Assembly (NCBI GenBank): GCA_937998875.1
Contig: CALLBO010000020.1
Span: 62,001 to 126,000, forward strand
DNA length: 64,000 bases
Source: an uncultured Granulosicoccaceae bacterium
Lineage (GTDB): Bacteria; Pseudomonadota; Gammaproteobacteria; Granulosicoccales; Granulosicoccaceae
Reading direction: 5' to 3'
Part shown: positions 1 to 64,000 of the stretch, in pieces
Numbering within the stretch: the stretch's first letter is position 1
How the letters are laid out: each line of letters starts with the position of its first letter
Translations under genes and position numbers: made by a program
Notes under the pieces: generated by a model
Database searches by the model: none
Told to the model about the DNA's origin: nothing
What the model saw: only the letters and a program-made list of their open reading frames with translations

Positions 1-594
1 GCCACCCCAGGCAAGCGGGATAAGAATATCTTTGATCTCACCCCAGGTGCTGACGCCATCCATCTTGCCGGCTTCAATAATTTCCTTTGGAATCTCCTTG
101 AAGTAGGTAAAGAGCATCCAGATTACAATTGGCAGATTAATAAGACACAGCACCAGTATCACAAGAAAGTGCGTATCAAAAACATCAAGAAAATTCTTGG
201 TTAGAAATGTCATCGGATAAAGCACTGCCGCTGCCGGTAACATTTTTGTCGACAGCATCCAGACAAGCACATCTTTTGTATGACGACTGGGATTAAACGC
301 CATCGCATAGGCACATGGCACACCCACAATCAACGCAAATAAAGTTGCGAACGATGCAGTAATGACCGAGTTAATAGCGAAGCGCCAATAGTCATAGTTC
401 TCAGTCATGTTGAGATAGTTATCAAGCGTTGGCTTGAAAAAAAGCAGATGCTCGGGCTTTACTGCATCAGCGTCGGTTTTAAAACTGGTGAAAACCATCC
501 AAAAGATCGGGAAGAAAAATATCAGCGCAACCACCCATGCAAGCACGGTCCAGAAAGCGCCACCAAATCTCGATTTTTGTGCAACTGCAGCCAT
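1..594 (-). CDS. Polyol/sugar ABC transporter permease, MalG/SmoG type (partial)
   Basis: Inner-membrane permease of a carbohydrate importer; the 3' end of the gene lies beyond the left edge, leaving about 198 codons. The protein starts MAAVAQKSRFGG, has a first membrane span at about residues 14-35, further spans, and ends in the window inside the cytoplasmic EAA loop (EAGKMDGVSTWGEIKDILIP), which contacts the ATPase subunit in MalG-family permeases. The ATG lies 2 bp after the stop codon of the upstream permease gene, so the two are almost certainly translated together. The adjacent binding protein resembles mannitol/sorbitol (SmoE-type) proteins, so this is probably the SmoG/MtlG-type partner. 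The permease fold is certain; the polyol specificity is inferred from the neighbour. Confidence 0.9.
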   Translation of the reverse strand, partial: MAAVAQKSRFGGAFWTVLAWVVALIFFFPIFWMVFTSFKTDADAVKPEHLLFFKPTLDNYLNMTENYDYWRFAINSVITASFATLFALIVGVPCAYAMAFNPSRHTKDVLVWMLSTKMLPAAAVLYPMTFLTKNFLDVFDTHFLVILVLCLINLPIVIWMLFTYFKEIPKEIIEAGKMDGVSTWGEIKDILIPLAWGG

Positions 595-596
595 AG

Positions 597-1538
597 TTAG
601 TCCATCAAGCTCTTGCCAACCATGCGCAGCAGAAAAATCGCTACGATGTTAGCTAGTATTACTGCAAAAATACCTGCAGCACTGGCGGCACCGATATTGT
701 TCGTGGTGAACTCACCAATGAGATAAGGCAAATTTTTATTGCCGTTGCCACGGCTTACGATTTCAATCTCTGCATATAGTGACAAATGAAAGATCGACTG
801 AATCATCACTACAATTGCGATGGGGCGAGCCAGATGCGGGAGCGTTAGATTGCGAAACCGCGACCAGGCACTTGCACCATCAAGAATCGCCGCTTCTTTT
901 TGCTGCTCGTCTTCCGACTGCAGGGAAGTCATGAAAATCAATACAGCAAACGGTGTCCACTGCCATGTCACCATCATGATGACAGCATAAGCAGACGTTT
1001 GCGTCGCACGAAAGGAAACAGGCTCAAACTCGGGCCACATCGAGAAAAACGCACCGAGCACCGGAAACTCCCGCAGGCCTGCGATCACATTGTTAATGCC
1101 CCCAACTGCTAATCCGTTTAATCCGAGAACCGGATCGAGGATCATATTTATCCAAAGCACTGCATTAACGGCCGGCATGACAAAGAACGGTGAGATAAGC
1201 AGTACACGAACAATCCCGCGGCCAGGAAAAGTACGATTAACCAGAATGGCAAGTGCCAAACCCAAAATGACGGTAAAGATGAGAATACAAACAACAATGA
1301 ACAAACTGTTCTGCACTGCGAGCCAGAAATCTCTGGCACTGAATAAAACATATTCGTAGTTGCCGAACCCACGCCAGTTACTGATGCTGGGGGTGGTCCA
1401 TTCGGGTCTACGGGTGCTGTTCAGTACGTATCGTATGAAAGAGAAATAAAGTGTCATGCTCAATGGTACGAGCATCCACAGCAGTAAAAGCACAACTGCC
1501 GGAGTCTGTAGTAGGCGGGGTATTCTTCTTTTTGACAT
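597..1538 (-). CDS. Polyol/sugar ABC transporter permease, MalF/SmoF type
   Basis: 313-residue inner-membrane permease, the first of two in this importer. A short basic N-terminus (MSKRRIPRLL) is followed by a membrane span at about residues 13-35 and roughly five more spans. The EAA loop is at about residues 215-235 (EAAILDGASAWSRFRNLTLP), the contact point for the nucleotide-binding subunit. It lies about 200 bp downstream of the substrate-binding protein gene, separated by a strong hairpin, and 2 bp upstream of the next permease. This order (binding protein, permease, permease) is that of the SmoEFG/MtlEFG polyol transporters. The ATPase gene is not in the window and may lie beyond the left edge. 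Confidence 0.9.
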   Translation of the reverse strand: MSKRRIPRLLQTPAVVLLLLWMLVPLSMTLYFSFIRYVLNSTRRPEWTTPSISNWRGFGNYEYVLFSARDFWLAVQNSLFIVVCILIFTVILGLALAILVNRTFPGRGIVRVLLISPFFVMPAVNAVLWINMILDPVLGLNGLAVGGINNVIAGLREFPVLGAFFSMWPEFEPVSFRATQTSAYAVIMMVTWQWTPFAVLIFMTSLQSEDEQQKEAAILDGASAWSRFRNLTLPHLARPIAIVVMIQSIFHLSLYAEIEIVSRGNGNKNLPYLIGEFTTNNIGAASAAGIFAVILANIVAIFLLRMVGKSLMD

Positions 1539-1686
1539 GGTTCAAGTACCCTACAGAGTTCGTGTTGAGCGCTTAAAACAGCCTACGGCAAGGCAGATCG
1601 TATCAGGCGCGAAATCTACAAAGAAGACTAGACAACATACCGGGAAATACAACATCGCTAATCGACGTTACTGCTTTAGCGATATT

Positions 1687-1721
1687 TAAAAAAAGGCCCG
1701 GCGGAATACCACCGGGCCTTT
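1687..1721 (-). terminator. Intrinsic terminator/attenuator after the binding-protein gene
   Basis: On the minus strand, a 10-bp perfect stem (AAAGGCCCGG paired with CCGGGCCTTT, arms at 1712-1721 and 1692-1701) is followed by an unbroken run of T. It sits just after the stop of the binding-protein gene and before the permease genes. This placement commonly lets the binding protein be made in excess over the membrane subunits, by partial termination or by 3'-end protection of its mRNA. Confidence 0.8.
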
Positions 1722-1745
1722 CGATTACTACAGCTTCTACCTGAC

Positions 1746-3032
1746 TTAGTAGTAGCCTGCTTCCCGCATGATAGCGTCAGCAGCTGATTGCGCAGCAGCA
1801 AGTGCCTCGTCAACAGATTTTGCACCTGAAAGGGCTGCAGACATTTCCTGACCAAACGCACCACCAATCTCCTGGAATTCAGGGATAGCAGCAAATTGAA
1901 CGCCAGTATATGGCTTCAGCTCAGTTGCTTCTGGAGCAGCTGATTCGATAGCAGCCATTTCAGCAGCAGCGAAGCCTGCAACTTCCTGGAACTCCGGAAG
2001 TGCGTAAGTTGAAGCACGTTGACCAGTTGGTACAGAACCCCAACCGAAGTCCGGGTGGTTACCTACAGCCTGAACGTAGTCTTTAGAAGTAGCCCACTCG
2101 ATGAACTTCTGAGACTCTTCAGCATTTGGTGATCCCGCAGGGATCGCCAATGCCCAGGCCCACAGCCAGTTAGCACCGACAGGGTTACCAGCATTTGGAG
2201 ACTGTGCGTAGGCTACACCGTCAACTTCAAGGAAAGAAGCAGCGATAGTCGCATCGATCCACAGACCACATTTGCCTTCGTTATAAAGTGCAAGGATCTC
2301 GTTGAATGAGTTACCTTCAGAACCAGGAGGTCCGTAAGTGCTCAGGAAATCAACATAGAAATCAGCTGCTGCTTTCCACTCTGGAGAGTCAAGCTGTGGC
2401 TTCATGTCTTTGTCGAACCAGCGAGCACCGAAAGAGTTTGCAACAGTAGTGATGAAAGCACCGTTGTCACCCCAACCCGGCTTACCACGCAGACAAGCAC
2501 CGTAAACGCCGTTGTCTGGATCGTGGATAGCAGCAGCAGCAGCTTTCACGTTATCCCAGGAGTCGTTGTCAGCGATGGTAACACCAGCAGCGTCCGTGAG
2601 GTCTTTACGGTACATAACCATTGAAGATTCACCGTAGAAAGGTGCTGCGTACAGAGTACCTTCGTGTGACAATCCAGCACGCATTGCGGGAAGGATGTCT
2701 TCAACGTCGTAGTCATCACCAAACTCGAGCGGCTCGATCCAGCCAGCAGCGCCCCAGATAGGTGCTTCGTACATACCGATGTTGATAATGTCGTACTGAC
2801 CACCACCAGTTGCGGTGTCAGAAGTTACCTGCTCGCGAAGTACGCCTTCTTCCAGCGATACCCAGTTAAGCTTCACACCAGTTTCTTCAGTGTAGGCTTC
2901 AGCAACTTTCTGCATGTTGATCATGTGACCGTTATTAACGGTCGCGATAGTCAGCTCTTGTGCAGAAGCAGCAGTTGTCGCAGAGGCGACCCCTATTGCC
3001 AGTGCCAGAGCCGTTTTACGAATTGAAAACAT
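1746..3032 (-). CDS. Polyol/sugar-alcohol ABC transporter substrate-binding protein (SmoE-like)
   Basis: 428-residue periplasmic extracellular solute-binding protein of family 1. An N-terminal signal peptide (basic MFSIRKTALALAIG, cleavage after about residue 24 at ASA-QE) precedes the start of the mature domain, ELTIATVNNG. This start, and the segment QYDIINIGMYEAPIWGAAGW, resemble the mannitol/sorbitol-binding SmoE family more than maltose-binding proteins. A clear Shine-Dalgarno (GAGGAG) lies about 7 bp before the ATG. It is the first gene of the transporter unit, followed by a strong hairpin and then two permeases. It would deliver a hexitol or related sugar alcohol to the permeases. The exact substrate is not provable from sequence; polyol is the best estimate. 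Confidence 0.88.
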   Translation of the reverse strand: MFSIRKTALALAIGVASATTAASAQELTIATVNNGHMINMQKVAEAYTEETGVKLNWVSLEEGVLREQVTSDTATGGGQYDIINIGMYEAPIWGAAGWIEPLEFGDDYDVEDILPAMRAGLSHEGTLYAAPFYGESSMVMYRKDLTDAAGVTIADNDSWDNVKAAAAAIHDPDNGVYGACLRGKPGWGDNGAFITTVANSFGARWFDKDMKPQLDSPEWKAAADFYVDFLSTYGPPGSEGNSFNEILALYNEGKCGLWIDATIAASFLEVDGVAYAQSPNAGNPVGANWLWAWALAIPAGSPNAEESQKFIEWATSKDYVQAVGNHPDFGWGSVPTGQRASTYALPEFQEVAGFAAAEMAAIESAAPEATELKPYTGVQFAAIPEFQEIGGAFGQEMSAALSGAKSVDEALAAAQSAADAIMREAGYY

Positions 3033-3545
3033 TTTTTCTCCTCAGAAATCAATGGGTGCTTTAAACGCCTGCGAACTGTCCTAAATATACGACCTTCTCG
3101 CAAGTACGATAGTAACAAAATTACATACAAAATTATCAATGATCGGGTTTTATGCAACAGATTTGGCGATATTGCGTACCGACAAGTAAATATGACCGAG
3201 TCAGAAAACCGGCGGGTAAAGTTACCCGGCAGCGCCTGCGGCTCGGAAAAGCGTGACGCAGTATACAAAATTTCGTGGTCGAATTCGATTGATATCGAAT
3301 GTACCACCTGTAGTTATCAGCTTGATATTGGACATTCCCAGTAGCTATCCAAATTAAAGTTTGGCGGCTCTGCGAACAGGCTGCCAGGACCTTGTTCCGG
3401 GAACCAGGGTCGCAGCGAGGTTGTGAGATTTTAGGTCAGATATTTTGATCGCTAGAGGCGAATAGCCCTGCTTCTTTAACGATATAGATCGAAATAGCTG
3501 ACCAGAACATCGCGGCCGCAGTAGATCCTGTTCTCGGACAAGCTC
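3033..3545. other. Upstream region of the polyol transporter; no gene seen
   Basis: This stretch holds the leader and presumably the promoter of the transporter genes. A poor sigma70-like pair on the minus strand (TTGATA at 3134-3139, TACTAT at 3109-3114, 19-bp spacing) is the best I find and is not convincing. No coding region is supported; the minus-strand open frame reaching into it has no family resemblance. The AT-rich stretch at 3110-3140 could also hold a regulator site. Confidence 0.4.
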
Positions 3546-4595
3546 CTAGTCGAGCGGCGCGTGTAATCTGGTATTGCTTGTCACGATTCCACCGCGATTT
3601 CCGACCTCAATAGATCCGTACCTCTGTGTGAAGCACCGAGGCAATCGACGATCCCCCTCTATCGACAACCACAATCGCAGCAGGTGTCTGCGCTCAGCAG
3701 GATCCGGCCAATCAGTAAACCCCGTTCGGTCGTGCAGCTGTGAGTGATTGTAGACAAACTGCATGTCACCCGGTGCAAGCTGCATTGTAAAGTGCAGTTC
3801 GGGATCGTTGGCAAGCGAATCAAAAACATCCAGTGCTTCAACATGCTTTGCAGTCAGACGTGGTGCATCTTCGAATCGTTGCGCACTTTCAATGTATTGT
3901 CTTTGGTAAAAGACAGTTAGATGACCTTCGTACCAGCTAAATACCGGAATCGTCATGTACGGCAATTCACCATCCGGAATTTCACCTCGCCGGTCTGTTG
4001 CGATTGGCTCAAACAACAGCGGCAGTAAATCCGGACGTAGCTGCTTGTAGCGGTTATAAATACTTAACGCACTAACCAGCAATGATTCACCACCCGATTG
4101 CGCCTGTTTTAAACAGAGTAAGCCGACCACATCGGCACTGTCGGTATGAAAGCTCTGACGTTCTGCTGTCTGATAAATTCTTGCCGTTGGATCATCCGAG
4201 CTCAGACCGGTATCGCGAACGTGTCCCAGTATATGACCCTGGGCATTTTGCGACCGGGCACCTCCCAGGTGCGCACCGATACCGCAGAAGATACATGCAG
4301 CAATTTCCTGCGTGTAAGCTGCCACCGGCAAACCGCGTATAACTTCAATACCGTTGCCGTGGAGTAGCTTCTTTTTGAGTTGCTGCAAGTGCACAGAAAA
4401 AACCGGTATTTGAAAATCAATGGCTCTGATTTCACCAATATCCCGACCAGTTTCAATATAGGATTGTGCCGCTGCTTCAAGCTCTGCTAACTCATGCATA
4501 CCCAGAACTTTAAGCCACGACTCCTGGCTGTGCACAAGATCGGCAGATTCCCAGGCATCAGGCCCGCTAAAACGTTCAGGCAACTCTATATTCAC
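3546..4595 (-). CDS. TauD/TfdA-family Fe(II)/2-oxoglutarate dioxygenase
   Basis: 349-residue cytoplasmic oxygenase-like enzyme. The facial-triad motif is visible as His150-Thr-Asp152 (SFHTDSADVVG), with the distal His at about 288 (HSQLHDRTGF) and the 2-oxoglutarate-binding Arg in the following RRHLLRLWLS segment. The family couples 2-oxoglutarate decarboxylation to hydroxylation of small substrates, but its members act on very diverse compounds (taurine, herbicides, carnitine precursors), so the substrate is unknown. It starts at GTG 4595 with no strong ribosome-binding site. It is not tightly coupled to a neighbour; the next gene is divergent. Confidence 0.85.
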   Translation of the reverse strand: MNIELPERFSGPDAWESADLVHSQESWLKVLGMHELAELEAAAQSYIETGRDIGEIRAIDFQIPVFSVHLQQLKKKLLHGNGIEVIRGLPVAAYTQEIAACIFCGIGAHLGGARSQNAQGHILGHVRDTGLSSDDPTARIYQTAERQSFHTDSADVVGLLCLKQAQSGGESLLVSALSIYNRYKQLRPDLLPLLFEPIATDRRGEIPDGELPYMTIPVFSWYEGHLTVFYQRQYIESAQRFEDAPRLTAKHVEALDVFDSLANDPELHFTMQLAPGDMQFVYNHSQLHDRTGFTDWPDPAERRHLLRLWLSIEGDRRLPRCFTQRYGSIEVGNRGGIVTSNTRLHAPLD

Positions 4596-4712
4596 AGTTT
4601 AGAATTCACTATTCGGGGTTATTGATTGATTTAGAGCTGATCTCACTGCAGGCATGGTAGCCTGACATCAAGGCTTGCTCCAGTAATGCTTAACAACAAT
4701 CGGAATTTATCT

Positions 4713-5108
4713 ATGTTTGCCCACTACACACAAGGCAGCAACAACCTTTCTATAGCCGCTCGATTCTATGATGTCGTTTTAGCTCCGCTCGGCATTCAAA
4801 GACGGGATGACATCAACGCTGAAGTCATCTGCTATGTAAGCAGTGACAAGCACGCCCCGCGGTTTTTCCTGGTAGCGCCCTTCAACAACGACAAGGCAAC
4901 GGTTGGCAATGGGACCATGATCGCTTTCCACGCCGCTAATCGTAACCAGGTTGACGAAAGCTATCAGAACGGTATCAATAGCGGCGGTACAGACGAAGGC
5001 GCACCGGGTAACCGGCTACAGTATGCAGACGGTTACTACGGTGCCTATTTACGTGACCCTGATGGCAACAAGATACACATTGTTCATCGAGGCGACCTGG
5101 GTTCATAG
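4713..5108 (+). CDS. VOC-family (glyoxalase/bleomycin-resistance fold) protein
   Basis: About 131 residues, a single vicinal-oxygen-chelate domain. The N-terminus MFAHYTQGSNNLSIAARFYD matches the usual first beta strand and helix of this family, and the C-terminal YLRDPDGNKIHIVHRG is the last metal-site strand. I start at ATG 4713 because the family motif begins there; an upstream in-frame ATG at 4686 would add nine residues with no family support. The stop codon lies inside the first unit of a degenerate tandem repeat (5089-5174), so the last residues (RGDLGS) may derive from repeat expansion. Function: lyase, dioxygenase or binding protein, undetermined. Confidence 0.8.
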   Translation: MFAHYTQGSNNLSIAARFYDVVLAPLGIQRRDDINAEVICYVSSDKHAPRFFLVAPFNNDKATVGNGTMIAFHAANRNQVDESYQNGINSGGTDEGAPGNRLQYADGYYGAYLRDPDGNKIHIVHRGDLGS

Positions 5109-5174
5109 AGGCGACCTGGGCCCATAGCGTCGATCTGGTCCATAGAGAAGATCAGGTAAATAACGGTGATCTGG
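5089..5174. repeat. Degenerate 18-19 bp tandem repeat at the end of the VOC gene
   Basis: Two near-identical 19-bp units (GAGGCGACCTGGGTTCATA at 5089-5107, then GAGGCGACCTGGGCCCATA) are followed by two diverged 18-bp units and a partial one (GTGATCTGG). The first unit contains the stop codon of the VOC gene. The rest fills the gap to the convergent dehydrogenase gene. A related GTGACCTG core is found in front of topB. Confidence 0.7.
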
Positions 5175-5202
5175 AATGACGCTATGCGTTATCACCGGAA
5201 AT

Positions 5203-6090
5203 TTACTTCTCGCGTTCGAGATGTACCCCTACTATTTCTTCCGAGATTCTTGCCACGGTTTGATTATCCGCATCAGGGTAGCGGGTAATACCTGCCTGAA
5301 ACATCTGCATCGCTGTTGCTGCTGTAAACAAAGGCACTCCGTGGCGGCGAGCCAGATCCATACTGATAGTTAGATCTTTATACATAGTACTGATATGACT
5401 GCCGGTATTCTGAAACTCACGATCAATCACAGTACTCAATGCGACATTGCTGATTCCACAGCCTGCCCCGGAAGTACTGAATACTTTATACAACGCATCT
5501 GCATCCACACCTGCTTTTGCAGCCAATACCGATGCCTCATAAGTCGCTGTGAAAATGGAACCAATGAGAGACTGCAAACAACCCTTAACTGTCTGCCCCA
5601 TTCCCGGCTCGGTTCCCACGTGATGAATTGTGCCGCTTACCGCTTGCAATGCAGCATCGCACTTTTGCAACAAAGCTTCCGGTGCACTTGCCATGAGGGT
5701 GAGCGTGCCCGCTTGAGCACCTGGCCTTCCGCCACTGACTGGTGTGTCAATAAACTCAAGCCCTGAACCCTCCAGAAGCTCAGCCATTTCGGTCGCTTCA
5801 GTCGCATGGATAGTAGCAGTTAAGATAATTACGCCACCAGGTTGCATGGTAGTTTTGAGTTCCTCTATGACAGATCTGGTCTGATCACCATTCATCACCA
5901 TGATGAAAACAGCATCTGCACCATCACCAACCTCTGCAGCATTAGCTTTGCGCTGCCCACCCATCTCCTGAAACTCCTGCATGCGTTCAGGCAACAGGTC
6001 ATAACCCGGTACCGCAAAACCCGACGAAATCAGATTCTTTGCCAACCCGGAGCCCATATTGCCCAGGCCGATTACACCGATGGTTTTCAT
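5203..6090 (-). CDS. NAD(P)-dependent 3-hydroxyisobutyrate dehydrogenase-family reductase
   Basis: 295-residue cytoplasmic beta-hydroxyacid dehydrogenase. The Rossmann motif GVIGLGNMGSGLAKNL begins at residue 4. The substrate-binding signature DTPVSGGRPGAQAGTLTLM lies at about residues 113-131, and the catalytic-Lys region (GQTVKGCLQSLIGS, Lys) at about 165-178. I chose ATG 6090 rather than the upstream GTG-type extension because GGAG sits 8 bp before it and the Rossmann fold starts at once. Relatives reduce or oxidise 3-hydroxyisobutyrate, tartronate semialdehyde or similar. The TPP enzyme just upstream on the same strand (109 bp away) could make the aldehyde substrate, as glyoxylate carboligase does for tartronate semialdehyde reductase, but that link is inference. 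Confidence 0.85.
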   Translation of the reverse strand: MKTIGVIGLGNMGSGLAKNLISSGFAVPGYDLLPERMQEFQEMGGQRKANAAEVGDGADAVFIMVMNGDQTRSVIEELKTTMQPGGVIILTATIHATEATEMAELLEGSGLEFIDTPVSGGRPGAQAGTLTLMASAPEALLQKCDAALQAVSGTIHHVGTEPGMGQTVKGCLQSLIGSIFTATYEASVLAAKAGVDADALYKVFSTSGAGCGISNVALSTVIDREFQNTGSHISTMYKDLTISMDLARRHGVPLFTAATAMQMFQAGITRYPDADNQTVARISEEIVGVHLEREK

Positions 6091-6198
6091 TAAGTTCTCC
6101 AGTTGTACTACAGTAGTCAATTCACAATATGCCGGTGAGCCGTATCACGCATCGACCACAGTTTATAATCGGTGGGAGCGTTATCTATTTATAATCTA

Positions 6199-7839
6199 CT
6201 ACTGAAACGAGCTCAATGAGAGTGTTGGTGTTAATGCATCAGGATCGGTTTTGATGTGTATCAATGAAGGTAACTTACTTTCAATCGCCCGTGCAAAAGC
6301 ATCCGGAAATTCTTTGCCGTTTTCAACGGTGGCACCAAACGCACCATAGCATGCGGCGAGCGCTGCAAAGTCAGGGCTTATCAGATCGGTTGCACTGACT
6401 CGACCCGGGAAATTCTGCTCCTGATGCATCCGGATGGTGCCAAACATACCGTTGTCGACCACCAGTAAAATCACAGCCACACCAAACTCTACAGCCGTAC
6501 CAAACTCTTGCATGGTCATTTGAAAACAAACATCACCGGCAAACGCCACCACAGTTTTTTCAGGGCAGGCAAGCTTACCTGCCACAGCCGCCGGCAACCC
6601 GTAACCCATGGATCCGCTGGTTGGGGCTAACTGTGTACCGTAGCGCGTAAACGAATAGAATCGATGCACCCAGCTCGCATAATTACCGGCGCCGTTGCAG
6701 ACTATTGAGTCCGGTGGCAGTGCATGAATAAGATGCTGCATCACTTGTTTCATTGTTTCGGCTGTTGGGATTGCGTGCTCAAGAGACGACCATTCCTTAT
6801 AGTTCTGATGCGATGAATCAATAGTGCTCTGCCGCTTGTGATCCAGTTTGGGTTTGAGGTTTTCCACCGCTTCGCAAAACGCGGTTGCACTGGCATTGAT
6901 TGCAACAGTCGGCACATAGAGCTTGCCGAGTTCTGACGCATCAGGATACACATGCACCATCTTGCATCCGGGGTTTGGCACATTGAGCAGGTCAAAATCC
7001 TGCGATGGTATTTCTGAAAACCGACCGCCAACCAGCAACAGGAGATCGGTATTCTTAATCGTATCTTTCAGCGCTGGGTTTATACCCAGACCGACATCAC
7101 CAACATAGTTTGGATGAGAGTGATCAAATAACATCTGCCTTCTAAACGAGCATGCAACCGGTAACCCGAAGCGCTCTGCAAAGCGCGTGAACTGCGTACT
7201 TGCTGCCGCACTCCAGCGACTGCCACCAACAATGGCCAACGGTCTTTCAGACTGCTCTAACAAGACCCGCATCTGATCCAGCTGCCCCAAACCCGGGTAA
7301 GTCTCTGTCTGCTTAACAACCACCCTCGATTCCACATCTGACTGCAGCTGCAATGTATCTTCCGGCAACGCAAGTACAACTGGACCGGGCCTGCCACTGG
7401 TAGCAACATGCCAAGCGCGTGACATCATCTCGGGTATGCGGTCAGTATTATCAATTTCCGCCACCCACTTTGCCATTCCACCAAAAAACTGCTGGTAGTC
7501 GACTTCCTGAAACATCTCCCTGTGACGTCTGCTTGTCGAGATCTGGCCGATTAAAAGAATCATCGGTGTGGCATCCTGATCAGCAATATGAATTCCTGCA
7601 GACGCATTGCTGGCACCCGGGCCACGGGTGACGAGACAAATACCCGGTTTGCCACTCAGTTTCCCGGTGGCTTCTGCCATCATTGCAGCCCCACCCTCCT
7701 GACGGCAAACAACGGTTCTTATATCAGCATCATGGAGCGCATCAAGCACCGGCAGATAACTTTCACCGGGCACACAGAAAACGCGTTCTGTGCCAAAGCA
7801 ACTCAATGCATCAACCACCAACTGGCCACCGTTTTTCAT
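6199..7839 (-). CDS. Acetolactate synthase-like thiamine pyrophosphate-dependent enzyme
   Basis: 546 residues, the standard length for IlvB-type enzymes. Three domains are visible: an N-terminal pyrimidine-binding domain with the conserved Glu (VFCVPGESYLPVLDAL, about residues 20-35), a central domain (AIVGGSRWSAAAS onward), and a C-terminal diphosphate-binding domain with GDVCFQMTMQEFGTAVEFG and the metal-site DNGMFG. The family joins 2-oxo acids or glyoxylate to a second aldehyde or 2-oxo acid. It is annotated in relatives as acetolactate synthase large subunit-like, but no small subunit is nearby, so a biosynthetic role in branched-chain amino acids is unlikely. It lies 109 bp upstream of a hydroxyacid dehydrogenase gene on the same strand, so the two may work in sequence. 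Confidence 0.85.
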   Translation of the reverse strand: MKNGGQLVVDALSCFGTERVFCVPGESYLPVLDALHDADIRTVVCRQEGGAAMMAEATGKLSGKPGICLVTRGPGASNASAGIHIADQDATPMILLIGQISTSRRHREMFQEVDYQQFFGGMAKWVAEIDNTDRIPEMMSRAWHVATSGRPGPVVLALPEDTLQLQSDVESRVVVKQTETYPGLGQLDQMRVLLEQSERPLAIVGGSRWSAAASTQFTRFAERFGLPVACSFRRQMLFDHSHPNYVGDVGLGINPALKDTIKNTDLLLLVGGRFSEIPSQDFDLLNVPNPGCKMVHVYPDASELGKLYVPTVAINASATAFCEAVENLKPKLDHKRQSTIDSSHQNYKEWSSLEHAIPTAETMKQVMQHLIHALPPDSIVCNGAGNYASWVHRFYSFTRYGTQLAPTSGSMGYGLPAAVAGKLACPEKTVVAFAGDVCFQMTMQEFGTAVEFGVAVILLVVDNGMFGTIRMHQEQNFPGRVSATDLISPDFAALAACYGAFGATVENGKEFPDAFARAIESKLPSLIHIKTDPDALTPTLSLSSFQ

Positions 7840-7860
7840 ACTCTAGCTTTCCATGATCTT

Positions 7861-9825
7861 TTAACTGGTACCAGACTTTTTATCTTGTGTTTTTTTAGCC
7901 CGTGCTTTCTTTTTTGATGCTTTCTTCTTTGAACGTTTCTTAAACTTTTTCTTACTCACAGGGTTCTTCGCAGTTACGCCACGCAATGAATTTACTGACC
8001 CTGAACTGCTATTTGCAATCAGCTTGCGCAACTGAACTTGCAATGGTTGCATAAAATCACCATAGCTCGATTCGCGATTACTGATTGCATTAAGCGTCGA
8101 CTCCCAGTGCGCCGTCATATCCGGCAAGCTGGCTTCTTCCGGCAGTGCTTTAATCAATCCACGACCCGCATCTGTATCATGTATCTGCTTCCCATTCCGG
8201 GTAAGGAAACCGCGTCTGAACAGCAACTCAATAATGCCCGCACGGGTCGCCTCAGTACCAAGTCCGTCAGTATCTTTAAGTATTTTTCGGATGTCTGCAG
8301 AGGATACATAGCGGGAAATACCTGTCATCGCGGAAAGCAGCGTTGCATCTGTAAAATAGGGAGGTGGAGTCGTATTCTTCTCTATCAATTCTCCCTGCTC
8401 GCAGTGGAGCGATTGTCCCTTCTTTAAAGGTGGTAACGTTTTTTCGGAGTCACTACCTTTGTCACTGCGAAAAAGAACCCGCCACCCCTCCTTTATAATA
8501 GTTTTTGCGGTGGCTACGAATAAGCCGCCCTCAACAACAATTTCAACGCGCGTGTCTGCATATTCATGTACGGGGTAGAACTGTGCAATGTATTGCCTGG
8601 CGACCAAACCGTAGACTTGCTGCTCCTGCTTTAAAAGAGACTGAAGATTTGCCTTTCTCTGCGTTGGAATAATGGCATGATGAGCGGTGACTTTTTTATC
8701 ATTCCATGCGGGTGATTTGATACTGCTATCTGCCGCATCAACGATTTCGGCAAACGACGAATCGTTGCTTTTTATAACCCCAAGTATCGCCTTACCTTCT
8801 CTAAAGTGACCTTGCGGCAAATAGCGACAATCAGAACGCGGATAGGTTATGAGCTTATGTTTTTCATACAGCGACTGACAGGTAGACAATACGTTTTGCG
8901 CATTGAGTCCGTACTTACGAGCTGCATCAATCTGCAAAATACTCAGACTGTACGGCAATGGCTGAGACTGCTTTTTGTTTTTCTTTTCGTACTTCTTAAT
9001 CTCTGCAGGCTTGTCGGTGATTCGGGCAACAACATTCTCTGCAAGACCCTTATGTAGAACCCGCCGCATATCATCCATGTAGGGTTCACAGGCTTCACTT
9101 GGGCGCCAGTTTCCAGTGAACTTTTCACCATTCCCGGTTAGCAGATGCGCTTTGACCTCAAAGAACGGTTTGGAAACGAAATTTTCGATCTCTTCACAGC
9201 GACGCACCACCAACCCGAGCACCGGCGTCTGCACCCTTCCCACAGATAAGACACCGTCGTAGCCTACCTGACGGCCTTGAATGGTGTAGGCACGCGTCAT
9301 GTTAATACCGTATAACCAGTCAGCTCTTGAGCGCGCAAGCGCAGACGACGACAGTGGGGCAAAGTTTTTATTCAGGTCAAGATTTGCCAGTGCACGTTGC
9401 ACAGCTGCGGGATTAAGATCATTAATTAAAAGACGCTGTATTTCCGCTTTCTTTTTCTGACTGACTTTTAAATAGGCAAATAACTGATCTACCAGCAACT
9501 GCCCCTCGCGATCCGGATCACCGGCATGGACAAGCTCGTCTGCCTCCTTGACCAACTTGCGCAGCACAGCCAGCTGTTGTTTAGATTCTTTTTTCGGTTG
9601 CAGCTTCCATTCATCCGGCACAATCGGCAGGTGCTGCATACGCCACGACTTGTACTCGGGGTTATACATGTGCGGCTCGGCCTGCTCGAGCAGATGCCCG
9701 ATGCACCAACTCACGCAATCACCATTTGAAGTTTTGATAAACCCGTCGCCACGCTGGTGCGTGCCGGGCAGCACAGCTGCAATGGCACGACCGAGGCTGG
9801 GTTTCTCAGCGATATACAACTTCAT
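7861..9825 (-). CDS. topB: DNA topoisomerase III
   Basis: 654-residue type IA topoisomerase that passes single strands and decatenates replication or recombination intermediates. The N-terminal Toprim domain starts MKLYIAEKPSLGRAIAAVLP and contains the acidic DPDREGQLLVDQ motif at about residues 103-114. The active-site Tyr is in LITYPRSDCRYLP (about residue 325). The tail (about residues 620-654) is unusually rich in Lys/Ser repeats (KKKFKKRSKKKASKKKARAK) and lacks the Cys4 zinc fingers of topoisomerase I, typical of TopB. Two near-perfect direct repeats lie 5 bp upstream of the start codon. Identity is certain. Confidence 0.97.
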   Translation of the reverse strand: MKLYIAEKPSLGRAIAAVLPGTHQRGDGFIKTSNGDCVSWCIGHLLEQAEPHMYNPEYKSWRMQHLPIVPDEWKLQPKKESKQQLAVLRKLVKEADELVHAGDPDREGQLLVDQLFAYLKVSQKKKAEIQRLLINDLNPAAVQRALANLDLNKNFAPLSSSALARSRADWLYGINMTRAYTIQGRQVGYDGVLSVGRVQTPVLGLVVRRCEEIENFVSKPFFEVKAHLLTGNGEKFTGNWRPSEACEPYMDDMRRVLHKGLAENVVARITDKPAEIKKYEKKNKKQSQPLPYSLSILQIDAARKYGLNAQNVLSTCQSLYEKHKLITYPRSDCRYLPQGHFREGKAILGVIKSNDSSFAEIVDAADSSIKSPAWNDKKVTAHHAIIPTQRKANLQSLLKQEQQVYGLVARQYIAQFYPVHEYADTRVEIVVEGGLFVATAKTIIKEGWRVLFRSDKGSDSEKTLPPLKKGQSLHCEQGELIEKNTTPPPYFTDATLLSAMTGISRYVSSADIRKILKDTDGLGTEATRAGIIELLFRRGFLTRNGKQIHDTDAGRGLIKALPEEASLPDMTAHWESTLNAISNRESSYGDFMQPLQVQLRKLIANSSSGSVNSLRGVTAKNPVSKKKFKKRSKKKASKKKARAKKTQDKKSGTS

Positions 9826-9829
9826 TGAG

Positions 9830-9875
9830 CAGAAAGTGACCTGTGGGTTATACAGAAGGTGACCTGATCGCGAAG
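9830..9875. repeat. Paired 14-bp direct repeats directly upstream of topB
   Basis: CAGAAAGTGACCTG (9830) and CAGAAGGTGACCTG (9853) match at 13 of 14 positions with a 23-bp period. They occupy the first 50 bp upstream of the topB start codon, where an operator or mRNA structure could act. The GTGACCTG core resembles the tandem repeat at 5089-5174, which may make this a dispersed repeat rather than an operator. Confidence 0.6.
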
Positions 9876-9935
9876 TATGCCGGTCGCTGCGGTTTCAGGT
9901 AAAGGTCAAATTTAGACTGTCTTCAAACGCTTGCC

Positions 9936-10466
9936 CTAAGTGGAGGGAGCCGGCGCGGCCTCATCGCCACGATCATACTTTTCCCAGCCGTGGCCATTGA
10001 ATACATCCACACCAAGCTGCGACATCACATGCGGGAAATCCACCATGACCCAATTGTCGACAATCTTGCCGTCTACCACCTTCCAGAAATCCATGTACCT
10101 GATTTCGACCTTTTTCCCGGTTGCTGCGATACCCATAAACTCACCGGAGTGCACAGCCTCCTGCCGACCAAAAGCAGCACTCCATTCACCGTCAAACAAG
10201 CGCGCTTCATCAACGCAGACTTTGTCCGAAAATGCCGCCTGGAACGGACGCTGCCAGTTATCCTGAAATTCGCGTAACCCGGCTTTGCTGCCACAACCAA
10301 AATTTCCCATCCACCTAAACGACTGACTGAAGAACTCACCAATGTCATTGATACGGTGATCATTTAATCCGTCCACCATGCCTTCTATAACAGCACGGGT
10401 TTGCCCGGTTTTTGAGCTATCGTTGTCTTTGGTTAAGACTGCCTGCTCCGGTCTGGCACCAGCCAT
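9936..10466 (-). CDS. SnoaL-like (NTF2-fold) polyketide-cyclase-family protein
   Basis: 176 residues with one NTF2-like domain. Seen: TRAVIEGMVDGLNDHRINDI at the start, FRWMGNFGCGSKAGLREFQDNW, and the strand pair ATGKKVEIRYMDFWKVVDGKIVDNWVMVD, which is the hallmark of the SnoaL ester-cyclase group. RBS GGAG lies 10 bp before the ATG. It is divergent from a two-domain SnoaL-like gene with 107 bp between them, so the two probably share a control region and a substrate. Members catalyse cyclisations, hydrolyses or isomerisations on small molecules; the substrate here is unknown. Confidence 0.75.
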   Translation of the reverse strand: MAGARPEQAVLTKDNDSSKTGQTRAVIEGMVDGLNDHRINDIGEFFSQSFRWMGNFGCGSKAGLREFQDNWQRPFQAAFSDKVCVDEARLFDGEWSAAFGRQEAVHSGEFMGIAATGKKVEIRYMDFWKVVDGKIVDNWVMVDFPHVMSQLGVDVFNGHGWEKYDRGDEAAPAPST

Positions 10467-10573
10467 AAACTACTCTCCGCAATGTGATCATCATCCGAGG
10501 TTGACACGCCCAGTTACAGCATGCAACCTGCCGGCAGACTCAATATCGCGGATTACCAACCCAAGGTCTGTCA

Positions 10574-11635
10574 ATGTCGGATTCAAACCACCATCTGCTA
10601 AACAAGCGCTTCTTTTACACTGAAGCTTATAAACTTGCAGCCAGTAATAACCGGCAGTTAAAAACCCGACTGAATTCTCTATATCATAATGATGCAACGT
10701 GGCGAGGATCCCATCCGCTGAATGAAGTGCAGGGAACCGATGCCATTCGTGAAAAGGTCTGGCAGCCACTATTAAAATCGTTTCCCGATTTAGAACGCAG
10801 AGATTCGATTGTCATCGGTGGCACATTTGAAGGACGCGATTATGTTGCGACAATGGGACACTACTGCGGCACCTTTAGAAACAACTGGCTAACCATTCCT
10901 GCAAACGGTCAGCCCGTCTATATCCGCTACGGAGAAGTGCACGAGTTTCGCGACGGAAAAATCTCACAGAGCAGTTGTCTGTGGGATGTGATGGATGTTA
11001 TCCGGCAGGCCGGGTTCTGGCCGATTGCGCCAAGCACCGGTACAGAAGGCATGTGGCCCGGGCCGTTAACAGCAGACGGCATTGTGATGCATGAAACCGA
11101 TAGCACAGAGTCCGCTGCAAGCATTGCTCAAACCCTGGCCATGCACAAATCACTCGGCGACTACAACGACAAAGACCAGCTCGGGCGCGACGGTCTTTTG
11201 AATATGTCTCAGAAAGATTACTGGCATCCGAAAATGATGTGGTACGGACCCAGCGGCATCGGCACCAGTCGCGGCCTGCAGGGATTTGTTGACTATCACC
11301 AGCTTCCTTTCAGAATTGCTTTCCCCAATCGCAAAGGCGGCGCCCAGATTACTAACAAAGTCAAAGGTGGTCATTACATAAGAGTGGGAGACGGCAAGTA
11401 TTCAGTCACCGGCGGCTGGCCGAGTGTGAGGGCCATGCATTTGGGGGGCAACTTTCTCGGCACGGCCCCCACAGGCCGTGAAGTCACCATGCGGGTAATG
11501 GACTTTTACCTGCACCATGAGGGTCTTATAAGAGAAAACTGGGTACCTATCGACATCATTAATCTGTTACTGCAGATGGACGTCGACGTCTTTGACCGGC
11601 TGCAGCCGGCATTTAACAGAGGATCTATCGCGTGA
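10574..11635 (+). CDS. Tandem SnoaL-like (NTF2-fold) protein
   Basis: 353 residues, about twice a normal SnoaL domain. The first half carries WRGSHPLNEVQGTDAIREKVW and YIRYGEVHEFRDGKISQSSC. The second half carries an analogous set: WYGPSGIGTSRGLQGFVDYH and REVTMRVMDFYLHHEGLIRENW. Both halves end in the strand pattern typical of the family, so the protein looks like an internal duplication. Both halves conserve a Trp and acidic residues lining the cavity. It is divergent from a single-domain paralogue, suggesting that the three domains handle one substrate class. No catalytic function can be named. Confidence 0.75.
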   Translation: MSDSNHHLLNKRFFYTEAYKLAASNNRQLKTRLNSLYHNDATWRGSHPLNEVQGTDAIREKVWQPLLKSFPDLERRDSIVIGGTFEGRDYVATMGHYCGTFRNNWLTIPANGQPVYIRYGEVHEFRDGKISQSSCLWDVMDVIRQAGFWPIAPSTGTEGMWPGPLTADGIVMHETDSTESAASIAQTLAMHKSLGDYNDKDQLGRDGLLNMSQKDYWHPKMMWYGPSGIGTSRGLQGFVDYHQLPFRIAFPNRKGGAQITNKVKGGHYIRVGDGKYSVTGGWPSVRAMHLGGNFLGTAPTGREVTMRVMDFYLHHEGLIRENWVPIDIINLLLQMDVDVFDRLQPAFNRGSIA

Positions 11636-11765
11636 TTCCGGATTGATGATGTCAGATTGCGACCACTGATTTCGAGCTGATCGAACTATCACGCAACTAT
11701 AATGTCCACCGCTAGCGCAGCAATCAACTTCAATACCGTATCGATTTAAACCCAAGGAAACTAAC

Positions 11766-12242
11766 ATGATCAAGAAATTAACAGCCGCCGCAGTCGTTTT
11801 TGCAGCCAGCATCTTTTCTGCAACACCTGCCCTTGCCGCTGATATGGCCGCCGATGGCATGGTTACGGTTAAAAGCCCACACGATGTTGCCGCAACGGTT
11901 GATAAACTGGTTGCTGTTCTCGAGTCCAAGGGTATGAACGTGTTCGCCAGAATCAATCATGCTGAAGGGGCGATGAAAGCTGGTATGGAGTTGCGACCGA
12001 CCGAGCTGGTTATTTTCGGCAACCCGAAAGTTGGCACACCACTTATGTTGTGCAGCCAGAGTATTGCCATCGATCTGCCGCAGAAGATGCTCGCATGGCA
12101 GGATGAAGACGGCAACGTACATCTCGGTTACAACGACCCGATGCATCTGAAAGCCCGCCACGGGACTGAGGGATGCGACGAAGTACTGGGCAAGGTATCT
12201 GGTGCTTTGGCCAACTTCGCTAAAGCGGCGACAATGCCGTAG
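11766..12242 (+). CDS. Secreted DUF302-domain protein
   Basis: 158 residues. A signal peptide (MIKKLTAAAVVFAASIFSATPALA, cleavage after about residue 24) is followed by one DUF302 domain: VKSPHDVAATVDKLVAVLESKGMNVFARINH, then RPTELVIFGNPKVGTPLM and a final LPQKMLAWQDEDGNVHLGYN. This is the standard DUF302 pattern, a small alpha-beta domain of unknown function found in periplasmic proteins, often near redox or stress genes. RBS AAGGAA lies 7 bp before the ATG. It is monocistronic by spacing, with a hairpin downstream. Confidence 0.88.
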   Translation: MIKKLTAAAVVFAASIFSATPALAADMAADGMVTVKSPHDVAATVDKLVAVLESKGMNVFARINHAEGAMKAGMELRPTELVIFGNPKVGTPLMLCSQSIAIDLPQKMLAWQDEDGNVHLGYNDPMHLKARHGTEGCDEVLGKVSGALANFAKAATMP

Positions 12243-12273
12243 CGCAACCCCTGCCCCCATCAAAGGAAGATAA

Positions 12274-12295
12274 AACGGCGCTTTCGTGCGCCGTT
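12274..12295. terminator. Hairpin between convergent DUF302 and aldose epimerase genes
   Basis: An 8-bp perfect stem (AACGGCGC / GCGCCGTT) with a 6-nt loop lies 32 bp after the DUF302 stop. Read on the minus strand it is followed by four T, so it could also serve the convergent gene, although it lies 200 bp away from it. The plus-strand tail is not T-rich, so termination efficiency is doubtful. Confidence 0.4.
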
Positions 12296-12495
12296 GATGC
12301 TGTAGCTTGTCTTAAGCGGGCAAAGTTGAAGTGTCGCGCCGTGATATCGCGGCCATAGAAATAACAGCTATTGCAAAGCAGGCGGTAACTGCGATCATAA
12401 GAGTGTTTCTGTGTTGAATAAAGATACGCTTTGCATTCAACATCCGTGACAGAAACAGCAACTAATTTTTCAATTTACACTGCGTCACGTTCAAC

Positions 12496-13575
12496 TTAGT
12501 CGAACGATTTGCAACCCGGCCGGAATACCGTCATTTCACAGAGTGGTCTGTCGGGTGTATACAAGGTCGACGGAAAACTGTCCCGGTTAGGCGAATCCGG
12601 ATAGTGCTGAGTTTCAAGGCAAATCGATCCGCGGCGCTGATAGACCACCCCGCCCTTTCCCGAAAGATTTTCAACATAGTTAGATGTATAGACTTGTATA
12701 CCCGGTTGTGTCGTTGCAACCTGAAGACAACGTCCCGATACCGGATCGGTAACATCTGCCACCACACTGGCACCACTGCCAACATGCTCAACAACCCAGG
12801 TGTGATCGTAACCATTGCCATTAATGAGCTGCTGATCAGGATTATTGATACGATCACCAGCCGTAACACCGGTGCGGAAATCCATTGGGGTACCATCTAC
12901 CGTAATTGGATCAGATAACGGAATGCCGGTACCATCTGCAGGTAGAAACTCATTGCAGCAAAGCTGTAACTGATGATCCAGCACTCCGTTTTCAGTCGCG
13001 TGCTCGTGCCCGGCAAGATTAAAGTAGGAGTGATTAGTCAGATTAGCTATCGTTGGCCGGTCTGTGGTGGCATGGTACGAAACCACTATCTCGCCACTCT
13101 TTGTCACTTTATAAGTGACCTTGCAGTTGAGAGTACCAGGGTAACCTCCATCGCCGTGCTTACTACAATGCTGCAACGCCAATACTGGAAGCCCATCACA
13201 GCGCTCAATCGTTGGTTGCCACACTTGTTTATGAAACCCATCAGAACCGCCGTGTATGTGATGACCACTTGCGTTCTTTTCAAAAAGGTATTCAACACCT
13301 TCTATTGAGCACTTGCCGTTTGCGATCCGATTAGCATAGCGACCAATCACGCAACCGAGAAATTTCTGATCTGCCTCATACTCGGCCAGTGTGTCGTAAC
13401 CAAGCGCAATATCTGCTGTATTGCCGTTATTGTCCGCCACCTGCAGTGATTGAATAATGCAACCGTAATTGATCACCGAGAGGACAAGCCCACTGGTGTG
13501 GGTGAAGGTGAACATTTCAACCGCAGCACCACTTGATGAGGTACCAAACGGGAATCGATCTAGCTCTACGCTCAA
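12496..13575 (-). CDS. galM: Aldose 1-epimerase (mutarotase)
   Basis: 359 residues, the usual length. It interconverts the alpha and beta anomers of aldoses. Family motifs are present: YGCIIQSLQV near residue 38, the substrate-binding GRYANRIANG at about 76-85, GGSDGFHKQVW at about 108-118, the catalytic His in NLTNHSYFNLAGH at about 178-190, and the catalytic Glu in ICLETQHYPDSPN at about 316-328. Start is TTG 13575 with a strong AAGGAA ribosome-binding site 7 bp upstream. It faces away from the large oxidoreductase gene. It fits the sugar-use theme of the left end of the window. Confidence 0.93.
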   Translation of the reverse strand: MSVELDRFPFGTSSSGAAVEMFTFTHTSGLVLSVINYGCIIQSLQVADNNGNTADIALGYDTLAEYEADQKFLGCVIGRYANRIANGKCSIEGVEYLFEKNASGHHIHGGSDGFHKQVWQPTIERCDGLPVLALQHCSKHGDGGYPGTLNCKVTYKVTKSGEIVVSYHATTDRPTIANLTNHSYFNLAGHEHATENGVLDHQLQLCCNEFLPADGTGIPLSDPITVDGTPMDFRTGVTAGDRINNPDQQLINGNGYDHTWVVEHVGSGASVVADVTDPVSGRCLQVATTQPGIQVYTSNYVENLSGKGGVVYQRRGSICLETQHYPDSPNRDSFPSTLYTPDRPLCEMTVFRPGCKSFD

Positions 13576-13759
13576 TGCTGTTTCCTTTTTACTGTACGGT
13601 CACCGAAACCCGAAGAATGCAACGCAATGATCTAACACGCACTTCTAGCACATTATGGAGTATCGCAGCACATGATGTCTTGCCGAACATCGTGTATCTT
13701 GGTTTACTGATCCTGTTCAAATCAAGCACTGCACTCAGGCAAACGCACCGGGAGAATTC

Positions 13760-16700
13760 ATGGGGATGAAAGAAGTCTCACTGGATGACAAATACACACT
13801 ACTAAACGGACACATTTTCGTCACTGGCATCCAGGCCCTGGTGCGCCTGCCTATGCTGCAGAAGCTGCTGGACCAGAAAGCCGGCCTGAATACAGCAGGC
13901 TACATCTCGGGTTATCGCGGCTCGCCGCTCGGTGCACTTGATCAGCAACTTCTGCACGCAGAAAAATATTTAAAACAACACAATATCGTTTTTCAACCGG
14001 GTGTGAACGAAGAGCTGGCAGCTACTGCCTGCAGTGGCACACAACAGATCAATCTGCAGGGTGCCGGTGCATACGATGGTGTGTTCTCTATGTGGTATGG
14101 CAAGGGCCCGGGAGTAGACCGCAGTGGTGATGCACTACGGCATGCCAATAACTTCGGCACAGCGGAATATGGTGGCATGCTCGCCCTGCTGGGAGATGAC
14201 CATGCCTGCGAATCATCAACCACAGCGCATCAAAGTGAATTTGCGATGATGGATGCAATGATTCCGGTACTCAATCCGGCAAGCGTTCAGGAAATTCTTG
14301 ACTACGGCTTATATGGCTTTGCAATGTCGCGCTATACCGGCGGGGTTGTCAGCTACAAATGCGTGCACGACACCGTTGAAGCAACCGCCTCCATTGAAGT
14401 CAGTGAAGAACGAACCAGAATTATCACACCACAAGACTATACACCGCCTGAGGATGGCTTAAATATCAGAGCACAGGATACCTTCCTGGATCAGGAACAC
14501 CGGGTTCACTATGACAAGACAGATGCAGCCAGGGCATTTGTTCGAGCCAATAAACTTGATCAGTTAACACTAGATTCAAGCGATGCATGGCTGGGGATTG
14601 CGACCACCGGCAAATCTTTCCTTGATGTACGACAGGCACTGCAGGAACTCGGCATTGACGACAACACTGCCAGTCAACTTGGCATCAGAGTTTATAAACT
14701 TGCAATGAGCTGGCCTATTGAAACGACCGGTGCAGAGCGATTTGCAAAAGGCTTGCAATCCATCATCGTGGTAGAAGAAAAACGCGGCCTGATAGAAGAA
14801 CAACTGAAATCACTTTTATATGGTCGCACCAATGCGCCAACCATAGAAGGCAAGCGCGATCTGCACAATCAGATTTTGTTTCCGTCTACGGCAAGACTCA
14901 ATGCCACAGATATTGCCATCAAGCTCGGCAAACGGATAGTACAGAAAACAGCCAGCAACGCTGTAGGCCTGCGCGTAACGCAACTGGAAGAGATGATGCA
15001 GACAGCGCGCGCACGACAAGCACCTGCAATGACCCGAACGCCCTACTTCTGCGCTGGTTGTCCGCACAATACCGGCACACGAATTCCAGATGGCAGTGTC
15101 GCAAAATCAGGTATCGGCTGCCACTTTATGGTGCAGTGGATGGATCGCAACACCACAGGCTTCACCCAGATGGGAGGTGAAGGGGCAAGCTGGATTGGTG
15201 AAGCACCGTTTAGCAAACACAAACACGTGTTTCAAAACATTGGCGACGGCACCTACTACCACTCAGGCCTGCTTGCAGTCCGGGCGTCTATAGCAAGCAA
15301 GATCAATGTCACGTACAAGATACTGTTTAACGATGCCGTAGCAATGACCGGCGGACAACCCATGGATGGTCCGCTAACACCGGTTGCCATCGCACAACAA
15401 GTGCATGGCGAAGGTGCGGTTAAAATAGCCGTTGTCACAGATGAACCAGACAAATATCCGAAAGATACCCTCTGGCCAACCGGAACCGAAATTCATCATC
15501 GTGACGAATTTGATCAGGTACAAAGAAAGTTCAGAGAGCTTACCGGCACAAGCGTGATTATTTATGATCAAACCTGCGCCGCTGAAAAACGACGCAGAAG
15601 AAAACGCGGCACCTTCCCTGACCCTGCAAAGCGAATCTTCATTAACGAAGACGTGTGTGAAGGGTGCGGTGACTGCGGCATCGCCTCTAACTGTGTCGCA
15701 ATTCTGCCGCAAGACACTCCACTCGGTCGCAAGCGCCGTATTGATCAGTCTGCGTGCAACAAAGATTACTCCTGTGTTAACGGTTTCTGTCCGAGCTTTG
15801 TAAGCATTCATGGCGGACAGCTGAAACAAAATCAGCTAAAACACAACATTAGCAATACCAACAGCGAGTGGGATCAGCCACTGCCTGAGGTAACTGTGCC
15901 AGCCCTGACTGACAACTTCGGCATCGTATTAACCGGAGTAGGCGGCACCGGCGTGGTGACTATTGGTGCAATTATTGGCATGGCAGCCCACATTGCCAAT
16001 CTCGGCTGCTCAATTCTCGACATGATGGGCCTGGCGCAAAAAGGCGGCTCCGTTACCAGCCACATTATTATCGCACCGTCACCGGATGAGATCAGTTCAA
16101 CGCATATTGCATCGGGTCGGGCAAACCTGCTACTCGGGTGCGATATAGTGACTGCTGCTACAAACACCACACTTGATCGGGTAAAACACAGCAGTACCAA
16201 AGCCATTATCAACACACATCAAATGATGACTGGTGACTTCGCCAGAGACCGACAAGTAATCTTCCCTGCCAGTGAGTTACAAACCTCTATTGCAGAAGCC
16301 GCAGGTAGTCCGAACAGTCGTTTTATCAATGCCACCCAGCTCGCAGAAGCACTGTTGGGCAATACCATCGGTTCGAATATGTTTATGCTTGGCTTTGCCT
16401 GGCAAACCGGCGCTGTACCGATCCCGGCTGACGCCATAGAAAAAGCCATCGCACTCAATGGCCAGGCAGTTAAAATGAATACCCGGGCTTTTCAATGGGG
16501 ACGACGAGCCGCTGCAGATCAGAAAGCCGTCGAAACCATTGCCACACCCACGATTGTTATCAATGCGCCTGAACGATTTACTGGCGACAGGCAAAACTCA
16601 CTACAGCACATTATCGAAGACCGGGTTCGGCGTTTAACCGAATACCAAGACGCAAGCTATGCAAAAAAATATCAGGATCTGACTAACCACATCGATGCGC

Positions 16701-17254
16701 TGGAAAAGCAAAAAACACCTGGAATGACTGGCATTGCGATCAACGTTGCGAAATATCTCTACAAGCTAATGGCGTACAAAGATGAATACGAAGTCGCACG
16801 GCTACATAGCAACGGCAAACTGATGGCCGCAATCGAAGCACAGTTCGAAGGTGACTATGAGGTACGGTTTCACCTCGCACCACCGCTGATCTCGAAGAAA
16901 GACCGTGTTACCCGGCACCTTAAGAAACGCGAGTACGGACCCTCAATGCTGGGCAAATTCAGTACGCTCGCAAAACTCAGGTTCCTGCGCGGCACACCCG
17001 CAGATGTTTTCGGCTACACCGCAGAACGCCGCCGCGAAAGAGCCCTGATTAAGGAATACCGAACCTTGATTGGCTCCATTGCCGATAGCCTGACACCCGC
17101 CAACCATTCACTGGCTGTCAAACTTACCGGGCTGCCGGATCAGATTCGAGGCTACGGCCATGTGAAAGCAGAAGCCATCGAACAGTACCATAACGAGCTG
17201 GCGGAGCTGAAAGGCAACTGGCCGAGCGGCATATCCACTACAACTGCGGCCTGA
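13760..17254 (+). CDS. Fused indolepyruvate ferredoxin oxidoreductase
   Basis: 1164-residue single-chain enzyme that oxidatively decarboxylates aryl pyruvates (from aromatic amino acids) with CoA and ferredoxin. Order: N-terminal pyruvate-oxidoreductase-type domain (YISGYRGSPLGALDQQL, about 46-62), TPP-binding domain with FCAGCPHNTGTR (about 428-439), a ferredoxin-like 4Fe-4S site CEGCGDCGIASNC (about 633-645) followed by a partial second Cys set (CNKDYSCVNGFCPS, about 671-684), and a C-terminal gamma domain starting VLTGVGGTGVVTIGA (about 721). This fused layout is typical of aerobic proteobacteria, as opposed to the two-subunit IorAB of anaerobes. RBS GGGAG lies 6 bp before the ATG at 13760. 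No ferredoxin gene is near. Confidence 0.93.
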   Translation: MGMKEVSLDDKYTLLNGHIFVTGIQALVRLPMLQKLLDQKAGLNTAGYISGYRGSPLGALDQQLLHAEKYLKQHNIVFQPGVNEELAATACSGTQQINLQGAGAYDGVFSMWYGKGPGVDRSGDALRHANNFGTAEYGGMLALLGDDHACESSTTAHQSEFAMMDAMIPVLNPASVQEILDYGLYGFAMSRYTGGVVSYKCVHDTVEATASIEVSEERTRIITPQDYTPPEDGLNIRAQDTFLDQEHRVHYDKTDAARAFVRANKLDQLTLDSSDAWLGIATTGKSFLDVRQALQELGIDDNTASQLGIRVYKLAMSWPIETTGAERFAKGLQSIIVVEEKRGLIEEQLKSLLYGRTNAPTIEGKRDLHNQILFPSTARLNATDIAIKLGKRIVQKTASNAVGLRVTQLEEMMQTARARQAPAMTRTPYFCAGCPHNTGTRIPDGSVAKSGIGCHFMVQWMDRNTTGFTQMGGEGASWIGEAPFSKHKHVFQNIGDGTYYHSGLLAVRASIASKINVTYKILFNDAVAMTGGQPMDGPLTPVAIAQQVHGEGAVKIAVVTDEPDKYPKDTLWPTGTEIHHRDEFDQVQRKFRELTGTSVIIYDQTCAAEKRRRRKRGTFPDPAKRIFINEDVCEGCGDCGIASNCVAILPQDTPLGRKRRIDQSACNKDYSCVNGFCPSFVSIHGGQLKQNQLKHNISNTNSEWDQPLPEVTVPALTDNFGIVLTGVGGTGVVTIGAIIGMAAHIANLGCSILDMMGLAQKGGSVTSHIIIAPSPDEISSTHIASGRANLLLGCDIVTAATNTTLDRVKHSSTKAIINTHQMMTGDFARDRQVIFPASELQTSIAEAAGSPNSRFINATQLAEALLGNTIGSNMFMLGFAWQTGAVPIPADAIEKAIALNGQAVKMNTRAFQWGRRAAADQKAVETIATPTIVINAPERFTGDRQNSLQHIIEDRVRRLTEYQDASYAKKYQDLTNHIDALEKQKTPGMTGIAINVAKYLYKLMAYKDEYEVARLHSNGKLMAAIEAQFEGDYEVRFHLAPPLISKKDRVTRHLKKREYGPSMLGKFSTLAKLRFLRGTPADVFGYTAERRRERALIKEYRTLIGSIADSLTPANHSLAVKLTGLPDQIRGYGHVKAEAIEQYHNELAELKGNWPSGISTTTAA

Positions 17255-17375
17255 CGCGCCATCGAGACGTAACCTCACAATACGCCACTCGGGCCAACAA
17301 CACGCGCGAAAATAGTAACTGTACATTTATACAGATACGAGTAATCTGAGTGTCTTACCCCGGTGAGGCATTCCA

Positions 17376-17603
17376 ATGGATCAACAACAAAAAGCATTTC
17401 TCCTACAGGTATCCAGACAACTCGAGACCGTACTGGCCGCCTGCAAACAAAACGGCTCCGCCGAGGTACTGATCGGCAGCAAACGTCGTGCAGACAAGCT
17501 ATTACAGGTTAAGCTGGTTGCTGAAGAGAAGATGCTGACGGCCCAAAACAATAAGACCCAAGGCAATACGGCTCAAGACTATACAGCCCAGACCACAAAC
17601 TGA
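17376..17603 (+). CDS. Small hypothetical protein
   Basis: 75 residues, no family recognised. The sequence is hydrophilic: a helical N-terminal half (MDQQQKAFLLQVSRQLETVL) and a low-complexity Asn/Gln/Thr tail (NKTQGNTAQDYTAQTT) containing a small TAQ-type repeat. A GGTGAGG sequence lies 8 bp before the ATG, which supports translation. It follows the oxidoreductase gene by 121 bp and runs convergent to a hydrolase gene 11 bp away. It could be a chance frame, hence the low confidence. Confidence 0.4.
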   Translation: MDQQQKAFLLQVSRQLETVLAACKQNGSAEVLIGSKRRADKLLQVKLVAEEKMLTAQNNKTQGNTAQDYTAQTTN

Positions 17604-17614
17604 GCGGAATCCCG

Positions 17615-18703
17615 CTAGCGGATATTTTCAATCCGCTTGATAACGTCTTCGCGAAATTGCTTGTCTGTCAGTAGTTTAAGCTCAAAGGCATTTAAACTCA
17701 GAGACAGGCGCGGCATGGTGGTAATCCCGAGATCGTTCATAAAGTAGGCGAGCTCAATTGAATCACCTTCTTTTAGCGTTGCGTACAGTGCTTTGGTAAG
17801 TACCGTAGCAGTAGAGCCGCCTTTTTGTCCGGAATGAGCTAACCATTTCCGATTGGCGGGATTCTCCATGATCGTCTCCATCACCTCATGTAGATAAACT
17901 TGCACCTGTTTATCGAAGTAGTTGCGCTGATTTATTTTTTCTACAATTGATATATATTCCTGCACAGTGGATGCAGGCAGTCGATCAGACCAGACCTTTT
18001 GCACTTTAAGGCCAATGTTAATAAGTGAACTTTTATGCGTGGCATCGGCAACTAACTTCTGATGTGCCTGCGCAATATAAGCAGCATACTGAACATCACT
18101 TAATTCACCCAGGCGTGTTGGTATATCTCCCGTATCCCCACCGCTCTCTGCAACCATCTCATCAGCAACAAACATCGACGAAACAAGATAGTAAATATCT
18201 GAGTGACGTGATACGCCGAGTAACTCAAGCCGTTTGTTTATCCGTTCAATACCCAGCAACTGTTGCAGGTACTCGGTATTTGCATTTGAACTGAAAGCAA
18301 TCATTCCTTTTGCAATACGACGCAAAGATATTTTTCCGTCTTCGATCCGACCGGAATAGTTTTTCAGCCAGGCGGCATGCGCACCACCGTCGGTCTTTGG
18401 CACATAGTATTTTTCAAGTTCTGACAACGCAATCAACGCATCCGGGTCCACTTCTCCTGCTGCCGCCTGCTCAGCATATTCAATGGCGATAATAATTTTT
18501 ACAACACTCGCCAGCGGCAGCATCTGGTCCGGATTTAAGCGCGCAACAGGCTCCTGGTTCACCTGAAGAAAAAAAGCAGACGATTCCGGATGGTTTTCTA
18601 TATGCCTGAGGACTTTGTTTGCTGATGGAAAGAGAGCCCAAACCAGACCGGACACAACCATCAGCAGGATGCCAAAAATTCCAATGACCATTTTCCTAAT
18701 CAT
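17615..18703 (-). CDS. Membrane-anchored serine hydrolase, class A beta-lactamase fold
   Basis: 362 residues. An uncleaved-looking signal anchor (residues 3-25, MVIGIFGILLMVVSGLVWAL) is followed by a beta-lactamase-like domain. Seen: Ser-x-x-Lys in LASVVKIIIA (about 65-72), an SxN-like AFSSNANTEYL (about 135-145), and HSGQKGGST (about 292-300) at the KTG position. Absence of a clear omega-loop ExxxN leaves true lactam hydrolysis doubtful. Relatives include penicillin-interacting enzymes and unknown serine hydrolases. It is monocistronic and divergent from the FAN1-like gene with 150 bp between them. Confidence 0.8.
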   Translation of the reverse strand: MIRKMVIGIFGILLMVVSGLVWALFPSANKVLRHIENHPESSAFFLQVNQEPVARLNPDQMLPLASVVKIIIAIEYAEQAAAGEVDPDALIALSELEKYYVPKTDGGAHAAWLKNYSGRIEDGKISLRRIAKGMIAFSSNANTEYLQQLLGIERINKRLELLGVSRHSDIYYLVSSMFVADEMVAESGGDTGDIPTRLGELSDVQYAAYIAQAHQKLVADATHKSSLINIGLKVQKVWSDRLPASTVQEYISIVEKINQRNYFDKQVQVYLHEVMETIMENPANRKWLAHSGQKGGSTATVLTKALYATLKEGDSIELAYFMNDLGITTMPRLSLSLNAFELKLLTDKQFREDVIKRIENIR

Positions 18704-18853
18704 CCCATTCCACAGTCCGGTAGCATGCTTCAGTGTTTCGATTCCATTTGAAAACGCTTAAAGACACAACAATAATTTCAGGGCTTAGCTGACATCATTG
18801 TACAATATGCCAAGCGCGAACACGTTTTCAAAAAACTACCGAGCCACCGCTAC

Positions 18854-20659
18854 GTGACAGTCGATAACATCAACGCCAAACCGATATCTTACGATAATTA
18901 CGGCCGGGTAGATCCGCGTACACCCGTGTCCCGAGACACCTTGAATAACGCTCGCAGCAGCCTGAAAGACACTTACTATCTCGATAACTTTAATTTTCTG
19001 ATTAATTTCGTCTCTGATCACTATCAGACTCTATTGCAGACTGAAGAGAAGCAATTTTTACAGTCATACACTTCACTCCCGGTCGAGGCACAGCAACTGT
19101 TCGTCCGCCTGGTGTTGCGTGCCCACGCGTTTCTTAGAATAAGTAAGATTAACTATTTGGAGATCGATGTACCATCTGCGCTTGAGAAACTAGGCAAGAC
19201 TGGCTTCGTTAATCTGGATATCGATGCGATTGAACATTGCCTGCCGCTTTTTACCCGACAGGAACTAAGCACCGCACTAGGCGTTACCTCAACTAAAGCA
19301 CCGTCTTTTGATTCTGAGATCTGGACTACAACAGACTTGTTCGGTGAATCTCCGACTTCTAAGCTATTTAACATCGATAGCGTGATAGAAGTAAAACATA
19401 AACTGACAGTTCAAACTTTCAGGCTCTTGTTCTTCGGCAATCTCTATCAGGATTTCAGTGCCTTTGTTCTACGAGACCTGGGCTATCAGCGATTCGAATC
19501 CTACAACATAGACAGTGAAAATCTACCCTTCACTTCTCGTGAGCAGATTGAAGCCCACCTCACCTACTATCAGTGCTGTGAAAGTTTTGATAATGCTTGT
19601 AATCCCGATTCAGATATACATTCACGGGTGGACTCTCTATCCAGCGAGGATGCGCTTATAAAGCTCCACAAGGCGCTACCGCAAAAAATTGCGGATGACA
19701 AAGTACTTTGTCGACGACTGGACAGGTTAAACAACAGGATTGCCAGACAGCTTGAGCGGGAAACGGCGCTCGAGTCTGCGGCGGACATTTACAGCAAGTC
19801 TGTTCACCCGCCAGCACGGGAACGGCTCGCAAGAATTCGGGCTAAAACAGGACACGCTGATGAGGCACTAGCGTTGTGCAAACAGATTATTCAATCATCG
19901 CAAGACACCGATGAGCTGGATTTTGCTTACCGCTTTGGCTGTAAGCTAAGCCAAAAAATCTCTAAGCAAACCAGTACCAATGCCGGCAAAACAAAAAGCA
20001 CCTCGTTCCCTATAGAAAATAAATATTTGCCGCCGGAATCAATCTTAATTCTGCCAAAAAGCAATTTGTCTGTGGAGTTTTCAGTGGCCACACACCTCGC
20101 AAAGACCGGCAAATGTTATTACCTGGAGAACAGCCTGATCTCGGGTGTATTCGGTCTTGCGTTCTGGGACATCATCTTTGCACAGGTTAACAGTGTATTC
20201 TTTCATCCGTTTCAAAGTAAACCAGCAGACTTCTATGAATCGGACTTTATTCGCTTTAGAAAGCTTTTGATCAGTAAAAGACTGGAGGAGATTTCTCAGG
20301 GCATGCTAAGGCGGATTGTAAATGACAATCTCTATCACAAGCGCGGCGTTCAGAATCCGATGGTCAACTGGCACCTGTGCAGAAAGCACATCATTGACCT
20401 GGCGTTGAGTAGAATCCCTGCAGACACCTGGCGCGCTCTGTTCGAGCAAATCTTATCTGACATAAAAAATTACCGAAGCGGTCAACCCGACCTTGCATTC
20501 TTTCCAGACAGTGGTGGCTATCAGTTCATTGAAGTAAAGGCACCGGGAGACAAATTGCAAAAAAACCAACTCCGATGGATGAAATTCTTTGATCAGCAGA
20601 ACATCCCCCATAAAATCTTAAATGTAGAATGGTTAGAAAGTTCTGATGAAGCCGGCTGA
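18854..20659 (+). CDS. FAN1-like VRR-NUC structure-specific nuclease
   Basis: 601 residues. The C-terminal 110 residues form a VRR-NUC domain of the PD-(D/E)xK superfamily with GQPDLAFFPDSGGYQFIEVK (catalytic Asp, Glu and Lys) and the following GDKLQKNQLRWM. The N-terminal part (YYLDNFNFLINFVSDHY, then a conserved FVRLVLRAHAFLRISKINYLEI at about 83-105) matches the wedge and SAP-like part of FAN1. The middle contains TPR-like helices. FAN1 cleaves branched and crosslinked DNA. Start is GTG 18854 with no good ribosome-binding site; no better start exists. The next gene starts 14 bp before its stop, so the two proteins are translated together. Confidence 0.85.
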   Translation: MTVDNINAKPISYDNYGRVDPRTPVSRDTLNNARSSLKDTYYLDNFNFLINFVSDHYQTLLQTEEKQFLQSYTSLPVEAQQLFVRLVLRAHAFLRISKINYLEIDVPSALEKLGKTGFVNLDIDAIEHCLPLFTRQELSTALGVTSTKAPSFDSEIWTTTDLFGESPTSKLFNIDSVIEVKHKLTVQTFRLLFFGNLYQDFSAFVLRDLGYQRFESYNIDSENLPFTSREQIEAHLTYYQCCESFDNACNPDSDIHSRVDSLSSEDALIKLHKALPQKIADDKVLCRRLDRLNNRIARQLERETALESAADIYSKSVHPPARERLARIRAKTGHADEALALCKQIIQSSQDTDELDFAYRFGCKLSQKISKQTSTNAGKTKSTSFPIENKYLPPESILILPKSNLSVEFSVATHLAKTGKCYYLENSLISGVFGLAFWDIIFAQVNSVFFHPFQSKPADFYESDFIRFRKLLISKRLEEISQGMLRRIVNDNLYHKRGVQNPMVNWHLCRKHIIDLALSRIPADTWRALFEQILSDIKNYRSGQPDLAFFPDSGGYQFIEVKAPGDKLQKNQLRWMKFFDQQNIPHKILNVEWLESSDEAG

Positions 20660-23126
20660 TACCGATCAAGCAGACAACACAACATCTGACGTTACGCCAA
20701 AGCAAAAACAGGCACAGAAACAGGCAGATAAAAAGACCGCAAGCAAAACCGACAAGCTAATAAAGTGTCCGGTCAAGAAGTTTGTCGACTTTACCTGCAA
20801 CAGTGGCGATCTTGAGGCTTTCGGTACAGCAGGACCAACCGCAGCTGAAGGTCAAAAAGCGCATAAAATACTACAGGCTCGAAAGTCAAATGACCAACAG
20901 TCGGAGGTGGTGGTCGAATGTACACTCACTGCGTTGTCACGAGAACTAAAGCTGTCCGGTCGTATTGATCTTTTAAACCCGGACCCTGCAACATTACAGG
21001 TTTCAGAGATCAAAAGTTGTTACGCACCGCCGCACAAATTGCCTCAGGGTAAAGTAGCACTGCATTGGGCGCAACTTAAAGTCTATGGCTACTGCGTGCT
21101 GAAAGCACTGCATGATAAAGGCGAACACACAGCCAGCACCATAAAACTGCAGTTGATTTGGTACAACCTGATTGCAGATGAAGTTACTGTGGATGAACAG
21201 GAATTCAACTTCGAATCGCTACAACAGTTTGTTAATGATGCCGCAACAAGATATGTCGAATGGATAGATCTTATTGAAAGACAATTCACCCACACTGTTG
21301 AAAGCGCCACACTGCTGGAGTTCCCATACGACCGTTTTCGTACAGGGCAGCGTGACATGGCGGCAGCAGTGTACCTTGCTGCACGCGACGGATTTCACGT
21401 CATGTGTGAAGCTCCAACCGGTATTGGCAAAACGGTCAGCGCCCTCTTTCCAGCGATAAAAGCGATTGGCAACGGTGATATAGATCGCATTGTCTACCTC
21501 ACAGCAAAGAATTCCGGCAGACAGGCTGCCAATGAATGCATCAGGCAAATGGCAGATAGCGGATTACAGCTGTCTGCTATTACCATTACCTCAAAAAAAA
21601 CAAGCTGCCATTGCAGCAACGGTACGTGTGAACGAAACCAGCAGGACGGCACCTGCCCACTTACGATTGGTTTTTTCGATCGGCTGCCGCAGGCAAGGTT
21701 GCAACTCATTAGCTCGGGTATTATTACGCCAGATGCAATAGACAACGCAGCACACGAGCATGGCTTATGTCCTTTTGAGTTAACCCTGCAGTTACTACCC
21801 TGGGTACAGATCGTTATTTGCGACTTCAACTATGTTTTTGATCCGCTGGTACGGCTCAACGAGTTAACCGAGAATACACAGAGGCAACTATTACTGGTAG
21901 ATGAAGCCCACAACCTGCCCGATCGCGCACGCTCTATGTATTCTGCATCACTTGACAAGCGTGAACTTAAAAAAGCCATTATTGATCTAAACAGTAAATC
22001 GTCGTTGTACGCAAAGCGCCTGCAGTCCCTAATACGTGCAATTGATCGCTGGAGCAACGAATGCGGTGACGATGAAAGTGCACATACGGATAAACCGAAA
22101 ACTATTGCACGAGCTATAAAACACTGCGTGCAGGCGCTGAATAACACACCAACAACTAACAATGGCGAACAGCCGGACCGAATAACAGAGTCAATAGCAG
22201 AAGCAGGTAAAGCAATATTCAGATACGCAGTGATAGAAGAACTGTACGGCGATCATCATCAATGCATAACGCAGAAACAATCCTATGGAAAATATAAGAA
22301 CACCGTGGTAAACCTGCAGTGCCTGAACGCCACAGATCAACTACAGAGAAGCTACAAGCAGTATCGAGCCAGCATTAATTTCTCTGCAACGTTGCGACCA
22401 CAGGTCTTCTACCACACCTCATTAGGTTTGCCGGAAGACACTCGGCTACTCACGCTTGAATCCCCCTTTGATCCGGGACAGCAATGCACACTGATTTGCG
22501 ACTGGGTTGATACCCGGTACAAATCGCGATCTAACTCTGTGCGTTCAATCATCGATATTATCGCATCGGTATATTTTGCAAAGTCAGGCAACTACCAGGT
22601 TTACTTTCCTTCCTATGCGTATATGGAATCGGTGGTGATAGCCTTTCAACGCGAATACCCTGAAGTACCGGTTATCACGCAGGCACGTGGCAGTAGCGAA
22701 GAAGATCGGACGGAGTTTCTCGCAAATTTTCAGGCTTCCAACTCTGTATTGGCCTTTTCTATTATGGGAGGAATATTCGGTGAAGGTGTCGATTACGCCG
22801 GTGATCAGCTGATAGGTTCAATTGTCGTGGGTACCGGCCTGGCTTCAATAAATTTGACACAACAACTTATCGAATCTGATTTCAGGGACAGCGGCAGAGA
22901 TGGCTTTGACTATGCGAGTCGGTATCCGGGTTTTACGCGCGTATTACAAACCGCCGGTAGAGTCATCAGAACAGAATCGGATCGCGGGGTAGTCGTCCTG
23001 GTAGATCAGCGATTCAGTCAGCGCTTTTACAAGGAGCTGTTTCCCCCGCACTGGCACACCTCCACCTGCGTTGACCTGCCGACAATGGTCGATCGGCTCC
23101 GGCATTTCTGGGGCCAGCCAGGTTAA
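20646..23126 (+). CDS. Nuclease-fused XPD/DinG-type DNA helicase
   Basis: 826 residues, superfamily 2 helicase of the XPD/DinG group with an N-terminal PD-(D/E)xK-like nuclease domain. The nuclease part spans about 40-140 with AEGQKAHKILQ, LSGRIDLLNPD and VSEIKSCY, a RecB/Cas4-like set. The helicase has Walker A (EAPTGIGKTVSALFP, about 257-271), a Cys cluster suited to a 4Fe-4S cluster (CHCSNGTC and nearby Cys, about 319-335), DEAH (LLLVDEAHNLPDRAR, about 416-430), and a final helicase half with VLQTAGRVIRTESDRG (about 768-783). It overlaps the FAN1-like gene by 14 bp. The pair likely unwinds and cuts branched or crosslinked DNA, consistent with the known neighbourhood of VRR-NUC genes with such helicases. 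Confidence 0.87.
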   Translation: MKPADTDQADNTTSDVTPKQKQAQKQADKKTASKTDKLIKCPVKKFVDFTCNSGDLEAFGTAGPTAAEGQKAHKILQARKSNDQQSEVVVECTLTALSRELKLSGRIDLLNPDPATLQVSEIKSCYAPPHKLPQGKVALHWAQLKVYGYCVLKALHDKGEHTASTIKLQLIWYNLIADEVTVDEQEFNFESLQQFVNDAATRYVEWIDLIERQFTHTVESATLLEFPYDRFRTGQRDMAAAVYLAARDGFHVMCEAPTGIGKTVSALFPAIKAIGNGDIDRIVYLTAKNSGRQAANECIRQMADSGLQLSAITITSKKTSCHCSNGTCERNQQDGTCPLTIGFFDRLPQARLQLISSGIITPDAIDNAAHEHGLCPFELTLQLLPWVQIVICDFNYVFDPLVRLNELTENTQRQLLLVDEAHNLPDRARSMYSASLDKRELKKAIIDLNSKSSLYAKRLQSLIRAIDRWSNECGDDESAHTDKPKTIARAIKHCVQALNNTPTTNNGEQPDRITESIAEAGKAIFRYAVIEELYGDHHQCITQKQSYGKYKNTVVNLQCLNATDQLQRSYKQYRASINFSATLRPQVFYHTSLGLPEDTRLLTLESPFDPGQQCTLICDWVDTRYKSRSNSVRSIIDIIASVYFAKSGNYQVYFPSYAYMESVVIAFQREYPEVPVITQARGSSEEDRTEFLANFQASNSVLAFSIMGGIFGEGVDYAGDQLIGSIVVGTGLASINLTQQLIESDFRDSGRDGFDYASRYPGFTRVLQTAGRVIRTESDRGVVVLVDQRFSQRFYKELFPPHWHTSTCVDLPTMVDRLRHFWGQPG

Positions 23127-23209
23127 AACGTCATCTCTCAAGAGCTTGCACTTACCTGCTTCCTTTGAAATCTTCATAATACTTGTGCCTATCAGGCATT
23201 AATAACGGG

Positions 23210-23237
23210 TTGATCTGTGCCGATTTGTGCTTAATAT
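23210..23237 (+). promoter_or_regulatory. Sigma70-like promoter of the DUF1127 gene
   Basis: TTGATC (23210-23215) and TAATAT (23232-23237) are separated by 16 bp and lie 33 bp upstream of the start codon, giving a short leader. This is the clearest sigma70-type match I found in the window. Confidence 0.5.
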
Positions 23238-23269
23238 ATACTCACAATTCACAAATAGAGGACACAGCG

Positions 23270-23590
23270 ATGTTCAACTCAATGAAAAATTACTTCCAAA
23301 ACTATGCGCTGCATAAAACCCGTGATCAGCTGATGAGCCTGTCTGACAGACAATTGGATGATGTCGGCATTTCACGTGCACTGCTTCAACAAGGCGTTGC
23401 AACCTGGCCGTGGCGCGAAGACAAATCACAGGATCTGTCCAGCCAGCCAAAAATGAATTCACGGGAAATCGACAGCGCCATTCGCGAATTGTCCAGAATG
23501 TCGGATAAGGATCTTCGAGACATCGGTATCGATCGCGGCACCATTCGTCAGTCTGTGATCTCCGGCCGGGAATCAAGCAGGGCTGCCTAG
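23270..23590 (+). CDS. Tandem DUF1127 protein
   Basis: 106 residues with two copies of the YjiS/DUF1127-type motif. The first is RDQLMSLSDRQLDDVGISRA (about 20-39), the second IRELSRMSDKDLRDIGIDRG (about 72-91). DUF1127 proteins are small, basic, often stress-linked regulators that can bind RNA or other factors in alphaproteobacteria. Most carry one motif; two is unusual. Start chosen at ATG 23270 because AGAGGA lies 8 bp upstream and the promoter is just before it; the open frame extends further upstream without support. A long hairpin follows the stop. Confidence 0.8.
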   Translation: MFNSMKNYFQNYALHKTRDQLMSLSDRQLDDVGISRALLQQGVATWPWREDKSQDLSSQPKMNSREIDSAIRELSRMSDKDLRDIGIDRGTIRQSVISGRESSRAA

Positions 23591-23604
23591 TTTCTCTAGC
23601 CGTA

Positions 23605-23627
23605 TCCGGCCACGGCAAGTGGCCGGA
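23605..23627 (+). terminator. Strong hairpin after the DUF1127 gene
   Basis: A 9-bp perfect stem (TCCGGCCAC / GTGGCCGGA) with a 5-nt loop lies 14 bp after the stop codon. There is no T-tract, so it may be a processing or stability element instead of a classical terminator. Confidence 0.45.
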
Positions 23628-23673
23628 ATGAACAACCCTCTCTTCACAAAATTCACAACCCGGAGCATCACCT

Positions 23674-23745
23674 ATGGCACCAGTAATTGCCTGCATCGCA
23701 ATATCAGTACTCACTCTGGTAATCATCGGACGCCGAGACGCGTAA
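23674..23745 (+). CDS. Candidate 23-residue hydrophobic small protein
   Basis: A 72-bp frame encodes MAPVIACIAISVLTLVIIGR followed by RDA, a single membrane span with positively charged residues at the C-terminal end. A GGAG ribosome-binding site lies 9 bp before the ATG. It follows the DUF1127 gene and its hairpin. Size and single span fit small membrane proteins such as stress-linked ones in enterobacteria, but a chance frame cannot be excluded. Confidence 0.35.
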   Translation: MAPVIACIAISVLTLVIIGRRDA

Positions 23746-24226
23746 ACCACCCTCCTGAAAGTTGTATTGAAGCGTTTCGACATCGGGAAATACCGCGTTC
23801 GATCTGTACGAACACACGTCCCGCGCCAATTGTCTGTTCAATACATAAGGGGAAAATGACTGCAGGACTTGTGCAAGCCGACATTATGCCTATAATGTGC
23901 GCAATCAAACGACGTTAAAACTCGGCACGGCTGGTTCCAATAACCTCTCCGCTGGCGAGTAGTTCGTTAAATCACATGATACCCCTACCGAAGGTGGCTC
24001 ATGGAAACCAAACATGGCAAACAACTTTTCATCACCTGATTAACCTGCGAAATAGTCTGCAAGACAATGCCGCCCGGAAGTTATGTGATGTACCGCCAAA
24101 ACACGGTGAACTGTTATATCCAAGAGATGCCAGCCAGAATAGCGCTGTGCTAAACTCTCGCGCCCCAAGCTACTCAAACGCCCGGTTAATTCACAGCCTG
24201 GCACCTACAACCCAAGAGAATCCTGT
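23746..24226. other. Non-coding stretch before the coiled-coil gene
   Basis: No gene supported. Open frames here (for example 23619-23918 and 23976-24230, plus strand) have unbiased, Arg/His/Cys-rich products and no ribosome-binding site. It presumably carries the promoter of the coiled-coil gene; no convincing -35/-10 pair was picked out. Confidence 0.4.
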
Positions 24227-24958
24227 GTGAGTCAAACGACAGAAGATATTCAACTTCAGGTCTGGAAAGATCTGGCACTCAGCAAGCAATTGCTGGCCAA
24301 TGAGGTCATCAAAGCCCTCGACCTCGATACCACCGTCTCCGCTGCTCAACTAAAAGACGCTTTAAACAAGCTGATTGATCGTGCCAGGCACGCCGACGCC
24401 AATATAAAGACCGCCCGTGAGCAGGCTGACGCGTCAATCAATGAGATGCGTACCGAGTTAAAACAGTCAGAAAAGGCCCGTATCAAAGCGGAAGGTGCAA
24501 TTGATGACGCCATTGCCGCGAAGGAATCCGCAGAGAAAGCGCAGGCAGCAGGCCGCGAAACAAACTCAGGTTCCCTGAAAAAGGCCAGAGATGAGCTGGC
24601 TAAAAAAGAACGGGAGCTGAAAAACATCAATACCGCTCTTGCCGACACCCCTGAAAATGTCGTCAAGAAACTCAAAACTCTGAAGAAGCAAAAACTTGAA
24701 GAAAACACTGCCCGCAAAGCTGCCGAGGCAATGGCGCGCACTCAAAAGAAAGAAATCAAAGAACTGAACGAACAACTGGAAGAGCGTAAAAAACTGCTTG
24801 AGCAAAGCAACCAGCTGGTAGAACACTACCGCGAGCTGCGCACGGCTGCCGAATCACTGCATGAAAAAGCCGGCGACGATGCAGAGCCACTTCCAATTCA
24901 GGACGACAAGCTGCTCGAAGGAATCGAAATGGCCGCCACTGTGGAAGAGGACGACTAG
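24227..24958 (+). CDS. Coiled-coil protein of unknown function
   Basis: 243 residues, cytoplasmic by composition. Residues about 40-215 are nearly continuous heptad-like helix rich in Ala, Lys and Glu (for example AEGAIDDAIAAKESAEKAQA and ELNEQLEERKKLLEQSNQLV). The protein ends in an acidic tail (about 228-243). Start is GTG 24227. There is no signal peptide or membrane span, and no catalytic motif. It may be a structural or scaffold protein. It is convergent with the DNA polymerase II gene, which lies 168 bp downstream. Confidence 0.7.
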   Translation: MSQTTEDIQLQVWKDLALSKQLLANEVIKALDLDTTVSAAQLKDALNKLIDRARHADANIKTAREQADASINEMRTELKQSEKARIKAEGAIDDAIAAKESAEKAQAAGRETNSGSLKKARDELAKKERELKNINTALADTPENVVKKLKTLKKQKLEENTARKAAEAMARTQKKEIKELNEQLEERKKLLEQSNQLVEHYRELRTAAESLHEKAGDDAEPLPIQDDKLLEGIEMAATVEEDD

Positions 24959-25126
24959 CAAAACCGTTCATGGGCAAGGTGATAGGGTCCCGCTTGCTCG
25001 CAATTTGGTTCAGCGCCTCCCCGTCCCATTGCCGCTAGGGGAGATAAGCGTGCGCCATCCACCAATTGCTGCTCGTCAGAACTTATCCCCCTATGAAGCA
25101 CGGCATCACCGCTCTGCACTTCATCG

Positions 25127-27538
25127 TCAAAATAATTCCGATTGCTCACTGATGACGGCGTGGTAGCTGGTATTTAAAAAATGAAGAATACCATCAGCTA
25201 CCGGTATCAATTGCTTTTCCAGATAATGCTCGTAGTCGAGCACTGACGTAATGTTATCCAATGGTTCCGGCCCTGCTTTGGTTTGCACATAGTCAATCCA
25301 TCGCTGCGAATTCGGGCTTTTCCTGGCCGCCTGAACGTGCGGTGGCACGTTACGCTGATAATCAGACAACTTGCGCCTGAGGCGCTTTCGGTAAACCAGC
25401 TTCTCATCCAGCTCGCCCGCTTGTAGTCTACTGGTGGTTTGCCGTACAAGTTCTTCCACAGGCTCATCGTTAAAAACTTTTGTATAGAGCTCGCGCTGAA
25501 ACTCACGGGCCATCAATGTCCAGTCCGTGCGCACCGCCTCAAGACCTTTAAACACCAGCCGGGTAGATCCGTCGGTATTCAGCATCAACCCGGCATATCG
25601 TTTTTTGCTGCCTGTATTTTCAAATGCCATGCCGGTACCGCGGCCAATACTGCGCTGGGCACCCCCTTGCGCGCTTCGAACTGTCGGCATCACAAACCTG
25701 ACGTACAGCGTTTCAAACTCAACTTCTAAATGTGAGTGCAGGTTGAACTGGTTAGCAAGCAATTGACGCCAGTAAACATTAAGAGATGCTTGAAGATCTT
25801 CGCCAACTCTGATGGCCTGATTTGAAGGACTGTTTTGATCGAGTAAGACAAACAGGGAATCTGTATCTCCGTAAATGACCTCCCAACCCGCCTCTTCGAT
25901 AAATTTCTGGCTTTGCTGAATGATTTCATGCCCACGCCGCGTGATGCTACTGGCTAACTGATGATTGTGAAAACGGCAGGACGAAGAACCAAGCACCCCA
26001 TAAAGCGAGTTCATGATAATTTTTATTGCCTGAGACAATGCCGCATTTTTATCTGCCTTAGCTTCATCACGCCTTGACCAGAGATCTTCGATTAGTTCCG
26101 GCAATATATGTTCTTGACGCGAAAAGAAAGCCCCCTCATAACCCGGCACAGGATCAACATCAGATAACTTGTTGTTCGTTGTCGACGTAGCAGTCAACTT
26201 CTTATCTGCTACCTGGCCATACCCTATCGCCAAACCGAGGGGGTCGATCAAAAATGTCCGGATGATACTCGGGTACAGGCTTTTGAAGTCCAGCACAATC
26301 ACATTGCTGTAAAGCCCTGGTTTTGAGTCAAGTACATAACCTCCGGGGCTACCATTTCCCTCAGACTCCGAGGTCGACGCAACGTATCCCTTGCGGTGCA
26401 GGCGCGGCAAGTACAAGTTATCAAAAGTCTGGACCGCACCACCGATTTTATCTATTGGTAAACCGGTCATCTGAGCGCGCTGCATGGCAAAGTTTATCAA
26501 ATCTGCTTTATCGAAAATCTCAGTCACCAGCCCGCAATCTTCAATATTGTATCTTGCAAGCTCAGGTTTGTTGGTTTCATATAGATGATTAATCTCTTCA
26601 ACTTTATTAGTACCCTGGATTGTTTTGCCACGCCCAAGTAATTCCTGACCGACATTTTCAAGTGAAAAACTCTCAAAAGACCAGAACGCTGCACGCAACA
26701 TGTCAATACCATCAAGCACCGCTCTACCAGGAACACGAGCAAACTTTACCGGGCTGGCACCGGAGCCGACCTGTAGAATTGCACACGCATCTCCACCACG
26801 TCCAAGGTCTAGTGAAATACCCAGCTGCTCACACTTGCGGGCGATAAAATCAAGATCAAAGCCGATAACATTCCAGCCAATGATGACATCGGGATCTACT
26901 TTCTGCAGCAGCGTAAAAAAACCCTCAAGCAAAGTCTTTTCTGTACTAAAAAACTGCAGTTCAAAACCATCAAGACTTTTATTTTCATCATCCCCCACCA
27001 TCAGGACAACATGTGTTTCCCCACTATGCATGGCGATGGAATATAGCTGTTGGGACATCCCACGGGTTTCAATATCAATTGATGCGAGCGTGAGTGCAGG
27101 CGTTTGATCAGCAGGAACAAGCTTCGGGTTTTTAATCTCACAATATCCGTTGCACTCTGACAACGAACCCTGTGCGATAAAGCCAGCGTTTATAAAACGC
27201 TCCATTAGATAACGGTCTGCCGGTTTTAAATCCGACTCATGTAGTATTGCACCAAATTCAGGCGAACGATCAAGTGATGTCAGGTCTCGTTGAGACTGGA
27301 AGTACAAAGCATCAACCGGTTTACCTGAGGTAGATTTAAGATTTACTTCTTTGCGTTGCGCATTGGCAGGAATGCCAATTGGCTGATCACGATCTACAAA
27401 ACATACTGCACTCTGGCCTGGCACCGTTAGTCGAAGCGGCCCTCTTTCGGACTGCGCCCAAAACGAAAGTTCAATACCGTCCGGGAAGTCTCGCCACTGA
27501 CGGGAAAGCAGAAAGCCTTTGAGCGTTATATCGCTCAC
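25127..27538 (-). CDS. polB: DNA polymerase II (family B)
   Basis: 803 residues, standard length for PolB. Exonuclease motifs: ASIDIETRG (ExoI, about 152-160), IIGWNVIGFDLDFIARK (ExoII, about 218-234) and a downstream Tyr/Asp region. Polymerase motifs: DFKSLYPSIIRTFLIDPLG (motif A, about 415-433), the Lys/Asn/Tyr region IMNSLYGVLGSSS (motif B, about 502-514), and YGDTDSLFVLL (motif C, about 549-559). PolB helps restart forks and bypass damage under the SOS response. Start is GTG 27538. No LexA box was found by eye in the first 100 bp upstream. Confidence 0.96.
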   Translation of the reverse strand: MSDITLKGFLLSRQWRDFPDGIELSFWAQSERGPLRLTVPGQSAVCFVDRDQPIGIPANAQRKEVNLKSTSGKPVDALYFQSQRDLTSLDRSPEFGAILHESDLKPADRYLMERFINAGFIAQGSLSECNGYCEIKNPKLVPADQTPALTLASIDIETRGMSQQLYSIAMHSGETHVVLMVGDDENKSLDGFELQFFSTEKTLLEGFFTLLQKVDPDVIIGWNVIGFDLDFIARKCEQLGISLDLGRGGDACAILQVGSGASPVKFARVPGRAVLDGIDMLRAAFWSFESFSLENVGQELLGRGKTIQGTNKVEEINHLYETNKPELARYNIEDCGLVTEIFDKADLINFAMQRAQMTGLPIDKIGGAVQTFDNLYLPRLHRKGYVASTSESEGNGSPGGYVLDSKPGLYSNVIVLDFKSLYPSIIRTFLIDPLGLAIGYGQVADKKLTATSTTNNKLSDVDPVPGYEGAFFSRQEHILPELIEDLWSRRDEAKADKNAALSQAIKIIMNSLYGVLGSSSCRFHNHQLASSITRRGHEIIQQSQKFIEEAGWEVIYGDTDSLFVLLDQNSPSNQAIRVGEDLQASLNVYWRQLLANQFNLHSHLEVEFETLYVRFVMPTVRSAQGGAQRSIGRGTGMAFENTGSKKRYAGLMLNTDGSTRLVFKGLEAVRTDWTLMAREFQRELYTKVFNDEPVEELVRQTTSRLQAGELDEKLVYRKRLRRKLSDYQRNVPPHVQAARKSPNSQRWIDYVQTKAGPEPLDNITSVLDYEHYLEKQLIPVADGILHFLNTSYHAVISEQSELF

Positions 27539-27688
27539 GCTATGGCCACAAGCCGCGTGTCAGGCGACCAGCCGGAAGCTTTCTAAAGTGAACACAAGAA
27601 TGCATGCGATGCACCGATTTATTTGTCGGTCATCATATATCAATGCAGTTCGAGAAACGACAGTAGGCCCTGGCAGTTCCAGGGGGAA

Positions 27689-27713
27689 GCGGGTGACCGA
27701 ATCGGCCACCCGC
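27689..27713 (-). terminator. Hairpin after the amine-oxidase-like gene
   Basis: GCGGGTG and CACCCGC pair, with a further inner pairing CCGA/TCGG, giving an 11-bp imperfect stem 11 bp after the stop. The tail lacks a T-tract, so this may be a rho-assisted or stability element. It also lies upstream of the polB start. Confidence 0.45.
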
Positions 27714-27723
27714 ATACATCGGT

Positions 27724-29613
<1,890 letters not shown>

Positions 29614-29623
29614 GATTATTCTC

Positions 29624-30343
29624 CTACTTGACCAAGCCATGTTCAATGACATTGGCGTTGCTCAAATCGACCAACGCTGTATAAAGTGGCAACTCACCAC
29701 CACCCGGCCCGAATGTTACGTACATCACACGCTGCCCGTAAAAATGCTGTGCGTCGCTTTGTACGTTGCTTTGCGATGGAAACGCGAGCATTGCCGTTGG
29801 CTGTAACCCGCCAACATCAAAACCGCCGTTGGTAAGAGCAGAACTGGCAAGTGCAATCGCATCTTCCTGCTCCTGAGGGTGTTCCATGGGCTGATATGCC
29901 GAGGCTGCTGACACCTCACTAATGACCGAGCCGCCGTCACCCAGAGAAACCACAATCGTTTCATCGGTTGCATAGTTGTAAAAAACAATACTGGCGACCG
30001 TATCGCTTTTACTGTCGCTGAGAGACGCTTCAATTTCACGATAGTCAGCGCCTAGGCTCGATCGCACCTGCGGGTTATTCATAATCGAGCCACGTGCAGC
30101 ATCGAGCACACCTGCAAGTACGCCCTGCCTCGCACTCGATGGATAAGGTTCGGCATTAGTCATACCTACAGGTTGTGGAGGCCACACACCGTCTACAGGA
30201 CCCGTATGCGGTGTATGTGAGGCAGGTGAATTTTGCACCACATCATCGCCTTCCGTGATCAGCAGACTGCCCGAATCACTACAGCCTGTTAGCAATAGCG
30301 GTGCGGAAATCGCACACACCAGTAATCTATACTTGATGGACAT
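29624..30343 (-). CDS. Lipoprotein resembling the N-terminal domain of copper amine oxidases
   Basis: 239 residues from ATG 30343, chosen because a signal peptide ([21 protein letters not shown]) with lipobox LLTGC begins there; GGAGAG lies 10 bp upstream. After a Ser/Pro-rich spacer, residues about 60-239 carry [20 protein letters not shown], then [20 protein letters not shown], and end [16 protein letters not shown]. These recall the N2/N3 domains of copper amine oxidases, which precede the catalytic domain in ordinary enzymes. Its stop lies 10 bp before the start of the catalytic-like gene, so the two form an operon encoding a split oxidase-like complex. This reading is inferred from pattern similarity. 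Confidence 0.6.
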
Positions 30344-30528
30344 CTGTTGAACGCTCTCCAATTACGACGGCCCGAGATAAACACCCACGGAGTCAAATGT
30401 GTTGGTCAGCTATTGAGCAACATTTGTACCCGACGCCAATGATTCCACCCGATGCCAAATGCTATTCGTCAGAAATTTGTCAATTGACAGCTATACTGTT
30501 TGTGTATCGAGTGCAATCGTTAGCAGCC

Positions 30529-30768
30529 ATGAACAAAAAGAACATTCAGATTGACCACTTCAACTTTGAAATATCAGTTGATCCGACCACAGACCCTCTA
30601 TCGGCAATCGAGGTAATGGTCTATTTCAGGGATGAGCCATGTTGCGACGGCAATGGTCATCAATACCGGTTTTATCTACCCGTGGGTCTGAGTGAATCGA
30701 GCCTGAAAGACTTGTGCGAGGCTTTTACCAAAGCGGTTCATTGCGAACACCATGCAATGGTCGCCTGA
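30529..30768 (+). CDS. Hypothetical protein with Cys/His tail
   Basis: 79 residues, MNKKNIQIDHFNFEISVDPT onward. A polar alpha-beta-like pattern with FRDEPCCDGNGHQYRFYLPV and a C-terminal VHCEHHAMVA. No family recognised. The longer in-frame extension to 30397 adds residues with no support, and the internal ATG follows an AT-rich promoter-like region. Convergent with the DksA-like gene downstream. Confidence 0.45.
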   Translation: MNKKNIQIDHFNFEISVDPTTDPLSAIEVMVYFRDEPCCDGNGHQYRFYLPVGLSESSLKDLCEAFTKAVHCEHHAMVA

Positions 30769-30846
30769 ACAAAAGCAGCCCTGAAAATGAAGCCTGTGAG
30801 ATAACGCGGATTTACCTGCTGTTATAACTGGAAACACAACGACATT

Positions 30847-31188
30847 CTAAATTTCTTTTTTTTCTGCACAACTGATACAAAGCACCACTGAAGGATTATG
30901 TTGCAATCTTGCTTCTGCAATTTCGTCATCACAACAAGAACAGAATCCAAAATCTTCGGTATCCAATCTTATAAGTGCCTGCTTAAGTGCCGACAACTTT
31001 TGACGCGCTCTATTAAGCGTCTCCGTATACATCGCTTGTGACTGCATTGCGTCCATTCTGGACAATCTACCGACCCTACTCTGATCAAGTTCTACTGTGG
31101 CTGCCCCACCGGTACTGTCTTTAAGCTGCGACTCGAGCGATCGAATTTGCTCGTTGATAAGTTCCCGGTATGAGCTTGTAGAAGTCAC
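30847..31188 (-). CDS. DksA/TraR-family zinc-finger protein
   Basis: 113 residues: an N-terminal coiled region (about 5-75, with DQSRVGRLSRMDAMQSQAMY) and a C-terminal Cys4 zinc finger (CSCCDDEIAEARL and CISCAEKKE, Cys at about 83, 85-86, 103 and 106). Family members bind the secondary channel of RNA polymerase. It is shorter than DksA (about 150), closer to TraR-like or YbiI-type proteins. The start (GTG 31188) lacks a strong ribosome-binding site. It is followed by, and probably co-transcribed with, the acetyltransferase gene just upstream on the same strand (24 bp). Confidence 0.88.
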   Translation of the reverse strand: MTSTSSYRELINEQIRSLESQLKDSTGGAATVELDQSRVGRLSRMDAMQSQAMYTETLNRARQKLSALKQALIRLDTEDFGFCSCCDDEIAEARLQHNPSVVLCISCAEKKEI

Positions 31189-31212
31189 TTCTATCTTATT
31201 AACTATTGATAG

Positions 31213-31632
31213 CTAGGTATCAGGTATCAGGCGTTTACCCATACTCACTGCATCATCAACATTAAAACCCAGCTTCCTGTAGAAGCTTTGTACCGCAATA
31301 TTGTCGGTCCGAATCTGCAGGTTAATTTTAGGACACCCGATCACGAGCAGCTTTTCTTCAAGACAGGCAATAAGGTCGGTTGCATAGCCCCTGCGCTGAT
31401 AATCGGGAGAGACCGCAAGATAGTTCATCCAGCCCCGATGCCCGTCATATCCGCCCATCACAGAGGCCACAATGCCAGCTGATGAATCGCCCACCAGAAA
31501 CAATTCATCATTAACGGCCACTTTGCGTTGGATGTCGAGCAGGGGATTATTCCAGGGCCTGACAAGTCCACACGATTGCCATAGTGCAACTACCTGATCG
31601 CTGTCAGTTAGTTCAAAGCTTCGAATATCCAA
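31213..31632 (-). CDS. GNAT-family acetyltransferase (YpeA-like)
   Basis: 139 residues. Begins MDIRSFELTDSDQVVALWQSCGL, with the acetyl-CoA-binding motif LAVSPDYQRRGYATDLIACLEE at about 70-91 and QSFYRKLGFNV at about 115-125. The layout and length match YpeA/RimI-type N-acetyltransferases of unknown target. Start is TTG 31632, supported by a GGAGGGAG ribosome-binding site just upstream. Confidence 0.88.
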   Translation of the reverse strand: MDIRSFELTDSDQVVALWQSCGLVRPWNNPLLDIQRKVAVNDELFLVGDSSAGIVASVMGGYDGHRGWMNYLAVSPDYQRRGYATDLIACLEEKLLVIGCPKINLQIRTDNIAVQSFYRKLGFNVDDAVSMGKRLIPDT

Positions 31633-31650
31633 CGCTCTCCCTCCATATGA

Positions 31651-32400
31651 CTAACTGTACAACCTTTGTACACCGAATCGATCATGGATTGCATTGGATT
31701 GTTCCTGGGTTATCCGCAGACCTTTAGCCACTGCATCGAGATATTGAGCCTCAGCGCGATTGTCGAGTTGTATCGCCATTAAAGAAACTGAATACACCTC
31801 TTCTTCAATACCTCTTGGCACAGATTGAATGAAACCATTCACATCAGAGCCTTTGGCTATTTCACTGCGAATGAAGTTTTGTTCTTCCTGCCCCATGTTG
31901 CCAACTTTCTGCAGGATGGCTTGTTGCTCCTGCTCATCTATTCTTCCGTCAGAAAGGCCCGCCTGAATCATTGCACGGATATAAACAACCGATTGATCGT
32001 TCTGACTTATGTGTGGTGCCTGTGGTGCCGTTTGTTCAAAAGGATTGTTGCTTGCAGCAGGTGCCTGCTGGCCGCCTGCCTGATTACCCGCCTGACCACG
32101 GCCAAGTTCTTTAAGCGCCTTACCGAGCAGATCGCCAAGTCCACCGCCACCAATTGCACCGCCAAGACCACCGCTTGTTGTTCCTGTATTTTGCTGACCA
32201 ACCGTGCCACCGGAACTACCGCCTGAAGTGCCGCCGCCGGTTTGACCGCCACCGAATACACTGCCTCCCTGACCACCACTACTACCTTTGCCGACTCCTA
32301 ACAGATCTTCAAGTACTTTCGCACCTGAGCCGGTATTTAATGAACCGCCTCCGCTCTGCCCCGCACCAAGTAGTTGTCCAAGTATGTCTGTTGCGTTCAT
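31651..32400 (-). CDS. DUF533/TerB-like protein with Gly-rich N-terminus (YebE-like)
   Basis: 249 residues. Starts MNATDILGQLLGAGQ, then a Gly/Ser/Gln-rich segment (about 13-125), then a helical DUF533 domain of the TerB group (IRAMIQAGLSDGRIDEQEQQ, about 142-161; ending RITQEQSNAIHDRFGV). YebE-type proteins are of unknown function, linked to envelope stress. RBS GGAG lies 9 bp before the ATG. Confidence 0.88.
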   Translation of the reverse strand: MNATDILGQLLGAGQSGGGSLNTGSGAKVLEDLLGVGKGSSGGQGGSVFGGGQTGGGTSGGSSGGTVGQQNTGTTSGGLGGAIGGGGLGDLLGKALKELGRGQAGNQAGGQQAPAASNNPFEQTAPQAPHISQNDQSVVYIRAMIQAGLSDGRIDEQEQQAILQKVGNMGQEEQNFIRSEIAKGSDVNGFIQSVPRGIEEEVYSVSLMAIQLDNRAEAQYLDAVAKGLRITQEQSNAIHDRFGVQRLYS

Positions 32401-32531
32401 AAATTTTTCTCCGAATTATTTTGAGTGCGTCTATCTGACTAAGTTAATGCGAAAGTGATTCACCGTTATGCTGACCTTAGCGGGAAATGAAACAAAAACG
32501 CTGCAAGAAAGAAATTGCTGGTAACGGCTGC

Positions 32532-32954
32532 TTACTCGTTGTCTAGAATTCTCGGGCGAAGCGTGTCGAGTGCATAGCCAGCTGCTGCCGCTGTACGCAG
32601 GATATCGTCAGCTGGCTGCTTACCTGCCTGACTCAACGCCCATAGGACAGTGCAGCGGGTACCTGATCGGCAATACGCAAGAATCGGCTTTGGCAGATCG
32701 GTTAGGTTATCTTCAAATTCATCAACATCAACATCTCTGATTTCTTTGTTACTCACTGGTTGAAACTGTACTGTCATACCCGCTTCAATAGCCAGCTTTT
32801 CGATATCTGCAAACAAAGGCTGATCCGCACCACCTTCTTTATCGGGACGATTACACAGCAAAGACTTAAAATTTGCACTGATATCAGCGATATCAACAGG
32901 CGTAAGTTGCGGGGCAACCGATAGTTCATCAGTAAGCTTTCGGATATCGACCAT
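32532..32954 (-). CDS. DUF442/TIGR01244-type phosphatase or sulfur transferase
   Basis: 140 residues from ATG 32954. Motif: PILAYCRSGTRCTVLWAL, a Cys-x5-Arg phosphatase loop shared by beta-lactamase-hydrolase-like (Blh) proteins. Also seen is IRKLTDELSVAPQLTPVDI at the start. The longer frame to 33206 has no support. Related proteins are linked to sulfide oxidation and to biofilm-related rhodanese fusions. It runs divergent from the GFA gene. Confidence 0.82.
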   Translation of the reverse strand: MVDIRKLTDELSVAPQLTPVDIADISANFKSLLCNRPDKEGGADQPLFADIEKLAIEAGMTVQFQPVSNKEIRDVDVDEFEDNLTDLPKPILAYCRSGTRCTVLWALSQAGKQPADDILRTAAAAGYALDTLRPRILDNE

Positions 32955-33086
32955 CAAGTGTCTCTGTTTGGTTAAGGATGAGGTTAAGTCTATGGACACG
33001 TGACTAATGTCGCAAGGAATCCTGCTTGTTCCCGTGACGGGAATGCTGCAGACTTCCGTCTTCACCAAGCGGAAAATCGAAATATA

Positions 33087-33503
33087 ATGAGCAAAGTAAC
33101 CGGAAAGTGCCTTTGTGGCGCTGTGAGCTACTCGATCGAGGGCGAACCCTTGCGAATGGCTCAATGTCACTGTAAGGGATGCCAGCGAGCATCCGGTACG
33201 GGGCATATGTCATTAGCGTTTTTCAAAGAAGATCAAGTGAGTATCAACGGAGACTTCGCAGAATATTCATCCAAAGCTGACAGCGGCAACGACAACATCC
33301 GCGGATTTTGCTCTACCTGCGGCGCGCGCCTGTTTGGCCGCAATTCTGCCAGAGCAGGAATTATGGCCGTGGCGGTCGGGTGTGCCGATGACAACAACTG
33401 GTTTGCACCGCAAGCAGTGGTTTACAACAAAGACAAACCGCAGTGGGACTGCATGGCAGATGATTTGCCAACCTTCGATGAAATGCCGCCAGCGCCCAAG
33501 TAA
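33087..33503 (+). CDS. GFA family protein (glutathione-dependent formaldehyde-activating fold)
   Basis: 138 residues from ATG 33087. Zinc-site motifs: GKCLCGAVSYSIEG (about 6-19), QCHCKGCQRASGTGH (about 26-40) and FCSTCGARLFG (about 74-84). The fold binds zinc, and some members condense glutathione with formaldehyde; most have unknown roles. The longer upstream frame (from 33000) has no motif support. Confidence 0.88.
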   Translation: MSKVTGKCLCGAVSYSIEGEPLRMAQCHCKGCQRASGTGHMSLAFFKEDQVSINGDFAEYSSKADSGNDNIRGFCSTCGARLFGRNSARAGIMAVAVGCADDNNWFAPQAVVYNKDKPQWDCMADDLPTFDEMPPAPK

Positions 33504-33723
33504 TCGATCCACCACTTAATGCCCGGGTTGTTAATTGCTCACGGTGGGCCGCAAATTAACCCGATATCGACAAATACTTATCTGTACGGGCAGTTCCTTA
33601 CCGCTCGCTGAACTAATGCCATGCTTAGGTGTCTAGTCAGCAGGCGGATGGGATAACCCGTCACTTGCTTGCAAAAACACTAGTGAACAGACGGGCTATT
33701 GCCCGAACCGGAGAACAAACTCA

Positions 33724-34614
33724 ATGAGTCAACTACCCAATAATTTGAACCGTCGCCACCCCCTCTATTTGGCAGTCGCAGGCGGTATTGCCGCCACCAG
33801 TCTGGCTCTGGCAGGCTGTGACAGCAGCACTACCAAATCCACCGATGCTAATCCTACCGCGGTAAAAAAAGAAATCGCATCGGCAGCGTGCAATCCTTGT
33901 GCTGCGAAAGCCTGTAATCCGTGCAATCCGTGCGCTGCTAAAGCCTGCAACCCTTGCAACCCGTGTGCTGCTAAAGCCTGTAACCCTTGCAACCCTTGTG
34001 CTGCCAGCGCATGTAATCCATGCAACCCGTGTGCGGCAGGTAGTTTGCAGGCTTCTGATTTCATTCGTCCGGCAGGAGCAGACTTCGATGCTGCGGCTGC
34101 AGCTTCAATGGTAGCCAAAGGCGAACAGCTATGGAACGACACGTCGCTCAGCACCAATGGTCTGGCGTGTGCTTCGTGCCACGTTGGCGGAGCCCTGCTG
34201 AATGCCACTTTCGCTCAGCCGTATCCGCATGAGATAGCAATGCCTACACAGCAAGCCGGCGTTGGCGCAATTGACATCGATGAGATGGTTAATTTCTGCA
34301 TGCTCGCACCAATGCAGGCGCAGGCACTTCCATGGGGTTCTGAAGAACTACTTGCGCTTAGCGGCTACGCGCTCGAATTGCAGGCTGGTTTCAACCCGTG
34401 CGCCGCGAAAGCTGGTGGTAACCCATGCAATCCTTGTAACCCATGCAATCCGTGCAACCCTTGTGCTGCGAAAAACCCATGCAACCCATGTAATCCATGT
34501 GCTGCAAAGGCATGTAATCCGTGCAACCCTTGTAATCCATGCAATCCATGTGCTGCAAAGAATCCATGCAACCCTTGCAATCCATGCAACCCGTGTGCAG
34601 CAAAGACCAACTAG
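33724..34614 (+). CDS. Lipoprotein c-type cytochrome with NPC-repeat Cys blocks
   Basis: 296 residues. An RR-containing signal with lipobox LALAGC (Cys about 32) is followed by two low-complexity blocks built on Asn-Pro-Cys. The first (about 56-106) is one CNPCAAK then four [10 protein letters not shown] units. The second (about 224-294) has runs of three to five NPC units separated by AAK. Together they hold about 32 Cys. Between them lies a cytochrome c-like domain with heme motif CASCH (149-153) and possible axial Met in [14 protein letters not shown]. Export and outer-membrane or periplasmic anchoring are inferred. No biochemical function for the repeats is known to me; each contains Cys-x-Pro, the core of the formylglycine-enzyme target. 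The next gene encodes that enzyme family. RBS CCGGAG lies 10 bp before the ATG. Confidence 0.85.
33889..34041 (+). repeat. First NPC-repeat block in DNA
   Basis: Imperfect tandem units of about 33 bp (TGCAACCCGTGTGCTGCTAA-type, ending in a GCNAAAGCC) encode four CNPCNPCAA units plus a shorter first one. Codon third positions vary between units, so the protein repeat is conserved better than the DNA. Confidence 0.85.
34393..34605 (+). repeat. Second NPC-repeat block in DNA
   Basis: Nine-bp AAYCCNTGY units in runs of about three to five, separated by GCNGCNAAR, make up the C-terminal third of the gene. The number of units differs between runs, as expected of slippage. Its 3' end is also the 5' part of the following reading frame. 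Confidence 0.85.
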
Positions 34615-35492
34615 TCACACTAATATCAGCAGTAACCAAAGAGCCCGCCAGACGGGCTCTTTTTTTTACTGTGGCCATTCTGCAACTGGCTGGGTGTGTG
34701 CACGCCGAACCACTCTCTCGCCCCGAGACTGTTTCAATCCCTGCAGGCGAGTTCATCATGGGCTCAACCAAAGCTGAACGGGAGTACGCATACCAACTGG
34801 ATGAAGCAGCTTATGGCCACTCGCGCACCAGAACCGGTAAGTGGTACGACTCAGAAAGAAACAGTACTGCAGTTACTACCGATGCATTCGAGATTACCGT
34901 TGCACCAATAACGACAGTACAATACGCTGCCTTTATCAATGCGACAAATCACCCCACCCCGACTGTTACCGAACAAACCTGGAAAAGCTACGGATTGGTT
35001 CATCCATATAGCCGAACACGGCGGCACGCCTGGACGGACAATGATCCTCCCCAGGGTCGCGAAAACCATCCCGTGGTACTCGTCAGCTATCAAGACGCAA
35101 ATGCGTATGCAGAATGGCTGTCAGAAACACTGAGGGAACATTGGCGCCTGCCCACCGAAGCCGAATGGGAGAAGGCGGTACGCGGGGTCGATGGGCGCTA
35201 CTTCCCCTGGGGTAACCGCTTCGAAAGTGATAAGTTAAACAGCCACGATGCCGGACCGTTCGACACAACTGAAACCGGCGCTCGATCATCGCCTGGCCCT
35301 TTCGGCATAATCGACGGCGCCGGCCAGGTATTCGAATGGATTTCGACGGACGAACAAGCAAAAAGAGCGTGGGTTAAAGGAGGCTCTTGGGATGACAAGG
35401 GCTGTGGTGTTTGTCGGCCAGCTGCAAGACACGGCAGGCCAAAAAACCTCAAACATATTCTGATTGGATTTAGACTGGTCAAAGTAAAATGA
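34584..35492 (+). CDS. Formylglycine-generating enzyme-family (SUMF1/FGE) lipoprotein-like protein
   Basis: About 302 residues from the ATG at 34584; the start is uncertain because in-frame ATGs also occur at 34539 and 34566 and a GTG at 34671. Apparent signal region: ...[19 protein letters not shown], with LAGC lipobox-like. Family motifs: [68 protein letters not shown] and IGFRLVK. Catalytic Cys: aligned to human FGE, only one of the two active-site Cys (in [11 protein letters not shown]) seems in place, so oxidase activity may differ. The 5' end overlaps the repeat gene in another frame. The next gene overlaps its stop by 4 bp. Confidence 0.8.
34638..34667 (+). terminator. Perfect intrinsic terminator of the NPC-repeat gene
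   Basis: A 10-bp stem (AAAGAGCCCG / CGGGCTCTTT), 5-nt loop, and eight T in a row, 24 bp after the stop of the repeat gene. It lies inside the FGE-family reading frame, where it encodes [10 protein letters not shown]. It should cut most transcription coming from the repeat gene before it enters the FGE gene, unless relieved. Confidence 0.93.
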
Positions 35493-36247
35493 CACAACTC
35501 TCCGTTAAAGCACAATATTCACCCAACCTGAAAGATCAACTCGCGGCGTTGCCGGACCACAGGCTACATGAGATGGTGACCGCAGGTGACAAAATAAATA
35601 ATTGCTACCGGCTTTTGCAAAAAAACGAGAAATTCGGCAACGTTGTGCGGGAAGTATTGCGAGATCAAGGCACATTCTACGAGCTTGAACACTACCCTCA
35701 GGGTGATGTGCACGACAAAGATTCACACTCGCAGTATTTTTATCATGCCCACCGCGGCATAGACGGCGAAAACGGTCACTTTCACACCTTTCTGCGCGCG
35801 AAAGGAATGCCCCGTAAATTTAAGCCGGCCCCTTACAATGGTGAAGTTAAGTGGCCCGAAGGGGATGATGCACTAAGCCATCTGATCGCTGTATCAATGA
35901 ACCCGAAGGGCTATCCGATTGGACTGTTCTCAACCAATAGATGGGTAACAGGTGAAACATGGTACAAGGCAGAAGATGTCATTTCCATGCTTGATCACTT
36001 CAACATGGATTTGTTATACCCGTCATGGCCAGTGAACATCTGGATTACTGAAACGATTCGACTTTTCAGACCGCAAATTGAAGAACTACTAATCCAGCGC
36101 GATGCATCGGTTGATAAGTGGCGAGCAAAATATACAGACAAAGATGTCTATGAGGACCGCGAACTGGAAGTTACCAGTGAGTATCTCATTGATGTGGATA
36201 GACAGCTGGATGCGGTACATAAAGAGTTAAAATCGCGGATGCACTAA
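35489..36247 (+). CDS. His-rich protein of unknown function (DUF6969-like)
   Basis: 252 residues, cytoplasmic (no signal or membrane span). Distinctive motif at about residues 70-100: YFYHAHRGIDGENGHFHTFL, dense in His and preceded by ELEHYPQGDV; then HLIAVSMNPKGYPIGLFSTN and WVTGETWY. The His cluster suggests a metal site. I recall similar proteins annotated as DUF6969 but cannot confirm this here. Its ATG overlaps the FGE stop by 4 bp (ATGA), a sign of coupled translation, so it is likely a working partner of the FGE-family protein. Confidence 0.75.
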   Translation: MTQLSVKAQYSPNLKDQLAALPDHRLHEMVTAGDKINNCYRLLQKNEKFGNVVREVLRDQGTFYELEHYPQGDVHDKDSHSQYFYHAHRGIDGENGHFHTFLRAKGMPRKFKPAPYNGEVKWPEGDDALSHLIAVSMNPKGYPIGLFSTNRWVTGETWYKAEDVISMLDHFNMDLLYPSWPVNIWITETIRLFRPQIEELLIQRDASVDKWRAKYTDKDVYEDRELEVTSEYLIDVDRQLDAVHKELKSRMH

Positions 36248-36681
36248 TAGTTGTTAGTCACGACATTGAGCAACATACCCTACCCGACCTCCACCTGTGC
36301 CCGGTGCATTCCAGCCATGACTGCAATAAGCGGATACACCAGGCTCTGCAACGTGGACGCCTTGTGGTAGATCGCATGCTGCAAAAAAACACAAATCATC
36401 CATTTCGGGCCGAGCCCGATGGTAAATCACGCTCAAAAATCGACATCATGCTGCAAGTTAGGTACGGTTTCAGGCAATGCCTCTTTCTAAAAAGATGGCG
36501 TCCGGGTATGACTGCCGAATTGCTTCGAATCACTGTATATTGTTCTATCAAACAACGTGTGTTCAGCGCTGCAGCACCAACCCTGACATTTCGCTGATTA
36601 CAGCCATACGAAACTACTGGCAACACGCCGTGTAACGGCTAAAACCAATCTGCAACATAAAAATGTATCGGAACTAAAAAT
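36248..36681. other. Intergenic stretch before the M48 peptidase gene
   Basis: No gene supported. A minus-strand frame at 36254-36436 (no ATG; Cys-rich product with GWNAPGTGGGRVGYVAQC) has some low-complexity character but no ribosome-binding site or family. I read it as chance or remnant. A weak promoter for the peptidase gene may lie near 36560. Confidence 0.35.
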
Positions 36682-37881
36682 ATGAATGCCGAAGAGCTCA
36701 GATCAAAGCAGGATCGTGAAATCGCCCGTCAGCTAATGGAAGTCAAAGATGTTAAACGCATAAACGAGATGATCGAGAAACGCGAAGAAGAAGGACCAAT
36801 GGGCACTCGCCGCAGGCTGCTCGCAACCTCGGTACGCCTGAGCCGCGGCATGGCACCATGGCTTCACGAAATGGCAGACGACTGCATTGAAAAACTCGGT
36901 GTGGAAATTCCGACAGAACTATATGTGTATTCAAGCCCTACCTATAATGCTGCCTGTGTGAAGCCTGAGGACGGTCGCTTATTCATTATGTTCTCTTCCA
37001 GCTTATTGGAAGCTTTTGAGGGCTCGGAACTTAAGTTCGTTATGGGTCATGAGCTGGGTCATTATTTATACGGTCACCACGATATCCCCATCGGCTATCT
37101 GCTAAAGGGTAATCCGCGTCCAAGCCCGAAGCTTGCACTGCAATTGACTACCTGGTCGCGCTATGCGGAAATCTCCGCAGACAGAGCCGGTGCGCACTGC
37201 GCTAAAGACCCGGAGGGTGTTGCGCGATCACTGTTTAAACTTGCATCCGGTCTCAGCAGCAAGCTGGTCAAATTCAATATCGACGAGTTCATGCAACAAG
37301 TCGATGAAATGCAAATCGAGGATGCAGAACCGGGACAGGGAGCACCACCGGAAGACTGGTTCATGACACATCCGTTCAGCCCGCTGCGGGTACGTGCCTT
37401 GCGGCTTTATGATTCATCAGTACTGGCCAAAAAAGATGGCAACAGCATCGACGAGTTGGAGGCTGGAGTGCAGGTACTGATGACAATCATGGAGCCAAGT
37501 TATCTGGAAGGCCGCACTGACAACGCAGAAAACATGCGCCGTTTGTTGTTTGCAGCTGCTCTCTCGGTAGCCAACGCTAATGGTGATATCTCCGAAAAAG
37601 AGATCGCTGTGTTCGAAAAGTTCTTCGGTAAAAGGACATTCTCTGATGACCTCAACCTGGAACGCCTCGCCGACGACCTGAAAGATCGCATTGAACAGGT
37701 TAAAGCATCAACCACTACTGCGCAGCGTATGCAAATAGTGAGAGACCTTTGCACGGTGGCCAACGCAGACAAGCAAGTCAGCAACCCTGAGTTGAAAGTA
37801 ATTACGTCAATTGCAGAGGCTCTGGACGTACCGTCCCACTTCGTAAATCAGGCTGCGACCTTGGAAGTCAAACTCGACTAG
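36682..37881 (+). CDS. M48-family metallopeptidase fused to a TerB-like domain
   Basis: 399 residues. The peptidase part has the zinc motif MGHELGHYLYGHH (His, Glu and His, about 121-133) and the downstream third ligand in YAEISADRAGAHCAKDPEG (about 159-177). The C-terminal part (about 275-399) contains RRLLFAAALSVANANGDISE and TTTAQRMQIVRDLCTVANAD, which match a TerB/DUF533-type helical domain with acidic loop. No signal peptide or membrane span is visible, unlike HtpX or BepA, so it looks soluble. The architecture (peptidase followed by TerB-like domain) is less common. Role: probably protein quality control, target unknown. Confidence 0.82.
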   Translation: MNAEELRSKQDREIARQLMEVKDVKRINEMIEKREEEGPMGTRRRLLATSVRLSRGMAPWLHEMADDCIEKLGVEIPTELYVYSSPTYNAACVKPEDGRLFIMFSSSLLEAFEGSELKFVMGHELGHYLYGHHDIPIGYLLKGNPRPSPKLALQLTTWSRYAEISADRAGAHCAKDPEGVARSLFKLASGLSSKLVKFNIDEFMQQVDEMQIEDAEPGQGAPPEDWFMTHPFSPLRVRALRLYDSSVLAKKDGNSIDELEAGVQVLMTIMEPSYLEGRTDNAENMRRLLFAAALSVANANGDISEKEIAVFEKFFGKRTFSDDLNLERLADDLKDRIEQVKASTTTAQRMQIVRDLCTVANADKQVSNPELKVITSIAEALDVPSHFVNQAATLEVKLD

Positions 37882-38172
37882 TAAAACTGCCCGACAGTGA
37901 AAAAGCGAATTACAAGGGAGCGTGCTTACGCATTGCAGCATTAAATCAGACGTTGGCATAGACTCCTGCCTTGCCAAATCACCGGCCCAGATAGCAAATC
38001 CGGGTCGCATATATGGGGTATGTGCTGGCACACCAGTCGCAGCAAAGAAAAAGCCATGAGGAACAATAACTGCATGGCATAGGTACATCAGTTTTTATGC
38101 CACAGGCATCCTGAAAGGAATATATTCGCTTTCAAACCTGCATGATAACGAGGAAGTCAGTCAGTAACTGCT
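37882..38172. other. Intergenic stretch before the receiver gene
   Basis: No gene supported. The minus-strand open frame reaching into it (37807-38088) has a mixed product and no ribosome-binding site. It presumably holds the promoter for the receiver gene. Confidence 0.3.
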
Positions 38173-38574
38173 ATGTTGAGCAACACAACCCTTCAAACTT
38201 TAGTCGTGGACGACGACAAGGACATTCGCGACGCGATAGCGAGAATATTGTCACGATGCGAGTGTTTGGTTAGCGAAGCAGCATCAGTCGAAGATGCCAT
38301 CGAAAAGCTTAACAATAAGAAATTCGATATTGTATTTTCTGATATGAGATTCGGTGAAGATCAAATGGGTGGTGAGGAACTCCTAAGTTACACAGTGCTG
38401 GAACACCCCGATGTAAAAGTGGTACTGATGTCTTCTGCCATGAATGAAGATCAAAAAACATACCTAATAGGTAAGGGTGCGTCATGCTGTCTGCAAAAAC
38501 CCTTTTTTAAAGATACGTGCCTCACCGTGCTGGAAAACATCATCCAGTCAGCCCCAGCTAAGCGCAGAGCTTAA
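38173..38574 (+). CDS. Stand-alone response-regulator receiver protein
   Basis: 133 residues, one receiver domain with no output domain. Acidic pocket DDD (VVDDDKDIRDAI, about 12-23), phosphorylated Asp in FDIVFSDMRFG (about Asp57), the switch residue at LMSSAMN, and Lys in CLQKPFF (about 113). It is convergent with the hybrid kinase gene 14 bp away. It probably serves as a phosphate relay or as a target of the neighbouring kinase. Confidence 0.9.
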   Translation: MLSNTTLQTLVVDDDKDIRDAIARILSRCECLVSEAASVEDAIEKLNNKKFDIVFSDMRFGEDQMGGEELLSYTVLEHPDVKVVLMSSAMNEDQKTYLIGKGASCCLQKPFFKDTCLTVLENIIQSAPAKRRA

Positions 38575-38588
38575 ACATACCTTTGTTG

Positions 38589-39800
38589 TTACTGTTGGAC
38601 AGAACTAAACGGCAGCGTAAATGAAAATTTACTGCCAACGTCAACTTCACTTTCTATCCAGATTCTCCCACCGTGTAGTGTGACTATTTCCCTGGCGATA
38701 GATAAACCAAGACCCAATCCGGCACCGAGGCAATCCACATTCGCAGTACCCGCCTGGTAGAGTTTGTCAAAAATGTGTTTTGCATCTTCTTCGCTAACAC
38801 CACAACCATTGTCCTGCACGCTGATCATAAGGCTACGTTCATCTGCAGTCACATCAGCTTCTATACAAATTTCCGGGTTTTCTGACGTGTACTTTATCGC
38901 GTTGCCAATGAGGTTGGACAAGACTTGAACAACTCTGTCCTGATCTGCGTTTATCAGTTCAACGTTCGTGTTGTTTTTAACCTGAATCTTGCCGCCACAG
39001 TTACGCAGCGTACCAGCACACGAAGCCATACTTATCTGCACAATGTCATCAATACTGCAAGGTGCAATCTCCAGCGGGAGTTTTTTCAGATCGAGCTTAG
39101 TCATATCAACAAGATCATCAAAGTGCCTCGTGAGTTGATCACAACTCACCAGTGCGTATTCAAGTAGTTCAACTTGCTGCTCATTAACACTGCCAGCCAC
39201 GCCATCACGAACCAAAGAAAGAAATTCTCGCGCTGACGCGAGCGGGGTTTTCACTTCATGCGAGATGGTTTGGTAAAAATGGCTTATCTCTCGATTCTTT
39301 TTCTCCAGCTGCGAATTCATATTCTTCAGCTCGAAAAACTGTTTTTCGATAGCGCAGTTCAACCGGTGTTTGGTGACTACATTGGTGATGGATCGTGCCA
39401 GTGAGTTTTCGTTGATGTGGGCTTTGGGCAGGTAGTCGTCTGCTTCAGCTCGCAATGCTTGTCTTGCGGTGCTTTCACTGCCTTCAGCTGTACATAGTAT
39501 GGCCGGAGGCATGTTAATTTTTCTCGTCTGCCCGCAGCGTATGGCATCAAGACACTCAAGCCCCGTCATAGTGCCGAGATGGTAGTCAAGTAGCAGTACG
39601 TCGAAACTATGCTGCCGACATTGCTGAATTGCATCCTCACCGGTCACCACGGTTTGGACATCAAACTGGTTATTACCGCAGCGAGCCAAAATGCGTCGCG
39701 CTAGTTGCAGATATACTTCATCATCATCGACAACCAGTATGCGCAACTTCTCGTCAAGCACACTTTGAGACCGATCAATAATACTTCGATTAACTTGCAC
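38589..39800 (-). CDS. Hybrid sensor kinase: receiver, HisKA and ATPase domains
   Basis: 403 residues, cytoplasmic. An N-terminal receiver (VVDDDEVYLQLARRIL, Asp in LLLDYHLG) is followed by a coiled linker, H-box HEVKTPLASAREFL (about 187-200) and HATPase_c with N-box NLIGNAIKYT, G1 DNGCGV and G2 GAGLGLGLSIARE. It has no membrane span or sensor domain, so it takes its input by phosphotransfer to its receiver. Start is GTG 39800, which overlaps the stop of the upstream small gene by one base (TAGTG). Confidence 0.93.
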   Translation of the reverse strand: MQVNRSIIDRSQSVLDEKLRILVVDDDEVYLQLARRILARCGNNQFDVQTVVTGEDAIQQCRQHSFDVLLLDYHLGTMTGLECLDAIRCGQTRKINMPPAILCTAEGSESTARQALRAEADDYLPKAHINENSLARSITNVVTKHRLNCAIEKQFFELKNMNSQLEKKNREISHFYQTISHEVKTPLASAREFLSLVRDGVAGSVNEQQVELLEYALVSCDQLTRHFDDLVDMTKLDLKKLPLEIAPCSIDDIVQISMASCAGTLRNCGGKIQVKNNTNVELINADQDRVVQVLSNLIGNAIKYTSENPEICIEADVTADERSLMISVQDNGCGVSEEDAKHIFDKLYQAGTANVDCLGAGLGLGLSIAREIVTLHGGRIWIESEVDVGSKFSFTLPFSSVQQ

Positions 39801-40063
39801 TACTTATCTACCGCAGTGCTATCCAGCAATCGAAGGATTTTTTCTTCGAGGGTATCTGATGCTCTGGATATTGCATCAGTGCAAGCGATGATATCGTCGT
39901 TTGCCAGCTGCCCACACATCCGCGATAGCTCTTCAGGGGACTTACCAGATTGCCCGTCAGCTAAAGATTGCAACACAGAGGCTACATGCTTCAATTCCTC
40001 ATTGAATGCTCTGATATTGCACAAAGGGGCCATCAGATCGTGTTTACTACTGCTACCAGACAT
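39800..40063 (-). CDS. Small HisKA-like (DHp) phosphotransfer protein
   Basis: 87 residues, of two predicted helices. The first has KHDLMAPLCNIRAFNEELK with His8 in an H-box pattern (H-D-L-x-x-P) like histidine-kinase dimerisation domains; the second is ANDDIIACTDAISRASDTLEEKI. There is no ATPase domain. This looks like a stand-alone DHp module that could relay phosphate between the receiver protein upstream and the hybrid kinase downstream, with which it overlaps by one base. I infer the function from the H-box pattern. Confidence 0.7.
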   Translation of the reverse strand: MSGSSSKHDLMAPLCNIRAFNEELKHVASVLQSLADGQSGKSPEELSRMCGQLANDDIIACTDAISRASDTLEEKILRLLDSTAVDK

Positions 40064-40076
40064 AATCAGTTAACGC

Positions 40077-40475
40077 TTAAGCGGCGCGTATTTCCTGCAA
40101 ATCATCAGATGGAGAATTCTTCACCGCGGTTTCTATTGCCTCTAACAATGCAGTAGAGCCAAACGGCTTTTCAAGGAAGGAACTGGCACCATGAAGCATT
40201 GCATCCTGCCTTAGATCGCCACCGCGATTTGCCGTCATCATAATCGTCGGCATTACCCCACATTCACTGGAAGCTCTGAGTCTTTCGAGCACGGTAAAGC
40301 CGTCACCACCGGGCAGATTGATATCTACAAGTGCCACATCCGGGTTGTGCTTTACTGCCATTGAGATGGCTGAGATCGCATCCTCGGCAGCAATAGCCTG
40401 ATAACCAAACGATTGCAATCTGGTGCGAATCGCGAGAGCTAACTTCTTGTCGTCTTCGATTACAAGTACTTTCAT
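40077..40475 (-). CDS. Stand-alone response-regulator receiver protein
   Basis: 132 residues from ATG 40475 (AAGGA ribosome-binding site, 5 bp spacing). Receiver motifs: VLVIEDDKKLALAI (about 3-16), Asp in VALVDINLPGGDGF (about Asp52), TANRGG and LEKPFGS with Lys at about 105. No output domain is seen. It is the first gene of a three-gene unit with the small DHp protein (13 bp apart) and hybrid kinase. Confidence 0.9.
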   Translation of the reverse strand: MKVLVIEDDKKLALAIRTRLQSFGYQAIAAEDAISAISMAVKHNPDVALVDINLPGGDGFTVLERLRASSECGVMPTIMMTANRGGDLRQDAMLHGASSFLEKPFGSTALLEAIETAVKNSPSDDLQEIRAA

Positions 40476-40725
40476 CATCCTTCTACCACCTGATATTGTG
40501 TGATGAATGTCGCATACCACCAGCTAACATTCTGGTTCAGGTTAACGGCAGCATTTGAAAAACCTTCAATATCCGAAAGGCTTAATCATGGGGCCCGGAA
40601 CGCCCCATTCATCCGGCACACCGGTTACAGGAGCACACGAACATAAACACACTTTTCGGGTAACATGCCCGATGCATACAACAAGCGCTTTTACTGTAAC
40701 GAAACTGAAACACTCGGAGCTACCT

Positions 40726-41187
40726 ATGTCAGACCGTGCGGCAATCACCCCCTACTTAACTGTTAACCGGGCCGATGAAGCCATCACTTTTTACGAGGCT
40801 GCCTTCGGTTTTGAAGAGATAGGACCCCGACTCGAAGACAATCAGGGCAACATCATTCACACCGAGCTGAAGCTCGGTGACAGCACCATCATGCTGTCAG
40901 AAGAGATGCCGCAATTCGGTAACAAAGGCCCTAAGTCGCTGCGCGGCACCTGCGTGCGAATTAACCTGCAGGTAGAGGACGCACACGGCACCGCCAGTCG
41001 TGCTCAGACGGCAGGTGCAAAGCTACAATACCCGATTGAAGATCAGTTTTATGGCCAGCGTGCCGGACGACTCGTAGATCCATATGGCCACGTGTGGATA
41101 ATCTCGCAGGAACTGGAGAAGCTTAGCAAGGAGGAAATTCGTCGTCGTACCGAAGAGTATTTTAAGGAAGCTGAAGAGCAGTCTTGA
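40726..41187 (+). CDS. PhnB/VOC-family protein
   Basis: 153 residues from ATG 40726, chosen for GGAG 6 bp upstream and the family start AAITPYLTVNRADEAITFYE. Further motifs: LGDSTIMLSEEMPQ, YGQRAGRLVDPYGHVWIISQ (metal-site strands). The PhnB subgroup of the VOC fold is functionally diverse. Convergent with ppsA; a hairpin lies between. Confidence 0.85.
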   Translation: MSDRAAITPYLTVNRADEAITFYEAAFGFEEIGPRLEDNQGNIIHTELKLGDSTIMLSEEMPQFGNKGPKSLRGTCVRINLQVEDAHGTASRAQTAGAKLQYPIEDQFYGQRAGRLVDPYGHVWIISQELEKLSKEEIRRRTEEYFKEAEEQS

Positions 41188-41219
41188 CGACTGAGTTCAG
41201 CACAGATGAAGAGCACCAT

Positions 41220-41237
41220 CCTCCCGGTAGCGGGAGG
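41220..41237. terminator. Hairpin between the PhnB-like gene and ppsA
   Basis: A 7-bp perfect stem (CCTCCCG / CGGGAGG) with GTAG loop lies between convergent genes. No T-tract follows on either strand, so it may act with Rho or as a shared 3' end. Confidence 0.45.
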
Positions 41238-41285
41238 TATTGTTTAAACACTCCACCGCGAGCCACACGATTTCTAAATTAGGGC

Positions 41286-43643
41286 TCAAACTTCCTGACC
41301 GGCAAGAAACAACCAGGTTTCAATCACTGTATCCGGGTTTAAAGAAACACTGCTGATACCCTGCTCCATCAGCCACTTGGCAAGGTCCGGATGATCTGAT
41401 GGGCCCTGACCACAAATCCCGACATATTTACCGGCTTTGTTTGCTGCCGCTATCGCTAAAGCCAGCATCTTTTTCACTGCTGGATCACGCTCATCAAAAA
41501 GATGTGCGATCAATCCCGAGTCACGGTCGAGGCCAAGCGTCAATTGCGTCAGGTCATTTGAACCAATTGAGAAACCGTCAAACTTTTCGAGAAATTCCTC
41601 TGCGAGAATGGCGTTACTCGGTACCTCACACATCATGACAATTTTAAGCCCGTTCCGACCGCGTTCCAAACCGTTTTCTTTTAACAGTTCCAACACGTCG
41701 TCCGCTTCCTGCAACGTGCGGACAAATGGAATCATGATCCAGACATTCTCAAGCCCCATCTCATCTCGCACTTTCTTAAGTGCCCTGCACTCAAGTTCAA
41801 AACACTCCCTGAACGATGAAGATATATAGCGCGATGCCCCGCGAAAGCCAATCATCGGGTTTTCTTCTTCAGGCTCAAATAGATCACCACCAATCATATT
41901 GGCGTATTCGTTGGATTTAAAATCACTTAAACGGACAATGACAGGATGCGGGCTAAAAGCGGCCGCCAGTGTTGAAACACCTTCGGTCAACTTTTCAACA
42001 TAAAAATCAATTGGTGATTTGTATCCTGCAAGGCGCTCGTCTATTCGGGTGCGGATAGAGTCTTCCATCATTTCATAATTCAATAACGCTTTTGGATGCA
42101 CACCAATGGTGTTGCTGATCATGAATTCAAGACGCATTAGTCCTACGCCATGGTTAGGCAAACGCTGAAAATCAAAAGCCCGCTCGGGATTGCCTACATT
42201 CATGGTTATTTTAAACGGAAGTTCGGGCAACCCATCGAGCTGAATTTCATTGACTTTGTATTCAATCTGCCCCTCATACACTTTGCCGGTATCACCTTCG
42301 GAACAGGAGACTGTCACATCAAGTCCGTCTGCAAGCTTTGATGTTGCATCACCACAACCCACAACAGCCGGTACACCAAGTTCACGTGCGATGATAGCTG
42401 CATGGCAGGTGCGACCTCCCCGGTTGGTGACAATTGCAGAGGCGCGCTTCATCACCGGTTCCCAATCCGGGTCAGTCATGTCTGTCACAAGGACATCACC
42501 TTCCTGAACCCGCGATAGTTGTTCAAGACTCGGTATATTGCGCACTTTGCCGGCACCAATTCGCTGACCGATACTACGCCCGGTTACCAATACGTTTGAC
42601 GCGGTCTGATCCATCTCGTAGCGACGAATGATATTTTTATTGGATCGCGACTCCACCGTTTCCGGACGCGCCTGCAAGATATACAGATTGCCATCTTTAC
42701 CGTCTTTACCCCACTCAATGTCCATGGGGCGGCCATAGTGTTTTTCGATAGTGACTGCCATCGTAGCCAGAGAGGCAACATCTTCATCTGTTAGCGAAAA
42801 CTGCATCTGCTCAGTGCGGTCGGTATCAATCGTTTCGACTGCAACTTTGTCACCGTAAACCATCTTAATCAGTTTACTGCCGCGATTCCTTCTCAGGATT
42901 GCCGGTTTTCCTGCAGCAAGAGATTGCTTGTGTACATAGAATTCATCGGGGTTAACCGACCCTTGAACTACGCATTCACCTAATCCCCAGGATGAGGTAA
43001 TAAAGACAACATCCTCAAAACCCGTCTCGGTATCAATAGAAAATAGTACCCCACTAGCACCAAGATCACTGCGGACCATGCGTTGAATACCTGCTGACAG
43101 CGCCACGTCTGCATGATCAAATCCTTGATGCACCCGGTATGAGATTGCTCTGTCATTGTAAAGAGAGGCAAATACCTCCTTGATGCGGGCAAGCACCTCA
43201 TCAATACCGGTTACATTCAAAAATGTTTCCTGCTGACCCGCAAAGGATGCTTCCGGCAGATCCTCTGCCGTGGCCGATGACCTGACCGCAACAGATACCT
43301 GCCCACCTGATTGCAACTCGCCATAGGCATCGCGAACCGCTTTTTCAAGCGATTCCGGAAACGGTGTGTCCATCACCATGGCTCGAATGCGTTTACCGAC
43401 TTTTTCCAGTTCGTCAACATTTTCGACATCAAAATCCTGCAGAAGACCGTTGATATTCTGATCAAGTTGGTTATGCGAGAGAAAATCGCGAAAGGCATCT
43501 GCAGTGGTCGCAAAGCCACCGGGCACTGATATACCGGCACTCGCAAGATTACTGATCATCTCACCGAGAGAAGCATTTTTACCTCCCACAACTGGCACAT
43601 CATTCATGGAGAGTTGCTCAAACCAGCTTACGTAGTTACTCAA
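41286..43643 (-). CDS. ppsA: Phosphoenolpyruvate synthase
   Basis: 785 residues, standard length. It makes phosphoenolpyruvate from pyruvate and ATP for gluconeogenesis. Seen: N-terminal ATP-grasp ([13 protein letters not shown], and [20 protein letters not shown] at about 122-141), the phospho-His domain with catalytic His in [17 protein letters not shown] (about 409-425), and a C-terminal PEP/pyruvate barrel ([20 protein letters not shown] and [12 protein letters not shown]). Start is TTG 43643 (weak ribosome-binding site). Divergent from ppsR, its regulator. Confidence 0.97.
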
Positions 43644-43775
43644 AATCGTGTCTCTTCAGTCAATTCATCAGTTAATAGGATAAAATCATATAATCCGGAA
43701 CAAGTTTTGCCGTACCCAAACCTGAACACAGCCTCACTGACAGTTGTCACGCGCGGAACACTTCAAGGCTCAACG
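43644..43775. promoter_or_regulatory. Shared control region of ppsA and ppsR
   Basis: The 132 bp between the two divergent genes. TATAAT at 43689-43694 is a good -10 hexamer for ppsR, but no matching -35 is seen, so a regulator may be involved. No operator was identified. Confidence 0.35.
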
Positions 43776-44594
43776 ATGCAAAAACGCACTACCTTTGTAA
43801 TCTCTGACAGAACCGGACTGACCGCCGAGGCACTCTGCCACAGCTTGTTAAGCCAGTTTCCGAGCGTACAATTTGATATCGAAAACCTGCCCTTCATCGA
43901 TACCACAGAAAAAGCACAAGACCTGGTAAAAACGCTCAACTTGCTGGCTGATCAGAATAACGAAAAACCACTGGTGTTCGCTACACTGGTGAATGACGAT
44001 ATTCGAAAAATCATTTCCGACAGCAATGTAGTCTTTTTTGACCTTTTCGATACTTTTATCGATCCGCTTGAAAGAGAACTTAATATCGAGTCTTCACATT
44101 CGGTAGGGAAATCTCACGGTGTACTCGATTTCGCGCAGTATTCGGCACGAATGAGCGCTGTTAACTTTGCCATGACGACCGACGACGGTATGGAAACCGA
44201 CCATTATGCGCGAGCAGACGTCGTCGTAATCGGTGCATCCCGATCGGGCAAAACACCCACTTGCCTGTATCTCTCATTACAGTTTGGCATTTTTGCCGCC
44301 AACTACCCGTTGACAGCCCCCGACCTTGAAAACACAGAGCTTCCTGCTACGCTGGCTCCCCACAAGGACAAGCTTTTCGGTCTAACGATTGATCCGTACC
44401 GTCTGCAACAGATCCGCGAGGCCCGATTCGGCGGTGACACCTACGCCTCGCCACAGACCTGCCAGTTCGAAGTCGCGCAAACCGAAGCGATCTACCGAGG
44501 TGCAGGTGTACCGTATGTGAACACCACCAAAAAATCAGTTGAGGAAATTGGCGCTTACATTCTGCACAAAGCGTCATTGCGTCGAAAAATCTAG
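43776..44594 (+). CDS. ppsR: PEP synthase regulatory protein (DUF299 kinase/phosphatase)
   Basis: 272 residues from ATG 43776. It switches PEP synthase off and on by ADP-dependent phosphorylation and phosphate-dependent dephosphorylation. Seen: FVISDRTGLTAEALCHSLLSQF (about 5-26), SVGKSHGVL, and the P-loop IGASRSGKTPTCLYLSL (about 151-167) followed by GIFAANYPL. The unit is divergent from ppsA, the usual arrangement for this pair. The longer upstream frame has no family resemblance. Confidence 0.95.
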   Translation: MQKRTTFVISDRTGLTAEALCHSLLSQFPSVQFDIENLPFIDTTEKAQDLVKTLNLLADQNNEKPLVFATLVNDDIRKIISDSNVVFFDLFDTFIDPLERELNIESSHSVGKSHGVLDFAQYSARMSAVNFAMTTDDGMETDHYARADVVVIGASRSGKTPTCLYLSLQFGIFAANYPLTAPDLENTELPATLAPHKDKLFGLTIDPYRLQQIREARFGGDTYASPQTCQFEVAQTEAIYRGAGVPYVNTTKKSVEEIGAYILHKASLRRKI

Positions 44595-44681
44595 CAATTT
44601 TGCAAACCGACACGCTTAAAAGGCAGAGTAAGCTGTGTGTACCCTTTATACTCTGCCCAAATTTTGATTGAGCCTGAAAAA

Positions 44682-45689
44682 ATGAAGATTCTTGTTACAG
44701 GAGCAGCCGGCTTTATCGGCTCTACATTATCCAAAATGCTCCTTGCGAGAGGCGATCAGGTAATTGGTGTTGATAATCTTAATGACTACTACGATCCCTC
44801 ATTAAAACTTGCAAGACTGAAACCACTGACCGAACACGAAAATTTCGTTGAGGCACGTATATCGATAGAAGACAAAGAAGCTATGGACAGCACCTTCGCT
44901 GAACACAAGCCGGATCGCGTGGTTAATCTCGCAGCACAGGCTGGGGTTCGGTATTCGATTGAAAATCCGTACGCTTATATTGATTCCAATATCTACGGAT
45001 TCATGAATATCCTGGAGAATTGCAGGCACAACAACGTGGAGCATCTGGTCTACGCGTCAACCAGTTCGGTTTACGGTGCTCACACCAATATGCCCTTCTC
45101 AATCCATGATCATGTCGATCACCCGGTCAGCTTGTATGCCGCCACTAAAAAATCAAATGAGCTGATGGCACACACCTACAGTCACCTGTTTAATATTCCA
45201 ACCACTGGTCTTAGGTTTTTCACTGTCTATGGCCCGTGGGGCAGACCTGATATGGCTCTGTTTTCATTCACCAGGAAGATTCTTGCCGGGGAACCAATTG
45301 ACGTATTTAATCACGGCAACCATAGGCGCGATTTCACCTATATTGACGACATCGTCGAAGGGGTAGTCCGAACGCTCGATCAGGTTGCACAGCCGAATCC
45401 GGACTGGAACAGCGACGAACCCGGTTCTGCCACCAGCGCGGCTCCCTACCGGGTCTACAACATTGGCAACAGCGAACCTGTAAACCTGATGCGCTACATC
45501 GAGGTGCTTGAAGAGTGCCTCGGTAAAAAGGCAGAAAAGAACCTGTTGCCACTACAACCCGGGGATGTTCCAGACACTTATGCCGACGTTACTGACCTGG
45601 TCAACGCAGTCGACTACAAACCCGCCACAACAGTAGAAGACGGTGTCGCAGCATTCGTCGATTGGTATCAGTCATACTACAAAAGCTGA
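44682..45689 (+). CDS. NAD-dependent epimerase, UDP-glucuronate 4-epimerase-like
   Basis: 335 residues from ATG 44682. Rossmann [15 protein letters not shown] (about 8-22), [12 protein letters not shown], the catalytic YAATKKSNE (about 149-157), and [18 protein letters not shown] (about 174-191). These features match the UDP-glucuronate 4-epimerase group (LspL/Cap1J-type), which makes UDP-galacturonate for surface polysaccharides. It fits the glycan cluster starting 1 kb downstream. Ribosome-binding site weak. Confidence 0.9.
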
Positions 45690-45779
45690 GGTTTGAGCCA
45701 ATCTTACTGATGCACCCCAACTCGCGGCATACACTATCTCTTAAAACGTTGCTTTTATAAATCCAATCTAGTTGGTAAT

Positions 45780-46538
45780 ATGCATGCCAGCGCTAAACTG
45801 CGCACCATCAGCAATATTCAAAAGCCGGTTGCGGGAGTCATAATTTTGAAGCCCACCAACAACTCCAAAACAGTAGTCAGCATCGGAGTATCGTGCCAGA
45901 CAGCTCATCAGTTACGACGGTTGGCACTCAATCAACAAAACAATGCAGAGCTGGCATCAGACTTGATCATGCCTTCCGGCTTATTTGATTGGCTTATCTG
46001 CCCAGCTTCAAGCACCATCAATCTTCTGAATAACCGGATCCCCGATTTCACAAAAGAGAGTATTCAAATACATAACAATCGCGCCTACTGGGCCGATTAT
46101 AAAGTGTATTTCTGGCACAACTTTTTTGTCACTGACGGGCAATACCGCCATATAAGTATTGATGAAACATTTGAAAAAGAAATCACTCGCTGGCGCTACC
46201 TGCGTCATCGCTTCTCAACGCTTTTACCCAAAAACACAATTTTTGTTATATCCAATACGCAAAATAACCTCACAACCAGCGTTTTCAATGAATCAGAGTT
46301 AGATCAAATTCAATTCACGTCAACTTTGATAAACAAACTGAAAGATAGCCTCGCCAGCTACTTTAATACGACAACAAACAACATCCATCTGGAAGTAATT
46401 ACCAGACCAGCACTGTCGGGTAAAATTGACCACAGCATACCGGTTACTCATTTTCCAATTGACCATAATGAATGGAAAGGCTCTAAACACTCCTGGAATC
46501 AATGGTGGCTGCAACTGAACTCCATGCTTGATCCCTAA
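45780..46538 (+). CDS. DUF1796 papain-like cysteine peptidase-family protein
   Basis: 252 residues. N-terminal VVSIGVSCQTAHQLRRLAL (Cys in the family position) and MPSGLFDWLICP, then YKVYFWHNFF and a lower-complexity helical part. These match the DUF1796 family, predicted papain-like and often in polysaccharide or capsule clusters. AT content is higher than its neighbours, suggesting acquisition. An internal start at about residue 23-25 is possible. Confidence 0.72.
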   Translation: MHASAKLRTISNIQKPVAGVIILKPTNNSKTVVSIGVSCQTAHQLRRLALNQQNNAELASDLIMPSGLFDWLICPASSTINLLNNRIPDFTKESIQIHNNRAYWADYKVYFWHNFFVTDGQYRHISIDETFEKEITRWRYLRHRFSTLLPKNTIFVISNTQNNLTTSVFNESELDQIQFTSTLINKLKDSLASYFNTTTNNIHLEVITRPALSGKIDHSIPVTHFPIDHNEWKGSKHSWNQWWLQLNSMLDP

Positions 46539-46618
46539 ACGCTATGTACGACGTCAGTAATCTTAGGTCTTTGCCAACGTTACTTTACTCAACGCTTCCG
46601 GCATCTGACGCGTTAATT

Positions 46619-48499
46619 TTAAGCACTTTCATCAGTTCTTAGCTCCAGGAAATCAACATCTAACTGATCCGGTTTTACCGTCAGAGTTACCGGTTTCCCT
46701 GTGGCGGTATCAAAGCCAATTTCGCGCAATACTGATTCGGCCAAACCATTTCTATTTGTCGCTACAAAATTTACACTGAGTGTAACCATACCAGAGGCGT
46801 ACTTATTCACCAGATAGCTGAAAAACGCTTTTTCGATCAACTTACCCTGCACACGACAGGACAGCATAAAATCCTGCACGCTGATACTTCCCTGCGACAC
46901 ACGTGTTATAGCGAAACCAACAAGACCATAATCACCATATTTATCTTTGCACTGAATGACATGCTTGTCAGTTTCGGTGTCACGTAATAAACCATCAACA
47001 GCGTCTCTTGAGTATTTTGTACCGGAAAAATTTAACTGATTAGTCCGCTGCAACAACTCGGCTACCCGCTCAAATTGATTCTCGGCTACGTCGCCCATCG
47101 TTACAACGATCTCACTGGATTTAAGAAAAGCCAGATAGTCCGCACCAAACTCTACCGCAGCTTCACGACGCTGCTCCTGCTGCCGATACATGACGCGTCT
47201 ATTGCCCGACTCCGTGGTACGGCTACCCTGCAATCTGGGGTGCTCGAGCAACGTCTCAATCGCGGTTTCAGACAGTACTTCAATGTCGGCAACACCAGTA
47301 GCAACTTCTTCACGCTCGAACGCGGAATCATCAACAAATAGCAAGGCATCTGTGCCAATACTTAATTTTTCTGCCAGCCAATTGATATTTTGCGATTTCT
47401 GTTTCCAGTTAATAACAGGGCAGGTCAAATATTCCGCGAGATCAAGCTCCGCGAGACGCTCTAAAGCCTGTGATTCATTGTTCTTACTGGCAACAGAGAT
47501 CAATATGCCGCGCTTATCAAGACTATGGAACAGATCGGGAATTATCGGGTTCAGTTTCACCTCACCCTCAACCAGCACTCCATCCCACACGGTATTGTCG
47601 AGATCGAATACAACACATTTCACCGGTGGGCTAACTTCCGTTGAATTCGCCTGTGCGGGTAGCATAGAGGCGGGATTTTCAAGGGTTATGAAATCGGCCG
47701 AGATGAACACAAGCTGCGTGCCAAACTCTTGATCAGGCGTAAAGGAAAGATTGTACCTCAGCCGCGATTCTACTATAGCGCTAAGATCTCTGTAGGGAAT
47801 TAGATACTGATTATATCCCGGTGCAAGTATCAATTGTTTCCAGTAGGGCAATACAAGCTTGCCGGTCTTAGGTATGGACAGCATATCGGCACCGGCGACG
47901 GTACAGGAAAATTTTAACTTACACTGAAGGCTTGCCGGGTTATAAATCTCAATGAGAAAAGCGTCAGGGCTTTCGTTTGAATCTGAAGCTTTAAACAACC
48001 TTTTACTAGTGGCGTCAAGTAACTCAAACGCAAGCGAAGTCCATGGCGCACTGCCACCGAACCGTCGTACGATTCTTCCAAGCGCATTAACAAGTGGTAG
48101 CAAACGAGGCACAACGCTTTCAACTAAGGATACCACTCGATTACGAAACAGTACCGTATTGCCTCTGGCTTCTAACTTCCCCCATTTACCAAATACTATG
48201 TCTGCGGCAGCTCCGGTATTGCCACGAAAGTTTTTGTTCCGGCGCATCCCAACTTCAAAACGTCTGCAACGATTATCGGGGCGAGGCTTGTATAAATCGC
48301 AGGTCTGGTAGCACTCTGGCGCTGCGCATTCAACACAGTGTTCACTCCAGACTAAAAGCGCTCGTTTTTTAACGCCAGAAAAAAAAGTCAGATTCGCGGT
48401 GGGTCGAATCGCAGCACTCGGTTCAAGTGCACGGTATTGATCAAATTCAAACATTAAACTGGCCGGCTTTTCAATGTGTTGTGAACCTGCCACAACCAA
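46619..48499 (-). CDS. FkbH-like HAD-IIIC protein with N-terminal Cys cluster
   Basis: About 626 residues; start TTG 48499 or ATG 48454, undecided. Residues about 55-80 hold a cluster (HCVECAAPECYQTCDLYKPR then CRRF) suited to metal binding. The HAD core (about 290-460) begins VKCVVFDLDNTVWDGVL with nucleophile Asp, then SVASKNN, DDSAFEREEV. The C-terminal third (about 480-625) has FNFSGTKYS-like and GDYGLVGFAITRVS, a GNAT-like region found in FkbH proteins, which load short acyl units on carriers. It lies at the end of the glycan gene set on the minus strand. No ACP gene is near. Confidence 0.82.
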   Translation of the reverse strand: MVVAGSQHIEKPASLMFEFDQYRALEPSAAIRPTANLTFFSGVKKRALLVWSEHCVECAAPECYQTCDLYKPRPDNRCRRFEVGMRRNKNFRGNTGAAADIVFGKWGKLEARGNTVLFRNRVVSLVESVVPRLLPLVNALGRIVRRFGGSAPWTSLAFELLDATSKRLFKASDSNESPDAFLIEIYNPASLQCKLKFSCTVAGADMLSIPKTGKLVLPYWKQLILAPGYNQYLIPYRDLSAIVESRLRYNLSFTPDQEFGTQLVFISADFITLENPASMLPAQANSTEVSPPVKCVVFDLDNTVWDGVLVEGEVKLNPIIPDLFHSLDKRGILISVASKNNESQALERLAELDLAEYLTCPVINWKQKSQNINWLAEKLSIGTDALLFVDDSAFEREEVATGVADIEVLSETAIETLLEHPRLQGSRTTESGNRRVMYRQQEQRREAAVEFGADYLAFLKSSEIVVTMGDVAENQFERVAELLQRTNQLNFSGTKYSRDAVDGLLRDTETDKHVIQCKDKYGDYGLVGFAITRVSQGSISVQDFMLSCRVQGKLIEKAFFSYLVNKYASGMVTLSVNFVATNRNGLAESVLREIGFDTATGKPVTLTVKPDQLDVDFLELRTDESA

Positions 48500-48514
48500 T
48501 TGAAATTGCGCTGT

Positions 48515-49066
48515 TTACTCAATCTGCTTCAGCTGTGCAGATACGCTGGTAACTTTCTCACCATTGCTCATACGCTCAAATTCAAGTGAGAGCCCTTCTT
48601 TGTTCAATGAGCGCTTATACACGTGCAATATATATCCACCACCATCAACAATATACAAAGCAGAAACAGTTAATGTGTTGTCCTCAAGCCCTGCCCAGAC
48701 ATACGGATCAGCGGCCTCCCCTACCGGGTCATAGGGCACTGCCTGCCCGAACACATCTGTTCTCATTGCAGACGCGAATATGCCTGCTCGAGCAGACGGA
48801 TAAAAATCGATCGACAAGTCGGTTTTTTTTGTTACCCCCTCAGCCCGATAAATCAGTGTTTTCCACTCAACCGTAAATCCCTTATCCTGCCACGGCTTAA
48901 TCACTACCGTCAGATCGCGCTCATCCAGCTCACCAGACACTACTGTTTCTGCACTACCCTGGTACGTTCCGTAAAAAGCTGACCAGCTATCGGTGTTTGG
49001 AATCTGGTCTTTAGCCTTACAACTCAGCAAAAGAAGGCTAAGGCTAACCAGAATAATTGCTCGCAT
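48515..49066 (-). CDS. Lipoprotein of unknown function
   Basis: 183 residues from ATG 49066 (AGG ribosome-binding site). Signal MRAIILVSLSLLLLSC has a lipobox-like LLSC at residue 16. The mature part is a beta-rich domain with FYGTYQGSAETVVSGELDER, TVEWKTLIYRAEGVTKK and HVYKRSLNKEG. No family recognised. It lies between the methyltransferase and FkbH-like genes, 64 bp after the former. Confidence 0.75.
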   Translation of the reverse strand: MRAIILVSLSLLLLSCKAKDQIPNTDSWSAFYGTYQGSAETVVSGELDERDLTVVIKPWQDKGFTVEWKTLIYRAEGVTKKTDLSIDFYPSARAGIFASAMRTDVFGQAVPYDPVGEAADPYVWAGLEDNTLTVSALYIVDGGGYILHVYKRSLNKEGLSLEFERMSNGEKVTSVSAQLKQIE

Positions 49067-49130
49067 AAACCTGCCCTTGCTAGTGAAAGTAGTGTCGATC
49101 CAGTGCTCTGGTAAAGCCAACACCCGTAAG

Positions 49131-49613
49131 CTATAACTTTCGGTATAAAAAATAGCGGTTACTGTCGATTGAGTCCGGGATCGGCAGAGACGACAAGTCT
49201 TCAGTATCTAATGGTAATCCACTGATCGCAATACCGCCGGTCGCCAATAAACCTGACATCAGTTCTGGCAGCCATTGCAGTGTCGTCGCATCAATCTCAT
49301 CACTGCCACTGCCAATATCAGCATGAACCATTGCAGCACCAGAGCCAATATAACCGGCAGCGGTATCAGCAATCTCACCGAGCACCAAATCATTTGCTTG
49401 CGGAACACATGAAGAATGTGCCATTAACGCCCGATCAAACGCGACAATTCTTCGTTGCGGAAATATTTCCCGCAAGTGGCTAAAAGTCCTGCCATTGCCC
49501 AACCCCAACTCCAGAATATCTCCAGGGTCCGGCAACAGTGACTGGCTCGCCACTTGATTAAGAATATCCCTTTGCGCCGTCATACGGCGGATAAAGCTAT
49601 CGAGCCGGCTCAT
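49131..49613 (-). CDS. Class I SAM-dependent methyltransferase
   Basis: 160 residues, small. SAM-binding motif GDILELGLGNGRTFSHLREI (about 31-50), then RRIVAFDRALMAH with acidic residue after strand 2. Begins MSRLDSFIRRMTAQRDIL. The substrate is unknown; the cluster suggests a glycan or carrier. Follows the deacetylase gene by 39 bp, same strand. Confidence 0.82.
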   Translation of the reverse strand: MSRLDSFIRRMTAQRDILNQVASQSLLPDPGDILELGLGNGRTFSHLREIFPQRRIVAFDRALMAHSSCVPQANDLVLGEIADTAAGYIGSGAAMVHADIGSGSDEIDATTLQWLPELMSGLLATGGIAISGLPLDTEDLSSLPIPDSIDSNRYFLYRKL

Positions 49614-49652
49614 TGTGTATCCTTATAAGCTTTCGCAGGTAACGAGGCATTA

Positions 49653-50390
49653 TTAACCAGCATATCCGGAGGCCAATTCCATCATTGGGTGAAACGACAC
49701 CAGCCCGGAACTTCTGAGTGTTTCAATAAACTGGCGAAGCAGAAGCCGATTGTCACGATCCATATGCTCGTGATGTAACATTATACCAATGACTTCTTCA
49801 TCGGTTTTAAAAAGACTAACTATGTAGTCCGACAGTTGGTCATTGTTCAAACGGACACCCTTTGATTTTTTCAACCAGTCAACAGCAACCGGAAGCTCCG
49901 GTACTGCTCTGCCAATGGGGTGCGACCCGACGATTCTCGATAAATACTGCAGGTTAAGCGACTGCAATACAGCTACCGTATCATCTGTGCAGCGATTCCA
50001 TGGTGGAGTAAATACAGGTATAACCTGCGCACCGAAGTAAGCGGTAAGCTTATTCTTACCGGCGAGAATATCCTGGTATTGCTGTTGGTAGTTACGGTCA
50101 CTGCCAAATTCACAGGAACGCCCCGACAACTGATGATTCTCGTGCGTATATCCATGCTGATGAATTGCTATGCAATTGCTCTCAAGCAGCGCGCTAATAC
50201 AATCAATCGATTCTTTAGACAGCGCATCCGGTATCACCGCAACATCCAGAGGTAATTCCTGGTCGATGAAATCACGGGCTAATTTTTGTAATCTATCATC
50301 TGCCCAACCACCATCATCATCACGGAAAAAAACCTTTGCGGGTTTTTGCCGCTCAGCCAGCACCCGGTTAAGCGCTTCAAAGGACTTCAA
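49653..50390 (-). CDS. Polysaccharide deacetylase-fold protein
   Basis: 245 residues. NodB-like motifs: FFRDDDGGWADD (Asp pair, about 21-32), IHQHGYTHENH (His pair, about 75-85), and PVFTPPWNRCTDD (about 126-138). Members remove acetyl groups from N-acetylated sugars. Start TTG 50390 is uncertain. Second such protein in this cluster (see 60259). Confidence 0.85.
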   Translation of the reverse strand: MKSFEALNRVLAERQKPAKVFFRDDDGGWADDRLQKLARDFIDQELPLDVAVIPDALSKESIDCISALLESNCIAIHQHGYTHENHQLSGRSCEFGSDRNYQQQYQDILAGKNKLTAYFGAQVIPVFTPPWNRCTDDTVAVLQSLNLQYLSRIVGSHPIGRAVPELPVAVDWLKKSKGVRLNNDQLSDYIVSLFKTDEEVIGIMLHHEHMDRDNRLLLRQFIETLRSSGLVSFHPMMELASGYAG

Positions 50391-50438
50391 AACTTATATT
50401 GGCAGGTTGATATCACAGTTTCATCCCGTACAAATGTG

Positions 50439-51575
50439 TCATTTCCGTGCTGCTAAATTGGTGGCAAAGCGAACAGATTCAACTGCACCATTAAATTTTT
50501 TTTGATCGGTTGAGAATCGCCCGCCGATGATCGCCTTTTCAACAGCCCGACCAAGGCACTCGGGTGTTAGCTGCCTGGCAAGGAGTAACACAAATGCCGA
50601 TCGGCTGGATAAACTGGTGGCGCGCAAAGTCTGCTCCTGTTCGCCACCAGCATCGAACGGCACCAATACACCCGGTGTTCCGGTCAACAGTAAATCTATA
50701 GCAGTGTTGTAACCACACATACTAACTGAACACAGCACACCACTTAAAATCTCTCTAAAGTCAGGACGGTTAGGTTCAATCACTACCGAGGTATCGGCGG
50801 CGAGTATTTTTAATCGTCGGGTTTCAGCTTCGGCATTATTCCCACCCACCAGTATTCGCCAGCGTCTATCCGGTGATAAACGCGCAACCTCAATTGCGGT
50901 TTCATAAATATGAGCGCCCACAGAACCACCACCGGCACTCACTACCACATCTGTTTCGACCGGTTTTGCGATGTAGTCAGATTCCGGCTGAGTCACGTAA
51001 CCTGTATAGAGCAACTTTGCACTGATTGAATCAGTAGCCGGCCAACTCGCTTCAAGGGGTGTTGTTGCACGATCAGAGTGCACCAGCACGCCGTCGTAGT
51101 AGTCGCTTATCAGCGCTTCGGTCTGACGTATTTTTTTTTCACTGGATGGCGCTGCCAATATATCACGCACCGAGGATAATATAACCGGCACGCGCGGCAG
51201 CGCATGTGATGCCTTCAACAAGCTGAGAAACTCCTCCCGTAAAACACGACGGCCAAATGGAAACAGTTCAGTGATAATGATGTCGGGCTGTAGATCGTTA
51301 ACCAGTTCGACGAGTTTTTTCTCTCTGCTTTTAAAGCGGGATTCATCAGCGATAGCATCACGATCATCCAGCAGTTGAGTGAAGTTCGTACCATCTGAGC
51401 GCACTGGAGGTAATTGCACCAACATCAGGTCTTTATAATCGAAAATACTTACCGGCATACCCCCACTCACCAACGTGACACGGTGGCCTGAAGCAACAAA
51501 GGCCTGTGACAAGTTGATCGAACGGCGCAGGTGCCCAGTGCCCAGAAGATGGGTAGTAACAACCAGAATTTGCAT
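50439..51575 (-). CDS. GT28/MurG-like glycosyltransferase
   Basis: 378 residues from ATG 51575, starting MQILVVTTHLLGTGHLRRS (the GHLRR N-terminal motif). C-terminal nucleotide-sugar site: DVVVSAGGGSVGAHIYETAI (about 208-227) and CGYNTAIDLLLTGTPGVLVP (about 285-304). Related in organisation to the 54573 protein, which also starts with a GHLRRS motif. Cytosolic face enzyme; sugar unknown. Confidence 0.85.
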   Translation of the reverse strand: MQILVVTTHLLGTGHLRRSINLSQAFVASGHRVTLVSGGMPVSIFDYKDLMLVQLPPVRSDGTNFTQLLDDRDAIADESRFKSREKKLVELVNDLQPDIIITELFPFGRRVLREEFLSLLKASHALPRVPVILSSVRDILAAPSSEKKIRQTEALISDYYDGVLVHSDRATTPLEASWPATDSISAKLLYTGYVTQPESDYIAKPVETDVVVSAGGGSVGAHIYETAIEVARLSPDRRWRILVGGNNAEAETRRLKILAADTSVVIEPNRPDFREILSGVLCSVSMCGYNTAIDLLLTGTPGVLVPFDAGGEQEQTLRATSLSSRSAFVLLLARQLTPECLGRAVEKAIIGGRFSTDQKKFNGAVESVRFATNLAARK

Positions 51576-51620
51576 ACGGCAGTCTGTCACTGTAACTGAT
51601 TCAAGTAAAACATCGGGTCG

Positions 51621-52208
51621 CTACGCAGCTTCTTTTTTGATCAATCTGACGCGCAGTGGATCCGCTGGTGCCAAAGTGCCTGCTACCTGCAAACAATACA
51701 AAGAATTGCGTTTAATACTAAACGGCGGTACACCTTTAAAGTGCCAGTTGTGCGCCACCGCCAGTAAAACCCTCATAACACCAATATGACAAACAGCAAC
51801 TGTATCTTCAGATAAACTTTCTATCCACGGCAGCAGCCGTGACCGGACTTGAGCCGGGCTTTCCCCATTGGGGGGTTGATAGTCCCAGCCCCATTCAGGC
51901 AGATGTCGAAAGCCAGAGTCAGGTTCGGCATCAAGGTCTCTGTTACGCCGGCCTTCCCAATCCCCGTAATCCATTTCAATTAAAGCAGGAACTACGCGCG
52001 GTGTTCGTTCAGCGACTAATTCTGCCGTATGCACAGCCCGCTGCAAAGGACTGGACACCAACACTGCCTGCTGCCATTCAACTGGTAAACGGTAGCCTGC
52101 AAGCTCATCTATTGCGTCGGGATCTAGTGGTATATCTCGATGTCCCTGAATTTTACTGTCACGATTCCAGGCAGTATGACCATGTCTTATGATGGCGAGA
52201 CGAATCAT
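51621..52208 (-). CDS. Histidine phosphatase-family protein
   Basis: 195 residues. Catalytic RHGHTAWNRD (about 8-17), SSPLQRAVHTAELVAERT (about 54-71), and the second His in AVCHIGVMRVLLAV (about 158-171). The family includes phosphoglycerate mutase and sugar phosphatases. Its place between glycosyltransferases suggests a sugar- or lipid-phosphate substrate. Stops 30 bp after the upstream glycosyltransferase. Confidence 0.85.
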   Translation of the reverse strand: MIRLAIIRHGHTAWNRDSKIQGHRDIPLDPDAIDELAGYRLPVEWQQAVLVSSPLQRAVHTAELVAERTPRVVPALIEMDYGDWEGRRNRDLDAEPDSGFRHLPEWGWDYQPPNGESPAQVRSRLLPWIESLSEDTVAVCHIGVMRVLLAVAHNWHFKGVPPFSIKRNSLYCLQVAGTLAPADPLRVRLIKKEAA

Positions 52209-52212
52209 CAGA

Positions 52213-53301
52213 TCACCGAATCAAGAGGGATAACTGAGCAGACAACCTACGCGCTGCAGTATCCAGTAAATGCTGCTGCTCCACCATTTCACGACCGGTT
52301 TTTCTGATGGTTTCATACTGCGTCGGGTTGCCCAGAACACGCTCTATCGCTGCCGCAATGAATTTTGGATCATCCACCGGCACCAGAGACTCTGGTGAGG
52401 CGATCACCTCGCGCACCCCTGCACGATCCTGTGCAACAACGGGTAAGCCCGCCGCCTGCGCCTCAAGATAGACGAGCCCAAACGCCTCGTTAACACCGGG
52501 CCAAACAAATACGGATGCTTCACAATAAGCCGCGGCTACTGCAGTGCGATCAAGTTGCCCTAAAAACACCACCTGCTCACCGTAGTCTGCAAACATCAAT
52601 TCTATATCGGCACGTGCCGGGCCATCGCCAATGATCGACAACCGCCAGTCTGGCAACGATAGATGACCCAGTGCATCTGCAAGTATTCGATACGATTCCA
52701 GCTTGTCTCCGTAACGGTGCATAGCGACAGTCAGCAAGTGATTGTTCACTGTCGATGGTTGATGCAGAACAGGCAGAACAGTTTGTTTTAAAAAAGGTGG
52801 TAGATAAACAAGCTTTTGTTTTTCAGGACGGTATTTTTCAAGTGCTACCCGATCTTTCTCCGTCAGATAAAAAACCACGTCCGCCGATGCTGTCGCGTTG
52901 TCTGCGCTGACAGCAAAATCTGACCAGGATCCTGAAAGACGGCCTTTGGCAATGCTCGCCTCGATCAGTATGTAAGGGATTTTCAAGCGTCTACTCACCT
53001 CAACACCAATCAGATCAGGCGCTTTATAGTAATTGTGGTAGGTCACCCATGCCTGCCAGTCATGTGCTAAATCAACTACACGTTCCACCTCTGCTACAGC
53101 TTGTGCTCTGATATTTTGTTGCGTTTTTTTATCACCCAACCCGTCATAACTGCGTAGCTGTGAAGCCAGTGTAACCTTAAGGTCCAAAGAGTTCATGGTG
53201 AGTGCTGCCATGATACCTTGTGCTATCTCTCGATCACCGGAAGGTACCGGGTGTTCCGGTGACTTTAACGGTGCATAAAAAGCCAGCTGTTTGGCACCCA
53301 T
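52213..53301 (-). CDS. GT4-family glycosyltransferase
   Basis: 362 residues from ATG 53301. The GT-B C-terminal domain is clear: VFLGQLDRTAVAAAYCEASVFVWPGVNEAFGLVYLEAQAAGLPVVAQ (E-x7-E type motif at about 264-290). N-terminal half contains the substrate-binding region. The sugar is unknown; part of the minus-strand glycan set. Confidence 0.88.
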   Translation of the reverse strand: MGAKQLAFYAPLKSPEHPVPSGDREIAQGIMAALTMNSLDLKVTLASQLRSYDGLGDKKTQQNIRAQAVAEVERVVDLAHDWQAWVTYHNYYKAPDLIGVEVSRRLKIPYILIEASIAKGRLSGSWSDFAVSADNATASADVVFYLTEKDRVALEKYRPEKQKLVYLPPFLKQTVLPVLHQPSTVNNHLLTVAMHRYGDKLESYRILADALGHLSLPDWRLSIIGDGPARADIELMFADYGEQVVFLGQLDRTAVAAAYCEASVFVWPGVNEAFGLVYLEAQAAGLPVVAQDRAGVREVIASPESLVPVDDPKFIAAAIERVLGNPTQYETIRKTGREMVEQQHLLDTAARRLSAQLSLLIR

Positions 53302-53316
53302 ATCCAACCCGATTCG

Positions 53317-54576
53317 CTACGTGCAGCTTTGGAGGCAAAGATCTCGTAAACGTCGATCTAAAACCTCAATGCCCGCATCCATGCCGAAGTCTTTAACCAA
53401 ACGCTGATAAGCCGCCTCGGCCATCAAGGTTCGCCGGTGTGGATCCTCTGCATAAGTCACTACAGCCGTTGCCAGCGACTCGGCAGAATCGTTGGCAAGA
53501 TACGCATGCACGTTGTGCTCGAGAAACTCGGGAATTGCCGAAACCGCCGTAGTGATAATGGGCAGTTTTTGCGATGCGGCTTCCATCAATACATTCGGTA
53601 GCCCGTCTCGATCCCCGTTGGTGGCGATGCGGCTGGGCAGGACAAATATATCCGCTTCCCGCATTGCCTCGACCACCTCTGGTTGTTCGCGCTCACCAAG
53701 CCAGTTGATACGATCTGCGACCCGAGCGGCAACTGCCTGTTGAGACAGCTCTGTTTTTAGTTCGCCGCCGCCAATATGGGTTAACTGCCAATCAATCGTT
53801 GGTGGCATTAACGCTAATGCCGCAATCAATCGATCATAGCCCTTCTTTTCTACTAGTCTGCCGACTGAAAGTAAACGTATTGCAGTCTTATCATTATCAG
53901 TACGAAGCGGTGGCGGTGGAAATCGTGACAGGTCTAGTCCGTGATAAACAAGATCAATCCGATCATCATCGTCGCACAATGATCGCAGGTGTTTTGCACC
54001 CACTGCCGTGCAGGTAACACCAAAACTAGCACCAAACTGAGCGGTATTAAGCTTCTCTTTGAGCTCCCAGTCCGGAGCCGTCCAGATGTCTTTGGCATGC
54101 GCCGAGTAACTCCACGGAATACCTCGAATGATTGCTGCATAGCGCGCCACAGAAGATGGGGTATGCAGAAAATGCGCATATATCGCCCGCATCGAATCGG
54201 GCAGTTCTTTCGCCAATACGCAGGCTTGTCCGAAGCGCCGGATACGATTGCGCGTACCGTCACGACGCAAGTCAGCACGAAAGATCCTCCACGCCGCCTT
54301 GTAGCCCTGCAACTTGCGGCAGAACAGCCAACCGCGAATAACTCTTCTCACTTCCTGATGCAGATACTCTGGCAGGTATCGAACCGGGGCAACTACCTGC
54401 TCATGTAGCGGATGACGTTTTTCGTTGGCCGGGTGCCGCAGTGACCATATCTCAAACCGCTGACCTCTCGCTTCCAGCGCGGCCAATTCTTGTGCGACAA
54501 ATGTTTCCGATAAGCGTGGCCAGCACTTAACAACGATAGCAAGCGTTCTATTGCCAGCATCCTGGTCAGCACTCAT
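53317..54576 (-). CDS. GT4-family glycosyltransferase
   Basis: 419 residues. C-terminal donor-binding motifs: RLLSVGRLVEKKGYDRLIAAL and FVLPSRIATNGDRDGLPNVLMEAASQKLPIITT (the D-G-x-P-N-V-L-M-E type signature, about 315-340). N-terminal starts ETFVAQELAALEARGQRFEI. Its start overlaps the stop of the upstream gene by 4 bp (ATGA). Sugar unknown. Confidence 0.9.
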   Translation of the reverse strand: MSADQDAGNRTLAIVVKCWPRLSETFVAQELAALEARGQRFEIWSLRHPANEKRHPLHEQVVAPVRYLPEYLHQEVRRVIRGWLFCRKLQGYKAAWRIFRADLRRDGTRNRIRRFGQACVLAKELPDSMRAIYAHFLHTPSSVARYAAIIRGIPWSYSAHAKDIWTAPDWELKEKLNTAQFGASFGVTCTAVGAKHLRSLCDDDDRIDLVYHGLDLSRFPPPPLRTDNDKTAIRLLSVGRLVEKKGYDRLIAALALMPPTIDWQLTHIGGGELKTELSQQAVAARVADRINWLGEREQPEVVEAMREADIFVLPSRIATNGDRDGLPNVLMEAASQKLPIITTAVSAIPEFLEHNVHAYLANDSAESLATAVVTYAEDPHRRTLMAEAAYQRLVKDFGMDAGIEVLDRRLRDLCLQSCT

Positions 54577-55871
54577 GGTTGATCAGTATTCAACTCTGTT
54601 TCGCGCTCCGGCTCTGGCTCGAGTAACGATCTGGTTCTATTGACAATGCAGTCCAGTCCATCCAGCAGTCCATCATAGCGGCCGGCTGATGGTGGGTTTT
54701 GCGACGGCAAATTACGGATAACATCGATCATGGCATCGACTGAACCGGCATCGAGTTTCTTATCAAACATTCTCACCAGCCCTAGCTCCTGCGCCCTTGA
54801 TGCACGTATAAATTGTTCGAGGCGCGGCACTGTTCGTGGCACGATCACCGCGGGAATGTCGCACGACAGAATTTCGCAAAACGTGTTATAGCCACCCATT
54901 GCCACGACACCTTGCGCGCCCTGCATCAGGCTTTCCATACGGGAGTCAAAGGCGACATCCATTACGCGTTTGCCAAGTTTTGCGACACGTCTTTCAAAAC
55001 CAGCGCGGGCATCGCCAGTTAAAAACGGACCGTAGACCAGCAGCGCTGCAGGGCTCAGGGTGGGATCCTGTTCGTACGCACGAAGTACCTGATCTACCAT
55101 TGCTTCACCATCACCACCTCCACCCGGTGTGACAAGAATATACGGTTCTCGAGGCATCTCTGCACGTGTTACCGGCTCACGTCTGAGATAGCCTGTCCAT
55201 ATCATGCGTTGTCTAAGACCATTGGATAAATCCAGCGCCCCAGTTGGATCGTATACCGACTTCAATCCATACACCCAGATCTCATCGTAGAACTTCTCCA
55301 TTGCCTCCACGGCACCTTTACGCCCCCACTCTTCCGCCAACAGATCCGGACCATCCAGCACATCACGCAGACCGAGGATAAGCGTGGCGGGATTACCCGT
55401 GTCGTGCAGCCATTCAAGTGCCGGACGCAATTCACCACGAAAGCCGGTAGGTTCCTTGTCGACAACAATAATGTCCGGCGCGAACAGTTCAACCAGTGAC
55501 TTGATCAGTCCAGCGCGGATAACAGTCGTTTCTTCAATGTCAAAGTCGAGTTTTTCAGAGATGTAAGAGCCGTCCGAGCGCTTCGTCACGCCAGGAAGAC
55601 GGACATAATCAACGCGCTCCGGAAATGAAAATCGACCGGCAACCGGAGACCCGGTAATGATCAGGGCAGACATCTGATCATCCGATGCGGTCAGTGCTGC
55701 TGCAATCGCCCGAGAGCGCCGCAGATGGCCAAGGCCAAATGTATCATGGCTATAAAACAACACTCGCGGGGCGCGAGGCGCTTCATCCGAAAGATGACTG
55801 GTATCTGATCCAGAGCCTTCACGAGGCTTGCGACCAACTGCAGAGTTACTGACGTTTTTCGAAAAAGCCAT
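54573..55871 (-). CDS. GT28/MurG-like glycosyltransferase
   Basis: 432 residues. A Ser/Gly-rich N-terminal tail (about 1-35) precedes RVLFYSHDTFGLGHLRRSRA (GHLRR motif). C-terminal GGYNTFCEILSCDIPAVIVP (about 327-346) carries the nucleotide-sugar-binding part. First gene of the minus-strand glycan set, ending in an ATGA overlap with the next. Sugar unknown. Confidence 0.87.
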   Translation of the reverse strand: MAFSKNVSNSAVGRKPREGSGSDTSHLSDEAPRAPRVLFYSHDTFGLGHLRRSRAIAAALTASDDQMSALIITGSPVAGRFSFPERVDYVRLPGVTKRSDGSYISEKLDFDIEETTVIRAGLIKSLVELFAPDIIVVDKEPTGFRGELRPALEWLHDTGNPATLILGLRDVLDGPDLLAEEWGRKGAVEAMEKFYDEIWVYGLKSVYDPTGALDLSNGLRQRMIWTGYLRREPVTRAEMPREPYILVTPGGGGDGEAMVDQVLRAYEQDPTLSPAALLVYGPFLTGDARAGFERRVAKLGKRVMDVAFDSRMESLMQGAQGVVAMGGYNTFCEILSCDIPAVIVPRTVPRLEQFIRASRAQELGLVRMFDKKLDAGSVDAMIDVIRNLPSQNPPSAGRYDGLLDGLDCIVNRTRSLLEPEPERETELNTDQP

Positions 55872-56055
55872 GCCGCCTGGGACTCACAATATGTAGAATA
55901 AAATCGCCGGATAGGTTTAAACGTCACCGTGTAACGAAGAGTTCAAGAGTTACTCTGAAAACCTGTTTCTGGCAACGCCTTGCACCAGAGCTCAAAAGAG
56001 AAACACCACGACAATCCTGGCAATGCGCCTGAATTGTAAAGGAATTAATACCAAA

Positions 56056-58527
56056 ATGCGGTATTTAGCAAAATCTGCAATCGCCACTTTTACGTTGCTC
56101 ATCTGCAGCACCCTTTTTCCTAACACGGCAATTGCTCAAAGCACCAGCCAAAACGATAGCGCTGAGCCTAAAACTGGCAATTTTGTCTCGGATATCGTCT
56201 CGGCCGCCGAGCAGCGAGGTGTACAGGTAATTATTATCAACAGTGAGTCGCAGGAGGTTAACTCTGAAAACTCCACTCCCGCCGGCAACGGGGTGTGGAC
56301 AGGCGATGACTACGACAATCTTGTTGATTCAATGGTACCCACCAGTGCAACGAACTTCATGAAGGTCCAGACGGGTCTGCTGAATTTTCGCGATCTCTTT
56401 AAAACCAAGATCGAGATGGTGCCGCCTTCGGTTGAAAAAACACTCAACGAAATTAAAAAAAATAGCCCGACAAATACGTTACAGCCCTATGTACGGGTGC
56501 TGTACTGGTCGGTCCTGCTGTTGGCATTCGGTGCCTGGATCGAACGCGAGGTGTATGTTAAGCGCATTCTTGCCCGCTGGCTGGCGCCCAATCTTCGCGA
56601 CAACCCGATTGGCTACCTTGAAAAGGTACCATTGTTAATTAAACGTGCCTTTCTTAGAGTAGTAGGCGTCATCATTTCGATGGTTATCGCGTTTGTGACC
56701 GGTTCACTGTTGTTTCGCGAAGCGCCGACCGAAACCATTCAGTTCACTATCGCTGTTGTATACCTTGGCTACGCCGCCTTTCGCTTACTTCGCATCCTGT
56801 GGCGAATGATTCTGGCACCCTACCTCTGCCAGTATCGTATTCCGCATTTTTCAAATGCCGATGCTGTCCGTCTTTATCATTGGCTGTGGTTCATTTCGGC
56901 GATTAATATTCTTGCCTTGATGATGGGCATCTGGCTATTCGAGGTCGGTGGTAGAAGTGACATTCACGCAGTGCTTTCTTCACTGTTCAGCTTTGTTGTC
57001 GCACTGGCAAATATACTGATGGTGGTTTTCAACCGTAAAGCACTGTCTCGTGCCATCCGCAATGGCCGTCCAATCAATTCAGTAGGTGCAATTACTAAAT
57101 TTGTTTCAAATTTCTGGCTGCTGGCAGCAACGGCTTACTTCGCATTTTCCTGGCTGCAGTTAACCTACCGCGTGGTTCTGAATAAGCCGCTCTCTACACC
57201 ACTGATTGCCGGAGCATACGGAATACTATTGGCAACGATTTGCGTCTATGCACTGGCCAACTTTTTTATTGAACGAGTATCGCTCCGTTCCAACCGTCTC
57301 ATCAGACTCAAGCCCGAGGACGATAAGCCAGAAGGCATGCCGGAAGAAGACGGGTCGAGAGAAGACGGGTCGAGAGAAGACGGGCCTGCCTCTGCAAGCC
57401 CCGGAGAAGACCCACACCCAAGCTACAACAATGACATAAACAACAACGCAGATGACAACCATGCTGTCACCGTAGTATATCAACACCCACTTGCAAGCTA
57501 CGAAGATCTTGCAAGGCATGTGTCGGGAATTCTTGCTGTAGGTGTCGGAATATGGGCTCTGACTCAAACCTGGAATTTCGAAAGTCTCGAAAGATACAGC
57601 AACGTTTTTGAGCGCAGCAAAGATGCATTGGCAATCTTGTTTTTTGGCTACATTATCTACCACATAGTGCGCATCTGGATTGATAACAAAATTCAGGCAG
57701 AAGGAGGAGAAATCTCGCTTGCACCAGGAGATGAGGGCGGCGCTTCAAGCGCCAGCAGGCTGGCAACCCTGTTGCCCTTGTTCCGCAACTTCATGTTAAT
57801 TGTTATTGGTATGTCAGTTTTGTTTAGTGCGCTACTTGAACTTGGTATTAACGTAAGTCCGCTGTTTGCCAGTGCCGGTGTAGTCGGTCTTGCGATTGGC
57901 TTCGGAGCACAGACGCTGGTCCGGGATATCTTTTCTGGTGCATTTTATCTATTTGACGATGCTTTTCGTCGGGGAGAATATGTTGATATCGGTTCTGTCA
58001 AAGGCACAGTAGAGAAAATCTCCGTGCGTTCTTTTCAGCTACGCCATCATCTCGGCCCGCTGCACACCATACCGTTTGGCGAGATCCAGTCTCTGACAAA
58101 CTACTCACGTGATTGGGTAATGATGAAACTGCCATTGCGTTTAACCTATGACACCGATCCCGAACGAGTACGTAAACTGGTCAAAAAACTAGGCCAGCAT
58201 CTCATGACAGATCCGGAGATCGGCGAAACCTTCCTGCAACCACTCAAGTCACAGGGTGTTATTGAAATGCAGGATTCAGCAATGATTGTTCGGGTGAAGT
58301 TTATGACCAAACCGGGTGATCAATGGACCATACGCAAGCGGGTATACCAGGAAATCAGAGACTTGTTCCATCGCGAAGGTATTCAGTTTGCAAATAAGGA
58401 AGTTACGGTTCGTCTTGCAGGCGAGGTACCCGCTAAGCTTGACAGTCAACAAGCCCAAAAAATTGCGGCTGCCGCTGTAGATTTCGACGAGGACGACAGT
58501 CCAGCACCGAGTGGCGATGATCGATGA
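56056..58527 (+). CDS. MscS-family mechanosensitive channel (large type)
   Basis: About 823 residues from ATG 56056, chosen because a signal peptide (MRYLAKSAIATFTLLICSTLF...) starts there; ATG 56023 is an alternative. A periplasmic N-terminal part (about 30-140), several membrane spans, and a C-terminal MscS core with pore helix LFASAGVVGLAIGFGAQTLV (about 610-630) and following beta domain (YVDIGSVKGTVEKISVRS). A charged loop at about 435-475 contains short GSRED-type repeats (57350-57380). Such MscK-like channels protect against osmotic shock. Overlaps the FkbM gene by 4 bp, which links it to the glycan cluster. Confidence 0.88.
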   Translation: MRYLAKSAIATFTLLICSTLFPNTAIAQSTSQNDSAEPKTGNFVSDIVSAAEQRGVQVIIINSESQEVNSENSTPAGNGVWTGDDYDNLVDSMVPTSATNFMKVQTGLLNFRDLFKTKIEMVPPSVEKTLNEIKKNSPTNTLQPYVRVLYWSVLLLAFGAWIEREVYVKRILARWLAPNLRDNPIGYLEKVPLLIKRAFLRVVGVIISMVIAFVTGSLLFREAPTETIQFTIAVVYLGYAAFRLLRILWRMILAPYLCQYRIPHFSNADAVRLYHWLWFISAINILALMMGIWLFEVGGRSDIHAVLSSLFSFVVALANILMVVFNRKALSRAIRNGRPINSVGAITKFVSNFWLLAATAYFAFSWLQLTYRVVLNKPLSTPLIAGAYGILLATICVYALANFFIERVSLRSNRLIRLKPEDDKPEGMPEEDGSREDGSREDGPASASPGEDPHPSYNNDINNNADDNHAVTVVYQHPLASYEDLARHVSGILAVGVGIWALTQTWNFESLERYSNVFERSKDALAILFFGYIIYHIVRIWIDNKIQAEGGEISLAPGDEGGASSASRLATLLPLFRNFMLIVIGMSVLFSALLELGINVSPLFASAGVVGLAIGFGAQTLVRDIFSGAFYLFDDAFRRGEYVDIGSVKGTVEKISVRSFQLRHHLGPLHTIPFGEIQSLTNYSRDWVMMKLPLRLTYDTDPERVRKLVKKLGQHLMTDPEIGETFLQPLKSQGVIEMQDSAMIVRVKFMTKPGDQWTIRKRVYQEIRDLFHREGIQFANKEVTVRLAGEVPAKLDSQQAQKIAAAAVDFDEDDSPAPSGDDR

Positions 58528-59348
58528 TCACCAACCCTTATACAAGCGTTGAGGATTTCAGCAGCACTACCGATCGCATTCATCGCGCTGGTATACAGCG
58601 ATACGGCAAAACCTACAAGCAACACTCACATGTTGCGCTAATTTCTGCTTTCTTCAAAATCATTGACCAACACAACGTCACCACGCTGCTTGAAATTGGT
58701 GCTTTTCAGGCAGAGATATCACGCCGGTTTGTTAGCCAACAGCCAGAAGGGTATGCACTTGCAGTTGAAGCAAACCCCTACAATTATGAAAAATTTAAAC
58801 CCTCACTCACTGAAGCCCGCGTGCTCTACCACCATGCGGCCGTACTGGACCGTGAAGGCCCATGCGATCTCCAGCTGCAGGTGACTGATGTTGACAGCAG
58901 GAATGGTTTTATTCGCGGTAACAACTCGCTACTTAAAAGTGATGCACGGCCAGACACACGTAATGAAACAGTACCAGGTACTACGCTCGATGCATTGGTT
59001 TCAAGCTATGTGGTGTCAAAGTCATTCCCGAATCCTGCACTAACCCATCCAGTACTATGGATTGATGTAGAAGGAGCGCTGGATCTTGTGATCAAGGGCG
59101 GTGAGCAGACTGTTAAAAATAGCCTGATGATATTTGCTGAAGTAGAAATCGAACGATTGTGGAATGATCAGGCGATATTTCCGGAGATTGCGACCCAGTT
59201 AAACGAGCTGGGATTTTTTCCTTTCCTGCGTGATTGTGAATACGAACCTGAGCAATTCAACGTGATATTTGCCAATCGTCGACTGATCGAAACGCCAGTA
59301 CTAAAAGAAGTCGCAGCAGCATTTTACGATGAACTGCAGCCAGATTGA
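58524..59348 (+). CDS. FkbM-family methyltransferase
   Basis: 274 residues. SAM-binding region: TTLLEIGAFQAEISRRFVSQ then AVEANPYNYEKFKP, and the family signature VLWIDVEGALDLVIKGGEQT with FAEVEIERLW (about 180-215). FkbM proteins O-methylate sugars or polyketides. ATGA overlap with the channel gene upstream. Confidence 0.87.
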   Translation: MITNPYTSVEDFSSTTDRIHRAGIQRYGKTYKQHSHVALISAFFKIIDQHNVTTLLEIGAFQAEISRRFVSQQPEGYALAVEANPYNYEKFKPSLTEARVLYHHAAVLDREGPCDLQLQVTDVDSRNGFIRGNNSLLKSDARPDTRNETVPGTTLDALVSSYVVSKSFPNPALTHPVLWIDVEGALDLVIKGGEQTVKNSLMIFAEVEIERLWNDQAIFPEIATQLNELGFFPFLRDCEYEPEQFNVIFANRRLIETPVLKEVAAAFYDELQPD

Positions 59349-59395
59349 AATCCCACTAATCTGTAGATATATATACGTACAAGATTATCTGAACT

Positions 59396-60262
59396 CTAGT
59401 CGAGTTTCATATCAAGCAATTGTAGTTCACTATACAAATGGTCAACTTCATACGGCTCAACTCTTTCTGACTTAAAGTAGCGCGGTACCGGCAACTCTGC
59501 ACGAGTCGCATCAGTGGAATCTGATACAAAGCGCCCGTCTGCGGCTAGTACCGATGGGATATCCGGCAATAAAGCATCTGCAATCATCGGTGCGTGAGCG
59601 GAAAAGTGTTTGTAGTCAGTCGCATACATCAGGTCATACCAGGTAATATGCTCGGCTTTTCTTTTGATAGAAAAAAACAGCAGATTGTTACACCCGTCTG
59701 CGGGCAATAGAACAGGAGTTAACGGTTGGGAAGACATATCGTTGAGTATGACTTGCTCATGTGTTGGAACCATGTCTTTAATTGCTGTTACATCAGTGAC
59801 CAGATTGTGTGATCGAGATGATTGTTTTTTCCATACATAACGATGATCCTCCAAAACACGCAATCCCACTGAATCCTGTATTGCCAATGGTTTGGGTGAG
59901 TTTGTCAGCGTGGCATACGTCATAGTCGGATCAGCAATCGCTGCAGCCAGCATATCTCGCCCTAACCCCATGCCGCGTAAAGAACGATCGAGATACCAGG
60001 AGCTCATACTAACCATGCGCACCGTTCTGTATCCGGTTTGTGCATTACCGAGCACACGATCCGAATATACCATGCCACAAAAACCCAATACCTCACCATC
60101 ACAGTCCACTAATTGACCAAAGTCAGGCTTGTCCTCAAGCCACTTGTAAGTCATCAGGTTACGCCAACGCTCAGGAGGAATTTTCGAATTCATTTTTCGA
60201 TGGAGCAAGTCGCAAATACCCTCAATATCTGACTCGTTGGCAGAACGTACATATGCATTCAT
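59396..60262 (-). CDS. GNAT-family acyltransferase
   Basis: 288 residues, longer than a simple GNAT. N-terminal MNAYVRSANESDIEGICDLL and SSWYLDRSLRGMGLGRDML (about 95-113, acetyl-CoA loop G-x-G), then a region with TYATLTNSPKPLAIQDSVGL. The C-terminal 110 residues are of unknown character. Overlaps the deacetylase-like gene by 4 bp, so the two may act in acyl removal and addition on the same glycan. Inference only. Confidence 0.72.
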   Translation of the reverse strand: MNAYVRSANESDIEGICDLLHRKMNSKIPPERWRNLMTYKWLEDKPDFGQLVDCDGEVLGFCGMVYSDRVLGNAQTGYRTVRMVSMSSWYLDRSLRGMGLGRDMLAAAIADPTMTYATLTNSPKPLAIQDSVGLRVLEDHRYVWKKQSSRSHNLVTDVTAIKDMVPTHEQVILNDMSSQPLTPVLLPADGCNNLLFFSIKRKAEHITWYDLMYATDYKHFSAHAPMIADALLPDIPSVLAADGRFVSDSTDATRAELPVPRYFKSERVEPYEVDHLYSELQLLDMKLD

Positions 60263-61041
60263 AAGTTGTCACCGAAAAGTGCAGCGACATCATCCTGCCA
60301 ACGCGCCGCGGGATGGTCATTGATGTGCCTGACCAATTTTTCACTAAACGCCCAACCGTCATCATCCAGATCAAGATGGTGGGTCAGGTAACCGGTTGGT
60401 TCATTGACATCAACTGCACCGCTGCGCCGATTGTGTAAATGCTCGACCAACTGATTAATGGTCTTGCGCTCACCTTTGAAAACAGCACCCGTTTTCCATC
60501 GAATAAGATCACAGTGGGCATTCACAATTACGAAATCGGAGCGCCCAGTTCCTGACGGCGTGTCGGCCTGTCTGGGGCCAAAGCCGGAGACACCGAGATA
60601 TCCTCTTGCAGCAACCGATGAATACAACGCCGGGTCCATATGATTCCACGGAGGTACAATGACCGGAATAAAATCGTCCACCAGAAGCTTTGCCAGAAGT
60701 TCGCGACCACAATCAAGATCATCGAGCACTGCTTGTTCACCACGATGCAGACCCAACTCCCACGCTCCAAGACCCAGTCCGCGACCTGCGTGGTTGACAT
60801 GGGCATAACCGTGCTGCGCCACTTTAACGTGCGATGCGTCGCTAACAGATTTCGCTAATCCGTCTTCTGCATGAGAGGGAATAACCGCCAACAGCAAACC
60901 TGTGGTTTCAGTGATCGATATCAACCGATCTAGCCTGGCTCCGGCAGCAATGGCGTCATCATCGCGCCACCAGAGATCAGCGACTTTATCACTGGCCGCC
61001 CAGGCATCAAGTTCAGCGTTAAGTGTTTGCCAGGGGTCCAT
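60259..61041 (-). CDS. Polysaccharide deacetylase-like protein
   Basis: 260 residues. Motifs: LWWRDDDAIAAG (Asp pair, about 24-35), AQHGYAHVNHAG (His pair, about 76-87), and IVPPWNHMDP (about 127-136). Same RDDD/PPWN pattern as the protein at 49653, so they belong to one subfamily. Overlaps the acyltransferase gene by 4 bp downstream. Confidence 0.8.
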   Translation of the reverse strand: MDPWQTLNAELDAWAASDKVADLWWRDDDAIAAGARLDRLISITETTGLLLAVIPSHAEDGLAKSVSDASHVKVAQHGYAHVNHAGRGLGLGAWELGLHRGEQAVLDDLDCGRELLAKLLVDDFIPVIVPPWNHMDPALYSSVAARGYLGVSGFGPRQADTPSGTGRSDFVIVNAHCDLIRWKTGAVFKGERKTINQLVEHLHNRRSGAVDVNEPTGYLTHHLDLDDDGWAFSEKLVRHINDHPAARWQDDVAALFGDNL

Positions 61042-61156
61042 GATTGCCCATACCGTAATCGTAATTACTATGTTTCGCCATGATGGTTGTTAGGACAGCT
61101 GATAACAAAAACCGGCTGCCACACGTCTTAGCTCTCAACATAACCTGAAGAAAACG

Positions 61157-62311
61157 CTACGTTTGATAAGGATCAAGTGAATCCCTTAAACCATCGCCAA
61201 GAAAATTAAACGCTAGCACAACAAGTATGATCGGGATCATCGGGATTGCTGTCCATGGATAGATTTCGATCGCAGCCAGGTTTTGTGCATCATTCAACAT
61301 CACTCCCCAACTCACGGCAGGTGCACGCAGACCAAGACCCAGAAACGACAATGCGGTTTCACCAAGAATCATAGCGGGGATCGATAACATGGCGCTGGCA
61401 ATCAGGTGACTTGAAAAGTTGGGCAGCATGTGACGGGTGATAATACGTGATGGTTTGGCACCCATCATTTCCGCGGCCTGCACATAGTCTTCTTCACGCA
61501 GACTTAAAAATTTGGCTCTGACAGCACGCGCCAACCCCGGCCAGTCCAACAGCCCGAGAATAATGGATATGATAAAAAATACCGCTACCGGCCCCCAGTG
61601 TGACGGTACAGCGGCTGACAACGCGAGCCACAATGGCAGCTCGGGTAGTGATCTTAGTACTTCAATCAATCGTTGAATCGTCCAGTCAATCCGACCACCA
61701 AAATAGCCGGCAAGACTACCAAAGCCGATACCGAGAAAAAACGACACGCAAATACCTATAAGGCCAACAGTCAGGGACAATTGCGCACCATATAAAATTC
61801 TTGAAAACACATCGCGCCCAAGGCGATCAGAGCCGAACAAAAATACCGTTGTCTCATCGGTAGCGCAAAAGAGATGTGTAGTTGATCTAATCAGGCCAAA
61901 CAAACGATATTCACTTCCCTCGCAAAAAAAGGCTAACTTAGCAGGCTTGGTGGTGTCCTGTTCGTACGTCCAACGGAAATTCTCAAGGTCGGCGATCGCA
62001 TTGGTCTTGTAAACATGCGGTCCTATAAATTCGCCATTGTGCATAAATGAAATAGACTGCGGCGGTGCATAGAGATGATCAGCGTCTCTTTCTTTTGCTG
62101 TATAAGGCGCTATAAATCCGGCAAATGGCAGCATCAAATATGACAACAGCAGGAAAATACCCGAGATCAATCCAAGTTTGTGTTTTTTAAAGCGACGCCA
62201 GATCAGTACCCAGCCAGGTGCATCGAGTTCGGGATGATCAAGTTGAAGCGCTTTGTCATCAGGGCTATACGGCGCATCATCGATATAGCGCCCGTCTGGT
62301 AGCGTACTCAT
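61157..62311 (-). CDS. Peptide/microcin-C-type ABC transporter permease (YejE/DppC type)
   Basis: 384 residues. Starts with a basic cytoplasmic tail, first span at about residues 46-70, a large periplasmic segment (about 70-165), and membrane spans with the EAA loop EMMGAKPSRIITRHMLPNFS (about 285-304). It ends GDGLRDSLDPYQ, the usual DppC-family end. Overlaps its partner by 4 bp (ATGA). Substrate unknown; YejE relatives import oligopeptides and microcin C. Confidence 0.9.
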   Translation of the reverse strand: MSTLPDGRYIDDAPYSPDDKALQLDHPELDAPGWVLIWRRFKKHKLGLISGIFLLLSYLMLPFAGFIAPYTAKERDADHLYAPPQSISFMHNGEFIGPHVYKTNAIADLENFRWTYEQDTTKPAKLAFFCEGSEYRLFGLIRSTTHLFCATDETTVFLFGSDRLGRDVFSRILYGAQLSLTVGLIGICVSFFLGIGFGSLAGYFGGRIDWTIQRLIEVLRSLPELPLWLALSAAVPSHWGPVAVFFIISIILGLLDWPGLARAVRAKFLSLREEDYVQAAEMMGAKPSRIITRHMLPNFSSHLIASAMLSIPAMILGETALSFLGLGLRAPAVSWGVMLNDAQNLAAIEIYPWTAIPMIPIILVVLAFNFLGDGLRDSLDPYQT

Positions 62312-63336
62312 CTTTGGCGCGCATCAAATCTGATTCGCGGATCGAGCAACACAAGCAAGAGATCGGACACCATTGTGCCAATCAGTGTTAGCGCTGCTAC
62401 AAACAGCAGAACGAAGCCGGCAAGAAATTGATCCTGTGACTTCAATGCAGCAAGCAAAGCAGGGCCAATCGTCTGTAAACCCAATACAACAGACACCAAT
62501 ACCGAGCCCGAGATTAGCGAGGGAATCAAATTACCAATATCAGCAACAAACGGATTGAAGGCCACTCGTAATGGATACTTTGCCAGTAGTTTTACCGGCG
62601 GCACACCCTTTGCCAACGCAGTGGTTACATAGGGTTTATTCAGTTCGTCAAGCATGTTAGCGCGCAACCTCTGCATCATTGCTGCCGCACCGGCGGTACC
62701 AATTACAAAGGTAGGTACAATCAAATGCAGCAGGACCGACTTGATTTTTTCAAAGCTCATCGGCTGCCCTTCGAATTCCGGCGCCATTAGTCCGCCGATA
62801 GGCAGGTTAAAATACTTGTTGCCGTAATAGAAAAGTATAAGCGCCAACAGAAAATTGGGCGTTGCCAAACCCAGGTATCCGACGAAAGACGATACATAGT
62901 CGATCCAGGTACGAGACTTCGCTGCCGCCAACACGCCCAGCGGCAGAGCCACCATATACACAAACAACACAGCAACAAGGTTGACCAGAATTGTCATCCA
63001 CATGGCGCTACCGACCACTTCTGATACTGGCTTATTAAATTCAAATGACCAGCCAAAATCACCTTGCAGAATGCCGGAAAAGCCATGCGGCCCAGGCCAC
63101 GCACCGAGCCAGATTAAGTATTGTTCCGGCAGTGGCCGATCAAGGGCGTACTCTTCACGCAGGAACTCGGCCTTGGCAACACCCGATTCCTGACCAGTAG
63201 AACGCAACTCCGCAATCTGGTTACTAAGATAGTCGCCAGGGGGTAGATTGATAATTAAAAAAATTAGCGCTGACACCATCAGCAGCGTCAGCAGCATGGT
63301 CGCCATACGACGCACTGCAAATTTAAAAATACCCAT
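62308..63336 (-). CDS. Peptide/microcin-C-type ABC transporter permease (YejB/DppB type)
   Basis: 342 residues. Spans at about 12-34, 102-125, and four more; the periplasmic loop has NQIAELRSTGQESG at about 37-50 and PLPEQYLIWLGAWP. EAA-type loop TALAKGVPPVKLLAKYPLRV. No binding-protein gene lies directly upstream within the window, unlike the usual YejA-YejB-YejE order, and the ATPase must be elsewhere. RBS GAGAACTG is close to the ATG. Confidence 0.9.
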   Translation of the reverse strand: MGIFKFAVRRMATMLLTLLMVSALIFLIINLPPGDYLSNQIAELRSTGQESGVAKAEFLREEYALDRPLPEQYLIWLGAWPGPHGFSGILQGDFGWSFEFNKPVSEVVGSAMWMTILVNLVAVLFVYMVALPLGVLAAAKSRTWIDYVSSFVGYLGLATPNFLLALILFYYGNKYFNLPIGGLMAPEFEGQPMSFEKIKSVLLHLIVPTFVIGTAGAAAMMQRLRANMLDELNKPYVTTALAKGVPPVKLLAKYPLRVAFNPFVADIGNLIPSLISGSVLVSVVLGLQTIGPALLAALKSQDQFLAGFVLLFVAALTLIGTMVSDLLLVLLDPRIRFDARQR

Positions 63337-64000
63337 CAGTTCTCAGTGTTCCAGCCGCCCATTCACAATAACCCAGCTAAAACGGTCGGCGTTGGAATTT
63401 TCAAAGATTCGTGCAAAAGAACCTGCCACTAACTGCTACTTGACTTCGGCATAGACCAGCTACCCCCGGATCCGGTTTAAAATTTTACTGTCGCGTGACA
63501 TCCGAACAGTTCCCTTTGCTCCCACCCTGTAGAAAGATTATACCGAACCGCAAAACCGTGCTGGGGAACCAGGCGTAAGGCAACATCGCCCGGTCCTGAG
63601 TTTACCAGAGGCCACTCTTGACTGACAGCAACGTCGCCGGCACCTCGGCTTCCAGAAGCAATACCCTGTAGTGCTCGATGGGGAATACCTGTTTGACAAA
63701 ATCGCAGGAGAGCGAAGCGAGGAAAGGGTTTGAGTTTAATCAGGGCAAGATCGTTAGTATCGCAGGAACCACTTATCCCAGAGAGGAAGCAACGCCTGTG
63801 CTCGCCATTCTAAAAAACCGCGCCGGAAAGGTTAAATCAAGACTCAACTATTATGTATTTCGATCACCCCGACGAGACATACAAATCGATGTTCGTTATC
63901 CAATACTACGCTCAGGCCGTTTCATGGCACCATACCCATTGGAGCGTTAACTGAATCGTGACTCGGCAGTTAACTTAAAACAATCGGGTTTACCATACCG
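63337..64000. other. Right-edge stretch with no confident gene
   Basis: Two weak frames: a plus-strand frame 63678-63950 (90 residues, no family or ribosome-binding site) and, on the minus strand, an open frame from about 63806 down to 63477 lacking a usual start codon, whose product includes NDLALIKLKPFPRFALLR. The latter recalls the D-[IL]-A-L-[IL]-K-L motif of trypsin-like proteases, but the match is too short to call. It could be the 3' end of a decayed gene. The expected binding-protein gene of the permeases is not here. Confidence 0.3.

Follow-up and report, generated by a model that had tools for sequence, protein, structure and literature searches.

Apparently exported cysteine-repeat proteins pair with DUF6969, a putative metalloprotein and candidate peptide-maturing enzyme of Pseudomonadota

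Introduction

What is the function of a lipoprotein crowded with Asn-Pro-Cys (NPC) repeats, and which of the genes beside it acts upon it? The question is raised by a locus in a 64,000-nucleotide stretch of DNA (the window) from an uncultured Granulosicoccaceae bacterium. There the lipoprotein gene is followed by a gene of the formylglycine-generating enzyme (FGE) family and by a gene for a His-rich protein of the DUF6969 family. An initial annotation, made from the sequence alone, proposed a Cys-modification or metal system, possibly with the FGE-family protein acting on the C-x-P units of the lipoprotein. A search of the open-access literature returned nothing on DUF6969 and, judged by title among the matches listed, nothing related on CNPC/NPC-repeat motifs except Clostridioides spore proteins. 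Here we compare the locus with relatives in the host's order, class and beyond.

Results

The NPC-repeat heme lipoprotein

The features of the locus are given below (positions in the window, strand, description).

32532-33206, - strand, neighbour, protein with a BLH-type phosphatase domain (a match beside the NPC gene in 5/11 relatives; on this side several contigs are truncated)
33084-33503, + strand, neighbour, GFA-family (PF04828) protein (matched in 4/11 relatives)
33724-34614, + strand, NPC-repeat heme lipoprotein gene (open reading frame and Pfam)
33886-34041, + strand, N-terminal (A)CNPC(NPC)AAK array of the lipoprotein
34042-34398, + strand, SoxA/TsdA-type cytochrome c domain of the lipoprotein (Pfam)
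about 34168-34182, + strand, CASCH heme site of the lipoprotein
34297-34299, + strand, Cys192 codon of the heme domain (alignment)
34399-34611, + strand, C-terminal NPC array of the lipoprotein
34638-34662, + strand, terminator-like hairpin and T run between the lipoprotein and FGE genes (hairpin scan)
about 34659-35492 (open frame from 34539), + strand, FGE/SUMF1-family protein gene (PF03781)
35489-36247, + strand, DUF6969 (PF22308) protein gene, 252 aa (Pfam)

The three genes named by the initial annotation are real and were correctly placed. The first encodes a protein of 296 aa with a lipobox ALAGC (by eye) and one CxxCH heme site, in which two NPC arrays flank a single heme c domain. This architecture had been recognised before with about 32 Cys; the actual count is 36, with 26 of them within Asn-Pro-Cys units. 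By comparison, shuffling the residues 2000 times gave 0.5 units on average and never more than 5. The units are written in 10 different 9-base spellings, and thus selection preserves the repeat at the protein level. Chance or a low-complexity artefact as the origin of the Cys repeats was excluded by the shuffles, the synonymous codons and the far-region control described below.

The heme domain matched the SoxA/TsdA cytochrome c family PF21342 (E = 1e-6, 29.1 bits, gathering cut-off 27), and a Pfam match to CCP_MauG fell below the cut-off. At other loci the PF21342 scores were 27.6 bits at L093, 40.1 bits at L177 and 20.0 bits at L219, the last being under the cut-off, with CCP_MauG passing there. 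Cys192 of the heme domain was invariant in 18/18 homologues and aligned, weakly (E = 0.78), with Cys96 of TsdA, reported to be an axial heme ligand whose mutation abolishes activity (PMC6879331). The protein resembles the His-Cys heme enzymes SoxAX and TsdA in family match and aligned Cys, but differs in its single heme, embedded between Cys arrays.

DUF6969 adjoins the NPC-cytochromes of the order

We searched 48 genomes of the host's order with the NPC-cytochrome heme domain and with DUF6969. With the window's own protein counted, there were twelve strong heme-domain matches, all with E of at most 7e-36; the weaker ones, from E = 1e-6 upwards, were attributed to other cytochromes and left out of the count. 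DUF6969 was present in 15 of the 48 genomes, including all 12 with an NPC-cytochrome, and it adjoined every one of the 11 NPC-cytochrome homologues outside the window. None of the 33 genomes without DUF6969 had an NPC-cytochrome (Fisher 6.5e-9, kinship being ignored and standalone NPC peptides lying outside this search). The His-rich protein, previously regarded as a partner, is thus the constant member of these loci (11/11).

In the remaining three genomes DUF6969 has another NPC partner: in G031 and G034 its gene is immediately preceded by that of a free-standing NPC peptide, and in G006, where no NPC-cytochrome was counted, an NPC array lies beside it where the contig ends. Second DUF6969 copies without a repeat neighbour occur in G006 and G014. 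The length of the arrays varies among the order relatives, and several contigs break within arrays.

Cys-repeat genes beside DUF6969 in wider genomes

The class sample comprised 229 genomes, of which 22 contained DUF6969. An automatic test, written once repeats had been seen, picked out open reading frames that begin with a hydrophobic stretch, contain two or more closely spaced x-Pro-Cys and are not rich in Arg. Thirteen of the 20 DUF6969 loci outside the window passed this test, and 17 were positive after hand reading. No repeat gene was seen beside DUF6969 at L090, L091 and L105 on hand reading, nor at a 21st, short locus (G137) in a coarse screen. A model of the NPC peptide matched 6/22 genomes with DUF6969 versus 3/207 others (Fisher 2.8e-5). 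One of these three matches has internal stops and is probably false; the others are an NPC-cytochrome (L219) and a helix-hairpin-helix protein with an NPC tail (L220), so that two genomes of the class sample carry NPC genes yet no DUF6969 match.

Searched with the DUF6969 alignment, 84,980 species genomes yielded at least 581 related stretches. The best 80 of these were used; they are the nearest to the query and share the motif EHGHFH through selection, and 77 of the 80 were labelled Pseudomonadota or a group inside it. Together with the 20 class loci they make up 100 loci, which cannot be counted as independent: Thalassospira supplies 11 of the 37 positive named loci, and one strain is represented by two contigs, L177 and L183. 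The automatic test was positive at 43/100 loci (13/20 class, 30/80 scan). In the 549 kb scanned within 2.6 kb of DUF6969 it found 48 Cys-repeat open reading frames, in the 375 kb scanned farther than 4 kb away not one. Hand reading added 11 loci, which gives a Cys-repeat gene at 54/100 (17/20 and 37/80). At the other 46 no such gene lay within 2.6 kb, some contigs being cut short. Among 44 named loci initially classed as repeat-less, L139, L150 and L158 were later shown to have a two-unit repeat, and the repeat model found an NPC gene in only 16 genomes, with the open reading frame seen in all 16. We concluded that the pairing of an exported Cys-repeat protein with DUF6969 is almost certainly a true functional one. 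From the side of DUF6969 it is not universal.

The repeats themselves are diverse. The strict pattern CNPCNPC was confined to the window's genome in the class sample, and the types met at DUF6969 loci include NPCAAK proteins with or without the same heme domain, GGGYGGGNPCAPGNPCAP, GCCGCC, CAATCAATC, RGGNPCAPS and NPC arrays on cytochrome P460. The SPCGL/SPCSL family has a common start such as AIAVDHTRHRLPEP, followed by the repeats. Small peptides with two or three repeats were found near DUF6969 at L099, L103, L139 and L150. Fusions to cytochrome P460 occur at L118, L169, L194 and others (of two tested with Pfam, one scored just above and one just below the cut-off), and at L144 the array is fused to a DSP/BLH-type phosphatase. 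Six repeat peptides were compared with NCBIfam and no model matched. The exported status of the repeat peptides was judged by hydrophobicity and eye. Across the set the commonest motif is x-Pro-Cys and not C-x-P-x-R, and some repeats (GCC, CAATC) contain no Pro-Cys. The NPCAAK and SPCGL units contain no C-x-P.

The FGE-family gene is an accessory member

The FGE family assignment of the initial annotation was borne out by Pfam. The FGE-family protein matched PF03781 (FGE-sulfatase) with E of 4e-40 to 5e-40 and 138 bits against a gathering cut-off of 23.3, and its gene overlaps that of DUF6969 by ATGA, as the initial annotation had described. The protein has a lipobox LAGC and looks exported (by eye). 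Past the lipoprotein stop the first ATG, GTG or TTG of the frame is the GTG at 34671, which is too late for the signal peptide, and the FGE start may therefore lie inside the lipoprotein gene (ATG 34584). The hairpin at 34638-34662 overlaps the signal-peptide codons. A hairpin followed by a T run was found by folding in 5/11 relatives and by eye in a sixth (L045), although the scan for terminator-like hairpins as a whole gave no more sites than in shuffles. The hairpin could mean that the repeat protein is made in excess.

Formylglycine-generating enzymes have two copper-binding active-site Cys, whose usual spacing appears to differ from CGxC. The subfamily signature GGSWDDxGCG[VI]CRP was invariant in 39/39 sequences, and the CGxC Cys pair was kept in all 39. 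The window protein is like formylglycine-generating enzyme (SUMF1, PF03781) in family match, but it belongs to an apparently exported bacterial subfamily with a seemingly different Cys spacing, and the repeats beside it lack CxPxR, reported as the substrate motif of the enzyme (PMC4505483; PMC12123546). There is no Arg within the N-terminal or the C-terminal array of the window lipoprotein, in agreement with the earlier remark that no Arg follows C-x-P.

FGE homologues adjoin 8 of the 11 close NPC-cytochrome loci outside the window and occur in 30/100 of the wider DUF6969 loci, one being a fragment. Of the 29 FGE genes at named loci, 28 end 83-316 bases before the DUF6969 match. At order level FGE (E below 1e-60) was found in 12/48 genomes: 10 of the 12 NPC-cytochrome genomes, G006, and one genome lacking DUF6969. 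The co-occurrence expected for both genes thus holds in full for DUF6969 (11/11 beside NPC-cytochromes) but only in part for FGE, which accompanies 8/11 there and only 16/54 loci with a Cys-repeat gene. Repeat proteins without FGE-family neighbours had been named at the outset as evidence against the proposal; they make up 38 of the 54 repeat loci, so FGE is not needed, and on account of its absence there it was rejected as the core enzyme. A Cys-modification or metal system is still plausible, and the trio recurs (8/11 close and 30/100 wider loci with FGE), but FGE is not its centre. It is an accessory member.

Sulfur-related neighbours

Neighbours were counted in fetched loci reaching up to about 8 kb on each side, and the far-region test for repeats is the only control for these rates. 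YeeE/YedE genes were present in 23/100 and rhodanese genes in 23/100 DUF6969 loci. A Cys-repeat gene lay within 2.6 kb in all 23 YeeE loci and in 16/30 FGE loci; FGE and YeeE were found together in one locus of the 100 only. YeeE/YedE-TsuA-SoxT-type sulfur importers recur beside repeat genes of the SPCGL and RGGNPCAPS types and are absent among the window's neighbours. The closest NCBIfam model for these YeeE/YedE neighbours was selenium YedE/FdhT, below its cut-off. On a Sinorhizobium medicae plasmid the order is sulfurtransferase, YeeE/YedE, PC-repeat peptide, DUF6969, and a PC-repeat peptide also precedes DUF6969 on a plasmid of Ciceribacter thiooxidans. DUF6969 hosts include sulfur oxidisers, for example Halothiobacillus, and in the window's own genome SoxY and YeeE-family genes share a contig. 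Thirty of the 100 loci had none of the four partner types (Cys-repeat, FGE, YeeE, rhodanese), 13 of them from Azospirillum; on an annotated Azospirillum plasmid DUF6969 adjoins a Mla-type transporter and DUF2336. We concluded that the sulfur link is strong in the YeeE group only.

The DUF6969 protein

The window protein matched PF22308 with E = 7e-79 and 264.5 bits (gathering cut-off 27) and no other Pfam family at E 0.01. By eye no signal peptide was seen, unlike in the FGE-family protein, and DUF6969 is apparently soluble and cytosolic. An AlphaFold2 model was obtained with pLDDT 95 and pTM 0.92. Foldseek found nothing significant for it in the PDB (best E = 0.82; in the 50 matches listed TM did not exceed about 0.2) or among viral structures (best E = 0.13), and a profile search of PDB sequences found none (best E = 0.41). 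The viral contigs searched contained no DUF6969 relative, and a virus-borne system was rejected.

Residues H86, H88, E94, H97, H99 and H131 were invariant in 51 aligned sequences, for which the motif was partly selected, and likewise in 17 more diverse sequences, almost all found by the Pfam profile. They lie on three neighbouring strands (81-91, 94-103 and 129-137). H95 of the EHGHFH motif is Asn in the window protein. Conservation and strand order make it plausible that this His/Glu cluster is a metal site.

Discussion

We read the locus as a system with two core parts. One is an exported protein or peptide with repeated [N/S/A]-Pro-Cys, sometimes with other Cys motifs, which may follow a signal peptide by itself or be joined to a heme domain. 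The other is DUF6969, whose conserved His/Glu cluster would bind metal. DUF6969 may act on the repeat Cys before Sec export, with the signal sequence serving as leader, as for HvfB on HvfA; once finished, the arrays would work in the envelope on sulfane sulfur or thiols, or else on a thiophilic metal. Their helpers would be interchangeable: a SoxA/TsdA-like or P460 heme, a periplasmic FGE-like protein with CxxC, or rhodanese with a YeeE/YedE transporter. That DUF6969 modifies or loads the repeat Cys we regard as an evenly balanced proposition, and the chances are likewise about equal for and against a sulfur or thiol role of the arrays. The reading as a whole is tentative, and we give it somewhat less than an even chance: DUF6969 would be a metalloprotein of the cytosol, modifying or protecting Cys in arrays that after export carry out thiol or sulfur chemistry in the envelope.

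The closest working analogy is HvfA-HvfB. In HvfA/HvfB(C) and the captophorins (MNIO, PF05114) the gene of an exported peptide with repeated Cys is reported to lie close to that of an iron enzyme by which the peptide's Cys are oxidised; HvfA is such a peptide, and HvfBC prefers the form that has kept its signal sequence (PMC13419390; PMC12668002). Exported precursors with repeated Cys are found here as well, judging signal sequences by hydrophobicity and eye. DUF6969 is outside that enzyme family: it matched PF22308 only, no solved relative was found, the motif is x-Pro-Cys, and the Cys modification is one that we infer. An MNIO helper was discarded, as the host genome (92% complete) has no PF05114 match.

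The arrays might instead stay unmodified as periplasmic carriers or buffers of sulfane sulfur, loaded by the His/Cys heme domain or a rhodanese and emptied through YeeE/YedE, with DUF6969 as a cytosolic sensor or Cys-reducing chaperone. The YeeE and rhodanese neighbours, the SoxA/TsdA-type domain with its invariant Cys and the SoxY and YeeE genes of the host agree with this, as does a reported import role of SoxT/YeeE in a sulfur oxidiser (PMC11582611). A mere chaperone does not easily explain the conserved His/Glu site, and the overlap of the FGE and YeeE groups in a single locus means that sulfur import is not general; we consider this explanation unlikely, though a serious one. Rather more doubtful is binding of a thiophilic metal (copper, zinc, mercury) by metallothionein- or captophorin-like arrays, with DUF6969 as metal chaperone or modifying enzyme. 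The Cys density of the lipoprotein and the His-rich DUF6969 would suit it, and HvfA sets a precedent, being reported as an exported peptide with Cys repeats that binds copper after modification (PMC13419390). Against it, no MNIO match was found in the host genome, and by eye no copper or zinc resistance gene was recognised among the recurrent neighbour clusters, which were not annotated singly.

It is improbable that the FGE-like protein is the enzyme that converts or oxidises the repeat Cys in the periplasm, given the 38/54 repeat loci that lack it, the absence of CxPxR from the window arrays, and L245, where of FGE only a 35-codon open fragment with the signature is left beside an intact NPC-DUF6969 pair. 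What speaks for it is its presence in 30/100 DUF6969 loci and 8/11 close relatives, its export as judged by eye, the CGxCRP kept in 39/39 sequences, and the reported oxidation of peptidyl-Cys by FGE proper at a two-Cys copper site (PMC12123546). A purely structural role, as a disulfide-cross-linked envelope protein, would have a parallel in CdeC of the C. difficile exosporium, a Gram-positive spore protein that also has a 6-NPC repeat, by convergence as we assume, and that is reported to self-assemble (PMC7677010). Such a protein would not be expected to be fused to hemes, to have sulfur-related neighbours or to keep a conserved partner of its own, and we hold this role to be very improbable.

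The pair of Cys-repeat gene and DUF6969 is new, in that no known system tested joins both families. We tentatively propose, at a likelihood short of even, that DUF6969 is the first representative of a new class of metalloenzymes, of unseen fold, that mature peptides; it would modify the Pro-Cys repeats of Sec-exported proteins across Pseudomonadota and so yield periplasmic polythiol or sulfur arrays combined with heme, FGE-like or sulfur-transport helpers. A widespread domain, with at least 581 matching stretches in one scan, thereby gains a candidate role and a candidate class of substrates. If the proposal is true, it would account for a set of Cys-repeat genes, some of them heme-fused, and would be a new way for Cys outside the cell to become modified or loaded with sulfur.

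Neighbouring genes and additional DUF6969 copies

Two further genes were found near DUF6969 at NPC-cytochrome loci:

window 36682-37881, fusion of an M48 peptidase with TerB, located downstream from DUF6969
L087 8822-9193 (-), thioredoxin-like protein (Pfam), between the NPC-cytochrome gene and DUF6969

The fusion was matched in 6 of the 11 close relatives. Elsewhere in the window an exported-looking protein was noted, and NPC repeats were seen on another protein type in genome G123, which was without a DUF6969 match:

window 27724-29652 (-), exported-looking protein, long Glu-Pro repeat linker joining domains
L220 1477-1977 (-), helix-hairpin-helix protein, C-terminal NPCSMK repeats, signal-like start

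The contigs of four loci (L016, L020, L022 and L243) stopped partway through the NPC arrays; loss of the NPC-array gene may therefore be frequent in assemblies built from short reads. The DUF6969 genes on the contigs labelled Phormidium willei (L170) and Mesoflavibacter (L117) resembled those of Alphaproteobacteria; these labels probably reflect contamination or mislabelled bins.

Additional, more diverged DUF6969 copies were present in G014 (L246) and G006 (L247), with no Cys-repeat gene ahead of either, and adjoined a nitronate-monooxygenase-like gene, as judged by eye. No Cys-repeat gene was seen at the DUF6969 locus of an Azospirillum lipoferum plasmid (L228), where the gene order was Mla lipid-transport cluster, DUF6969, DUF2336.
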